Shown here piece by piece: positions 1-64,000 of a stretch of DNA of 64,000 nt (the first letter of the stretch is position 1; each line of letters starts with the position of its first letter). The notes below the pieces were generated by a model, which worked only from the letters and a program-made list of their open reading frames with translations, was not told where the DNA came from and made no database searches. The position numbers were made by a program, and so were the translations under genes. Origin of the DNA: Coffea arabica (Eukaryota > Streptophyta > Magnoliopsida > Gentianales > Rubiaceae); contig NC_092329.1 of assembly GCF_036785885.1 (NCBI RefSeq), positions 6,820,001 to 6,884,000 on the forward strand, written 5' to 3'.

Positions 1-261
1 CACACAAAACATTATCGTATGCAAGTTCAAAGTTTTAATGAAGGCCTTCGGTTCTAAAGCACAAAAAATTTCTTGAAGCGAGAAGACCAAATAACAGAAG
101 AAAGATACCAAGAAGGTCAAATAACAATCTTGTTAAAAATTGTGTATGTAGGCACCACAATTCTAAAGGAAAAGAATTGCACCTATTAAACTCCAAAGAC
201 TTAATAAATTTGAACTCTATAAACTACATTCAAGAAGACGTGTGAGACCAAATTAAATAAT

Positions 262-316
<55 letters not shown>

Positions 317-1830
317 CAGAGACAGAGAGCATTTTCAAACTATTAGACTTCTTTTTTATCTTCTAGACTTGGGGGAGTGCTCGCACATCGCGCGGGTGTT
401 TGGTATCTGTGATTAGAGAGGATTTTTTATTGAATAAATAATAGTACATTTTAGAAAGAAATAGTCATCAAATATGACAAAACTAATAATAATACATTCT
501 AATTGCAACACACACTTATACACTTTATTTTATTAATGCTTTTACAATTTTACCATTTTCCAAAGACCCCTATAGATGTCAGTTGAAAATCGCCAAAAAA
601 CAGACATAAGTTGTTTAAGACAAAGAAACATTCTCCAACGGTTAGTTATAGCAACGTGTTAATTGCACAACATGTTAATATGTTTTTATATTAATTGTAT
701 AACAAAAGACACACTTCAATTAAATGTGTGTATAACACCATTTCAGTAATTATACCAACACATGATCTTATATGAGTTGTATTCGATGCAAAAACGGTTG
801 CAAAATAATTTCATATTCTAAAAATACCCAGAAATCTCCATAAATCAAAACTTTAAACTTACCAAAATGAGGGCATTTTGGTAAATATATCTAAACACAT
901 GCTGCCCTCAGTTATACCAAAAAATTTTTAAAAAAAAACTACACAACATTCCATATTTTCAAAAAATTCCGATTAATGCGGTTAAAATTCAAACCTCTTT
1001 GACCATAACTCATTCTTATATGGTATAAGGACAAAGAAATGAACTGACAGGTCATTTTAGTCCATATCATTACTTTCTTTTCTTTTCCAAAATGCAACAA
1101 CAAATTGTATAAATGGTTCAATTTTCATACTTCTCCAAAATAGAGGAATACGATTGGATCGTATACGTTCTCAATTGTTTGGCCCTTCAAATCATAATAA
1201 AAAGGATTAGACATTTACTTCAATTATTTGCTCTTATTCGGGTAATGTATAGAACAACTTTGGTTAATAACAAAATCCTTCTTTTCTAATTAAACTGTTC
1301 GATAGATTGTGGTCCGCTCCCTGCTCCCCGTGATATATTTCAGTATTCTATTAGCGACTTGGGGCGTAACTCCGCTGGACGAGAATAAAACAAGAGATAA
1401 TTTCAGAAACAATTGCAGCCATTTTTTTCTGAGGTTTAAAAAATTAATGAAACCTCCCCTAAAAATATGTGTGTTGGAAACAATTGATGATGTAAGCAAA
1501 CAAAAAATTCAATAAATATCCAATATTGCCAAAAAAAATTATTTTTCTCTCTTAAACTTATTTTCACTTAAAATTTGTAATGTTTGTGAATAAAATCATA
1601 GCCTTTTTCATAGCCAAGGTAAGCGTAATTCAAACCTTGAAAGAAGTGGCCCCATTTATCAAAAATCTCAGGAGAGGTTTCTAAAATTATCCCATAAAAC
1701 AAATAGCAAAAGGTGGTTTCGTAGTAGCTGATGCATAATGCATTGAACCTTATCGAAACCGTTAATTTTTATTCGTGTCTCGATAATGTTCAACTTCCTT
1801 GTCTTCACGAAGAAATTTGTTTTTGGCTTA
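1..1830. other. AT-rich intergenic spacer, no gene seen
   Basis: No reading frame here looks like a real protein. Short open frames are AT-driven and lack recognisable domains or splice structure. The only clear structure is the TA microsatellite at 264-310. Confidence 0.6.
264..310. repeat. (TA)n microsatellite followed by a GA-rich tract
   Basis: About 47 bases of uninterrupted alternating A and T, followed directly by a short GA/GACA-rich stretch. It is a simple repeat of the kind common in plant intergenic DNA and likely to vary in length between individuals. Confidence 0.9.
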
Positions 1831-2117
1831 GACCCTATTTGATAATCCAATTCATCATTTAAATTTAATGTAATGAGATCTTAACATATTCAAACCGTTT
1901 GACAACCAAAAATTGAACATCTTAATTAATTAAGTGGCACTGAATTTTCTAAGTAAAATTTGCTCCTAAAATTAAGTGATAAACGATTCACTTATTACTG
2001 AATATGATATGCATTCAAATGTATTAGATTTAATACTTAACAATTCAATAAGTTAATGGATTCAGATTTCATATTTCATATTTCAATATTTAAACTTCAG
2101 CTTTATTAATCGCACCC
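1831..2117. mobile_element. Tourist-like MITE (PIF/Harbinger type), non-coding
   Basis: A 287-bp AT-rich stretch bounded by GACCCTATTTGATAA on the left and, read on the other strand, GGGTGCGATTAATAA on the right. TTA lies on both sides (1828-1830 and 2118-2120), which fits the three-base target duplication of Tourist elements. The terminal repeats are only partly matched, so the copy is old or the family assignment is approximate. No coding capacity. Confidence 0.5.
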
Positions 2118-2768
2118 TTAGAGTCTAGATTAAATTGCTATTGTTCTCTTTGTCAACTGTGTACCTGTTATTTGGTTCCCTTCCTAGTTTCTTTTTTCTT
2201 TTTTAAAATTACAATTAAGGTAACTTCATTCCAAATTTAATTCGTTCAAACTTGTTATGCAGGAGTTGAATTTCAACCTTCAAATAAACAACGTCACCAA
2301 GATTATTCAACTAACACAATTGATTATTGGACCTAGTTGTGAATTTTACTAATGTCTCGCTCCAAACGCATTACTAGTCAATTTTACGCAGGATGCTTTC
2401 TTAGCCATCATGTAAATAAGGTTAATCATTCACATCTCATCTCTCTGAACAATTATTTACACAATTTGTTTGGTTTTTTGTCGCATCGCTTGTGCAATAA
2501 GGTCTAATAAAATCTTATGCTAAATCTTTATTCACTGATGATGTATTAGACAGTTTTGAGTTCTTCATTCTCTCGGCAGTGTTAGAATGACTTAATCAAT
2601 AATCAACGGCATTGGCTCATTTATGCAATATATTTATTACATTATCAACACCTTACAAGACTGGTCGTGAGGAAAATATTTCTTTTACTCCGATTACTGA
2701 AAATATGTTTCTACAATTCCACTGTTGATTTAATGCGGATCTGAGAAGATCCAATCTGTCCCTCATCT

Positions 2769-2990
2769 TTTTTTTGTCGACACGATAGAATTCCTATAAC
2801 CTAAACTAGTCTATTCTAGAGGGGAAGGGGAGGGGACTCGATGTGAGTAGAAACTCCATCGAAACTGGTCAATGAAAACCGTCACATATTGTGACAAATT
2901 TTGTGGGAGGCAAGGTTCGAACCCTTGACCTCCCGCACCACCAAGCCTAAGAAGGCTTGGGATGACCATTGGACCAAAGGCCCAATGGCT
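2769..2990 (-). mobile_element. tRNA-derived SINE, complete, with 17-bp target duplication
   Basis: On the minus strand the element has a tRNA-like head: TGGTCCAATGG in the A-box position and GGTTCGAACC as a near-perfect B box, the internal RNA polymerase III promoter. Its body ends in TATCGTGTCGACA followed by a run of A. Identical 17-bp direct repeats (CAATCTGTCCCTCATCT) flank it at 2752-2768 and 2991-3007, which shows insertion by target-primed reverse transcription. The perfect duplication suggests a fairly recent insertion. The last bases match the 3' end of the LINE at 7048-13391, so a related LINE may have mobilised it. Confidence 0.88.
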
Positions 2991-3007
2991 CAATCTGTCC
3001 CTCATCT

Positions 3008-3892
3008 GTTTAGTATGAAAACGTTGAAAGTACATTAGATTTTCAATAAACATTGTATCGTGTCCACCCATGAGAATTTCAAAACTGGACATTGTACTCG
3101 AATTAATTGTTCGAAAAATTTTGGATGCTTCTTGACAACTTTTACATGGTTGGTTCCCAAGGGAATTTAAATAGTGGTCTGCTATGTGATGTTTATCCTG
3201 AAATGGCAACTAGAGGGGGAGAAATGGATAATCTGTATGACAAATGGATAACTCATTTCATCAGCACACAACATTCCGAGAAACTATAAGGTTTGTTTTC
3301 AAGCAGTATTAGTGATGTACACCTTGGTAGATTGAGTTTGATTATTCTTCAAATTTGAAGCCCAGTGATGCAAGAATGACTGGCAAAATGATATGGACAA
3401 AAACAAACAAAAGGTCTACGCGAGAAATGACAAAATAAGCAGAATCAATCTTGAAAATTTATCAGTGGCAGGGGCTAGTTATCCGAGCACTTGCAATTTG
3501 GCTGACCTTGACAGCTGCTGAAGTTTCATTCTTTTATGTAACCAGCATGTGATTTCTGCTGCATGATTACTCCTTTTTGCTTTGTCCCATCAACCATTGC
3601 TCCTCAACATCTACTGGATTCTGCAGCTGCGAACACACATTCATCAATTATATCCGCAAAAATGGCCTAAAGATTATGGCTCATTGCTTTCAGCCAACTG
3701 GTAGTGGATTTTGCACTTTCATATAAAAAGAATTCCACAGTGCTTTCGGTCCTAGGCACATAAAAGGATCGCAATTTCACTATGATACAAAACCGTGCAT
3801 TTCACTTACAAATATTTATGCAGCAAGTATCAAGTTAGTAATATTTTGTGAACGTTACAATGGTCAATCTGGTGCCATACATGTAAAAACTT
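3008..3892. other. Spacer and probable 3' UTR of the MRNIP-like gene
   Basis: No convincing coding frame. The part next to 3893 probably includes the 3' untranslated region of the minus-strand gene that ends there. A 60-codon plus-strand frame at 3107-3289 has no recognisable features. Confidence 0.5.
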
Positions 3893-5354
3893 TCACAGAA
3901 AATCAGGATGAATGTCTTCATCTACCCTTTGATCAACAAATTCAGTCTCAAATGCATTCGGATCACACCCTTGATTGGCTTGATTTTTGTTAGCTTTCCC
4001 ACTCGCAGGCAATAGATTATCATCTTCTTCTGTTATGTAACAACTCCATTTTGAAGATCTCCATCCCTTTATTGTTGCTGACCGATTTCTCCCTGGCACC
4101 TCATCAGAATGTTTGACATTACCACCCTGAACTAAACAGCCTCTCCATTCGAACATTCCATGCATTGGCTCCTCGAGCTTCACTTCTTCCTGCCTATCAG
4201 CAGACTTTCCTTTAATTTCTGCTGCATAATTAGTCCTCTCTTGTTGTGTCCCTCTAACCCTTGCTCCCCTATATCTACTTGACGCGCCAGCTGCCAAGAC
4301 AATTTCCACACAAATTCATCAACTAAACCACAAACATGGCCTGAAACAGTAAAGCTCTTTGGGTTCAACCAAATTTGTGGACATTTCAATGAATCCTGTA
4401 AATCAGTAATTTATTCTACACTTTCAGTCCTAGACAGGCATAACAGCAAGGATTTGGATATAAAACAAACATACCATTCGGCATTTGATCTATTTACCTT
4501 GAGAACTGCCTTTTGTTCTGACCAGGCTCTCACCAACATCCACTAGAATATTCTTCTCATCGCCATATTCACAATCTTTTGCGACATGACAACTCTTCAA
4601 TTTAGGCTTTTTAAAAACTGGTTTAGGCATTTCAGTCACTATTTTGAGCTCAAATTCGTCCCCTGAAAATCAAATTACACAACAAAACTGAAAACATAAA
4701 TAATTGGCTCACATATAAACTCAAAACTCATCAGATTTACAAATTCAAATCCACTGAACAAATTTAATCAATCATTTAACAGATTCGATAACAAATGTAG
4801 TCGTTACAGATAATTAATCTCACTTGCACCTAATTGTAAAATCAACAAGTAAATGGCTTGAGCATGAGATAGAAAAACCAAACCAGGATTTTCGCCGATA
4901 TTTGGTATTTCTGAATCCTCCTCCTCTGGATCAATGTATTCGGTCCAATCGGTCCTTTTCAGCTTGCCATTGGGGGGAATTTTGTCTTCAATTTCTAGGG
5001 TTTCTTTGTCGTCATCCGCCGGGATCACATTTTGTTCGGCGAATTGGCGAGACATGTTGAAACTCTGGACGAATTCCCGAACGTCCTTGGCCATATATCC
5101 CTGAGCAAACACCTTGCGGACCGATTGCTTCTGGTTGCAGACCACACAAGTCCACTTGTTGCTACTCTTCTTCCGTTGCTTCACCTGCATATTTTTCAAT
5201 TCCAATAGCAAGTCGCAAATTCTAAGTATTCAACACGCACTAACACATTGTGCTGCGTGCCTGTAAAACTAGAATAAGTGATAGGAGTTTGATTTACCTG
5301 CATGGTGGAGCATTGGCAGCATTGGAGGGCGAAAAACACCGTCGACGGCGGCAT
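3893..5354 (-). CDS. MRN complex-interacting protein (MRNIP)-like zinc-finger protein
   Basis: Four exons join in phase: 5354-5298, 5184-4884, 4662-4498 and 4290-3893, giving 306 residues. All three introns are GT-AG. The protein starts MPPSTVFFALQCCQCSTMQ and continues into KKSSNKWTCVVCNQKQS, so two Cys pairs (CxxC in exon 1, CxxC in exon 2) form a putative zinc ribbon. The following VFAQGYMAKDVREFVQSFN segment is typical of the MRNIP/C5orf45 family. The middle is acidic (DPEEEDSEIP) and the C-terminus is basic then acidic, ending in DEDIHPDFL. In animals MRNIP binds the MRE11-RAD50-NBS1 double-strand-break complex; the plant role is unproven. The start was chosen because exon 1 supplies the first CxxC pair in frame. 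The family call rests on the N-terminal block; the C-terminal half is poorly conserved. Confidence 0.82.
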
Positions 5355-5589
5355 GGCGGATTAGATGGTAACACCGCCGGCGATTGTTTTTGGGTGGAAA
5401 GGAAATGAAGTTTGGGGATATTTTTTTGACTCCCTAGTAATTCTGGCGGGAGAATGGGGAATTTGACTTTTAGGAAATTGGCCAATTAGAGTCGTCTGGT
5501 CTCTGGCCCGGTCGTGAAGGTTGATTGAGTAAAAATGTAAAATGCTTTAGGCCAAGAAGTTGGGTTTCATTCCCTCTGTTGGTCTCTAA

Positions 5590-7017
5590 AGTGGCGTTGG
5601 GTTCGCATGTTGGAATTGGATTCGGATTCGAAATCATTCATTCTGAATTTGGAATGGAATCAATCATTACAATACATTTATTTGGTTCAGTGCCAAGAAT
5701 GTATATCATTACTATAGTTTATGTTTGGTTCATTGACTCTTTGCAAATGGGATATAAGAAATTTTCACTAATTAAATATATTAGTATAAATGTATTAATA
5801 AATTTAGTATAACTAATTAATAATTTCTATTAGTAAACATGTATAATTATTAGTATAATTAATAATATCAATTATATTACATAGATTAATATATATTATA
5901 TAAAACATATAACTAATAATATTATTATTATAAGTTTGTAACTAATTTAATTAAATATTATATATAATTAAATATAAATATAAAAATGTTATAATATAAA
6001 TATTTAATTATAATTATATAATATATACAAATATTAATTATACTAATATTTTATATAAATATAATATATATTACATATTAAATATAGTTATTATTATATA
6101 TTATTATATTTAAAATAATAATTATTATTATAATTATATAATTTATTAATATTATATACATGTATATATTATAATTATATGCACATATAATATACATTTA
6201 TAAATATACATATATATTATAAATATATTATTATATGATATTAATAAATTTATAATATATATTATATAAATATAATTATATTTAACTAAATAATTATAAT
6301 ATATAACTATATAATATAATAATATCATTATTATAAGTTTGTAACTAATTAAATTAAATATTATATATACAATTAATTATAAATATACAAATGTTATAAT
6401 ATAAATATAAATATATAATTATATAATATATAAATATTAATTATACTAATATTTTATATAAATATAATGTATATTACATATTAAATATAGTTATTATTAT
6501 ATATTATTATATTTTAAAATAATAATTGTAATTATAATTATATAATTTATTAATATTATATACATGTATATATTATAATTATATGCACATATAATATACA
6601 TTTATAAATATACATATATATTATAAATATATTATTATATAATATTAATAAATTTATAATATATATTATATAAATATAATTATATTTAACTAAATAATTA
6701 TAATATATATTTATATAATATACTAATATTATAATAAAATATATAATAAAATATATTATATATATATGTATATATTATAATATAAATATAAAATTATATA
6801 ATATATATAAATATTAATTATACTAAATATTATGTAATTATAAGATTTGGAAATCACACTTGAGTTTTGGACAAAACCCACAAACTTACTAAGAAATGGT
6901 GGAATGCTAAATTTTTAGATATCATTCCAAAATCTCAATTCCGATAGTAGTGAACCAAACATGAATTATGGGTTTATTCCAATTCCCCATTTTGAAACCC
7001 TTTTATCAAACGCCACC
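5590..7017. mobile_element. AT-rich foldback DNA element with terminal inverted repeats
   Basis: The left end begins AGTGGCGTTGGGTTCG and the right end, read on the other strand, begins GGTGGCGTTTGATAA. TAA flanks both ends (5587-5589 and 7018-7020), as expected for PIF/Harbinger-type insertion. Similarity continues inward imperfectly: ATGTTTGGTTC occurs in inverted orientation on both sides of the core. The interior (about 5760-6850) is almost pure A+T and contains a long tandem duplication. No transposase is encoded, so this is a non-autonomous element whose core has expanded, or one invaded by AT-rich sequence. Confidence 0.55.
5912..6840. repeat. AT-rich tandem repeat, ~403-bp unit, two copies plus a partial third
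   Basis: Landmarks recur at a constant spacing: TAAGTTTGTAACTAATT at 5931 and 6334, and TACTAATATTTTATATAAAT at 6041 and 6444, both 403 bp apart. A degraded third start (AAATATTAATTATACTAA) ends near 6827. Between landmarks nearly every base is A or T, with many short palindromes. The repeat sits wholly inside the foldback element at 5590-7017. Confidence 0.8.
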
Positions 7018-7137
7018 TAAGTAATGGGCCTTCTTGCTTCTATTGTATTTTTTTTTTGTTGTCGAAACGATAAGATTATATTGATTGAAATAGGAGTATA
7101 TACAGGCGAGACTTGCTCGATGCTTTACAATGTGCAT

Positions 7138-10100
7138 TTAGCACAATAGATTGGGGTTGACCCACTCTATATCAAAATAATTGCTCAAAGCTTGAGCGCT
7201 AAACAAACAGCTTAGATCATTCTTTTCATATTTTTCTATGCAAAAGGAGCATTTGTAAAACATATTACTTAGCTCGCGGATGTCCTCTATCAGGGTAGCC
7301 AGCCACACGTCTACTTTTTTTTTCCCTGAATTTGCTACAAAAGGTATGTACCAGGAACTCCAATACATACCAGCCTCCAACCTTGTTCCGCCGCTTTGCT
7401 CAAAGCCCACTTTACACCTTCAGCTTCATGTTGAAGTTGGTTTGAGCTTTTGCTTTCCCTCATTTTTCATCATATCACATCCTGCCCTCTATAGTCAGCT
7501 GCTACAATACCATACCCAATGGACTTTGATGCCTTGTTCCACTTGGTTGCTATTCTTATCTACATTCCTACTGTTCTATTGTCTGGGATTTGGCTATCTT
7601 CTTGTTCCTCCATTTGAAATGGTGCTGTTGTTTTTTCAATGCTACAACTCCTAGCCTTTTTTATCCCATCATTGAACTCCATCCATGCATTCCAGGCTTT
7701 GTTGATCACTTGTGTTGGATCATGTGTTTTGTTGTTGAACTCTTTCTCATTCATGCTTTTCCAAATTTGCCAAAGAATATATGTTGTAAGAGATATATGG
7801 TCCAGTCCCTGATCTCTCTGAATTGCTTCGAAAAATGCAGCCCACCAACTGTTGAAATTCTCAGTCAGCTTCTGGATCCCATCCCATTGTACCGGTGCAG
7901 CTTTCCAGATCTCCTTTGCTTTCTTGCATTTCAGCAGTAGATTTTCCAAAGTTTCTAACTCCTCCCCACACCCTGAGCATATAGGGTCTTCTTTTGACAT
8001 TCTTCTCCAGATTAATTCTTTGACTGGAATTGCTTCTTTCAGGCCTTTCCATATGAAGATCTTAACTTTGTGACTGATTCTTAGGCTCCACAGCACTCTC
8101 CACATGTTATTCCTTCTTGGTATATTGCTAGACTCAATCCATTCTCTTCTCCCTCTGCCCTATTGTTCTTTCTTAGCCTAGATTGTCTTGTAGCCAGATT
8201 GCACCGTGTACTCCCCTTTTTGGTTTTCTGTCTAGAAGATGTTGTCCTCTCTTCCTGTGATGCTTATGGGGATCTTGAGAATGTTTTCAGCATCTCCCTG
8301 TTTGAAATTTTTGAAGATGAGATTTCTATTCCACCTGTAGCCTTCTATCAAGTTAGCAACTTTCTGAACTTGGCATTCTTCTGGCTTAGTTGTGACAGGC
8401 CTCCCTAAATGTTGGTTTGAAATCCATTGATCTTTCCAAATTCTTGTTGAAAATCCATTCCCTATCCTTTTCCGTATCCCCCATTGAAGCTCTTCTCTTG
8501 TACTCATAATGCTTTGCCAAAATCATGAGGCATTGTAGGGAGTTTTGTAATCCAGCACACTACAATTTAGGAAGTACTTGCTTTTCAGAATTTTGTTGGA
8601 TAACAGATTTGGATTTTTTATGATTCTCCAAATCTGTTTAGCCAGCAAAGCTCTATTGAAGCTTTGAATTTCCTGGAATCCCATGCCACCTCGTTTTTTC
8701 TCTCTTGTCAACTGTTTCCAAGCTACCCAATGCACCTTATTCTTGTTATTTTTTTCTCCCCACCAAAAATTAGAAAGCATAGAGCTTATCTCTTTGCATA
8801 ACCTACAAGGTAATTTGAAACAAGACATTATGTAAGTAGGCATTGCCATAGACACAGCTTTGATTAGAATTTCTTTCCCAGCTGAACTTAGAAGCTTATT
8901 TTTCCAGCTTAGCATTCTTCTTTTGATGTTATCCTTTGTGTAGTTAAACAGCTGTCCTTTAGACCTTGATATCACCATGGGCAGTCCTAGGTATTTCCCT
9001 TGCAATACTAGTTGAATACCTTCTAGTTCCTCACACACTTCCTCCTTTGTTGTCAAATTCACATTTTTGCTAAAAAACACACTAGATTTGTCTAAGTTAA
9101 CCATCTGACCAGATTCTTGTTCATACATCTCTAGTATCCTCTTCAGCTCCTTTGCTTCTTGAGAGTTGGCTTTGCAGAAAATCAGGGAGTTATCAGCGAA
9201 AAAAAGATGGGTTATTGAGGGACCATGTCTGCTTATCTTTATGCCAGCCATATTCCTTGTTTATGTTGCTCTCTTCAGCAGGCTAGAGAAGCCTTCTAAA
9301 CATATGAGGAATAGATAAGGTGACAGTGGGTCACCTTGTCTTATCCCTCTTTCTGGTACAATGTATTCCGTACGCTCTCTATTGATGTTAAAGAAGAAGG
9401 AGATTGTACTTATGCACTTCATAATCCATGTTATCTATTTGTCACAGAACCCCATTTTTTCCATCATAACTGGCAAAAAATGTCATTCTAATCTATTATA
9501 GGCCTTAGACATGTCAATCTTCACATTCATAAATCCATCCTTACCGTGTCTTTTATTTTTAAGATGATGCAAGTACTCGTGAGAGATAATGACGTTATCA
9601 AGAATATGTCTCCCAGGGATGAAAGCAGATTGATTAATGCTGATGCAATGATGCAAAATTGGTTTGAGTCTATTGACTAGAATTTTGGCAATAACTTTGT
9701 AAATCACACTATAAAGGCTAATGGGTCTGTATTGCTTGATGTTAGTGGGGCAAGGGACCTTTGGGATCAAGGAAATGATGGTATGGTTGATAGCTTTTAG
9801 CATATTACCAGAATGAAAAAAGCTTTTTATAGCATTTACCAGGTCTCCTTTGATTATATCCTAGAATTTTTGAAAAAAAAGGGTGGGACATCCTATATAT
9901 ACCAGGAGCCTTGTTGCTATCCATAGAGAAGATTGCAGATTTGATTTTCTTTTTTGTTACAACTTTAGTTAGATCCTGGTTCATAGCCTCAGATATGGAT
10001 TTTGGGATTTCAGCTAGAATCTCATGATTACTACTCTCGGTTGATTTGGTGAAGAGTTGCCTGTAGTAGTTACCAATTTTATCTCCCAGTTCAGCCTCAT

Positions 10101-11246
10101 TTTCTGCCCATGTCCCATCTTTCTTTTGTAGTTTCTGCATTCTATTCATCTTCCTTCTACCGTTAACCTATGCATGGAAGAACTGAGTATTCCTGTCTCC
10201 TTCTTGTAGCCATATGAGTCTCGCTTTCTGGCTCCAAAACATTTTCTCATCCCTGTAAGTTTCTTTCAACTGCATTTTGAGAGAAGCCTTTTCCTTCCTG
10301 ATACTTGCCAGTGATGTTCCTTGGATCTGATCCAACTTCTCCTTCATACTCTCAATCCTTTTCCTAGAGTTCTTGTTGCTTTTGTTGCTCCATCTAAGTA
10401 GAACTATTCTGCAATTCCTCACTTTTGTCTTAATCTGAAACAGTCTGGACCCTTCTACATTCTTGTCCCAAGCTTCCTTGATTACCTCAGATATTCCTTC
10501 CTTTTGAAGCCATCTTTTGTCAATGAAGAATCTTTTTTTCCTGTTCCTATCCAAGGGGTTAGTATCCAATAGTAGAGCACTGTAATCAGACGCATGGGAC
10601 TTAATGTGAGTGCATTTTGCCTTTTCAAAGTTCAGATTCCATTGTACATTGCTCAGTATCCTATCAAGCCTTTGTTTAATCTCACAATCTCGTCCCAGTT
10701 ATTACTCCAGGTCCAAGGCTGTCATTTGTAACCAATGTCAACTAACTGATTCTCATTGATAAAGTTCTTGAAGTCATTGAAAGTCCACTCTTCTCTTATC
10801 TTTCCTCTCCATTTCTCCTCATTGGAACAAATGTCATTGAAATCCCCTACTATTATCCATCTATTACTCCATAGATGTTTCCTTCTTTGTATGACTGACC
10901 ACTATTGTCTTCTTATTGAGTTATCACAGAAAGCATAGATCCCAACCATCCACCAGTCATTGTTGCTGCTTTGGTCCTCTATATAAGCCTCTAAAGTGAA
11001 GGCCATGTGTTGCACCTGCAGTACTTTGGTGTGTGCACTCCAGTATAGTACCATACCACCTGTTCTTTTCGTTGATTCCACTATATAGCCGTGTTCATAG
11101 TTTAGGATCCTTTGAATCTTTTCCATATATTGTTTCCTATTCTTAGTTTCACATAGAAACATCAATTATGGGGAGAGAAGTCTCTTGTACTCCTTCAAGT
11201 GGGGAACTGTCAAGGGGCTCCCTGCACCTTGGCAGTTCCACACCAT
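7138..11246 (-). pseudogene. LINE ORF2 remnant: endonuclease, reverse transcriptase, RNase H
   Basis: The likely start at 11246 gives MVWNCQGAGSP, the opening strand of the APE-type endonuclease. An in-frame TAA follows after about 22 codons, just before LMFLCETK, the conserved Glu-Thr-Lys of that domain. Reverse transcriptase blocks follow in pieces: ISLIPKV, YRPISL, the QSAFIPGR segment and VKIDMSKAYNRLE (9483-9803), then HLFFADNSLIFCKAN (8523-9251). The usual catalytic F/YADD reads FADN here. WRVLWSLRISHKVKIFIWK with CSGCGEELET (7560-8105) is the zf-RVT region. A short RNase H-like tail ends at 7138. Several frameshifts and stops separate these blocks. The protein would have nicked and reverse-transcribed during retrotransposition; this copy cannot. 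Confidence 0.9.
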
Positions 11247-11307
11247 AACCTTTATTGATCACTTGGCGTCTAGTGAAGGCTGGCACCTACCCCTTCCCCT
11301 GATCGTT

Positions 11308-12811
11308 CTATTTCCATTTCTTGGTCTCCCCCTCTGCTTTTTTTTTCTGAATATGTTCTATGGTCTCAGTGTCTATCATATTTTCATCATCCAATGCCAA
11401 TTTCCTTTTGGTCGTTCCTATTTGGCTCAGACAATTGCCATCAATCTGTTGCAAAACCTTCTTTTCCTTTCCCAATGATATCCTTGTTGTTTTCCTTATT
11501 TTCCTTTCCTGTCTCTGAGGATGTTCTACTTGAGTGCTTTTGCTGCTTTGACTCACAGGTTTGGCATAACCATGTTACTGCTGTCCTCTTGGATAGTTAG
11601 ACCAGATTTTTGCTTTGGTTCTTACAACTCCTTGTCCACCATTACTTCATCATCTTCATTATTTCCTTGAAATTCTGGTTTTTTTGCATCTTTCCATTTC
11701 TTGCAAAAGCTCCATCATCTTGCTACTGCTGGATGGTTGAGCTCCTGCCTGGACTTCCTCATTTATTATTTCCTCCACACTTCCAATACTTGTATGACTT
11801 CCTCCTCTCTCTTCCTTGCTGACCAGAATCTGTACCTGTAGTTCCTCATTCAACTTCCTTGGTATATAGTCCACTTTCTCCTTTGGTTTATTTATTTCCT
11901 TATCGCTTCCTTCCAGATTTTCCTTTTCCCTTGGAGCTGTGGATTCATGTTCCTTTTCCTGCCTTTTTGAGTTTTTCCTCACCAGTTCCTATTTTTCACC
12001 CCCCCAGTATTGCCTTTTGGAAGGAGATTTGTAGTTGTTATTCTCCTTTTGGGGTGAAAATTTCTCAAAATTTACTCTCAACCATGGACCATACTGGTTC
12101 TCTTGCTGACCATTTTCTACTGATATCTTTGACTTACAAGCCTTTACATTATGGCCTATAATCCCACATGTGTAGCAAAAGTCAGGACACCTTTCATATT
12201 TGAATTTAATCCATCTCATTAGTCCATTCATTTTGATAGTCCATTCATTTTGATTGCTGTTCCACGAAGCAATGGATGAAAATGTCAGCCATGACCTGTG
12301 CCTTTAGATGCTTTCCTTCTTTACCTCCATTTTGCGGAATAACTACTTCCCTGACTTCTTTAAACACTGCACCTACTTTCTTCCCTACCTCTTTAGAGAT
12401 TCAATGTAAAGGAAGGTTCCACATTTGAACCCATAGTGGTGCTATTCTGAAGGCATTAGGATCATCCTCAATCCCCTTGTACCACTTACTCAGTACAAGT
12501 ATTTGGTTATCTAAAATCCAAGGCCCTCCATTGACTATCCTTTCTCTAGTTTCCTCCCCCTTAATTCCGAACTGGAAGAAGTTTGGCCCTAGCTCAGTCA
12601 TCTTGAGATCTTTCGGATAACCCAAAACATTTGCCACAAAATTTTTAACCCTAGTAAAATTAGCTATCTTATCTCCCCTGATTCTTCCCAACAGACTGGT
12701 CTGGCATTCCTGCCTGCCTATGCAAACATCTCCTACATCTAGGTCAGTCACACTGTATTCATGGCTATTTAAGGCCAACTTTTGCATAATTTCAGTCAAC
12801 TCTTCCGCCAT
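11308..12811 (-). pseudogene. LINE ORF1 remnant: DUF4283-type gag with CCHC zinc knuckle
   Basis: The start at 12811 gives MAEELTEIMQKLALN, followed by the DUF4283-like fold ending in GPWILDNQILVLSKW and then LWVQMWNLPLH, the usual start of plant LINE and gag-like proteins. After a break, 12231-11989 encodes CYTCGIIGHNVKAC, a CCHC zinc knuckle for nucleic-acid binding. Lys/Glu-rich low-complexity segments follow at 11982-11659 and 11556-11308. Stops between the pieces mean it is not translated as one protein. Its role in an active element would be to coat LINE RNA. Confidence 0.85.
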
Positions 12812-13408
12812 CGTAGTAATATGATATTTAGGTGGAATCCCACTTCTCTGTAGGTATGAACAGGATCTAACCAAATTTATACAGATGAGCACTCAAATCT
12901 ACGTACTTCTACTAGGTAAATGCCTTTCTGGGAGAACAGAAATCAAGTAGACAAAGAAAAAGGAAGAAATAAAGGAGAGCAATAAATGTAATTAATGCAG
13001 AGAAATAGGTTAAGAAAGAAAACCTAAGTGAAACCCTGGCTTTAAGTAAGCATGTATTTATGGCTGCAAATTTCCGTACTATGACGTTCCATCTTCTTAG
13101 TTCCGACCAGCTTGTTTTTAAGATGTCCGAAGCTCCTGGAACCTGGGCAAACTCCTGTTCCGACAGGAATCAGCACTTACTATTGTTCTTGTTTGGAAAT
13201 GCGGACAGATTCACCTTGATTGGTTGCAAAGTATCTAATTGTTTGCTTTTTGTCAGAGACTCTGATTTTGGGTTTTTGAAAGTTTGAAAAAATTTGCAGA
13301 GTTGGAAGGTTTTTGGCTCCCACTATTGGGGGGAAAAGCTCTCCTAGAGAGATAAAGAGCTCTCATAAGAGAGAGAGAGTAAGGTTGGTGTTTCTTGCCT
13401 CTATTGTA

Positions 13409-14090
13409 CTAGGGGTTAAAACAAAAGTAGAGGTTGTTCCATTATTTGTACTCCAACTGATTACAGGTTCTCATTTTGAATAATTAGTAATTTTGATATT
13501 CTCATTTATTTTTGTATTTAAATTACAAATTTTTTAATAGCAAAAAAGCTAGCATAATCTACTAATCAAAGAGTAGCATTTGCTGATTTTAATTAAATGA
13601 GAACAAAAAGTTTTTGAACATCATGCTATTACAAAACTTCTATTCAAGTAGTAGACATTCACTAGACAACCACGAAATGCTCAGTTCGACTCTTAATTCC
13701 TCCCTTTTCTTTCTCTCCCTTTTGAACCAAAAACGAAATATCATGCTATTTGAGCACAACTTGCTCTTTTGATCTCCATTTTGGGAGTCTATCTTTCGAA
13801 GCTTTGAGCCTTTAATGAACAAGGAAAAGAGGATCCAATAATGTAAAGAGCAATATATTGCATACCAGCCAGCAACAGTCAAATGCAGACTAAGAAATGG
13901 CCAAATAATATATGTCCAAAGCATGCATACTATCCGGATATCAATTTCACTGCAGGAAACTTAGGGGAAGTAAGAAAACGCCGCTCTACTGAAGTTTGTA
14001 CAGTTGCTGAGGTAGAGAACATTATCCCCGTTTACTCAGTCTATTAAGCCAAAAATCAATGGATAGTTTTACGCATCAGTGAGACCGTAG
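13409..14090. other. Spacer between the LINE and HGPT; probable HGPT 3' UTR
   Basis: No coding signal. The portion just below 14091 is probably the 3' UTR of the phosphoribosyltransferase gene, which reads leftward. The remainder is AT-rich spacer. Confidence 0.45.
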
Positions 14091-16409
14091 TCATTGGTAC
14101 AATTCAGGCTTCAACACCCCAACATAGGGCAAGTTCCTGTACAGCTCTGCAAAGTCCAGTCCATAACCGACCACGAAATAATCTGGGCACTGTCAAAATG
14201 AAATTGTAGAATGGTCAACAAAGGCAGAAGCCATTTTGCAAGGTACAGAACAAAAGAATGGAAGCATCCAACTGTGACAGTGTGAAAATGTATAAACAAA
14301 TAACAGTTCGTAGACAAGATTACTAGCTTCAAATTCAGCATAAAATTGTGACTCATGCTATTTGATCCTTCACAGTCATATGTGCTCTTCAGGAGCTAAT
14401 TGCCAAGTGATTCTGAGAGTTAGTTTTCTTACCAAATGGACGAGCCTTTTCATAAGAGAAAATAAAAACCAAGTGATCTAAAGTGTGCCCATGATAGTAG
14501 ATGATGCCTAGTACTAGTATGAACTTGAACTCACCCACTACCCTATACTAAAGCTTTTTAAACTATTAAGCAGAAGTATGCTTCTAATTTTGCCAAAAGA
14601 TCATCAAGATTGGAGTAACAAAGCGATGGAAATTTTTACAGGTTCCAATTCCTTCAAAAACACTAGTTCTATCTACATAATGATTGGGTGGCATGACTTG
14701 TCCATTCCATTTTTTGCTTCTAAGTCAATGAAATGCCTGTTGTAGTTTGACTCATTCAATCATGGAAGCCTCTCAAGTCTCAAGCATATGTAGCATGGCT
14801 ACTATTTAAATCAGGAGACATACAAAACAGATAATAACTTCATAGGGGTAAGCAGCAAACATTAATATAAGATCAACAACAGCCTATTGAATCTGCAGGT
14901 AGCCATGAAACTGGAAAATAATTTATGCCCCCTTTTTTCCTTTGTTCTGGGAAAGAGGGGGGAGGGCCTGAGGAACCAGTACTCAGACGTACATACTTGG
15001 AGAGAGAGAGAGAGAGAGATAGAGAGGGAGAGAGAGAACCTCAAAGCCACAGTAAAACTTTCCGCTTCCCACAAGTTCAAAATTGACTTTGCGCCTTTCT
15101 GGTTTGTTAAGAAGAGTACACACGGATACGGACAATGATCCTTTTGATTTCAAGTATTCAATGAGAAACGACAAAGTGCTTCCTGTATCTACAATGTCTT
15201 CCACCTAAAACCATGGCAAGAAACCAAATATACGTTTAAGAAGTCAGTGACATCCAACATAACAAAGAAAAGTATGAGCCATCCAAGTAAATCCGTAGGA
15301 TGCCTCAAAAATATCAGCATACTAGGCACAAATGTGCATAGCTGTTGCAGCACTAAATTAAAGGTACTTTGGTCCAAATGCTTGTCAAACTTAATGGTAA
15401 CCCACTTTGCCTTGAATTTTGTTCACAAGAGACCTTTAATTGTTAGCTTTTAAAGTTTTAGCAAACTGATATCTTAAAAAACTCTATAAGAAGGACTCAT
15501 GAACACTTTAGGGATCATACTTGCGCTATTGACTACCAACATCATTGAATACTCAAAGTTATCTAATTCATCTAACCTGTTCTTGTACTCTAATTTCATC
15601 AGTCAAAGAGTTGTAGATTATCAAGCAATGAGATTTCAGGTCGCTAAGGCCATTGCTGCCCTGAATTCTCCCCAAGTACTAACTCGTATAAACAAACTAC
15701 AAGGAATCCAATGAAATCATGTGTAACATGGTAACGATTGCAGGTCTATTGATGGGCAACTTCATCAGTACCAGATCAATACCAAGAACCTTTTATCAGT
15801 AATAAATAAAAACAAGAGCCTTTATCAGTCTGCAAATAGCTTCAACATATTAGAATATTATTAGCAAACATAAGCTTTCTCTCCACGTGTAATCCTGTAT
15901 CTTAAAAGCTTTCGCTCGACATCCCATTAATCACAAACCCCCAGAAAAAGCATCCATCATAAACAGCCAAAAGGAGTAGTAATTCCCCAATCATAGCACG
16001 CTACAACCTGTTTAGTGCTAGCATTAAAAACGAGCAAACTAAAATAAACAAAAATTAAAAGCAAAAATAAGCGCTAATCCAATCCACTCACCACAATTAC
16101 GTGCTTATCTCGGACATCAATCTTTAAATCGCATGTAATTTTCGGTTTACCACAGGAGACAGTCCCAGAACCATAGGATTCAATCCGAACAAAGTCAACG
16201 CTGATTGGCAGTTGAATCTTCCGAACAAGATCGGCTAAGAAAAGAAACGCGCCGGTGGCAACTCCAACCATAATGGGAGCAGAGGAAGATGACGAACTGT
16301 CAGAGTTGGTACTAAAATCTTGCGTTATTTGAGAAGCAAGTTCAGAAACTCTTTGAGAAATTTCTTGGTCAGTCCACAAGATTTTCTCAATGTGAGAATT
16401 CAAGTCCAT
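14091..16409 (-). CDS. HGPT: Hypoxanthine-guanine phosphoribosyltransferase (purine salvage)
   Basis: Three exons, 16409-16092, 15204-15040 and 14189-14091, all at phase 0, give a 193-residue protein, close to the usual ~180-190. It would convert hypoxanthine or guanine plus PRPP into IMP or GMP, probably in the cytosol since no transit peptide is evident. The N-terminal part has [13 protein letters not shown] and a flexible-loop serine (RIESYGSGT). The exon 1/2 junction rebuilds [14 protein letters not shown], the PRPP-binding loop. Exon 3 encodes [19 protein letters not shown], which packs against the purine base, and ends KPELYQ. Residues 34-45 hold a Ser-rich run, a lineage-specific insertion. 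Intron 2 starts with an unusual donor (GTTCTC) leading straight into a (CT)n tract. It is divergent from the RH39-like gene, with about 1.5 kb between start codons. Confidence 0.95.
15001..15037. repeat. (GA)n/(CT)n microsatellite abutting a splice donor
   Basis: An almost pure GA run on the plus strand, hence CT on the transcribed strand, starting within a few bases of the exon 2 donor of the phosphoribosyltransferase gene (exon ends at 15040). It is a polypyrimidine tract in the pre-mRNA. Confidence 0.9.
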
Positions 16410-17561
16410 TGCTGATATTATGAGGTTTGAGTTTGGAGAAGACGAGGATTTTGTTCGTGGGGTTTAAGGGGATGAGATGGTTTAGTTTCGTGCCGCCAAG
16501 AAGCAGGAGTCACAGATATGTCAAAGATATCGAAGCTTCTGAGGTTTCCGGTTCAAAATTGGAAATGGGTCGAGTAATTTGCTTGTTGGGCTACAGACTT
16601 TAAGTACACTTGCAAATTGCAGCCACCCCCCAAAATTTATCATTATTCTGAAAACCTTCTCCAAAGTTTCACATCACGGTATATGAGTACATAAGTTACT
16701 GCATCACTGTATACAAATATAGAGATAAAAAAAAAAGGTACGAGAAAGGTGTACTAATATATTTTTTGTGATATACTAAACACAAAGAAAAAAAAGTGTT
16801 GACAATTGCCACAAATCTCATAAGCATTTCTAAAAGCAAATGCAAATTGTGTTTTTTGCTCCTAAACCGTTTAAAAACCTTCATATTCACTTGATTCTCA
16901 AAATTATGTAAATGTTTTTATATTACAAGTAGTAACTTTTCATTAGATTTAAGAATTTCATTAAGCCAATTACAGATATAAAAAAAAAAATTTTCCTTAC
17001 ACTAGTAAAGTTATGAAGTTGTATGATTTCTGTTCAATACCAAATACAAACTCATAAAAGGAGATAATCAGTCTTTCCTTTACCAAACCTTTTTCTCTTT
17101 TTTGTATCCTTGAATGATTTGTTTGAGCTTTATCATTGATAAAAATATACAAGCACATCATCATATTAAGTCCTCAACATTAGTTTTTAGGTAGAAGAAA
17201 AATGATCAAGCAAACTCGTAGCATGTTGCGAAAATTATTATTAAAACAAGCAATTGTATGAGATTTTATAAAAGTTTAATAAAATTCACCGTTTTCCTTT
17301 TCCCAAGATGTGATTTGAAAAACTAACATTAAATCACACATAACTAATTATTAAACCAAATTAAATGAATTATTCTGCTCCTTTTTTGTTTAATGACAAC
17401 TTAAATACTAGATTTTTTTAGCTAAGTTTAAACACTAGATTCAAGTTATTCTCAAAATTTTGTCAAGGTATAACGGGAAATAGAAACATAAAAAAAAAAA
17501 GAGGCCTACGAGAGCAAATATGTGAAAAAACTCTGGCCCAGAGCAAAGAAATGGACCAAGT
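16410..17561. other. Divergent promoter region between HGPT and RH39-like genes
   Basis: Contains no coding frame. It must hold the HGPT promoter (reading left) and probably distal promoter sequence for the helicase (reading right). It is AT-rich with several A runs. I could not pick a convincing TATA box for either gene. Confidence 0.5.
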
Positions 17562-17577
17562 GGTTATCATCTACAAA

Positions 17578-17834
17578 CCACCAACCTTTGGGCCGGTGGC
17601 CACCACCTAACTTGGTGGGATGGGAGGCAAGGGTTCCCATCAAAATGTCACATTTAAGTGATTTGCTTCAAAAAAATTCAGGCAGGTGTGTTGTGCACCC
17701 GTTTGATCCGGTGGTGATTTAGTCCCCTCTGTATTATTCCTGGGTCTCCTTAGGTTCGCCTCCTCCCCTTAGTGTAAAATAAATTAGATTATACAACAGT
17801 TGTCGTACAAAAAAAAAAGAAAAAAAAAAAAGAA
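17578..17834 (+). mobile_element. SINE with 16-bp target duplication, upstream of RH39-like ATG
   Basis: Exact 16-bp direct repeats GGTTATCATCTACAAA lie at 17562-17577 and 17835-17850. The element begins CCACCAACCTTTGGGCCGGTGG (A-box-like GGCCGGTGGCCACC) with a decayed B-box-like GGGTTCCCATC. It ends CAGTTGTCGTAC followed by an A-rich tail broken by two G residues. It differs from the SINE at 2769-2990 in body and tail, so it belongs to another family. The insertion lies only about 80 bp before the RH39-like start codon. Confidence 0.85.
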
Positions 17835-17929
17835 GGTTATCATCTACAAATATTTTACAAAATCCATAGACAGTAGAACTGAAGGCCACCTCCAGAAGCC
17901 AAAATCCCGTACCAGACTACTGCAAAGAT

Positions 17930-20900
17930 ATGAGTGGAACTGGAAAAGTACTCTTAAGCCTCTCCCTGGCTTCTCCTTCAACAACCCGCTTCTCTTTCTC
18001 TCTTCTTTCTTCAACCAAACGATTTTCTCTTTATAAGCCCCTTTTCCCCCTTCTACAATCATCAGCTAACAGGGTTTTTGTGGGGTTTAGACCCCTTTGC
18101 TCCGCCACCACCATTACAGCGCCTAAATCAGAAGATTCTCTGCAACCCATTAAGCATTCGATTCTGTTAGAAAGGTTAAGAGTCAGACACCTCAAAGATT
18201 CTGCAAAACTACCCAGCCCAGAAGTTCAATCCAAGAAATTAAAGGCAGAGTCTTTGGGGGCTAAAACTGGAAGTGGTGTAAATGAAGGGATATCAAAGAG
18301 GAATAAGAGGAAGAACGAGGCATTGGCTTCTAATTTTGAGGAGTTGGGATTGAGTGAAGAGGTTATGGGGGCCTTGGAAGAGTTGAGTATTTCAGTTCCC
18401 ACTGAGATTCAATGTATTGGGATACCTGCCGTTCTTGCAGGGAAAAGTGTGGTTTTGGGTTCTCATACTGGCTCTGGGAAGACTCTTGCTTATATGTTGC
18501 CTCTTGTTCAGGTTGGAAGTTTTGATGTTTATCGTATTGGTAATTAGAATTCATGTTGTTCCATTCTTTGATTTTGATTACTTGATGAAATGACTTCATA
18601 GCCTGCTAACTAGTTTATGCATTGATAAATTGCGACTCTTATATGGTGTATTTTTCTGTTTTTTGTTTATGGAAAATTTCACTATACGGTACTTGTCTTC
18701 CAGTACGAAATCTTATAGAAGGAACAGAAAGAAAAGAAGGGGACGAAAGCATGCCGAACACGTAGTTCAAGCCAAAGAAACAACATTCAGGACTTTACAG
18801 ATGAAATATAACTTAGGAATCTCATAGAATGTCGCAGCTATAAGCAGATAATGAAGAAGAAGAAAAAAAATCAACACTTGATGACATAATTATAAAAGGA
18901 GGAATGAAGAAAAAATGTCTTTAATTTGATGGTCCAAGCTTTTTCAGTTCTGGCTACCTAATCATTTTCTACCAACATGTGTAAATGCAGAAGATTTGAT
19001 ACTTGTACGGTAATACTATGGCTTTTTTTTTCTCGCTAATGCGCTTCGGCTTGATGTGGAAAGTGAGCTCTCCTAATCCTTAACACATTGAAACTTAGTT
19101 CTTTACTTTTAACACATCGAAAAAATCATTGTATATTATTAACTTGTGTGTTAGGAACTTCAGAAAAGACTGAACTGAATATATGTTACTTGGGAATTAT
19201 TGCCATTTGTAACTTGCAAGCGGATGTTTTGGTGAAGGGTGCTTGTTTGGGGGGAGGGGTGATTTTATACTGGACTGTGGAAAAAACTGCATAATTAGAA
19301 GGGTACAAAGAACTGGCCAGATATCTGTGTTCCTCCATCCATCCCCCTTAATTTCTTCAATCTCTTTTGGATTAGCTGTGAATGGTTCAATTCACCTCAG
19401 GTTAAGAGCAAAGAATGCATTTTCATGTTAGAAAGGTACTTTCTTTTATTTCTTTGTTTGTTTTTGGCTAAGGAGAGATATTGGGCTGAATTACATTTCT
19501 AAGGCTTAATATCATGCTCTTAGATGTTTCCAGCTCCTTGTTGGAATATCAGGAAATTTTGGTACCAAAATCTGAGTGCTGATGTGCTTGCACTCCTTAG
19601 TACGCAGAATGGGCCATTGTTCCTTTTGGATTCTGTAATGGTATTTTGCATCACAAAAATAAGAAACTTATGAATTTTTTTTTGTTTTTCTCCCAGTTGT
19701 TGAGACGAGATGAGGCATTAAATGGTATTCTTATAAGGCCCAGGCGTCCCCGTGCCGTGGTGCTTTGCCCCACTAGGGAGCTTTGCGAGCAGGTTTGTAT
19801 GACTTATATGCAGTTTAATTATTTGGCTAACCTTGACGAGAGAACATGTTTCTAGTTGATTAAAGCAAGATGGGTGATGCAGGTATATCGGGTTGCGAAG
19901 TCCATTAGTCACCATGCCAGGTTCAGGTCTACCATGGTAAGTGGGGGTGGACGTTTAAGACCCCAAGAAGATTCCTTGAACACCCCAATTGACTTGGTAG
20001 TGGGAACCCCTGGCAGGGTTCTTCAGCATATTGAGGAGGGTAACATGGTTTATGGTGATATCAGATACCTGGTAATTTTTTTCTGTGATAAATCTTTTAA
20101 TGATTTCATAAGTACTTGTTTTCTAATCATAAGTAGTTGTTAACAAGCTAGTTCTTGTTAGGTGTTGGATGAAGCAGATACTATGTTTGATCGAGGCTTT
20201 GGTCCTGATATACGCAAGTTTCTTGGGCCACTTAAGAATCGTGCATCAAAACATGATGGTCTAGGATTTCAAACTGTTTTGGTCTCTGCAACAATGACAA
20301 AGGTACAGTTCAAACTGTCTTTACTGAATTAAGTGTGACTGAAAGGGGGGGAAAAGGCATCTTGGAAAATTTAATTGATAGATGGATGATATTGGTACAC
20401 ATTAACAACATATCTTATATCCTGAGGAGTGCTGGGTTAAAGATGCTTGCTGTAGATACTTATCAGCGGTAATTTTTTAGATGAGGTGATAGATATTTTA
20501 GTAACTTCTTGTTTCCTAGAAATTGGCTGTTCATTGAATATGGAGAGTCATGTTACCCTTGTTTCTTTTTTTTCCCCAGAGAAAAATGTTTCTGTTAAAA
20601 AAATGATTGTGTCTTGAGCAGAAAGTGCCTTGGTCAAACAGTTCTCCATGATGATTTTGTCAGTTCAATCACATTTCTTACCAAGGTTTTTTTTTTTTTT
20701 TTGGAAATAATATGGGTATGGTTCTGCAGGCAGTGCAAAAACTGGTTGATGAGGAGTTTCAGGGGATTGTACATCTGCGTACTTCAACACTGCATAAGAA
20801 GATTGCTTCTGCTCGTCATGATTTCATCAAAATCTCTGGTTCAGAAAATAAGCTGGAGGCACTGCTACAGGTATACTTTCTTCATGTTTTATTGTAACTT

Positions 20901-23357
20901 GACTGTTGTGTGATAATTGACCTGAGTAGAACTTCATGAATATGAATGAAAAACCTTACAGTAGTGGCACTGACTGATCATATGTTGTTCTGATCAGCTA
21001 CCCCTTACAGATTGAATTGCAATAAGGTTGAGTTAGTTATGTGTTCTATTGGTGTTGATTTTTCTTAAATTTTTCTTTGCTGTTTTTGACGGAGAGCACA
21101 AACCCCGAACTATTGCCGTAAGGAAATTGACTTAAGATTGGAACTCCTGTTGGTCAATTATGGCTAGGAGAAACAAGAGAAGAGAATGCATAAGGATGTT
21201 TCATTTTGAGATGAATGGGACTAATGTATTTTAGATGGGACTAACAAAGGTACTGTAGAATTAGGGACAGGATACCTTTCAGAAGTAGGAACAATGCTGA
21301 CGGGTATCTTTGCATATATTGAAGTCAACATGTTCAGAATATTAAAAAAAGCACTTCTTTTATTGCATTTAAAAATGCAATGACTTTTATTCCAAGGGTA
21401 GGTGAAATGCAATGGAAAGATGTTCCTGTCGTTTGGTAATATGCCTAAGTAACGGATAAAGAATGACATTCTTTGTCATGGATAAAAATGACATGAAGGA
21501 ATCATGTTTACAAAGGTATATCTGATAAAGAAATATCTCTTGTTGCAGGTATGAGGTGTGTTTTTCTTATCAAAGTAATAATTTCTGCACTGAAGCATAT
21601 GTTAAATGTTGCCATACCACTTTCCTCTCGAAGCTCCCAAATCAGCTTGAGTCTGATAAAATGTTGCTTAATACAGGTTCTTGAGCCAAGTTTATCTAAG
21701 GGAAATCGAGTGATGGTATTCTGCAATACTTTGAACTCTAGCCGTGCTGTGGATCACTTTCTGCATGAAAATGGAATCTCTACTGTCAATTACCATGGAG
21801 AGGTGCCAGCAGAGGAAAGGTGAGATGGAAGAAGGTTCTATCATCTGTCAATTTCTGCACTGTTTTCAACAGTAGGAAGAAGATAAAGAACTACAAACTG
21901 TTAGCATCTGTTCAAGCAATTACAGTTGGAGTCAGAATTAATTTGAAACCCTTGCTTTCACTCGAAACATATCTGATTTTCTTCCTGAAAGAAATAGTGG
22001 TAAAAATGGAGAATTTTTGTTCCTATGCACTGAAAGGGTGGTTCAGCATGTTGAGATCATTGACAGATCTTAAATGTTCTGTTATGTCGATAACTAACTC
22101 TCTAGGTTATAATTAGTTATCAAACAAATTTCTGAGAAAAAGCTTTTTTAAGTAGTGGTACAAAATTGAGATTTCTTTGATGAATATAGATTTCTATAAA
22201 TCTGTATTTCATTTTGGGAAGTTATGGTGGTCATGTTTCTGATTAGCCTCTGTGAAGATTTTTATATCTAAGAATCTCGTAAAATATGGCCTGTAGTAGA
22301 TCCCCATACTCCTTTCTTTACTGGTATTTTCTCTATATAGGGTTGAAAACCTGGAAAAGTTCAAGAGCAAAGATGGTGATTGCCCCACATTGGTCTGCAC
22401 TGACTTGGCTGCTAGGGGACTGGACTTGGATGTTGATCATGTTATCATGTTTGATTTTCCACTGACCTCTGTAAGAATTTGCTGTGTGTTTGTCATTTGC
22501 ACTTGCCCTTGTGCATTTCCTTCCCTCCACCTGAAAGTGGTGCTTCCTTTCCCTTAAAATTTCAGATTGATTACCTCCATCGCACTGGAAGAACTGCTCG
22601 TATGGGTGCAAAAGGTATGTAGGCTTCAGTATTTTTTCCATTGTCAAAAGTTGAATTGAGATCCCGGATGGCATCAATTATGAATACTGTTTATTGTTCA
22701 ATGTACATGGCATGGGGACTCAACTAACTAGAAGTTTTGAGCAAAAATCAGAATTATCCTATGTCTACTTATGCAGTTATGCATACACCAAATGTAATTT
22801 TTCTGTATAAGCACTAAAACCTCTTCACTGGTCTCACTCTAACAGGGAAAGTAACAAGTTTGGTTGCAAAGAAAGACCAGATTTTAGCCACTCGTATTGA
22901 AGAGGCCATATTAAAAAATGAGAGCTTGGAGTCTCTTTCTGTAGGTAGTGTTCAAAGAGACATTGCCAGGGCACGCATAAATGAGCAGAAGGGAAAGAGT
23001 GTAAAGTTGTTAAAAGCTTCAAAACATAAGAAGACTGCTACAGCTGCTTCAGCTAAATCATCCGGTGCTGATAGCAAAGCAAAACCCAAAAAAGGGTTGT
23101 CCAAAAATGGTGCTGGGGGCAAGGTGGATCTTACAAAAAGGACATCCAGAACAAGTCCTGGTAGCAAATCTGTGACGGCAACTGCTAAAGTTTCTAAAAA
23201 ATTTTCTGGGGCAAACAGCTCAAAAGCCAAGGTTAGCCATAAAGAATTTCAGGGCCGCAAACCTGATGTATCAAGTTCTAGATCAAAACTAAATGTAGTG
23301 GGATTCAGGGGCAGAAGTTCCTCTTCAAGTCAGCCTGAAGGTTTGAAGCTCAGTTGA
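17930..23357 (+). CDS. RH39: DEAD-box ATP-dependent RNA helicase, RH39 type, chloroplast-targeted
   Basis: Nine exons: 17930-18511, 19697-19792, 19883-20071, 20162-20302, 20730-20870, 21677-21819, 22341-22470, 22566-22614 and 22846-23357, all GT-AG and in phase, giving 660 residues. The first ~60 residues are Ser/Arg-rich and basic, like a plastid transit peptide. The core then shows every DEAD-box motif in order: Q motif ([11 protein letters not shown]), GSHTGSGKT (motif I), PTREL (Ia), TPGR (Ib), LDEAD (II), SAT (III), VMVFCNT (IV), TDLAARGLD (V) and HRTGRTAR (VI). The Lys/Ser-rich basic C-terminal tail probably binds RNA. Arabidopsis RH39 is needed for the hidden-break processing of plastid 23S rRNA, and the same role is inferred here. 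The large introns (1.2 kb after exon 1) carry no recognisable gene. A SINE sits about 80 bp upstream of the ATG. Confidence 0.94.
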
Positions 23358-23840
23358 TTTATAATCAGTATATAAGAGTTCATTGAGCCATTCCTCAATT
23401 GTAGTTTATATGCATAGTGAGTTTCGATTCCTTCTTCGTGATCTCTAGGTCCTTGTGTTTTTTGAAAGATTGCGACAGAAGGCTTGAGATGCGCGAGTGG
23501 AGATTTCACTACCCACCAACAGCTATTAGTTCTGTTGGGATGACCATTTGATCTTAATTGAGATGATAGAGGACATATTTTCAGGACAGGGTCGAAAGCT
23601 AATGCGCTAACAAATTACTTGAATTAGAGTAAAGCTTGCTAAACAGATTTTTGCAGGCTACCTGGTCTGTGTAGCATATGAATGATTATGCATTGGCTAG
23701 TGATATTTGAACGCGATGTTGTTCCATCGAGAAAATTAAATGACATATTATTCAATTCCAATGAAGTTCATCAAACAATTATAAACGCTATCAGCATTCC
23801 ATTTCCTCCTATTGCTTTTGGAAATTTGCCTTAGATTTCA
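23358..23840. other. Convergent 3' region between RH39-like and small TM gene
   Basis: The two genes point at each other. This stretch should hold both 3' UTRs and polyadenylation signals. No coding or repeat structure seen. Confidence 0.5.
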
Positions 23841-24227
23841 TCATTTCAATGGAAGAGCAGGAGGAGCCTTGGCAGGTGAAACCAAATTTCCTGCTGTGTC
23901 ATATATAATGACTCCAGAGAAATCTGGGAGTTGGCACTTTCCTCCCATCATCACATTCTTCCTCCAGAGTGATGCTTCACCACTATAAGTGCTTCCATCA
24001 ACATCTCCAAAGTGGTATGCTTGAATCCTTTCAGGGTTGAGTTGTATAAGAGGGTCTGGATCACCAAAACCATAACAACCTCTCCATTTGCGCCATTTCC
24101 GCAATTTCCTGGAGTGAGAAGCGCACATGAATAATGCAAAAGCACACAAAAATAGAGACCCAATGGCAAGGCCCACCTGGGAGGTGCTGCTACTCAGATG
24201 ATGGTGTAAGGGTGTATGTCTAGCCAT
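23841..24227 (-). CDS. Small single-pass membrane protein, conserved in plants, unknown function
   Basis: Single-exon frame of 128 residues starting MARHTPLHHHL. One hydrophobic segment at about residues 18-37 (VGLAIGSLFLCAFALFMCAS) is followed by a basic stretch (RKLRKWRKWRGC), so the C-terminus is predicted cytosolic by the positive-inside rule. The soluble part contains DPDPLIQLNPERIQAYHFGD and a distinctive MGGKCQLPDFSGVIIYD block that I believe is conserved across plant homologues. The open frame extends 32 codons further upstream (to 24323), but a TATA-like box at 24267-24274 lies inside that extension, so the inner Met is preferred. Function not recognised. Confidence 0.72.
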   Translation of the reverse strand: MARHTPLHHHLSSSTSQVGLAIGSLFLCAFALFMCASHSRKLRKWRKWRGCYGFGDPDPLIQLNPERIQAYHFGDVDGSTYSGEASLWRKNVMMGGKCQLPDFSGVIIYDTAGNLVSPAKAPPALPLK

Positions 24228-24266
24228 GAGAAATCTGATGGTGCTACTGCTGCAAATATAAATATG

Positions 24267-24274
24267 TTTATATA
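24267..24274 (-). promoter_or_regulatory. TATA-box candidate for the small TM gene
   Basis: The minus strand reads TATATAAA about 40 bp before the chosen ATG at 24227. With a usual 25-35 bp spacing, transcription would start just upstream of the ATG, giving a very short leader. It supports the inner start codon. Confidence 0.4.
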
Positions 24275-24323
24275 GTTTTAGGCAAGCCAGTTGAGGGTCA
24301 AGTTTTGAGGATTTGTTGGACAA

Positions 24324-25063
24324 TTTGGTTTAAATTTCTGACTTTCGCAGTTGAATAATGGCACTGGTACAACAGAATCTCGTGGTTTTGGTGGTTTTGG
24401 TTTGGTGTGTCAAGCATAAGGTTAAGGCAAAGCAAGTTACATGGCAATTGTATTAGTTAGAGCAGTCGACTCATCTAAACTTACCTAGTTATCTATAGCA
24501 CAGCAAGAAATGACAGGAAAAAAGAAAAATTAATGAGTTAGTGGTTAAAATGTTATGGTTATATGATTAACTTTTGAACTTATAATCACGTTGTTATTTC
24601 ATTCATACATTCAATTTTACAATCAGACGAAACAAATAAATTAAATGATAAACCTATTTGATATAATGGAATCACCACAAACATTCAAACTTTTGAAATT
24701 ATAATATGTTAGAAACCCTAATTATCAACATGTAAAAAAAAAAAAAAAAAAAGATACACGTAAATATTTGCACTTTCTAGAGTTTTTACTTTCTACCTCG
24801 CTTGATTAATTGAATAGACAAAAGACAAATACATGACACATGTAAATCTTTGGCAACAATAACTAGGACGTAAATAGGCCAGAAAAGGAAGGTGGTTTTT
24901 TTGCAGTTGGGCTTACTTTACCTAAAGGCCCATAGGAGTCCAACACTACATGGACGTACAGGCCATTTGACGAACCCTTGCCAGATTGATCATCAGTAGC
25001 CTCACAGGGGTTTCCCAGATTTCGGGCACTCCTCACTGATTTCTTCTTTGTACATCCCGGAAA
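24324..25063. other. Divergent intergenic region, AT-rich
   Basis: Promoter space between the small TM gene (left) and the organelle-protein gene (right). It contains an A run near 24734-24752 but no gene or repeat with recognisable ends. Confidence 0.5.
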
Positions 25064-25558
25064 ATGCATCAGCGTTCATCAATCCGTCTCTGCAAATTGA
25101 TTTTCAGACACCCTTTTCGGCCATCTTCAAAACCCATGTCTACATTCTCCAAGAATCCCTTCACGTCTCTGGCAAACCAATGCTCTTTACACTCATTTTC
25201 GCTCTTAAACCCTAAGATAAACCCCTTTTTTCTTCAGTCATTGAGCTCAAGCTCATCGACCCAGCTCAAGAAATTCCAAAGTCTAAGACTTTACAGTGCT
25301 GAAACCGACAAAGAAGTTGATACAATTAATATCAAGTTTGCAGAGGCCAGGGAGGAGATAGAATCTGCTATGGAATCTAAAGAAACTGTGTATTTTGATG
25401 ACGAAGCTGAGTGCGCACGTGCTGCTGTTAAGGAAGTCTTAGACTTGTATGAAGGGCTGCTGAGAAAGTTGCCTGAGAATGAGAAGGCAGCAATTCAGAG
25501 GTCCATGGGGCTCAAGATTGAGCAGTTGAAAGCTGAACTTGAACAATTGAATGAGTAG
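25064..25558 (+). CDS. Small predicted organelle-targeted protein, unknown function
   Basis: Single-exon frame of 164 residues. The first ~80 residues are rich in Arg, Ser, Lys and Phe with almost no acidic residues (MHQRSSIRLCKLIFRHPFR), as in mitochondrial or dual-targeting presequences. From about residue 84 the composition turns sharply acidic and helical: KFAEAREEIESAMESKETVY, then AVKEVLDLYEGLLRKLPENE and a final helix ending LKAELEQLNE, a plausible two-helix coiled unit. This C-terminal block looks conserved among plants, but I cannot attach a function. A second in-frame Met at residue 25 is possible. The neighbour on the left is divergently transcribed. Confidence 0.75.
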   Translation: MHQRSSIRLCKLIFRHPFRPSSKPMSTFSKNPFTSLANQCSLHSFSLLNPKINPFFLQSLSSSSSTQLKKFQSLRLYSAETDKEVDTINIKFAEAREEIESAMESKETVYFDDEAECARAAVKEVLDLYEGLLRKLPENEKAAIQRSMGLKIEQLKAELEQLNE

Positions 25559-27269
25559 TGAGGTAGATTTAATTGGAAATTTGTGCTGATTGTTGTTTGA
25601 ATCATTAATTCAATTTTGTATTCTGTTATGGATGAAATGAAATTAATTCTAGTCTGTTATGGCTGAAAAGAAATAATTAGACGAATTTTTCCAGCAATGG
25701 CAATTTAATCAAGCAGAGTGATCAATAATTTGGTGTTGCTGTTTTAATGCTTGTTGTGATATTGAGGATTTATGGTTATCTTGGATATGTTGTGAACGCT
25801 CTAAATGGAACTGCATGCTGTGAGACATACAAGCTTAGTTATCCCTTTTCTTACATGTTGTGGTAACTTGTGTTGTTTGTTCCATTAAAATGGGGATTTA
25901 AAATTGAAATTTGTGGTTGCGCTCAACCTCCAAGCTGGAAAAATGTTTTCCTGGTGAAATGTTACTCATTCATGTCCTACCGAGGAGAAAAACTTATATT
26001 TTACATTTTTTATGCTTAATACAAATATGTGCCATGGGCCTTGCGACAATGGCTTTCGTGTGGAGAATGGAACATTATTTTCTGTCTTTATTATTAATGA
26101 TAAAACTGGCGAGAAGAGATTGTTCATGCTTTCCTTCTGCCGAGTTTGAGCCTTGGAAGGCATCTTTTATCTGTGTCTCCAAGATGTCTGGTTCTAAATA
26201 TTTATTGACTTCCTAGTTTTAGTTTTAACTCAAAAGAGTAAATTAGTCTACAACACAGCTCCTATTGCAACGTTGAACATAGGAAGAAAAGCAATAGAGC
26301 CCTATAAGAATGTGAAACGAAAAAATGGCTAACGAGTACATAACTCTGAATTTATTCGGCTATTGAGCTTACATCATCTAGAGATCGTAATGTAGATTTC
26401 GCTGGATGTTTATTGCTACTTTTTACGTACGGTATTTAGAATTCCGTGTATTAGTAGCTATTCGGCGCTGAAATCCGTGAAGTTGATGTATTTCATTTTC
26501 TGACAATCTGGAATTACCGGACTAAGTCTGCCTTCCTGGATCATCCCATGCAACAGATTCTGGACTAAGTCAATTTATAGTGCCAGATTCCACATATAAT
26601 TATGGCCATAACATCTTCAAGGAGTGTCAACCATGCTCAATGACTTAATTTTTTCTCTCTTTCCTTTTTCCCCCTGAACTCGAGCTTGAGTTTAGCTATT
26701 TGAGTAGTATTTTGAGTTAATTGAGCTTGTAATACTTGGCTTGAGGCATTCCCGAGCCTGGTAAATTTCTATAGTTTAAATATGAATTCCTGTACTGTTG
26801 GAGCCGATATTCAGTTTGTTGACTTGACTTCCCTTAAAACCCTAATCTCCTACCTGCAGAACAACAATATGCTCGACAACATCTAGGAAATACATTGAGG
26901 TTAGGATTTTGTTCTGTCAATGATGCCACTTAAGTGAAGGAATGCTGAAAGCTGTTATGAACTTACGCAATAGGCAATAACTGTGCTTAGAAGCTCCAAA
27001 TGTTAAACCATAAAGTTCTCTAGAATTTGCTGTCTGATATTTGTTTCTCATTCTTCTGTTCAATTATTAGGAGCATGCTTCAATTTATTCTCAATGGAAA
27101 CAGAACATGTTGCATGTAGACAGTTTCGTCAGATAGGTATGTAACAAAGAAGATACTATATGATATATGACATGGGAGAATGCAGACAACTGTCTTTGTG
27201 TAGATTGATCATTCATGATCTAAACAATTGTGTTCGACTTCCACTTTCATAAATTTTTGGTCAAACCCA
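25559..27269. other. Intergenic spacer, no gene seen
   Basis: The part next to 25559 probably holds the 3' UTR of the organelle-protein gene. The rest has only short chance frames with no recognised domain and no clear transposon ends. Confidence 0.5.
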
Positions 27270-27710
27270 AAAAAAAAAAAGTTTCGCTGGACATTAGTGA
27301 GGAATGGGAAGAAGGGATGGCTTGCTTCCATGTGTTCCCTGCTTCACTGAAATAGTGGGCCTACGGATGTACGAGTGTGTTGAAGAGTTGCTATCTTTAT
27401 TCGGCTGTCTAGGGCCTCTAGTCTCCACACCCTGCCTTCTACCGCTTGGAGTTTCCACTTTAATGTTTTGGCGAGAACTCGAGTTCGTGCACCTGCTGGA
27501 AGACGAAGTGTTCTTGTTGCATGTGACTTTATGGATCTGTCTTCTGTCAATCACATTTCCCTGCATGGTTCGGTGAACAAGCATATCTTGGAACAGTATT
27601 CAGCCATTGTTATGGATGTGTCAGAAAATGGGCGAAGTAATTGTAAGATATACGCTCCACTCTCTAACTTGTGCCTTGGATCAATTAAAGATCTAGGTGC
27701 CTAGTTAAAT
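27270..27710. other. GC-richer, protein-like patch of unknown origin
   Basis: Starts after an A run at 27269-27280 and is less AT-rich than its surroundings. It is open for 60-100 codons in several overlapping frames on both strands (for example 27304-27576 plus, 27468-27704 plus, 27344-27550 minus), none with a domain I recognise. It may be a decayed gene or transposon fragment. The A run on its left would fit the tail of a minus-strand retrocopy only if it read as T on the plus strand, which it does not, so a minus-strand retrocopy is not supported. Confidence 0.3.
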
Positions 27711-28543
27711 GGTGTAAATGGGTAAATTTGTGTGGCTAGTGTTACTGTCCGACAGTTAAGTACAATCCAAGATCATTGAGGCCACAATTGCTGCTGTTTT
27801 ATATCAGTAGATTTCGCTTGCGAATGGTTCTGGATTGGGATGTGGGAAGATTGAATTTGGTTCCTGAAACTTCAAAACGTAATGTCTTTCAACTTCATCG
27901 CGAATGATTAAAGAATCAAGAAACCAATCCATTCTTTGGTTTTTCTTCGAGCAGAAGCAAGGGGCTTCCTTTGCAAAAGGTAACACTTCCGTTAGAGAGA
28001 AACACAGAAGGCAAAATCTTGAGAGACAAAAGGAGTGAGTAGCGAAGAAATGACCTCTCCAAAACGTTTCCTGTTTACCCTTTTCCGGAACCAATGGAGA
28101 TTTGCTCAGGCCATTGAGCGCGACGAAGCAGGCAAATGTTTTCTCAGAGAACGTGAAGCAATCTTTTCTAATTATGATGGATCTGATATTACACTTTGTT
28201 CCAATTGTTAATTTCCTTGGTCAATTTAACTTTTTGTTGCTCCGCACTTCTTCGCCAGTACAAGTTTCAACAACTAAGATACATGAGAATTCATTCATCC
28301 TGAGCTGTCAGATACTACAAATCTGAGGCCTCACAATGACTCTGATTCATGAGATGGACGGTTCAACCAGAATGAGGATTGCAAAGAGTAGAAGCAATTG
28401 AACCATATAATGTTGCCTAAATCTGTACAAAAGTTCCCCAAATATCATTCAATGCTTGGAGATGTCATTCTAGCTAAGCTGGGGAACCAAAGAAGATCAG
28501 TCACGGACACCTAGAAGAGGCAAGTCAGGAAAGCCAAAAAGCA
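27711..28543. other. Spacer and probable 3' UTR of RGI5-like gene
   Basis: No supported coding frame. Sequence near 28543 is downstream of the receptor-kinase stop codon and should include its 3' UTR. Confidence 0.45.
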
Positions 28544-31500
28544 TCAGCTTTGGGTTGAGGACTGCTTTATTAGAGGTTGTGACGTTTTTCCCCACTCCTC
28601 AGGGGTACTCTTGACTTCCATTAGAAGTGCAACAACTTCCTTCATGGTTGGCCTTTCAGCTGGCGATGAATTTACACAGAACATTGCAATCCCCAATGTC
28701 TGAAGCATTTCTTGCACCATTTGGTCCGGTAATCCCTGGAGCTTTGAATCGAGTATTGTTGCAGCTGGTTCAAAGCTTCCCATCTTCTTCTTTACCCACT
28801 CAACAATGTGCATTCCATCTCCAACTTGAGGCTCAATGGCACTCCGACCACTTAAAATTTCAAGCAGAACAACTCCAAAGCTATACACGTCACTCTTCTC
28901 TGTTATGTTGGCAGTGTACCCATATTCTGCAATAATGGAACAAACTTTTGTTGATATTTATTGATGATACTAAAAGAGCAATTCAGAGCCTATTATCTTG
29001 TTCAATAGCACAAGATGAATGGTTATTTGGTAGAACCCAGTTTACCAAATGATGAAAAACACTAAACTTTGATGTAACTTCATAAAATGCTCAAAATAGA
29101 ACACATTCATAAACATCTAAATTCAGCAATTGCGACAGGTAATTAAGCAGAAAGCTATTAAGTACAGGAATAAACTAAAGCTCACTGAGACTTGCCTGGT
29201 GCAATATATCCATAAGATCCTGCTATTCTGGACATAGCTTGCTGGTAATTTGGAGAGCTCATTAGCCTTGCGAGTCCAAAGTCTGCCAAATATGCATCAT
29301 ACTTGGAATCCAGGAGAATGTTATTGCATTTAACATCCCTATGAAGAATTGCTGGAACACAATCATGATGAAGGTAAGCCAGACCTTGGGCTGCTCCGAC
29401 TGCAATTTTGTATCTGGTCTCCCAATCTAAATTCCTATTTGTCTGCAAGAGCTGTTGTAAATTTCCATTCGAAATATAGTTGTATAAGAGCAGCTTAACG
29501 CTCTTATTAGAACAGTAACCAAGAAGCTTCACTATATTTCTGTGCCTAATGTGTCCCAGGATTTGAATCTCTGCAGCAAATGAATCTAGTGGTTCTTCTT
29601 CCTTCTTCGTCTTCCAAAGCTTCTTCACTGCAATCAACTCACCATTTGGCATTTCTGCCTTGTAAACAACTCCTGAACAACCTTTACCAATAATATTTTC
29701 ATCTCTCAGACACTCCAAGATGCTGTCGATGGTAAAGTTGAGCTTCTGAAATGGGATAAAATTCCATGGATAAGAAAAATCCTCTTCCCTTGATGGAGTC
29801 AACATGCCTGAGTGCTTTCTCGACATGTATTTTTGATTCCTCATGACAAGAATCCAAGTAACTACAAGTGCCATCATTACAGTAGTCAGAACTACCGCAA
29901 CTAAAGCTATGGTTTTAGCAGACTTCAACCTGTTTCGTCCACTTAGCCGTGAAGAACAAGTGAAGCCATCATCAGATTCACAAAGGTTTGGGTTCTCAAG
30001 AAAAGAGTTTGAAGTCAGAGTTCTGAAGAATGGTGAGACTGGTATAGGACCTGAGAAATTGTTATATGACACATTCAATGAAGTGAGACTGGTCAGGGAA
30101 CCCAAAATTGTAATCTTTCCATAAAGCATGTTACGAGAAAGATCAAGTGATTGCAGCTGTCTCAAACCAGACATTGTTTCTGGGAGTTCACCACAAAAAT
30201 GATTCGAGCTCAAGTCCAAACTAATTGTTAAGCTTGTTACATAACCAACTTCTGGTGGGATTAAACCAGAGAGGCTGTTGTAGCTCAAGTCAAGAAGTGT
30301 TAATTTCTGCAGATTCCTAACGGACTTTGGGATTGGTCCACTAAGCAGATTGTTATTCAGTATAAGTTTGTTCAGATAACTGAGGTTACCAAAACTTGAA
30401 GGAACCTGCCCAGTGAAGCTGTTTCTACTGAGGTCAAGCTGCTCCAAATTGACAAGCTCACCCAGTTGAGATGGTATTTCACCAGTGAGGTAATTGTTAT
30501 GCACATCCAACAGCTCAAGAACCGTAACGTTAGCAATTTCAGGAGGTAAACCACCAGAGAAATGGTTCATATATAAGTCAAGAAACACAAGATTTTGCAG
30601 CTGTCCAATCTCTTTAGGAATCTGACCAGAAAGCTGATTTTCTCCGAGCCTTAACCGCACTAGAGACTGGCATCTTGCAACACTTCGAGGCACTCCTCCG
30701 ATTAATGAGTTTCCTAGCAACAAAACTTTGCTCAGCTTCTTCAACCCAAAAATCTCCTCTGGTATTATTCCAGTGAGCTTATTCCTCGAGAGGTCAAGAG
30801 CATATAGCTCAGTACAGTTCCCAAAGGAAGCCGGTATGGTTCCTGAAACTGAATTACCCCACAAGAAAAAGCTCTGCAAATATTTCAATTCACCAACTTG
30901 CCAGGGAATTGGACCTGATAATTGGTTCTTATCAAGCTGAAGAGCTGTTAAACTAGAGCAGTTACTCAACTGCCATGGAATTGAACCGGTTAGTGCATTA
31001 TCAGACAAGTGAAGCTGTTCAAGAACCATCAACTTCCCCAGATCAGCTGGAATTTCACCAGACAATTCATTTGTAGAAACATCAAGTATAACGAGTGATG
31101 AACAATTTGAAAGCTCGGCCGGTATAGTTCCTGTCAAAGAATTACCCCAAAGAAGCAAGCTAGTAACCTTCTGCAACTTTCCCAATTGAGGTGGGATTGT
31201 ACCAGTTAGCTTATTCATATGTAAATACAAGTTTCTAAGCTCCGAGCATGACCCGAGCTCAGGGGGCACTGGACCAAACACTTCAGTATCATAAAGGGCT
31301 AAAGTCTGAAGATTGATCAGGTTCCCAAATGTAGGCGGTATAACACCCGAAAGTCCAGTAGCCGCAGCCCCAAACGTTGTGAGATTAGTAAGTAGGCCTA
31401 ACTGTGGAGGAATTTCCCCTGTTAAATGCAGATTTCCCCCAACTCTGAACTGTTGGAGGGATGACAAGGAGCCTAATTGAGCCGGAATGGACCCATTAAG

Positions 31501-32070
31501 GAGATTATCTTGGAGACAGAGGACTTGCAATGAAGAAAGATTAGCAAGGTGTGGTGGGATTCTGCCTGTTAATCTGTTTGAGTTCAAGAAAAGGAATTGA
31601 AGTGAAGTAAGGCTGCCTAGTCCAGGAGGAATAGGCCCAGAAAGAGAGTTGGAAGAGAGGTCTAAAAGGCGAAGATGGGAAAATGCACCATAGGAAGCAG
31701 GGATTAGTCCTGAGATGTTAGTAGAGGAGAGATTCAAAAGCTGCAACGAGGACAAAGAAGAGAGCCCTGTAGGCAAAGAAGAAAGGTTGAGAAATGTGTT
31801 TGGAAGAGAGACTGAAATGACTCTTCCTTGAGGAGAACAAGTTATTCCTTCCCATGAACATGGAGTTGGGCTTGAGGGGTTCCAAGAAGAAAGCACAGAT
31901 GATCTAGACTTGGTAAAAGGGTCAGAAGCTGAGAGAAGAGAAACTAGAGCCTGGCCATCAGGTGAAAGAGAAGTCACTAGTGTTCTAGGACTGACAATGA
32001 AACCATAACAGAAGCAAAAGGCGAAGAAAAACGAAGCTTTTGAGGTCAAAAAATGAACTCTTCTCTCCAT
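28544..32070 (-). CDS. RGI5: LRR receptor kinase, subfamily XI, RGF-peptide receptor (RGI5-like)
   Basis: Two exons, 32070-29196 and 28926-28544, give 1085 residues; an in-frame Met at 32112 would add 14. Order: hydrophobic signal segment (FFFAFCFCYGFIV), N-terminal LRR cap with PCSWEGITC, about 22-24 leucine-rich repeats of the plant LxGxIP type, a TM helix (IALVAVVLTTVMMALVVTWI), then a Ser/Thr kinase. Kinase landmarks are GKGCSGVVYKAE, AVKKLW, HRDVKCNN (RD type), DFGLARL, and GSYGYIAPEYGYT rebuilt across the intron. The ectodomain has FRVGGN, matching the RxGG motif reported for receptors of RGF/GLV root-growth peptides. It would act at the plasma membrane in peptide-controlled root meristem growth. 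Assignment to RGI5 (At1g34110 type) rests on recalled end-to-end similarity. The intron donor is GC, not GT. Confidence 0.92.
29189..29200 (-). other. GC splice donor of the RGI5-like intron
   Basis: The only way to keep the kinase frame is ACCAG|GCAAGT at 29196/29195 joined to TTGCAG|AATATGGG at 28926. That rebuilds APEYGYT, an invariant kinase segment. The flanking bases are an otherwise perfect donor consensus with C instead of T at +2, the classic form of a GC-AG U2 intron. Confidence 0.9.
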
Positions 32071-32112
32071 TTGAGCCCCTGAAAAAACTGGTTTAGCAGT
32101 GATAGTAGTCAA

Positions 32113-33205
32113 GAATATTAATCAAGAATGGGACTAACAGACAAAAAATGGTGGTGAAAGTCCACTCCTCAAGGGAACAGCATGCATGTGAAAGCCTCTA
32201 TTGCTGTAGAATGGGGTGATGAGGTATGCTTCAAACACACACTAGGTGGTGCTGATCAAAAACCATGCATGTGAACAAAAAGTAGTCCTTAATAAAGAAG
32301 CAGCACTATTTCAACTGTTTGATTATTCATGCAGAAGGTAGCATGCTTACCGGAGATAAGTCTCTCCTCCCACGTCCGCCGTTTCTGGCGGTGCAGCCGG
32401 TGAAGGTGCTAGCGCTGGTGGTGGTGCACAGTAAAAACTTATGTCTCAGCTCCTGAAGATTGTAGTACTGGTGTAGCTTTAAAGTTGGCCATTTGGGGTT
32501 TTCTTCTATCTTTTTCCGGCGGTATCCAGGCTAGCTTTCCTGCAGTATTTAGGCTAGCTTTTGCGTGATGGCTGGTTGGAAGTGGTGGTGGAAGGAGGCG
32601 ACTGCCAGAGTTCTAAGCTTATCCTTCTCTTCTTTCTTTCTCGGCGTAACAATTGATTGAGAGTTTCAACTTTCAAGATGAGTGAAGACCAAACGTTGGG
32701 TTTAAATGAAGATAGTTAATTAGGGCGCCAGTGATTAGTTGTTTATATTAAAACTTGAGATGCATCGGATAGCCAAAATTACCCTTTCGAAGTTGCATGG
32801 ATGTACCTAAGTTAATTAAGTTCTGTAAGGAGACTATTGTCATTCCAACCCCCCAAAAAAAAAGTGAGAGAGAGACACTATTGTCAAGCTATTTTTCCTT
32901 TTCATTTTGCACAACATCTTGCAAATCATACATTTTTCCTTTAAAGGGCCATTTTGTTTTTTTTTTTCCCCTGATACTAATTAAAGTTCTTTAGATTCTA
33001 CAAATATGAGTTGAGCGTGCAGAAAACGACCTAAGTTTATTTTGTCAAAGCGCTAATCTTAAGCTAAGTTTTTGTTTCTTATAAATTAGAGTTAACAAGA
33101 ATTCCAAATATAGAATGCAAATATAACTTTTTGTTTCCTAAAAGTACCCTTCTTCAACCATCCAATGCATTAGCAATTTACGAAAATGTTCTCAAAGAAA
33201 CGAGT
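32113..33205. other. RGI5-like promoter region and spacer
   Basis: Upstream of the receptor kinase. A moderately GC-rich block (32340-32650) could be leader or proximal promoter. No gene or clear core promoter element identified. Confidence 0.4.
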
Positions 33206-33368
33206 TTGTTTGGACAACAAGAATTTGGAATAAAAATTTCAGATTTTGTTTTGCTTGCATCATACACATAATTCCCAATCATCTTTTTATCTTACATACA
33301 TCACATCACAAAAAGTGCTACAGTAACTGGATTAAATAAATCATTCAAATAAATTCTTATCCAAACAA
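33206..33368. mobile_element. Short MITE with ~20-bp terminal inverted repeats
   Basis: Left end TTGTTTGGACAACAAGAATTT; right end read on the other strand TTGTTTGGATAAGAATTTATT. The inside is AT-rich, 163 bp overall, non-coding, and includes CACAAAAAGTGCTACAGTAA, a phrase frequent in plant MITEs. The target duplication is unclear. Confidence 0.5.
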
Positions 33369-36300
33369 GTTGTCTTTTTCTCTAACAAAGTATTGCTTTT
33401 GGTTTAGTAAGGATAGAATAAATATGCTGTGAAGGGTCAAGTTCCAAGAGCTTTTAGCATGCAAATTAATCATTTTAAACCCATCTATCCTTGTTAATTT
33501 TAGGTTGTACTGTGCAAAGATTCTAAGATGGTATTAGTACCAAAGATTTCAGAGTCCGTTGCCACTGGGAGGAGAGATATATACGTACATATATATATAT
33601 ATATCTATATGTGCATATACAGGAGAGTACTTGGCAGAATGCCTAGGGAAGAGGAGATTAGTTTTGATGATACAGCAGAGAGGCAGCTTATGGGGTATTG
33701 TGAAAGTTAAAAGAGGATTAAAATAGAACTGGATTAAACAAACTACAATAAATGTCCTTTTGCTGGGCTATATAATAAGCACATAAACAAAGTCTATTCT
33801 TCCTTTACAGGTTACAGTATATACACCACAGGACTAGGATAATAAAGGCAGGGCGTGCATGTAGAGGAAATTTAATTAATGGAGCATCTGTTTCTTTGGG
33901 GTTAAAAGTTAGAAAAGCAGCTGTAAATAATTTTCTTCTTAACTGTTATTTAATCACTGTGTTGTGGTAAAATTAAGAAATACTATAAAGAGGGTGATGA
34001 CTTGATTTCCGAGGAGATATTAGTGGGTGTGCTTTGGGAGTAGGGCTAAAGAAAAATGTACAGTCACATGAGTAAGAATGAGAGAGAGAGAGGACATGTG
34101 TAGTAGATTATAGTAGGGCACAATTTACGATTAGTGTGTTGTTAGGGTTTTAAAGATTTCACTGTTTACGTGTTCTAAGCCGCTCTTTATTAGTCTCTAC
34201 AATTCTGAGTGCATGTATGCAGAATTACAGACTTACAGCCAAAATGCATTAATGTTTGAAAGAACATGCAGCAAACCAAACCATGTTTAAAACTTTAAAG
34301 AGAAAAGGAAAATTTTTAAGGGATTGTTAAGAGCTTTAATGGAGGGATTACCATAAGAGCTTTAACGGAGGGATTACATTCTAGTTTTCCACGATAATTT
34401 GCTTTCTCTTCCATTTCTTGCGTAGGGCATTGAAGACTGCAGCAATTATGGTTTTTACTTTTTGAGACTGCTTGTACTTTTTGCCAATTCTCGTTTAAGG
34501 GTTCTTGGTCTTTCATCTTGTGTTGCCTCGCATAAGATCATAAGTATTATTCTCCTCTGGGGTTTAACTGGCAAGCAAGAAGAAGTGAATATCTTCTTTT
34601 GGAGAGAAAAATAAGTAAATAAAGATTAGAACAACTGAACCATTATTATGTTGTCGAGTGTGGTCCAGTCAGTCCCCTGTCAAAGGCACAAGACCAGATC
34701 TAAAGGGTTCCAAGATACACCGAAATGGGCTATAAATGTGCATCAACTGATTTTATCCGATCATACTCTAATACTATATTCCAAAGTTCAATCGAAAAAT
34801 CTTTCAGTTCTGAGGTTTGACCAACAATTATTCATGTGGTTCAGCTTATCTGAATTGGCAGAAACCCCAACTTTTAGCCTAATCATAGACATGTAGTACA
34901 TTGAAGACTTGCACTTTCATGACTTTTTAAAGACCACGCAAAGAGATTCTTCAAATGCTGGTGGCATCAGCGAGTCCACTAAAATGCCAACATGAAGCCG
35001 AATGCCTACACTAAGAACCAATTTAAACATGTTTTCGGCTATGTTGTAAGCAGAAAACTCTCTTGCTGTCTCTTGCAGAGTGGAAGTGTGAAACATCTAG
35101 TGCTCTATGTAAAATCATTGCATTGTAGACCAAGGTATAGCTACTAGCTAAAATTTGTGAGACAAACTCGCTTCACAATTGATAAAATCAAGCTTCAAAC
35201 GGATGTAAACTCACAAGATTATCGGTAGGTTCTATGAAATTTAGGAATGTTCTTGAATTTTTGGCTTTGAACTACAGTTTAGTCCTCTTTTTTTTTTAGA
35301 TTACAACCTTGAGAGCCAAAAATTTTGAAAATAAAATTTTGTTTTTCATTAAATTGAAACCATAATATTTTTGTCTCGTGCATGTAAGTATTTTATCTAT
35401 ATTATGTGCAGTTGCTATTCTGTCAATTTATGACTGATTTCTTTGATTTCTTAAGCAAAAAGTCATTTTTTTAAGCCAAAATACATGCAAGTAAGTGATA
35501 AGTTGGCACCCCTTTTGGCGGGCAAAGAAAAAAAGCTTATGCCTCATGGCATCCCCTTGTGCAGCTAATGATGTTCCATTTGGTCTGACTTTGCTCACTA
35601 TTCTTTTATCAACTTTGTTTTGTTTCTGTTTTATGGAGCCCCAAACCTATACTTAGCATAGGCAGTAGTCACTCAAATTAGCTCATTGAGAATCTATCTC
35701 GCTTTGATTAACTGAAGAATAATGCAAAAGTAAGCCATTCAAAAACAAGCATGAAGAAGACAAAAATGAAATAGAGCTTCCGAGGAGGACCAGGAAAGAC
35801 TAAACAATGCTCAATATTTCCATGCTTAGTAGCGTTATTTAAAAGAAAATGTGGCCAAACATTTCTGACTTTGGGGCATCTTTCTGGAATCCTGCTTTGA
35901 GCCAAGAGAAGTTAGATGACTTGTAGAAGCAAACAAAGTTGTCAATAGTGCTCTTGTTGGATGCAAGCAATGGATACTGATAAACAAAAACATGTGAATT
36001 CAATCCTCCTAAGTGAGACATAAGCGTAGAGATTAAACAAAGAGAAGACAGCAAGAAGTTTCCACTGAGCTAGTTGAAGTATCCAACGAATAATCTGCTT
36101 TCCTTGTACTCCATCTTAATTACTACAAGATTCTTCAAGCGTTCAAATAAAAAGGGATGCCTATTTTCAGGCATCATTAAATGTCCATTTGATACTGTCA
36201 TCACTCTGTATGAAGAGAATACGACTTATTAGCTCTTATTCAAAGAGTAGGGATAATAAGTTATTTATCTGCTGAACATGCCATTTGAATGGAGATGTCT

Positions 36301-36898
36301 GCAACAAGGCTAATGCAAAATTGTGCCAGATGGTAAAATCATAAGGTACAAGAAATTAATGCATTATTTTCTCTTCCACTTCCACCCTTCTGGGGCTATG
36401 TCAATGATGCCTTACAACTACAAGACTCATAGTTGGAAGCACATGCCTTAGTGCAGACTACAAAAATTTTGGCATCCTAAGATGAAGGAATAATCTTTAC
36501 AGAAGATAGCCTGAGGTAAAAGCACATCAAGAAGTCACTCTGTGGACAAATAAATAGCCATGAAGAAGAGGCTATAAGCAAGAGAAACGGATGGTAGTAC
36601 GAATACAAACACCTGATTGATTGCGTAAATAATCAAGCAGAATTTAGTAGGGCCTATCCTCTGGATATCCTGACAATTAAATTGCTTAGCTCCTCTAATT
36701 TCAGATGGCTGGTGATTTAGATCTTGTAGTGCCCCGTTATAAACTTTATGATTTACCTTGATCATGACCATAAATGAAGCTGCCCAAGTTGAAATTTGCT
36801 TTCAAGCGCATCATGGTTGAGGGGAGGAAGTGGTACAATCTGTGGAGGCTTCTGTTGGCCTTTCCCAATTGGGTTCCTTCTGCTTTCCAACTGTGAAA
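33369..36898. other. Long intergenic spacer, no gene seen
   Basis: AT-rich with small simple repeats (TA run near 33587-33604, GA run near 34080-34092). Open frames up to ~80 codons lack domains, splice-joined partners or recognisable similarity. The right part (about 36500-36898) probably contains the 3' UTR of the PDE338-like gene. Confidence 0.5.
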
Positions 36899-39420
36899 CT
36901 ATGGGTTTGGTACACGATCTTTATCAAATATAAACCATTTCCAATTTGCTAGAATATTTTCTTCATCTTCAAAAGGTATTGAGTTGGCCGGAAGAGGATC
37001 TGATTTTTGGGCTGCTGAAACGGCTGGCATCTTCTGTCTGTACTTCTTTGCCATCTCTTCAGCTTCAGCAAATACTTTCTGGTAAAAAATAAAATCCAAC
37101 ATCAACCTAATAGCGGAAACATTAAATACAGATGCAGTCTGCCATACATTTGGACGCACAGTACACAATTGAAATGCACTTTCAAAATAGTCGTACCTCC
37201 TTGTTTGACAGAAACAACCCTGGCTCACTTTCAAGTTCAGCTATACTGCATGAGATAAGATTAAGAAAAAGTGAGCTAGACAGCTAGACGACATTTAAAA
37301 AAAAGACTTAACTATTTGCTTCACCACACTGCATGCATTTAATATGATTATATGAGATCAATCATATATTTTTCGCAAGCTGTATTGCAAATTAGCCCAT
37401 AGAAAGAACTTCAATATGTATCTTTGAAAGAATTCATAGACCAGCCAAGAGGAAATAGCCTTATTTCGAGTATAACAGTTGTCTGGAAATTGCATGTGGT
37501 GGCCAAAAGAATCATGACCTAAGCATCAGGCAAATCCGTGAAGTGAAACATCAAGCCTTCAAAAACTAACCCAGACAGGCGGCATTTTTTTTTTTTTCAA
37601 GTGATATAACTTCGGCACAGAATAAACCCAAGCAAAGGCTATCCATGCTATAAGATACAATTAATTCACCAGAAGATAGAAACTATCTTGCAACTTATTC
37701 TTGCTCTAAGCAGTCATAAATCACGATCTGTGGTCAGCTAATAAACAAATGGTATGCCTTTGAAGTTGAAGATGGCAGAATTTAGTATGAATTTCTCTTG
37801 ATTAGTAGGTCCTCCTCACACATTCTGTCCAAAGCTATGGGCTGGGAAAAGACATTAAAGGTCTAGAATGCTTAGGAAAAAAAAAAACAAAACAGGGGTA
37901 TTTGGCCTGGCAATAACAGGTGACTCATTTCAAGTTAGTTGATATGTAATTGAATATGCAAACTACAGAAGGAAACTTCAGCTTGCATAGGCTTCTGAGC
38001 TGTCCAAATTTTAATATTTCACGAATTCACAAGTATAGGCCAACAGAAATAAAACATTTGTTCCTATGTGAACGATTACGCTAGATGCCAAAGATGTTTA
38101 ATAGTTCATCTATCCAGATCAGAAGTTCCCTTCTCCCTTCTCAATATATTTATATAGCTAATATGAATGTAGCAATCTGGGTAGTCATCAGCACTGTCTT
38201 GATGAAGTAAAATATTGACATTTGTCCCAAGAACAAATAGACATACGATGATGAGACCAAAGAACCAGTTAACCAAATGACCTACCTCAGAGATATTTTG
38301 TCAGGAAACATCGACTTAACAACTAGAACTTTAACCTTCTCATCAATTTCCAACAAATTGCTGACAGAAGCAATTCGTCCCCGAGTGATGTTTGAGATAT
38401 GCAATAATCCACTGAAACAGAACAAAATGAAAATCAGTCCACAGTTTGAAAGGATTAATTGAGGATTAACTTCAAACAACCACCACCCTGGTGGGGCTAT
38501 ATACATCTGGCTCCTTCAGTTTCTATCTGGAAGTATGTAAAAGATGCACAAACACATGTATACATATAGGCACATGTTCAAAAATATTACATTACATTTA
38601 CATATGTAAATACTAGTTATTTAGAAAAGTCTTACACATGAATCAATATAGAACTCCCATAAGTATAAGAAGCCCTCTAAACGTCACAAGAGGAAAGCTT
38701 CACAAGGTTTTCAGATTATGAAGACTGCATCGTGTAATATAGACAGCAGATAGCAGGCTGCCCTATGAAGTCATCAATACCCAATCCTGTCCCTGCCAAT
38801 TTTTGCCCAATAGGAAGAAATATGTTTTTTTTTTAAATTTCCTTTTTGAGTTTGCCATAAACAGCACTGCCTTGTGCATTTTAAAATTTCCACCTAAGTC
38901 TCCCATAAAACAAGCACAAAAACCAGCATTGTAAAACAGAAGGGACATCTGATTGGTCAAGCAAGGTGGACACAGAAATGACTACTAATTTCATTGGAAG
39001 GAAATTAAACATGATGAAAGAGTTTCATTGTCTGTAACTAGTTGGAGATAAAGGTTATATTTAGGGAACTTCTCCGCTGATTAGATGAAAGGAAAGGGTG
39101 AAAGAGATGAAGTCCATTCCCATTACTCTCTTCCAAGGAAGAAACAGAAACTCTGGTTCCATGAATTGACCACCATTCTACCCTGTCGTATTCAAGATAC
39201 ATTCCTCTCCTTACCATGAATATATCTGTATTTCCTCCAAACTCCTGGCCTACAAGAGAACTCATTGCCTCTTCACTTGGTATATGAGTAATTTTTTAAA
39301 CTTAAACTCCAAAGTAAATGAATGCTTCCTTGGCGTCACATGAACTTCAACATGATGGGACTCCTTCTCCTCTTCTCATTCTTTTCTTTTCTTTTTTTCC
39401 CGTCTTGTTCTTCTTCTTAT

Positions 39421-39451
<31 letters not shown>

Positions 39452-42400
39452 TTGGGGGGGGGTGTTGGTAGGTGCTGAGCTGAGCTGGGAGAGTCACAAC
39501 ACAGAGGAAAGCTTCACCTCTCTCCTCTCTCAACCTTTGAAAAGTAGGATGTTATATAGATGTCAGCTGTAAAGTTAATTCCATTACAAGGAACATCAAC
39601 ATTAGATGTAGCAGTATTAGTCCACAATATCCTAGTCATATTCAGACCAGAAAATATGAGCAGAGTGCAAAAAACTTATAAGTCACTTCAAATGAAAAGC
39701 ATTTTGATGCCAAAAAACTAACTGAAAGGACTTTACCCAGGAAAAATAAAGAAAGGGACTTCAGTGCAGACAATATATCAAATGGACCGGCTTGACGCAT
39801 ACAAGGCTGAGTCATTTATCAACATAAGGTAAAGAACACAGACAGCAGTCTTGATGGTAATTAAAATAAGCTCTGAGATTTAAATACTTTATTTGGTTTC
39901 TGGGTTTCTCAGACAAGCTGGATTTTGCTTTGGTCCACCTATAATTTCTTTTAACCCGTTCAGTATATAGTAGGTAACTTAGTTATCTCGTCTCCAGAAA
40001 AGAGGAGGAAAAAGGAAAAAAGAAAGCGAGAAAGCTTGAAGCATTTGATTTTGACTGATATTATTGAACCTTAAACTCACCTCCTGTTAGTCTCACCAAT
40101 CCTGATCTGAGCACCGTATGGAAAAATTTTCCTGACCGTTCCCTCAAGAAGTGTCCCCTCTTGAAGATTAAGGACTTCCTGTCACACAAAATAAGCAGGA
40201 ACCTTCAGAAGGTGAGAGGAAAGACACCTAAGAAGCAATGAATAAACACAAAACTGGAGAAAGACAAAAGTAATATAAGACTCAAAGATCATAAGGTATA
40301 ACATGAAGTGGAAAAGAAAATGTCAATCAAAAAACTGACCCAAGCATCCTTCTCACTGAGTATCAGATCATTTGTATCTTCATTTATTCTCGTAATAAAC
40401 ACATAGAGCCAGCAACCAACCTGCGAATAGCTAAAAAGGCACAATGAATGTAGAATATGTAGTTAATCCCAACTATAAATGAATTAGTCATAAGCATTTT
40501 TATCAACCAAGAGCAACAAAGAAAAGAAGCCATCACGGGCATTTCTGTCCTTCCATCACCATATATGCCAATTAAAAGGTTGGTGTCAGCAAACCCAATC
40601 AGAAAGGCTCCTCAGTCAATAAAACTCATTTTGTTTGGGTTTTAGCTAAAACTACTGACTAGAACTTCTTCTCATTTCTGGCTCTTTTTAGTCCAGATTC
40701 CAAATGAATATCTGTCAGGCACATTATAGATCGTCCAGGAAGAGGTCTAAAAAATCTTTAAGGTGGATACATGCATCCATTAAGTACAAACCAAAACCAA
40801 AAGAAAAACCAATATAAACCAGTTGTAAGAATTTTAAGAAGGCTTTCAACTCACATTCTCTTTCAGCTGAGTGTAATTGCTGATCTTATTCATCAACTCA
40901 ATCTTCGGAAGAAAGGCACGTAAACCCTGCAGAATCACATTTAAACAGTCAATAACTAAGGTATATAGTTGTCAAAATTCAGATAGCGCTTCTGTTTACG
41001 AGAGAGAGAGAGAGAGACCACCTCTATTCTAGTAAGAAGACCACCAGTATTCCACTCTGTTATTTTGATGAGAATAGGTTCATTGAGTTTCTTTATCTGC
41101 ATGAGGTATAGCATAACTCCAAACATTATTGAAATTAAAAGAATTAGCTTTACTGGAGTTACAATTGAAGCTAGTAATATTAAACAATTCAAAATAAACA
41201 TCAATTCTAGGTTTCAACTTAAGAAAAAGGGCTAAAAAATGTTTTATATTCTCCTTTAGCTCTAGGTACTTGCAACAAAACAGAACGGGACATGTAAACA
41301 GCTATACCAAGCAGCATTAGCAGACATTTAACGGCTTTCTTGTTAAATCCGGAATTTACATGTTATTCAATCTCAATGACTCTAATGGCCAAAGATAGCC
41401 AAGCTAGATGTTTGGTCAACAATTCATAATTGTCTAGGAAGTAGACAGTAGTTAGTTCTTTTTTTTTTTTGGGGGGGCTGCTCATATGAACCATCAAAGG
41501 TGCTTCTTTCTCCAACTTCAGGTATTTATATGTCCATTCAAACCAACATCCTGCACTCTTTAAATCTTGGACATGTCAAAAACAATACCAGAACTTTACA
41601 CAAAAAAATAAAAAAATGGAGGACATATGACTGTTGGTTTTGCTATGAAAAGGAGTTTGATGCCAGAGAATGGCATACTATGACTCTGTTTGCTAGGCTT
41701 ACTATGACTCTGTTTGCTAGGCTAAGGAATACAAAAAGGTACAAGAACAAAGGAAAATGACATTGGCCAAGTCTAATGCGCATTATACCCATGAATGCAG
41801 AATTATGCTTCAACCCGACTTCTCTAGTTTTCTGCAAATTACAAATGCATTTTCAAATGATATGCCTTTTAAATTCTTGTCTAAGTAAGCATTATTACCA
41901 TAGAGATGATCTCAACTAATCTTAGTTAGCTCTAAATTCCTTTCCTAGATAACTCCATTTTCAATACAAAACAAAGGGAAAAAAAAAAGTTAAAAAGAAA
42001 AGGGCACCGAGCAGGAGTTATCCGCTCGTGTTTATGTATATGCTTCTCATCCACAAAATAGTTATATTGTGTTAACCACAGAGTCTATGTGTTGAGTATA
42101 CTCCAAAAAGTGCTTGACAAAAATTGCTCAAATATTTGTCCTTTCTCCCTCCAAACCTCTCTACTTTCTCCCTTTCCATACTAGGAACATTAACCAAATC
42201 TAAAAATTGGCTTTTAGGATTGCAAAATCTCCTTTTTCTCTAATATGGAACCAATTCAGGGGCACACATATCATATTGCAAATATGAGCAGAAGTGCTGT
42301 AGAACTGCCAAATAAAGGCTTGAGAAGGTGAGAAAAGAACCTGCCTCACACGATGCCAAGCAATACGTCTGAAGAGTCGTCTTGTTGACAATAATGGCCG

Positions 42401-43213
42401 GCCACTGAGTGTTCTTCCCAGAACCTCAGCATAAAGAAGTGTTCCAGGCGCTACTACTGGCCTACCTGGCATTGCTTCCCGACTCACAGCCTCATCATTC
42501 TTCACAATCCCCGCCTTCCCATTAACCATAAACTCCTCTGCATCGTTCTCTAAATTACATAACAAATAATTAATCTCTTTATCATACAGTGGCAGCACTT
42601 CTTTTGTCAACATTGTCCCTAGAATATCAGCACCAACATTCACATCAAGCCTATTCTCATTGCCTGAAACCACAACTCCAACAACCAAATCACCTGGTTT
42701 AGGCTCATAATACTCAATACTTACTTTCTCAATCTGATAACCTTCTCCAGTTTGACTCCCCTTTCCACCCTCTTCTACGTCAATTTCTTGCCGTAACTCA
42801 TCTCTGGGCTTAAAAAACTTATAAAATTCCTCCAAGACATCGTCTTTATCATCCTTCTTCAATTCTTCCTCTTCAATTTCTGTTACAGAACCATCATCCA
42901 TTTGCTTTGGAAAAGGCTTATCAAGCAATTCAAGCTCATCAAAATTCTCAATTTCAGGCCTCACATGGGCACTCTTGAAATCCTCAAAGACTTCATTTTT
43001 AGAGCAAAATAAAACACGGGTTGTTCCCAAAATTGAATCTTTCGCACGAAATGACAGGTTCTTGAAAGATTTTGAGTTGAATTTATCTGGGGTTTTAGGG
43101 GAGCTGAAGAAAGCTCTGGTTTGAGTGGCAGAGTTAAAAATAACTGCACATCTTAGAGGTAAAGATGGATTAGCCAAGGAGAAATACTCACAGCAGTGAA
43201 GGAGTGGTGGCAT
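36899..43213 (-). CDS. PDE338: Chloroplast S1-domain RNA-binding protein, PDE338/RLSB type
   Basis: Eight exons join in phase: 43213-42341, 41096-41022, 40926-40855, 40420-40340, 40178-40081, 38411-38286, 37245-37197 and 37078-36899, for 517 residues, all GT-AG. The N-terminus (~60 residues) is Ser/Arg/Phe-rich and acid-poor, fitting a plastid transit peptide. An acidic linker (EIEEEELKKDDKDD) follows. Three S1/OB-like units appear: about 172-280 (KPGDLVVGVVVSG), about 293-340 (LNEPILIKITEWNTGGLL) and about 376-445 (EGTLLEGTVRKIFPYGAQIR ... GLLHISN), the last a canonical S1. A C-terminal helix (FAEAEEMAKKYRQKM) and ANWKWFIFD end the protein. The Arabidopsis homologue RLSB/PDE338 binds the 5' region of plastid rbcL mRNA; the same function is inferred. 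Intron 2 is only 95 bp and begins with GTGGTC followed by (CT)n. Introns 1, 5 and 6 exceed 1 kb. Confidence 0.92.
39421..39465. repeat. (CT)n run followed by a G tract, inside PDE338-like intron 5
   Basis: About 27 bases of CT repeat, then TTGTTTT and nine consecutive G on the plus strand. It lies within the 1.67-kb intron (38412-40080) and has no coding role. Confidence 0.85.
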
Positions 43214-44434
43214 GTCTGCTTATCCTCATCTACTTCTGACGCAGTTACAGCAGCTTTGCCGCTTCCTTTAATCCTTTAGCAGCGGTTAACGGAATTTGGG
43301 GTCCAAAATGTGGACTGTGGAGGCTAGCAAACAAGACAATTTAAACCAATTTAAACAAGACAAAATGCTACATAGTCTAAACCATTTCTTGTCACTGACC
43401 GAATTTTGACTTAATTTACTAATAGTTAAAATTCCTATACGTAACGAATATAATTGAATATATGTGAATTACCATTTTTTGGTGGAGTCAAAGAAGTAGT
43501 GTGTTACTAGTTAACTGTAGCCTAATAACTTTTCTTTTATTTTTTAATTTTTAATTTTAATATTTTTTAGAAATTTAATGATATTATATATATCGTATCG
43601 TGTAGTTCCTTCAAAAAACATAAAGACAAAAATCCTATATTAAGAAAGCAGAGGTTTCAAATTCCACAAAAAGTGTGTACAAAATAGCTCTTGAGTTTGC
43701 TTAGAAAGCAAATTTTGTAGCAAAACATGAAGGAGAATCCACATGATTATGTGAATCATCTATCACTAGCTGATTTTTCAGTCCAGTTATTAATAAAATG
43801 ATTTTGTGTTTACCAAACAAAAAGCCTTTCAAGAATTATTGATTGCCCTCTTTAATCATTACAAAACTTCTACCCCTATAACCCTCATGGGAATTCTTGT
43901 TAATGGGAAAAAAAATTCTAATTAGTTCCTAGAGCACTGGGAGTACAGTTATCCATTTCATAGTGAACACACCCGTAATTAATTTATATCCTCTTAAACT
44001 GACATAATTTTTTCCAATTTAATTCATGTCTAAGAAAGCTAATTAACACATGCCGATTAGATTTAGGGCTCTGGTTAAGAGAAAACTCAATACTGTGATT
44101 AATCATGTATGTGGGTCACCTGGGCTGAAAAGCATGGGAAGTTTCGTCTTGCTTTCTTGACAGGGCTTTATCTGTCTAGAGCAGCTCTTTGGGCTGTGAA
44201 GTCAGATGCAGCCCAACCTCGCTACTTTTGTAATTTTCCTAAACTATGTTTTTATTTTATTTTGATATCTTTATGAATTAGATATTTTTGGGGGTATTTT
44301 TGCAAATTTTGCTATGTAACAATATATGTGAAAAATTTTTACTATATATTATTAGGTGTTTTTTGGGATATTTTTTAAGGTTGTATTTTAAGATATTTTT
44401 AGAATTAAAAATTGTTTTGGTGTATTTTTTGAAA
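43214..44434. other. PDE338-like promoter region and AT-rich spacer
   Basis: Upstream sequence of the S1-domain gene followed by AT-rich DNA. No gene seen. The segment 44280-44430 resembles MITE body sequence (GTATTTTTTGAAAATTAAAA) but no clean ends could be set. Confidence 0.45.
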
Positions 44435-44880
44435 ATTAAAAAACTACCCACCATCGTCACCGCCTCTTCGCCCCCCTCCTCTTTTCTCATCCTTTCCCTC
44501 TCTTTTTCTCCTCCCTTTTCCTCTTTTTTCTTCCCCTCTCCTACCAGATCTAGTCTGATTTAGTTGCGGGTTGCAATTTGGTCTACGATAGATCTAGTCT
44601 AGCCGCGGGCTGCAATTTGGCTCACAACCAGACTCAAGGGAAAGGAAAAGGGAAGGGGTTGTAGGGAAGAGAGAGAGGGGAAAGGAGGGGGAGGGAAAGG
44701 AAAAGAGAGAAGGAAGGGGAAGAAAAGAAGAGGGAGAGAAGGGAGAAGCGACGATGGTAGTAGGGCCGGTGGTAGTGGTGACAGTGGAGGTGGAAGAGAA
44801 TGAGGGAGAAGGGATGAGGCGATAGTGGTGGTAGTGGGTGGAAGAAGAGAATGTGGTAATATTTGGTAAGTTTTTTAATT
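44435..44880. repeat. Imperfect inverted repeat with long pyrimidine and purine arms
   Basis: The left side starts ATTAAAAAACTACCCACC and is then strongly pyrimidine-rich (CT/C runs, about 44460-44545). The right side is strongly purine-rich (about 44636-44750 and onward) and ends in GGTAAGTTTTTTAAT, the inverse of the left edge. Between them sits a 44-bp direct duplication starting GATCTAGTCT at 44547 and 44591, with a ...GCGGGTTGCAATTTGG core. The strand asymmetry could support hairpin or triplex structures. It may be a MITE. Confidence 0.6.
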
Positions 44881-45020
44881 TCTTTGAGTTTTATAAGCTA
44901 TACTTGTGATGCTGCAAATCTGGTCTTATCATGTAGTCCTAATTCGTGACCAAGTAGTTCATAGAAAAATGCATAATTCTATTCATTTTACGAAGTGTAA
45001 ACTGTTGCGGAAGCGAAATA

Positions 45021-45242
45021 CCCCCGTTTGAAAGGTGAGTTTTTTGGTTGTTCGTCTAAAACTTTACTGTAATTTACTGTAGAAGTTTTTAAAAAAAATT
45101 TTGAAGTGTATTTTTTTTTTATATTTTAAAGTGTATAGTTTAAAAACTTTGAAAAGTTTTTTGAGATTGTTGTGGCTAAAGTTTTTAAAAAACTTATAGC
45201 AGATAAATTTGACAAAAAAATTTGACTTCCAAACAAGGCCCT
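45021..45242 (+). mobile_element. MITE, family A, copy 1
   Basis: Terminal segments CCCCGTTTGAAAGGTGAG and, inverted, GGGCCTTGTTTGGAAGTCAA bracket an AT-rich ~220-bp body with TCTAAAACTTTACTGTA and GGCTAAAGTTTTTAAAAAAC. The same body occurs in opposite orientation at 48936-49145, which makes the family assignment firm. Target duplication not resolved. Confidence 0.7.
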
Positions 45243-45325
45243 AGTTTAACAGTAAAAACCTACCTTCTCCTATTAGGAGGCTGCAGGACTCCTTTTCATA
45301 TGCAATTTACTATGATAAGTGCTTA

Positions 45326-46008
45326 GGCCCTATTTGGGTTGCAGTACTTTTAATGAAAAAGCACGCTAAAGTACTTTTAATACATTTGGTGAACATCATT
45401 TCATAAAATTAGAAGTAGAGATTTCAGTGTGAAAAGCACTTTTAGCAAAAATTCAAATTTGGTGCTTTTAGAGTAACTTTTGTGATTTTAAAAACTAAAA
45501 CATTAAATTTAATCATTTTATTCAATATTATAAACTAAATAAAGAGATAAATACATTTGAACTTATTGAACTTAAGAACTATACTTCCAAACACTATATT
45601 TAAAAGAACTTAAGTATTTAATAAGTACTTTTATTAAATCCTCTATTGGAGAAGTACTTTTCGATAAACTACTGCAACCCCAATCGAATTCTTTATTCTA
45701 TTAGATAATGTGTGATTTTGAATCCTTCAAATGTATTTATCTCTTTATTTAGTTTATAATTTATGATAAAATGGTCAAAATATATGTTTTATTTTTAAAA
45801 TATAAAAGTTACTGTAAAAGCACTAATTTTGAAATTTTGTTAAAAGTACTTTTGATACCATAAACTTTACTCCTAAATTTATAAAATGATGATCAAACAT
45901 CTCAAAAGTATTTTATTACCCAAAAATAATACTTTTAGAAAAAAGGTACTTTTATTACCCAAAAATATTAGGAGTACTTCAAAAAGTACCGCATTCTCAA
46001 ATAGACTC
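45326..46008. mobile_element. Large foldback MITE, ~683 bp
   Basis: Left end GGCCCTATTTGGGTTGCAGT; right end read on the other strand GAGTCTATTTGAGAATGCGG. The two halves are inverted copies along most of their length: TAAACTAAATAAAGAGATAA near 45530 recurs inverted near 45740-45765. A second inverted match to the left end (ACTGCAACCCC) lies internally near 45670, so two elements may be nested. TTA precedes and TAA follows, so a clean three-base duplication is not certain. Confidence 0.6.
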
Positions 46009-46011
46009 TAA

Positions 46012-47971
46012 ATTAGCTGTGGAAGAAGTATAACCAATGATTAAAGTAAAGCCATACTCGAGCGGGACTATATTTTCTAAATTTTGCTGGGTAGCCAAAA
46101 CTCGGCCCATCCTTAATGAGAATTAAATTTGCGAGTAAGCTAAACCTATCCAAGTTCGTATAAAAGCGAGTGAACCACCATTTCATTCGGCTAAGCTCCA
46201 CTTTATAGATTCTTGACGAGTTTTTTGCCAAAATAACACTCTTTCTAAAAAATATTCCCAATATGATTCACTTTCAAATTTTATTCCCAAATCGATGTTA
46301 TTGTTGCCACCTAATTACCCTGATTGCCATGCAGTATAACAATAAAGGAAAGCTTTAATCTAGTCTATACTTTCCAACAAAAATTAAAAATTTAAACTTT
46401 TTTATTATGGAGGCACAAGAAGATTGCATAACTTTAATAATTTTCTTATAATTATTTAAAATAAATTCTACCATTATTGACCTTGCAATTATTGCTCTCT
46501 GTAATTTTTTTAAATGTATCAAACTTATTGCATATATTTTTCAAAAATAAATTTGCAAAATACAAAAGTTGCAATAAAAATTGTAAGCAATAACAAGAAA
46601 AAGTTACAAAAACTTCAAGGCTATCATATTTGTTTTATATTATGCTTCCGACTCCTTGAAAAGAACTTTTACAAAAAGTAATCAAACTATTGCAATTGAG
46701 ATAATGCTAAAGTTTCTTGAAAGTAACACAAGCCATTAATTGATGTTGAATAAATGTGCAAAAATACTTCAAGAATACGAGATTATTTGATCATGTGATA
46801 GAGAGGCGTTACAAATGAACATGCTTATATATGTGGCGGAAATCAAACATATTGAGTATGAATCTATGTTGTTACGTAGTTTTCCTATTAACATTTTATC
46901 AAACACACAGTGTGAGAAATCATTTGTTAAAACGATTAGTATTCAAATTTTTTGAAGGCCATAGGAATGTTCCAAAAATTGCATAATAGAAAAGATAAGA
47001 GAATAATTTTCGTTTACCTTGAGATTATCAAATTGAGGAGAATATTTTCATCCACAGATATAATATCAGGAATGACAATGAAGTTTTAGATGTTGTTAAT
47101 ATAAATATTGGCTTCTGGCAATTACATTTGACAAGGAAAAATAATGAAAGAACGAAAAATAACGAACCGAAAAAAAAAGGTGGGAAGGTTCAAAGAGAGA
47201 ATCGAGGAAAATATTAGTTGGGAAAGAGAGATGGAATGTGCCTCTATCTCTATCCTGCCACATTTGCAACCTATGTGACAAAAAAAGAATTATAAAGGTA
47301 ATAAATTTTAAAACTATGTTACTTTGGGTATATGTTTCGAAAGAAGAGTTATTTTGGCAATAAACTCGATTCTTGACATAGCAAATTGTGTGATGATAAA
47401 ATGGCAACATTGAAATTTATTGCTCCCATACCTTAACTTGCATGCCTATATTTTGGATAAAGCCGTACTGATTGGCTCTAGAGAGAAGGAGGTAGAGGTA
47501 TTCGATTCGAGTTGAACTCAAGTAATACCTTATTCGAATTCAACTCAAGGTAAATGAGTCTGAACTCAAGCTCGTTGAGCTTTTAGAAGTTTAACTCAAG
47601 TTCGAGTTCGATATGCAGAGAAAATAAAATTATGGCAACTTTTCGAGCGGGTTTGTGCATAGAGAGCAAATTGAAAAAGAATGAAAAGAAGAATAAAGGT
47701 AAAGTTGAGTCTTTATTGGTTAGTTTCCATTTAGCTATGAGAAGTGACATGGATTGTCTATTATTTTTAATCAATCTACTTGGTACAGACAAAGTGATAA
47801 ACAAAAAATAATATTAACTAGATACTTCTAAGGAAAATAAACTAAATATCTTATTAAAGAGTGGTGAGGGCAATATTATGTAATTATGGGGGCAAAGCTA
47901 TGTATTCATATATGTAAATCATATGTTTTGATGGGGGATTAGTGGGGACAATTGCCTCCGTTGTATCTCCG
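46012..47971. other. AT-rich spacer downstream of the purine permease
   Basis: No gene seen. Frames up to ~104 codons are AT-driven. Sequence just below 47972 probably holds the permease 3' UTR. Confidence 0.45.
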
Positions 47972-50900
47972 TCACTGAATTGGAGTCATCTCTGTCGATT
48001 GAGAATCATTTTTCTGACCCTCTATCTCCTCCTTGGACTTTTTATTCTTAATTTCGCCATAAAAGTATGAAACAAATCCCCAAAGAGAGAGGAAAAGAGC
48101 AACTCCCTTTTCTGCTTGAAATTTCTCTTGAAAGACAATAACTGCTATAACTTCGGTGACTGGGAGCAAAACGGCTATCAGAATGGCGGAGAGCAAAGAT
48201 GAAGCACAGAAGATGACTCCAATTGCGCCCAAGAAGAAGAACTGCCAAATTATGGCACTCCAAGTTACGACAAGGTAGTATTCAGCTTCTCCTAGTGCAT
48301 ATGCCCTTGCCTCCCTTGCCATTGCCTGCACAATAATTTATGTAGCAACGACATCAGTCACCAATTGTGATGACATTCGTCAAAGTCAATTGGTCAATTG
48401 GCAAGAAAACAAAAAGAAGAAAAGAAGCTATATATTTTTGGAAAATTCACAGAACCCGAAACTTTTAATCTAAGGATCTCTAATATATATATATAGAAAC
48501 AGGGTCAAAACCACGAATTCTTTTCGCAAGGCAAACATGGCATCATAACTGCACAGAAAAGGTCGAATTCTATGATTGCGTATGGAGCCAATGATTCATA
48601 CTTTCCCCCTTGAAAATAGATGAACGTGGTGGCATGTAGTCCAATGGGCGATTAATTGGATAGGACTAAGTTGTATTTTGATAATCATTTAGAGAAGCCT
48701 GATCATATTCGTATGAAACAGACTCTTTTTTTTAAAAATAAATAAATAAATGTTGTCCTGTATATGGAGCAACGGATAAGTCAATGATTTGTTGTCCCCT
48801 GATTGATAGCTTGCCATGTTTGGTAGTGGCAAACTGGCAATACGTGCATGGGTTGGCACATCTAGAAAAGTGAAAAAACTCGAAGGAGGCTTGATCTAGT
48901 GACAGCGAAATATTAATGTAGGTTCCCATTGATCCATCTTGTTTGGAACCAAGTTTTTTGTCCAGTTTGCCTGCTACAAGTTTTTTAAAAACTTTAGCTA
49001 CAGTAACCTCAAAAAATTTTTCAAAACTTATAAACTGTACACTTCAAAATATTCAAAACTCTACACAGTTCAAAAATTTTTTTAAAAACTTCTACAATAA
49101 AGTTTTAGACAAACTCTCAAAAAACCCACATTTCAAACAGGGCCACTTGTATGCGTCCACTTATAAAAGAAATAACGACGTTACTGAGTAATAGATATAA
49201 ATATAGAAATTATATAAAATCAAGGAGGTGGATTCTATCACTCAAGTCATATTTTACTTACTATAAAATTTCGGTGAAGTATTATTGTCGGCCTTTTATT
49301 TATTTATTCATTTTATTCTATACCAAGTAACAAGCAAGATTATAAAGAAATTTCCGATTGGAAGATGCAGCTTTCTTGGTTAACAACATGATAGTAAGAC
49401 CGACATTAGGATCCATAATGAGGCTTTAGAAAGATACTAGTGATCCAAATAAGAGGGTGGCACTAATATGTTGTCAACTTCAACTTGACCACTTATTTTA
49501 TGAGTGGCGTTCAACCTTTGAAAGTTCAACCTTTTAAAAAGTACTCATTCTACAAGTTGCATGTGGCATGACAAAATGCGGCCTACTTTCTTTAGAGTTT
49601 TCTATCTTTCCATTGATAGAATGCGGCCTACTTTTTTTTTTTTTAGAGTTTTCTTTCCATATAGGTTAGAAAATTCAATTACTCCCTTAATTAATTTCAT
49701 GTTTATCACAAGAAAATGCTCAAAAATTTTAACTTTCCATGAGAGCCAGTCGTTTGCGTGTAAAGTAACTGAACCAGAGAAGTCGAATAAATAGCCACAT
49801 ATGTTTTTCAATTATATATGAATCTTTAATTCATGCATTATCACTGAAAAAAGCTTTACGTAAGTCCCTAAAATTCTTGCAACATGGTACAAGTTACTAT
49901 GATTTGACAACCTCTTCGTACACGTACGTGTTACTTGACTGCATCTAGACATATTTGTATAATTTATAGGGATGATTTCACAAACCTCTCCTAAGGTTTA
50001 TGTCAATTGCAGATTGTACCCTCCACGTTTAAAGAATTACACCTACCTCCCCTTTACCTTATGGTGCAAAATGACAAAAGCAACCTTCATGAATTATTCA
50101 ATTTAACATTTCCATGAAGTGAAGTAATGCGTGTTTAAAATTAAATTTAAAGAATCATTGAAAAAAAAAAAAAGAGCATGAGTAATAGATTCTCTCTAGT
50201 CCTATCCACCCAAATCTCCTCAATCTAATCTTACTTAAATATTGCAATAATGTGGAAAAAAAATTCTAGTTTCCTATAAAAGTAGGTTACTTACTCAGTT
50301 GGAATCCATTTTTTTTTTACAAATTGTCCATGTGAATTTCTTTTATCTAAGAGAAGAAAAATAAATTTGGTAGATAGTTTTCTTAAAGTATGTGGCAATA
50401 TATTAAGTTTAAAATTAGAAAGGAATTTTATTTCTATGGAGAAAAATCCCCTAATGGCAATATAGGATTATCAATGGAGATATTTTGCTTACATTAGCAA
50501 AGTGAGCTCCAAACTATTTTCTAAGGGAGGTTTATGTAATTTTTTAAACCTAAAGGGTACTTCCTGCAATCATCATAAACCTCAAGGGAGGTTTGTAAAA
50601 CTATCCCTAATTTATACGATAAATCCATAAAAGTCATACCTAAAACGTGTCTAGGCATTTTTTTATCATTTTTTTAAGAGATATCATCTTCTAACCACAA
50701 AAATCAAATTATATTCATTATCCAATTATAATCTGTTCAAATCTGTGCCGTCACCGGTCCGACGCTTCTAGTTTTTAGTTTTTACTACCCAACTGTTTTG
50801 ATTGAATCCGTCGTATTCATGACACCAACCAGCCCAAGGCCAGGCCGGCAGACAAGCAATTATCAACTCAAGAAGCCGCCCGTCAGCGATTCTGCATTAT

Positions 50901-51723
50901 TAATTGTGAGTGTGTGTGTGTGTGTGTTTTTTCTTTCACTTTAAATTTTGTTTATTTAATCATATAGTAGTATCTGATAGTGTGGCAAAAAAAAAAAAAA
51001 GAAAGAAGAGCGTACCTGAAAATCCTTATTTGCGATCATTCCAACGGTGCAGAAAACAGTGGCAAAAAGACACATGACCAGCTGAATTTCCAGCACCAAA
51101 GTGTAAGTAATCGCCTGCTTTGCCTTGAGATACATCAGCTCCACCACTGGCAACATGAAGCCGTACAAAACCGCGGCTGCAACCGTCATGAGGAACCCCA
51201 AAACATACATCTTGGTGGACTCACCCTTGGGCCGGTCACTGCTGGCGTGCATAGCCAGAACCCCGGCTCCCACGGTCAGCAAAACGACGGCGTTTACTGA
51301 ATATGCAGTAAACTTCTGCTTGACAAGAAGGAAAGCAAAGACAGCAGTGAAAGCAAGCTGTGAAGCAATGATGATGGCAGAGGTCGAAACGGGGAGCCGA
51401 GCCATTCCGTAGGCGTACAAGTAGTCGTCTATGCCGGTCAGGAGGCCGATGGCGGCGGCGGCAATGAATAGAGGATATTTCATCAATACTAGCTTGGTGT
51501 TTGGCCCTTCAGTTTTGCGGCGGTGGAAATAGGAGATGAGTAGTGGGATGGCAATAATAGGAAATCCTACGGTTTGTAACCAGCTTGAAAGCCAGATTCT
51601 TTTGCCTCCTTTGACGAAGTAGAGACGCATGATTATCGGGCCACCGCAGTTGCCTATGGCGAGAATCAAACAGTTGACAACTAGGAGAGCTTTGCTCAGA
51701 GCGTTGTTGACTTGAGCGTCCAT
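47972..51723 (-). CDS. PUP: Purine permease (PUP family), plasma-membrane purine/cytokinin transporter
   Basis: Two exons, 51723-51016 and 48325-47972, give 353 residues, the usual PUP length. About ten hydrophobic segments are visible, as in the drug/metabolite transporter fold, for example [20 protein letters not shown] near the N-terminus and [19 protein letters not shown] mid-protein. Family signatures include [54 protein letters not shown] and [20 protein letters not shown]. The splice joins NKDFQ to [17 protein letters not shown], which is continuous in the family. PUPs import adenine, cytokinins and in some species alkaloids; the substrate cannot be read from sequence. The 2.69-kb intron hosts at least two MITEs. 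The C-terminal tail is charged and cytosolic. Closest to the PUP1/PUP3 group by impression. Confidence 0.93.
48936..49145 (-). mobile_element. MITE, family A, copy 2, inside the permease intron
   Basis: Reverse-oriented relative of 45021-45242. Read on the minus strand it gives GCCCTGTTTGAAATGTGGG, TCTAAAACTTTATTGTAGAA and GCTAAAGTTTTTAAAAAACT in the same order as copy 1. It ends near CCATCTTGTTTGGAACC on the plus strand. Confidence 0.7.
49969..50607. mobile_element. MULE-type MITE with 9-bp target duplication, in the permease intron
   Basis: Exact 9-bp direct repeats TAATTTATA at 49960-49968 and 50608-50616. Terminal inverted repeats of about 80 bp start GGGATGATTTCACAAACC on the left and, inverted, GGGATAGTTTTACAAACC on the right. 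They continue through a TTTATG..ATTGCAG segment and an AATTACA..CCTCCC segment. The 639-bp element is non-coding. A 9-bp duplication with long terminal repeats points to the Mutator superfamily. Confidence 0.8.
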
Positions 51724-51961
51724 TTCTCCACCTAAACTTGTTTAGATTCCTTTCCTTTGCCTCGAGTCCTGCTACTCCCTAAGGATATGAATTTATACAG
51801 CATAAAAGATGGATGCCTGAAAGGGTTGTTGCGCAAGAATACAAAAATAATTGTGCTGCAATCAAACGGATATTTTCATCTTTGTGTCGTGGATATGGTT
51901 TTATTTATAAATTTCACGTTGTTGAAAAGTGAGAACTTTTGGGGGAGGGGATGAGGCTTGG

Positions 51962-51969
51962 CTTATATA
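51962..51969 (-). promoter_or_regulatory. TATA-box candidate for the purine permease
   Basis: The minus strand reads TATATAAG about 240 bp upstream of the ATG at 51723. If used, the 5' leader would be roughly 210 nt. No supporting element was identified. Confidence 0.35.
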
Positions 51970-52353
51970 GTATAAAAATGGAATACCAGCAAATCTGAGG
52001 ATGAATGGCATGTGCACTCTGTGATGAAAATGACATTAATTATCTTGCATTTATTTTAGGCGATTGAGATGTCATCAATTATTGGTCTCTAGCAGTAAAA
52101 AGGAAGTCAGGTTCAAGCGGTAAAAACTAAAAAGAAGTCCTATGCATGGTAGGCCACAGGCGGTTGGTGATGCCATCGTCGGCATCTAGCGATCACAGAA
52201 TCTTGTCCTCTAATTTATAATTCAAATTCCAGGAAATTTTATAAGATTGAGCAATTCATGAATTAAATTCCAGGTGATCAACTTGCAAAATTACATAATT
52301 GGTTGTCCAGAAGACATATTTCTGAGCCAGCTACTTTATAAAATTGTCATCGA

Positions 52354-53957
52354 GAGAAAATGTAGTTTTGATATCCAAATTTTGACACGTGAGCAGTTTT
52401 AATTTCCAAATTTTGGACAAAAACAAATCCGATACCCAAACTTTCAATATTTGAGTAAATTTAGTACCATTGACGATTTTTTTCCAAAATGCTATCTGAA
52501 AGAGTCATGTGATAGTCGCATGTCCGACAACTATTGCATAAAAAAATTTGCCAAAAAAATGTAAAATATCCTTCTGATACTAAGTACCAAGAAAGATATT
52601 TTAAAAACTTTAGGCTCCGCTTGCATTAGCTGTTTTCGGAGGTATTTTTTAAAAACTTTACTGTACCTTTGTATATGAAAAACTTTTACTGTAGATGTTT
52701 TTGGATTATTTTTAGAGGTATTTAAAAAATATATTTTTGAATATTTTTATAATTTAGAATTTTGTTGAGATTCTTTTTAAATATATACTGGCTCTGTTTC
52801 TATATATTAATGTTTATTTATTTATATATATAATATTTTTATTTCAATTTTGTTTTTTAATATGTATATTATTATATATTTAATATACATATACAAATAT
52901 ATATATATTAATATACATATTATAAAAAAAATTGATATATATTTATATAAATATAAATATATATAGATATAGATATATTTATATTTAAATAAATATATAT
53001 ATAAATATATTTTAAACAAAATATTTATATTTATATATAAAAATATAATATTTATTTCAATTGATATAATATATATTATACATATTAATATACATAATTG
53101 AAATATATTAATATTACTATAATTTATATATATCTTATATTCATAAGTGAAATATAAATATCAAAATATACATATTAATTTATATATTAATTTATATATT
53201 AATTTATATATTATAAAAATATTTGAAATAAAAATATTTATTAATTTATATAAATATATATAAATATATATAATTAAATATATTTATATATTTAAATAAA
53301 TAAATATAAATATATGTAAATATATTTAATTATACATATTTATATTTTGTATTAATATTTATATATAAATATATATTTATTAAACAAAATATATTTTTTG
53401 TATATAATATTTATATATATAAATATTTTTGTATATTAATTTTTGTATTAATATTTATATATTTATTAAACAAAATATATTTTTTGTATATAATATTTAT
53501 ATATAAATATATATATTAATATATTTTTTGTATATTTGGAGTTGTTTTTAAAATATTTGTTTGGATATGGTGTTTTTGAAGTTATTTTTGTAAAATTTTT
53601 ACTGTAGCATTGTAGATGAAAATCAAATTTTTGAAAAACTCTTAAATCCAAACGGAGCATTAATCACTTGCCCAACTCTACTCATCTTATTCCTTTTCTC
53701 CTTCTTTTGCTTCATTTCATCTTTACCTTAGTGTCAGAAAGGTATTTTACGTTTTTGTGGTATTTTTTATACAATATTTGCTAAAAATATGACTATCACG
53801 CTGCTCTCTCAAGTAGTAATTTGGAAAAAAAAATCACTAAGGTTACTAAATGTGTTCAAATATTGAAAGTTTGGGTACCAGATTTGTTTTTATCCAAAGT
53901 TTGGGGGTTAAAACTGCTCACGTGTCAAAATTTAGATATCAAAACTATATTTTTCTC
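52354..53957. mobile_element. Old MULE-type foldback element, related to the one at 60269-61368
   Basis: Left end GAGAAAATGTAGTTTTGATA and inverted right end GAGAAAAATATAGTTTTGAT are joined inward by long inverted arms (for example CAAATTTTGACACGTGAGCA on the left and its counterpart near 53916). Flanks TTGTCATCGA (52344-52353) and TTGTCTTAGA (53958-53967) match at 8 of 10 positions, a decayed 10-bp target duplication. The arm sequence is clearly homologous to the younger palindrome at 60269-61368. The centre is replaced by a nested AT-rich element. Confidence 0.78.
52613..53659. mobile_element. Nested AT-rich element with TTA target duplication
   Basis: Begins GGCTCCGCTTGCATTAGC and, inverted from the right, TGCTCCGTTTGGATTTAAG. 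TTA lies on both sides (52610-52612 and 53660-53662). Subterminal parts match in inverted order (ACTTTTACTGTAGATGTTTTT against the right-hand AATTTTTACTGTAGCATTG region shows the same motif). The inner ~750 bp is almost entirely A+T. It resembles 5590-7017 in design: short inverted ends, three-base duplication, AT core. Confidence 0.62.
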
Positions 53958-54151
53958 TTGTCTTAGACATGCAAATTTATTAACTTGAATAGCACATAAT
54001 TTGTGAGACAAAGAAATAGCGTGCTAAAATGTGAGTTACAAAAAATGAATACATTCAGACGAAAGAATTAATATTCTCCCTGATAATTTTTTTTTATTTG
54101 ATTAATCAAGCGAACAATAATACACCGTGGATCCATAGATTTGGAAATTGA

Positions 54152-54586
54152 GCAAATTACCCGGCTGCCTACTAAACTTTTTGAATAGTAGAGGTTTGGC
54201 CACTCAACTGTTAAGAGTATGTATTTATTTACTAAACTATCAAAAATATAAATTTTGAAGCACTCCATTTGTTTTCATCCTTGACTGCACCAGATTTAAG
54301 GACTTACACGATAGTGTAGTGGGTAAATAATTAATGACACGATAGTTTAGTAGATAAATACATACTTGTGCAATAGTTTCGTGGGTAAATGCATTCTATG
54401 CTTTCTAAAGTGCCCCTCAGTTATGTCGCGTGAATCATGCAAGTCCTTAGATTTAATAGACCTAATCGTGAAAATAGATATACTGACCCAAAATTTATTT
54501 ATACTTTTGATAATTTAGTAAATAAATACATACCCTTAAAAGTTTTTAAGTGTTGAAAAAGTTTAGTGGGCTCCCACACAATTTGC
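54152..54586. mobile_element. Foldback MITE-like element
   Basis: Left end GCAAATTACCCGGCTGCCTA and, inverted from the right, GCAAATTGTGTGGGAGCCCA, followed on both sides by CTAAACTTTTT and then GGTATGTATTTATTTACTAA. The halves remain alignable in inverted order to the middle (TAAGGACTTACA versus its inverse near 54450). No target duplication could be settled. Confidence 0.6.
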
Positions 54587-55872
54587 TTTTCGGAATTAAA
54601 CATCAAGTGTCGACGAGCAAGAAAGACGAGACTCCGCAGGATACTTGTACAGGAGATCACAACGTTTACCACATTTCTTGAGGGTCCCTGACCATCTTTG
54701 TTGACAAACCGTCATCCAAAAGTCGTCAAACAAGGTATGATAAAGCTGTTGTCTGTTCGGCCATTTATATGTTGTTTGATTGGTTTCCGCTGGCATTTGG
54801 GGATGAAAATTGAGCTAGTCCTTTTGTGGCTTTCCTCTAAAATGATACAAAACTCCCACCACCCATTCTTTAAATCTACTTCGGCGTTAAGCAAAAGTTG
54901 GAAACATTCAAGGAGCTTCCTGAACTCTTCCTCTTACTCTTTTTGGATGGCTAAAATGTCAAGTGAGTTCCTAAGTGGGTGTGTCTTTCTTGATGGAAAT
55001 AAATATGCGTAGAATGTATTCAAAAATAAAACGTGCCAACCAAATGTGGTTCTCAACCTTTTACAAGCCGATTGATCAAGGCCATTCTAATTAAAGATAA
55101 ATTTGTAAAAAGTATATTCAAGGTTAATTTCCTAGACATTAGATTTAGAATAATACAAGTTTTTATACTTAACTAGTCAGTAGATTAATGCAAAAACCAA
55201 TGAAAATCAGCCTCTGCATTGAATTTCTTCTTTTCAGTTACTTTTTTTTTTCCTTCTATGTTTATTATTATTATTGAGTTTTGAAAAGAACTGCTTGGTT
55301 CTATTTAACGGGTGATATTTATCATCGTTCCATGTTTTGCACTTTTGGTTATGGTCCTGCAAGGAGAACTTCGTAATTTCGGAAAATTTCAATAGTGCGT
55401 TGCAGATTACTTCATCCACTTCCATCTTAATTTAAAATGACACCTGGGCTGTAAAAGAAGTGTTGTCTTTTTCTTTTTTTTCCGGAGACGACAACTGTTG
55501 TAAAAGAAGTGTTATCAGGTGTTTCAACTTCGAGGGTTGCATTCAAGAAGTAGATTGGAGATTTGAACCTAAGATATTAATTTTTGGGGACTCAATCAAG
55601 ACCTCTTTTGCTTTTGTTTACGATGAAATCTGCTAATGCATGTTTAAAATCTTTCATTTGTCAGTTTGCAATTAACTTAGCTTATCCTTCTTTGATGCCT
55701 TGATTCGTCTTCTTCCTAATGTATTACTAAAAAAATTTCTTATTTAAAACTGCAGTAGTAACCATTACATGACTTCTTCAGAGGGAACCCACAAAATCTT
55801 AGATTATTTAATGATACAAAAGATTACTTATTATAGTAGCGTACGTAATAAATTTGTAAGCCTTATGAGTTT

Positions 55873-55922
<50 letters not shown>

Positions 55923-57583
55923 AGAGAGAAGGGGGGAGGGAGGAGGGCCTAAGTTGAAATGTAGTCCAATATCTTACGTTACTGGAAACTATTATACAAT
56001 AGCAGTTGAGGACCCTACTGATCGTGCATAATCGGAATATTATTGTACTAGTTTTATTTTTTGTCGATTTTTTTGAGTTTGGAAAAGAAGGATTGTGATT
56101 AAAATTAATCCTATAAAAAAGGACTACATTTATCTCTTTTTGGGGATCAATTTTGATTTTCTTAGTACAATCAAAATGCTATATAGCAACAATTTTGAGT
56201 TGCACAGATGTTAAAGAAATCCTTTACAAAATTTCCTTTTGTTTATTAATTTTTTTCCCAGTTATGTTACGGAAATCCTCTACGAAATTTCCTTTTGTTC
56301 ATTCGGACGGTGGACTCTACTAACTGTACTTGAAACATATCAGGTACAAGCTGAATTATATAAACCCCACCAACACCAGAAGTTGTTCTTGAGTGCGTAC
56401 CATTGATTTATGCATGAAATTGCACAAAAAACATGCATTCAAATTTTCTCAAATGTTTATCCCATCTCAATTATTGGAACTAGTGCTCAATGCACACTCA
56501 ATGTGTGTGCAATCAAAAAAAATACACAATATTTACGGTCAGATATTTTAAATAAAATTTTTATTACTGAAACAACTTTAATCTTTTAAATATTTTTCAT
56601 AAAATAATTTTATATTAGTAATTATAATATTTAGGGATAATTATGTTGAAAACATATACTTAAACAACTAAAAGTAAAAATAGTCATGAATAATTATATA
56701 TAAGTGGTTAAAATAAAAGTAGTTTTTATAAGGGCAAAAAGAAGAAATTCATGAAGTGACAATAAATGTTAACCCCAAACCCCTTAACATTGATAACACA
56801 CGTGCATAATTATCCTCAAAATTCACTTCTAATCACTATATTGATAAACAAACAAAATAGCCTGTATTTGACAACTAAGGGAAATATACTTGTGTCTTAA
56901 ATTCTTGATGGAAATGATTTGAGATTGAGAATGCAAATGGCTTCTAATTTCAACTGCACTGGAAGCTGAAGTGTTGACAAAAGTGCAATGATAGAATTAA
57001 ACTTTTCAGAGCATTCTCCAGACAAACTCCACATGGTTTTCTTTGTCCATGCCGTGCCCTGGCCCCTGCTTCGGTATTGAGAGAAGAAAATTCCTTTTAT
57101 CCTATAGTGGCTGCAGTTGTTGCCGCATCAAGGCCATACTTTGCTAACAATGGTAAGTTTGTTGCACTTCCCTGCCAAATAACCGAAGGCCAATAGCCAT
57201 CTCAGATCAGTATGGATTTTTGCGGAAGAGGATGGGTGGAAAAGTCTGAAATCAGAATCATAAATTGATGGGGAATATAACTATAATAGGTTCCTGTTTC
57301 AATCACTTGTCCGTTTCCATCTCTTATAGCGGAATTGAAAATAACTTGATACAAAATCGTGGTGTTGATTATTAAGGGTAATTGTCATCAAAGAACCGAT
57401 AACAAATAAGAATAATTTTTTCTACATGAAATATCACTCTGTCAGAACAACCCACCTGTACTGGTCATGCAAGAAATCATTAATCTCGTCACAAAAAATA
57501 AATAGAACAAGAACAAGTAAAACACGTATGCTCTATTACGCATTCATCAGCAAGCTTGTAATTCTCCAGAGAGCAGGAAATTT
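54587..57583. other. Gene-poor AT-rich spacer
   Basis: No recognisable gene. It contains an (AT)n microsatellite at 55877-55919 followed by a GA-rich tract, and a frame of 104 codons at 54698-55012 without any domain. Confidence 0.5.
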
Positions 57584-57681
57584 ATCTTCCCTTACGTGAC
57601 TGACGTTGCGTGTTCGACCCGTGGATTCTTTAATCTTCCCTTACGTGACTGACGTTGCGTGTTCGACCCGTGGATTCTGTA
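57584..57681. repeat. 49-bp tandem duplication, two near-identical copies
   Basis: ATCTTCCCTTACGTGACTGA starts at 57584 and again at 57633. The copies differ only at the very end (TTTA versus GTAA context). The duplication lies about 20 bp left of the hAT-type MITE. Confidence 0.9.
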
Positions 57682-57701
57682 ACGGTCAGAATGGTTCAAA
57701 T

Positions 57702-58439
57702 CAGGGGTGGGCTCGGGTCGGGTACCCGTCCCATTCACCATTTGGCTGACCCGGCCCGCACATTACGGGTCAGCCATTTTCTGACCCTTACCCGCCCCGC
57801 ATATCAGCGGGTCGGGTACCCGCTGAGATAGGGTCGAGTCAGCGGGTACCCGTTCCGCCCCATTTATCATTTAATTTTTTTAAAAAAAATAATTTATACC
57901 AATTTAATTTTATATTTTACACATTCATCTAAGATTTAATAACCTTTTTTTTTTTCTAAAAAAAGGTTTTCCACCAAGAAACAAGCATGTAAAGAGAATA
58001 TAAGATAAAGGAAAAAAATTAAAAGAATTCAAAATCAATAAAAGTTTGAAATAAGTAGCACAATTTTTAATATATATGTTCCGCATTAATTAAACTTTTT
58101 TCTATAAAGATCATAACCTCTACAAATGAATCTTGTAAATAAACTATAGTACCTCATATTTGTAATGCAATTTGTTCAATAAAATTACTTATTTAGTTCT
58201 AATTTATTATTTTATAGTGTGTGTATAAAAATAAAAATAAAAATAAAAAATATATATGTGGGGCGGATCGGGTACCCGCGGGTTTTTAATTATGTGATCC
58301 TAACTCGCTCCGCATCTTAGCGGATACCCGACTCTCTTTTGATCCGTCAAATAATAAAAATCGGATATCCTAATTTTCGGATGGGATCGGATCGGATGTG
58401 ACGGGTTTTCGGGTTAGTGGATAATTTTGCCCACCCCTA
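57702..58439. mobile_element. hAT-type MITE with 8-bp target duplication
   Basis: Exact 8-bp repeats GTTCAAAT at 57694-57701 and 58440-58447. The left end CAGGGGTGGGCTCGGGTCGG and the inverted right end TAGGGGTGGGCAAAATTATC share GGGGTGGGC. Subterminal sequence is rich in CGGGTACCCG repeats on both sides of an AT-rich centre. The 8-bp duplication and CAGGGGTGGGC terminus are typical of the hAT superfamily. Non-coding, 738 bp. Confidence 0.88.
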
Positions 58440-58447
58440 GTTCAAAT

Positions 58448-59474
58448 CGTCGCTTTTTTGGCAGTGAATTACCTACTAAATGGTACCTATTCGTCCAAAA
58501 GATTGTCTGAATACTTGCATTAGTGTTAAGAAACCTTTTGACCAACACAATTCAAGAGACAGTCATAAGTTTGTGGATAAAAATTGCAACTCTAGATCAC
58601 TTTATCAATCTCCTCTATAAAAGGTTAAGTAGAAGGTGGTTTGCTGTAGAAAATCACCGTCCTATTACTTAGAATGCTCTACAAAATCAAGTCACAGTTC
58701 AAGTAGAGTTTATCCTGTTTAGTGCAAAAGTGAAAAGCAAACAAATTTTAAATTATCCTAAAAGATATTTGTCCAAATTCTTTACGCATAACTTCTAGAC
58801 AAATAAAGCATAAAGGAAAGTAATCTAGAATCATGATTTGAAGCCATCATTGTATCTTAAACTTGCTTTTGTTTAGCTATTTTCATTTGTAATATCCCTA
58901 ACAATAATCTGTCAAATATTAATTCATAATGTTGCACTAAATGATCAAGCAACTGCTGTATAGATGATTTACAAGAATTTCACTTGCAATATTGAGACTA
59001 GCCAATTTTTTTGTTGACAAGGGAATCTGTAACCGCTGCTCGAGAGTGTGCATTAGATAAATCCTACCTCATATAATAGCCGGCTAACCATACAAAGGGA
59101 TAAGACGTACTAGGCATGTGCCATACGATGGACAAATGTCTCAGGAGAGACTCAAATTCGGATTGACAAGAAGGCATGCCACCATCTCTGCCAAGAGGCT
59201 AACCAATCTTGATTACGTATAAAATAAACATTAACTTAAGCATCGAGTGGCATATGAATTATTGAAGCACAATTCTTGTCACAATATCCATGTTTTTTCC
59301 TATTTAGCTTGGCTTATTAGATAGATCAAATTGTAATAGAAACATTTTGTTCTGGACGGACCAGTTACCCTTCCTTACCATAATTGTCAGTATTAACAAA
59401 CAAAGCTCTTACACAAACAAAGAACCAGAAAGGAGATACAAGTGTCCCAGGAAAAAAAGTTTTATAATCGAATT
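58448..59474. other. Spacer downstream of BAHD pseudogene
   Basis: AT-rich, no coding frame or transposon ends recognised. The region adjoining 59474 may be the former 3' UTR of the acyltransferase. Confidence 0.45.
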
Positions 59475-60062
59475 TTACAAAGCATCGAGACCATCATTAA
59501 ATATAGAAGTAAAAGCATTCATTTTGGGCTTGAGGAGGGATAGACCAACCTCAACACCTCCATCAGGTTCTCCTCCACCCACAAGAGAAATGCCCCCCGT
59601 ATCCGTATCACTTGAAACAAACTCAAACCTTATAGGCTTTCCCCACCCAAAATCCAAATCGTAATAATTGAACCTTGGTGAGCCAGCCACCGTTACAACT
59701 CTGTCCCAGTTTAAACTCTCAAATTCTTTCGTTTCTGTTTCGGAAGTATTGAAGAGTGCGTCCTTGTCCTTCAATCTCCGATGAATGGCTTCTCGAATTA
59801 ACTCCACTGCAATAGCAAATCCTTATTCTCCAATCAACTTTGCAGTTTTTTCTTTAGTCCTGCATGATGTTAGACAATTTCCAAAGTAGTTGGCAGGTAA
59901 AGGTGGATCCGAACGCCCTCGACAATTAGCAAGGCAAATAAAATGTTCCATTTCTTCTTCATCTGCACGTTCTCCGCTTGGACCATTACATTTTAGTAGA
60001 CATACCCAAACATAGGTACAAATTACTGTGAATGATGATAAATGAACTAAATTTTGCCGTTT
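59475..60062 (-). pseudogene. BAHD acyltransferase (malonyltransferase-like), C-terminal fragment
   Basis: About 195 codons of a BAHD C-terminal half in one continuous frame, broken by a TAA at 59823-59825. Before the stop: VHLSSFTVICTYVWVCLLK and PPLPANYFGNCL. After it: AIAVELIREAIHRRLKD, then LDFGWGKPIRFEFVSSD and an intact C-terminus (MNAFTSIFNDGLDAL). DFGWGKP is the family's structural motif. The catalytic HxxxD half is absent: homology stops near 60062 and unrelated retrotransposon-like DNA follows. Family members transfer acyl groups such as malonyl from CoA to phenolic glycosides in the cytosol. With its active site missing and a nonsense codon, this copy is not functional. Apart from the stop the frame is well preserved, so decay looks recent. 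Confidence 0.88.
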
Positions 60063-60268
60063 TTGCAATCATGGTTCGCCGTCGCGAATCGCAGTTGCGG
60101 TTGTTCCACATCCATTGACAGGTGTCGAACCTGTGTAATAATAATAATAATAAATCTAACTACCACCAAAGCAGTCAATAATTAATTCTAGGTACTGGAG
60201 TAGGGACTCTAAGTGTGCAATGGGTTACTTGATTTACCCTGTTCCCGAAGAGTTTGCTTAATCCAATA

Positions 60269-61368
60269 GAGAAAAATGCAATTTTGGTACCTAAACTTTG
60301 ACGCACGAGCGGTTTTAGTCCCCAAATTTTGGACGAAAACAAATTTGGTACCCGAACTTTCAAATTTTGAGCACATTAAGTACCCTTGACGATTTTTTCC
60401 CAAATTGTTACCGGAAAAAGCCATGTGACTGTCACGTGTCCGGCCAAAATGGAATTAAAAAAGGTCAAAAATGCAGTTTTGGTACCTAAACTTTGACGCA
60501 CGAGCGGTTTTAGTCCCCAAATTTTGGACGAAAACAAATTTGGTACCCGAACTTTCAAATTTTGAGCACATTAAGTACCCTTGACGATTTTTTCCCAAAT
60601 TATTATCGAAAAAAGCCATATGACAGTCACGTGTCCGGCCACAATTGTATAAAAAAAGGCCCAAAAAATATCAAATGCCATTCTAATACTAAGTATTAGA
60701 TTTAAGGACTAATAGCGTAATAAAGAAAAAATCCAAGGACTAAATAACATCACATGAGTCAACAAAACCCAAGAACCGATACAAATGAGCTCCAATTCCA
60801 GTACATTAATCTAAGAATCAAGTCACAAAATTTGTCTGGAATTGGAGCTCATTTGTATCGGTTCTTGGGTTTTGTTGACTCATGTGATGTTATTTAGTCC
60901 TTGGATTTTTTCTTTATTACGCTATTAGTCCTTAAATCTAATACTTAGTATTAGAATGGCATTTGATATTTTTTGGGCCTTTTTTTATACAATTGTGGCC
61001 GGACACGTGACTGTCATATGGCTTTTTTCGATAATAATTTGGGAAAAAATCGTCAAGGGTACTTAATGTGCTCAAAATTTGAAAGTTCAGGTACCAAATT
61101 TGTTTTCGTCCAAAATTTGGGGACTAAAACCGCTCGTGCGTCAAAGTTTAGGTACCAAAACTGCATTTTTGACCTTTTTTTATTCCATTTTGGCCGGACA
61201 CGTGACAGTCACATGGCTTTTTCCGGTAACAATTTGGGAAAAAATCGTCAAGGGTACTTAATGTGCTCAAAATTTGAAAGTTCGGGTACCAAATTTGTTT
61301 TCGTCCAAAATTTGGGGACTAAAACCGCTCGTGCGTCAAAGTTTAGGTACCAAAATTGCATTTTTCTC
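60269..61368. mobile_element. Near-perfect 1.1-kb palindromic MULE-type foldback element
   Basis: Exact 10-bp direct repeats TAATCCAATA flank it (60259-60268 and 61369-61378). The left arm 60269-60800 and right arm 60837-61368 are each 532 bp and inverted copies, with two differences found by eye. The spacer is 36 bp. Ends are GAGAAAAATGCAATTTTGG. Each arm contains a tandem pair of ~195-bp units (starts near 60276 and 60471). No transposase; the open frames are translations of the repeat. A 10-bp duplication with very long terminal repeats fits Mutator-like non-autonomous elements. Confidence 0.9.
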
Positions 61369-61378
61369 TAATCCAATA

Positions 61379-63766
61379 TACCAGAATTAATTAGTTGACA
61401 AACTTTACTAACAAGTAGACAGTGACAAGTAGGGTCGTCTCCTCAGGGACTGGGGATATTTGTCTCTTTGAAGTTCCAATTGACAATGGGAGGTTTTATC
61501 GGAGTAAAACTAAAAATAATTAAGCAATTCAACTAAAAACGAATAATTAACTAGCACGAATGTAGATAGAAATTAAATCAAGAATAGATAAATTCTAGCC
61601 AAAGATACAACTACTCAAACACAGTCCATTCATCCGATTATTGATGCAAGGGAGGTTCACTTAATTTATTAATAGGTTAGTTATAGTCGCTGACGGGCTC
61701 TGACGACTAATTTTTTCTTAATTTATTGATAACCAAGGTACAACCACTGATTATCCCTAACCAAAGAATACTCCTAGGTACGACCGTAGAAATTAATTTT
61801 CCAATTGCATAAAAAACTAGAAAAATCTAACCCCAACCAATAACACGCTACGAGGGTTATTTATATTGGATTGCACGTTTCCCTAGTGTGTAAAAATGCT
61901 AGTTGCCATTAATATTAATCGATTAAACAATTACGGATTTAATTGATTAATTTGACAGGAGATCAATAAGTCACATTGAACATCGGGCCCTTGACATCCA
62001 ATTAACAAAACAATCCCATGAAAATTCAAGTAGAAAACGTGCAAATATTAACAAATTAGAAACGCATGAAAATTAATTAGATTTCACAGATATTCGGGAC
62101 TACGCCGTCGCGTCGATTCTTGACTAGGTGAAAAGCTTAGCCACGCCTCATGAGAAAATCTCCACATAATTTAATTGATTCGCAAGGCATCACGTTTTTC
62201 ACTAAATAATCAAGAAGTGAACGATGTTTCTCCAGTGGGGAATAAAGCCGAACAGTCGGCACGCATGAACAGGAGAAGAAAAGAAAACTAAACTGTATCT
62301 AAACAATGACTAATGCCCTGCTACGTGGTCCCTGCCGAATTGAGAAGAAAAAGTACAAAAACTGAGGCTTTGCCAAATTTCCTCCTTTTTCGTCTTTGAT
62401 TGCTCCTAGGACTCCTAGTACTCAAGACACTCATAATCAGCAAAAAGGAAATGCAATCCGTCTGTATCATCATGTGGGCCAGGTTTGTGGATTATTTGAA
62501 GTCCCCTACGCGTGGAGGAATTTTCTTCAAAAGGTCCCTCCTTTTTAGCCTTTTTCAGTTTCACCTCCTGTAGATAGGTCCAAATACCAAATATAAGTAT
62601 ATGTTAACAATTAAGCAATATTTGGCAAGGACAAAGAGGAAAATTAACATTAAATTTACTAACAATTAACACCCTATCAATTCCCCCCATATCTAAATCA
62701 TGCTTGCCCTCAAACATGAGAACAACAATCAAATACCAAAATTTGACAATGGTTATTGCTCCAACTATCGTATTGCCAAGATACCAAGAAAAATATATAT
62801 CAAGCATCAATGGTCAAGATCCAAGAAACGTCACCCCAGTTAGCTTCTAAACCACTAACTCCTCCAAATTAAGGCAAACTAATCTAGAAAAAGGAATGGT
62901 TGCTCAACATTCATCAGCAAATGGTCCAACTATTAACCAGAATCTCAACATTAAATTCACAAATCGGCAAGTTGACTTTTTCACATACTAACACAATCTT
63001 TACCTTTTTTATCACGTTTTCTATTTTTCTCTTTTTTTTCGATAGTAACAAAAGACTTAGTCTCTAGCTAATTGAGCATTTTGACACGAACTCTAACACT
63101 TGTCAGATGAAGGAGTCCGGTTACTCAACTCCTATCGCTATATAACCACGTATTCATAGCAACTACTATTTTTTTGATTCGAGAATCGACACTTTAGGTG
63201 AAGATCCTCGGTTACTCAGTAGTAACAACTAGCGGAGCAAAGTCAACTTTTATTCACAACCAAATAACACAATAACTCAAAATAATACAGCAAAAACGCA
63301 AAATAGCAGCAGCTAGCCTCATTTCTTCAAACATGGAGAACTAAAGTTAATAACCAGATCAATTCACATGAAAATGCCAACAATCATTCCCTATGCCTAG
63401 AAAAGTTAACCAGAAAGTAGAAGAGTCAAGCAATTACTGATATTCACCAAAGAGATGTTCCTGAACTCAACCACATTAATTTGATACCCTTTTATTACTA
63501 AAACTCGGCAATAGCAGAATTAGAAACAACAACCCAATATCAAAACTTGGTATTCATATAAGAACTAATCACTAAAAAAAATAATAATAATAAATGAAAG
63601 GTAGACGAAAACAAGTTAAAAATAAAAGAAAAACCTCTAGAAACTAAAAACTGAAAAAACTAGCACCATAACTGATCTCCCCCTACACCTAAATGACACA
63701 TTGTTCTCAATGTGACAAATAAACAATAATAGCAAGAAGAAGGGCAACGGGACTTCCCTGAAGTCG
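61379..63766. other. Non-coding body of the retrotransposon-like region
   Basis: No coding frame of note (longest ~70 codons without domains). Composition and phrases such as GACAGTGACAAGTAGGGTCG look like retrotransposon untranslated sequence, continuing the 60071-60268 segment across the MULE insertion. Confidence 0.4.
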
Positions 63767-64000
63767 TCAAAACAGTGGCGGGTTAGGTGGAAATTGAGGA
63801 GCAAGGCCCGCATGGTGCATAAATGCTGTCAAATTCTGCGCCATGTTATGCACGTTGACGTCAATGTGGGTCATCCGAGTCTCTAGTCTCTCAACTCGCA
63901 GCTGGAGCTGGTTCCATTTGTCAGCCCCTTGGGTAGGAAGAGGCAGAGCGGAAGTGCAGTGGTGGCGCATGATAGGTGCAGTTGCCGAAGGGAGAGAGAG
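63767..64000 (-). CDS. Partial ORF, retrotransposon-type coiled-coil and Pro-rich C-terminus
   Basis: Open from the stop at 63767 to the window edge, so the start is outside. The visible part contains LQLRVERLETRMTHIDVNVH, a short heptad-like helix, and ends GLAPQFPPNPPLF. Similar helix plus proline-rich endings occur in ORFs of plant gypsy-type retrotransposons. The role is unknown and it is not considered a host gene. Confidence 0.45.
   Translation of the reverse strand, partial: LSLPSATAPIMRHHCTSALPLPTQGADKWNQLQLRVERLETRMTHIDVNVHNMAQNLTAFMHHAGLAPQFPPNPPLF

Follow-up and report, generated by a model that had tools for sequence, protein, structure and literature searches.

A young 1.1-kb palindrome in plant nuclear DNA as a probable Mutator-like transposon with tandemly duplicated TIRs

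The locus and its surroundings

The window, that is, the whole stretch of 64,000 nucleotides that was analysed, is judged by its genes to be plant nuclear DNA. The following genes and gene pieces have been recognised in it with Pfam:

29182-32121, minus strand, leucine-rich-repeat receptor kinase
47972-48337 and 50956-51741, minus strand, two purine-permease pieces

Several repeats and decayed sequences accompany them. An inverted pair of 108 nt (45115-45222 and 48951-49058), 83% complementary and 3.7 kb apart, lies around and beside a purine-permease piece and perhaps represents the ends, or two copies, of another repeat. Retroelement pieces, apparently broken, are found on the minus strand, with zf-RVT and RVT_1 matches within 7560-9860; the reverse-transcriptase pieces, which we take to be of the LINE type, are three in number, one of them (8523-9260) scoring below the family cut-off. 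A separate DUF4283 match is located at 12401-12892, also on the minus strand, and two head-to-tail copies of an AT-rich unit of ~403 bp, 84-96% alike, occupy 5914-6735. Scans of the window with Rfam, at gathering scores, and for tRNAs both gave 0 matches.

About 200 bp to the left of the palindrome insertion, a broken acyltransferase (Pfam Transferase), presumably of the BAHD type, is found on the minus strand at 59478-60068. Its two pieces, 59478-59822 (profile 322-430 of 434) and 59826-60068 (profile 250-315 of 434), belong to the C-terminal half and lie in one frame, with an in-frame stop between them. An N-terminal half was not seen in the six frames of 59300-64000, which were inspected by eye and few of which were scanned with Pfam.

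Anatomy of the palindrome and of an older relative

The palindrome and a second, diverged element situated 6.3 kb from it are composed of the following features:

52354-53957, older single-unit relative with an AT-rich stretch inside
52344-52353 and 53958-53967, flanking sequences of the relative, TTGTCATCGA and TTGTCTTAGA, respectively
60259-60268, left TSD, TAATCCAATA
60269-61368, whole element, a near-perfect palindrome of 1100 bp
60269-60801, plus strand, left arm, 533 bp (extended TIR)
60269-60271, plus strand, terminal GAG, present at the outer end only (GTC precedes the inner unit)
60272-60466, plus strand, left outer 195-bp unit (external TIR)
60467-60661, plus strand, left inner 195-bp unit (internal TIR), with 11 differences from the left outer unit
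60662-60801, plus strand, inner 140 bp of the left arm
60802-60835, unpaired spacer of 34 nt, the sole unmirrored DNA of the element
60836-61368, minus strand, right arm, 533 bp (extended TIR)
60836-60975, minus strand, inner 140 bp of the right arm, mirroring 60662-60801 with 0 mismatches
60976-61170, minus strand, right inner 195-bp unit, with 11 differences from the right outer unit
61171-61365, minus strand, right outer 195-bp unit
61369-61378, right TSD, TAATCCAATA

By strict mirror comparison the two arms differ at only 2 positions and fill 1066 of the 1100 bp. A repeat search called arms of 535 nt, rounded to 100% complementary, the two extra bases being chance pairs in the flanks. The target duplication (TSD) is exact (10/10) and abuts both tips of the palindrome; it is also the sole pair of identical 10-mers spaced 1110 apart among the 62,880 window positions compared. 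Within each arm, the outer and inner units are ~94% identical (11/195 differences). An earlier, sequence-only reading of the locus had described a near-perfect 1.1-kb palindrome with an exact 10-bp target duplication, arms of 532 bp with about two mismatches, a spacer of 36 bp and a tandem pair of ~195-bp units in each arm: the palindrome, the duplication and the units have all been confirmed, and the lengths of arms and spacer proved right to within 1-2 bases.

When the terminal 23-mer was searched with up to 3 mismatches, four matches were obtained in the window, namely the two outer ends without a mismatch and the starts of the two inner units with 3 mismatches, while none of 100 shuffles gave a match; the ends of the relative at 52354-53957 are too diverged for this search. 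The inner 140 bp of the left arm are similar to the TIR of the relative up to ~60695 (81% over 37 bp), while the other ~106 bp are without a counterpart elsewhere in the window. As these 140 bp are mirrored without a mismatch and resemble the relative only in their first part, the inverted repeat extends into apparently internal sequence. No recognisable protein is encoded by the element: the only ORF of 110 aa or more listed for it, at 60967-61371 (134 aa), gave no match to Pfam.

The relative carries one 195-bp unit at each end, the two being 78.7% identical to each other and 73-79% identical to the units of the palindrome. Its flanks agree at 8 of 10 positions and are read as a decayed 10-bp TSD. 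On account of the single unit per end, the diverged ends and the decayed TSD, it is best regarded as an older member with single TIRs. Inside it, an AT-rich stretch of ~1 kb (52613-53659) has GGCTCCGCTTGCATTAGC at one bound and, partly inverted, ...TAAATCCAAACGGAGCA at the other; it may be a nested MITE of the hAT type, which it resembles, and a clear duplication was not found by eye.

History read from the differences between units

Ten of the 11 differences between outer and inner units are identical in both arms, and left and right outer units differ from each other at 1 position, as do left and right inner units. Each of the two arm mismatches proves to be private when the other units and the relative serve as outgroup: one, in the left outer unit, is an A to T change at 60456, and the other, in the right inner unit, turns the C of a CpG into T (61089 on the plus strand). 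Since 10 of the 11 outer/inner differences are common to both arms, the tandem duplication predates the last event by which the arms were homogenised or copied as a block. The order of events is thus tandem duplication, equalisation of the arms or copying of one into the other, and finally the last two changes. At the 10 shared differences, both ends of the relative match the inner unit in four cases (alignment columns 11, 162, 183 and 199) and the outer unit in two (columns 146 and 157), the two ends of the relative disagreeing with each other at the remaining 4; as the relative sides sometimes with one unit and sometimes with the other, both have changed.

At the divergence found between units, independent evolution of the arms from the tandem duplication onwards should have produced ~30 mismatches, against the 2 that are seen. 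Plant substitution rates are 0.7-1.5 x 10^-8 per site per year, and with these 2/533 mismatches correspond to ~0.13-0.27 million years (Poisson range 0.015-0.97), a figure which strictly dates the last equalisation of the arms and not the insertion. The arms kept alike of the earlier suggestion are supported, in the form of equalisation or block copying after the tandem duplication. Microhomology-guided template switching has been described for metazoan DNA transposons, the matter being left open for plant MULEs in the available text of that work (PMC8277862).

A further trace is seen between outer and inner units, which are near-identical over their first ~135 bp and diverged over the last 60, a pattern which suggests partial outer-inner gene conversion. 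Within the last 60 of the 195 compared columns fall 10 of the 11 differences in the left arm and 9 of the 11 in the right. Of 200,000 random placements, 17 equalled the difference-free run of 125 bp in the left arm, as did 2 of 200,000 draws restricted to positions where the left inner unit and the left end of the relative disagree; in the right arm, the run is interrupted by the private C to T change. The first 135 bp are not simply invariant, since 25-27 of 135 positions differ from the relative (15-27 of 60 in the last part), so that purifying selection is less likely as the sole cause of the agreement. Two Fisher tests against this background of divergence from the relative gave P values of 0.0018 and 0.018, the boundary of the tract (column 138) having been picked after the data were seen. 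Uneven rates account for part of the clustering, because divergence from the relative is likewise faster in those last 60 columns. Partial conversion between outer and inner units is therefore put forward as the better reading of the alignment, albeit an unproven one.

As for the joint of the duplication, the TIR starts with GAGAAAAATGCA, and the relative carries AAAAAAATGTA (left) and AAAAACGTA (right) at the place where its unit ends. What comes after the unit reads, in the relative, AAAAAAATGTAAAATA on the left and AAAAACGTAAAATA on the right, and after the inner unit of the palindrome, AAAAAATATCAAAT. The likeness of these motifs to the TIR start, as found in one relative (52354-53957), suggests that the unit end once resembled its start, as a model of slippage or unequal exchange requires.

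The nature of the element and alternative readings

The palindrome is most likely a recently inserted, non-autonomous Mutator-like transposon (MULE) with tandemly duplicated TIRs. MULEs are characterised by TSDs of 8-11 bp and by long TIRs, of 14-500 bp in one survey and commonly of hundreds of base pairs (PMC6446971); here the TSD is an exact 10 bp and the arms, at 533 bp, lie slightly above the upper bound of that survey. Moreover, 'tandem TIR' has been defined by two TIR pairs which are alike over at least 100 bp, with the TSD on the outside only (Ferguson and Jiang 2012, PMC3310237). The external and internal TIRs of the palindrome are alike over 195 bp (~94%) at both ends, and the TSD adjoins the external and not the internal pair, the bases flanking the latter being mirrored on inspection. 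One diverged relative with the same kind of ends is present in the window. The recent MULE-type insertion with tandem-unit arms which had been proposed from the sequence is supported.

A MULE transposase was not found with Pfam among the 32 window ORFs of at least 110 aa, a set which misses short exons and ORFs running off the window, and so we infer the mobilising enzyme. A second copy of the insertion site in the empty state was not found in the window, where the joined flanks matched only the flanks themselves; exact-pattern scans of contig collections from viruses, bacteria and archaea, in which plants are not represented, gave 0 matches, and four TIR strings had no match in a text search of papers. 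Among other superfamilies, CACTA, PIF/Harbinger and Tc1/mariner elements have TSDs of 2-3 bp, which the 10 bp observed here do not fit.

The observed anatomy, TSD and pattern of common versus private differences would fit the following course. An ancestor with single TIRs of ~230 bp, like 52354-53957, would have undergone a tandem duplication of the TIR, probably by slippage or unequal exchange between an AAAAATG-like TIR start and a similar AAAAAATGTA-like motif at the TIR end. The inverted repeat would then have taken in ~106 bp more of internal sequence, and the arms may have been equalised by arm-to-arm conversion or by one arm being copied, through gap repair or template switching at a fold-back, which would have left the spacer of 34 nt. 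We infer that transposition came after this equalisation: a MULE transposase acting in trans, and recognising the outer, GAG-ended termini, would have moved the palindrome to its present site and created the 10-bp TSD, each arm having presumably acquired one private change since then.

The closest comparison is offered by the tandem-TIR MULEs of tomato. Like types 1 and 2 of that study (PMC3310237), the palindrome has a tandem external and internal TIR at both ends and a TSD on the outside only, and is non-autonomous. The start of the internal TIR is altered in both cases, the inner units being preceded here by GTC and devoid of the terminal GAG; it has been suggested that this start diverges so that cutting happens at the outer end (PMC3310237). 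Furthermore, repeat motifs near the start and the end of the TIR are shared with one tomato family, for which they were proposed as slippage sites; according to the available text of PMC3310237, such motifs are absent in a second family, a TIR tree seemed to contradict the proposal, the question was left open and the origin of duplicated MULE TIRs was called unclear. Amplified copies in the tandem form were reported for 3 of 6 tomato tandem-TIR elements, amplification thus not being obligatory (PMC3310237). Unlike the tomato elements, the palindrome is almost entirely mirrored and its four units are strongly homogenised. It is also shorter, with 1100 bp against 1300-1400 bp; lengths of 1000-1200 bp were held unlikely in tomato, where the TIRs alone exceed 1 kb (PMC3310237), and the smaller size here is due to a unit of just 195 bp and to an interior of which almost nothing is left. 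The element is a young and strongly homogenised example of a kind already described, and its fully palindromic form is not claimed as unreported.

Apart from its origin, the palindrome might act as a source of hairpin RNA: a read-through or internal transcript would form ~530 bp of dsRNA and be diced, silencing family members as Mu killer does in maize. This is considered unlikely. In the fold predicted for the plus strand, with an MFE of about -959 kcal/mol, 531 of 534 pairs join arm to arm, and in that for the minus strand 532 of 541 do so; such folding is a property of any palindrome, and the ~530-bp hairpin foreseen by the sequence-only reading, if transcribed, is trivially true. The silencing of 52354-53957, which had also been envisaged, is not supported: none of the 1080 21-mers of the palindrome and none of its 1077 24-mers matches this relative, the sole one in the window, exactly. 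At up to 1, 2 and 3 mismatches, the numbers rise to 12, 90 and 223 for 21-mers and to 0, 39 and 117 for 24-mers, counts which include both arms and come from windows that are not independent. Judging from these matches, small RNAs from the arms would be unlikely to silence the relative.

The parallel with Mu killer is partial. Both are inverted duplications that include MULE TIRs, Mu killer containing the TIR of MuDR and silencing MuDR (PMC3440606). In Mu killer, however, each half reaches ~1.3 kb into mudrA and silencing activity has been demonstrated (PMC3440606), whereas recognisable transposase sequence is lacking in the palindrome, whose sole listed ORF of at least 110 aa is the one without a Pfam match. 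Silencing by Mu killer has been tied, in the available text of the same source, to short antisense transcripts that arise within the locus; sense read-through transcripts occur in plants that fail to silence, a contribution of hairpins from minor longer transcripts being held possible (PMC3440606). As a silencing locus, the palindrome would matter only if small RNAs were demonstrated.

A related proposal, to which a similarly low probability is given, would make the palindrome a putative self-correcting array of four TIR copies, in which fold-back conversion equalises the arms and transposition spreads them; it would be near-pure transposase-binding DNA and, if transcribed, a Mu killer of its own family. 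If this were true, the four units would record in a single molecule the conversion tracts between outer and inner as well as between left and right TIRs.

Regarding the identity of the element, a transposon of the foldback type that has long composite arms with subrepeats and does not belong to the Mutator superfamily is decidedly unlikely. In foldback elements, such as FARE of Arabidopsis and the foldbacks of Solanum, the long composite arms carry subrepeats and make up most of the element; the palindrome resembles them in that its arms, each with two tandem 195-bp units, fill all of it but the spacer. P and hAT elements usually have TSDs of 7-8 bp, which the 10 bp found here exceed, and the decayed TSD of the relative (8/10 alike) also fits 10 bp. 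Galileo, a relative of the P element, has tandem repeats of ~210 bp in its TIRs, as seen in the F subfamily, where TIR length is variable and some copies have gained length by recruiting extra sequence; it is nevertheless a fly element of the P-element superfamily (PMC3573991). Moreover, 'foldback' is the name of an architecture, and relatives of Mutator occur among the foldbacks, e.g. Tm1 of root-knot nematodes, which shares with the palindrome the long composite arms with subrepeats and has TSDs mostly of 8-10 bp, 9 bp being the most frequent (PMC3169594). Tm1 differs in its subrepeats of ~14 bp and its asymmetric terminal motifs of 7 bp (PMC3169594), whereas the palindrome has symmetric ends and repeats entire units of 195 bp.

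The nested insertion of an element into its own twin, instead of a TIR duplication within one element, would likewise yield outer and inner units, and is very unlikely. The flanks of the inner pair (60457-60466 and 61171-61180) are, by inspection, mirror images and not direct repeats, so that an inner TSD is absent; the inner units lack the terminal GAG, and an exact mirror register between outer and inner units is not what nesting should produce.

Finally, an artefact of sequencing or assembly, either a mirror read or a misassembled repeat, is the least likely reading of all: long palindromes are a known product of some long-read chemistries, but here an exact direct repeat of 10 bp marks the end of the mirror symmetry at both tips, give or take two bases that pair by chance, and a mirror read would not be expected to end at TSDs; moreover, the arms differ at two positions and the ends resemble those of a diverged relative.

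For the preferred reading, that of a tandem-TIR MULE, the youth of the palindrome and the presence of an older single-unit relative so close to it make the joint of the duplication, the differences common to both arms and the conversion-like tract directly readable. If sister copies are found, the palindrome could be a useful case for understanding how the TIRs of MULEs duplicate.
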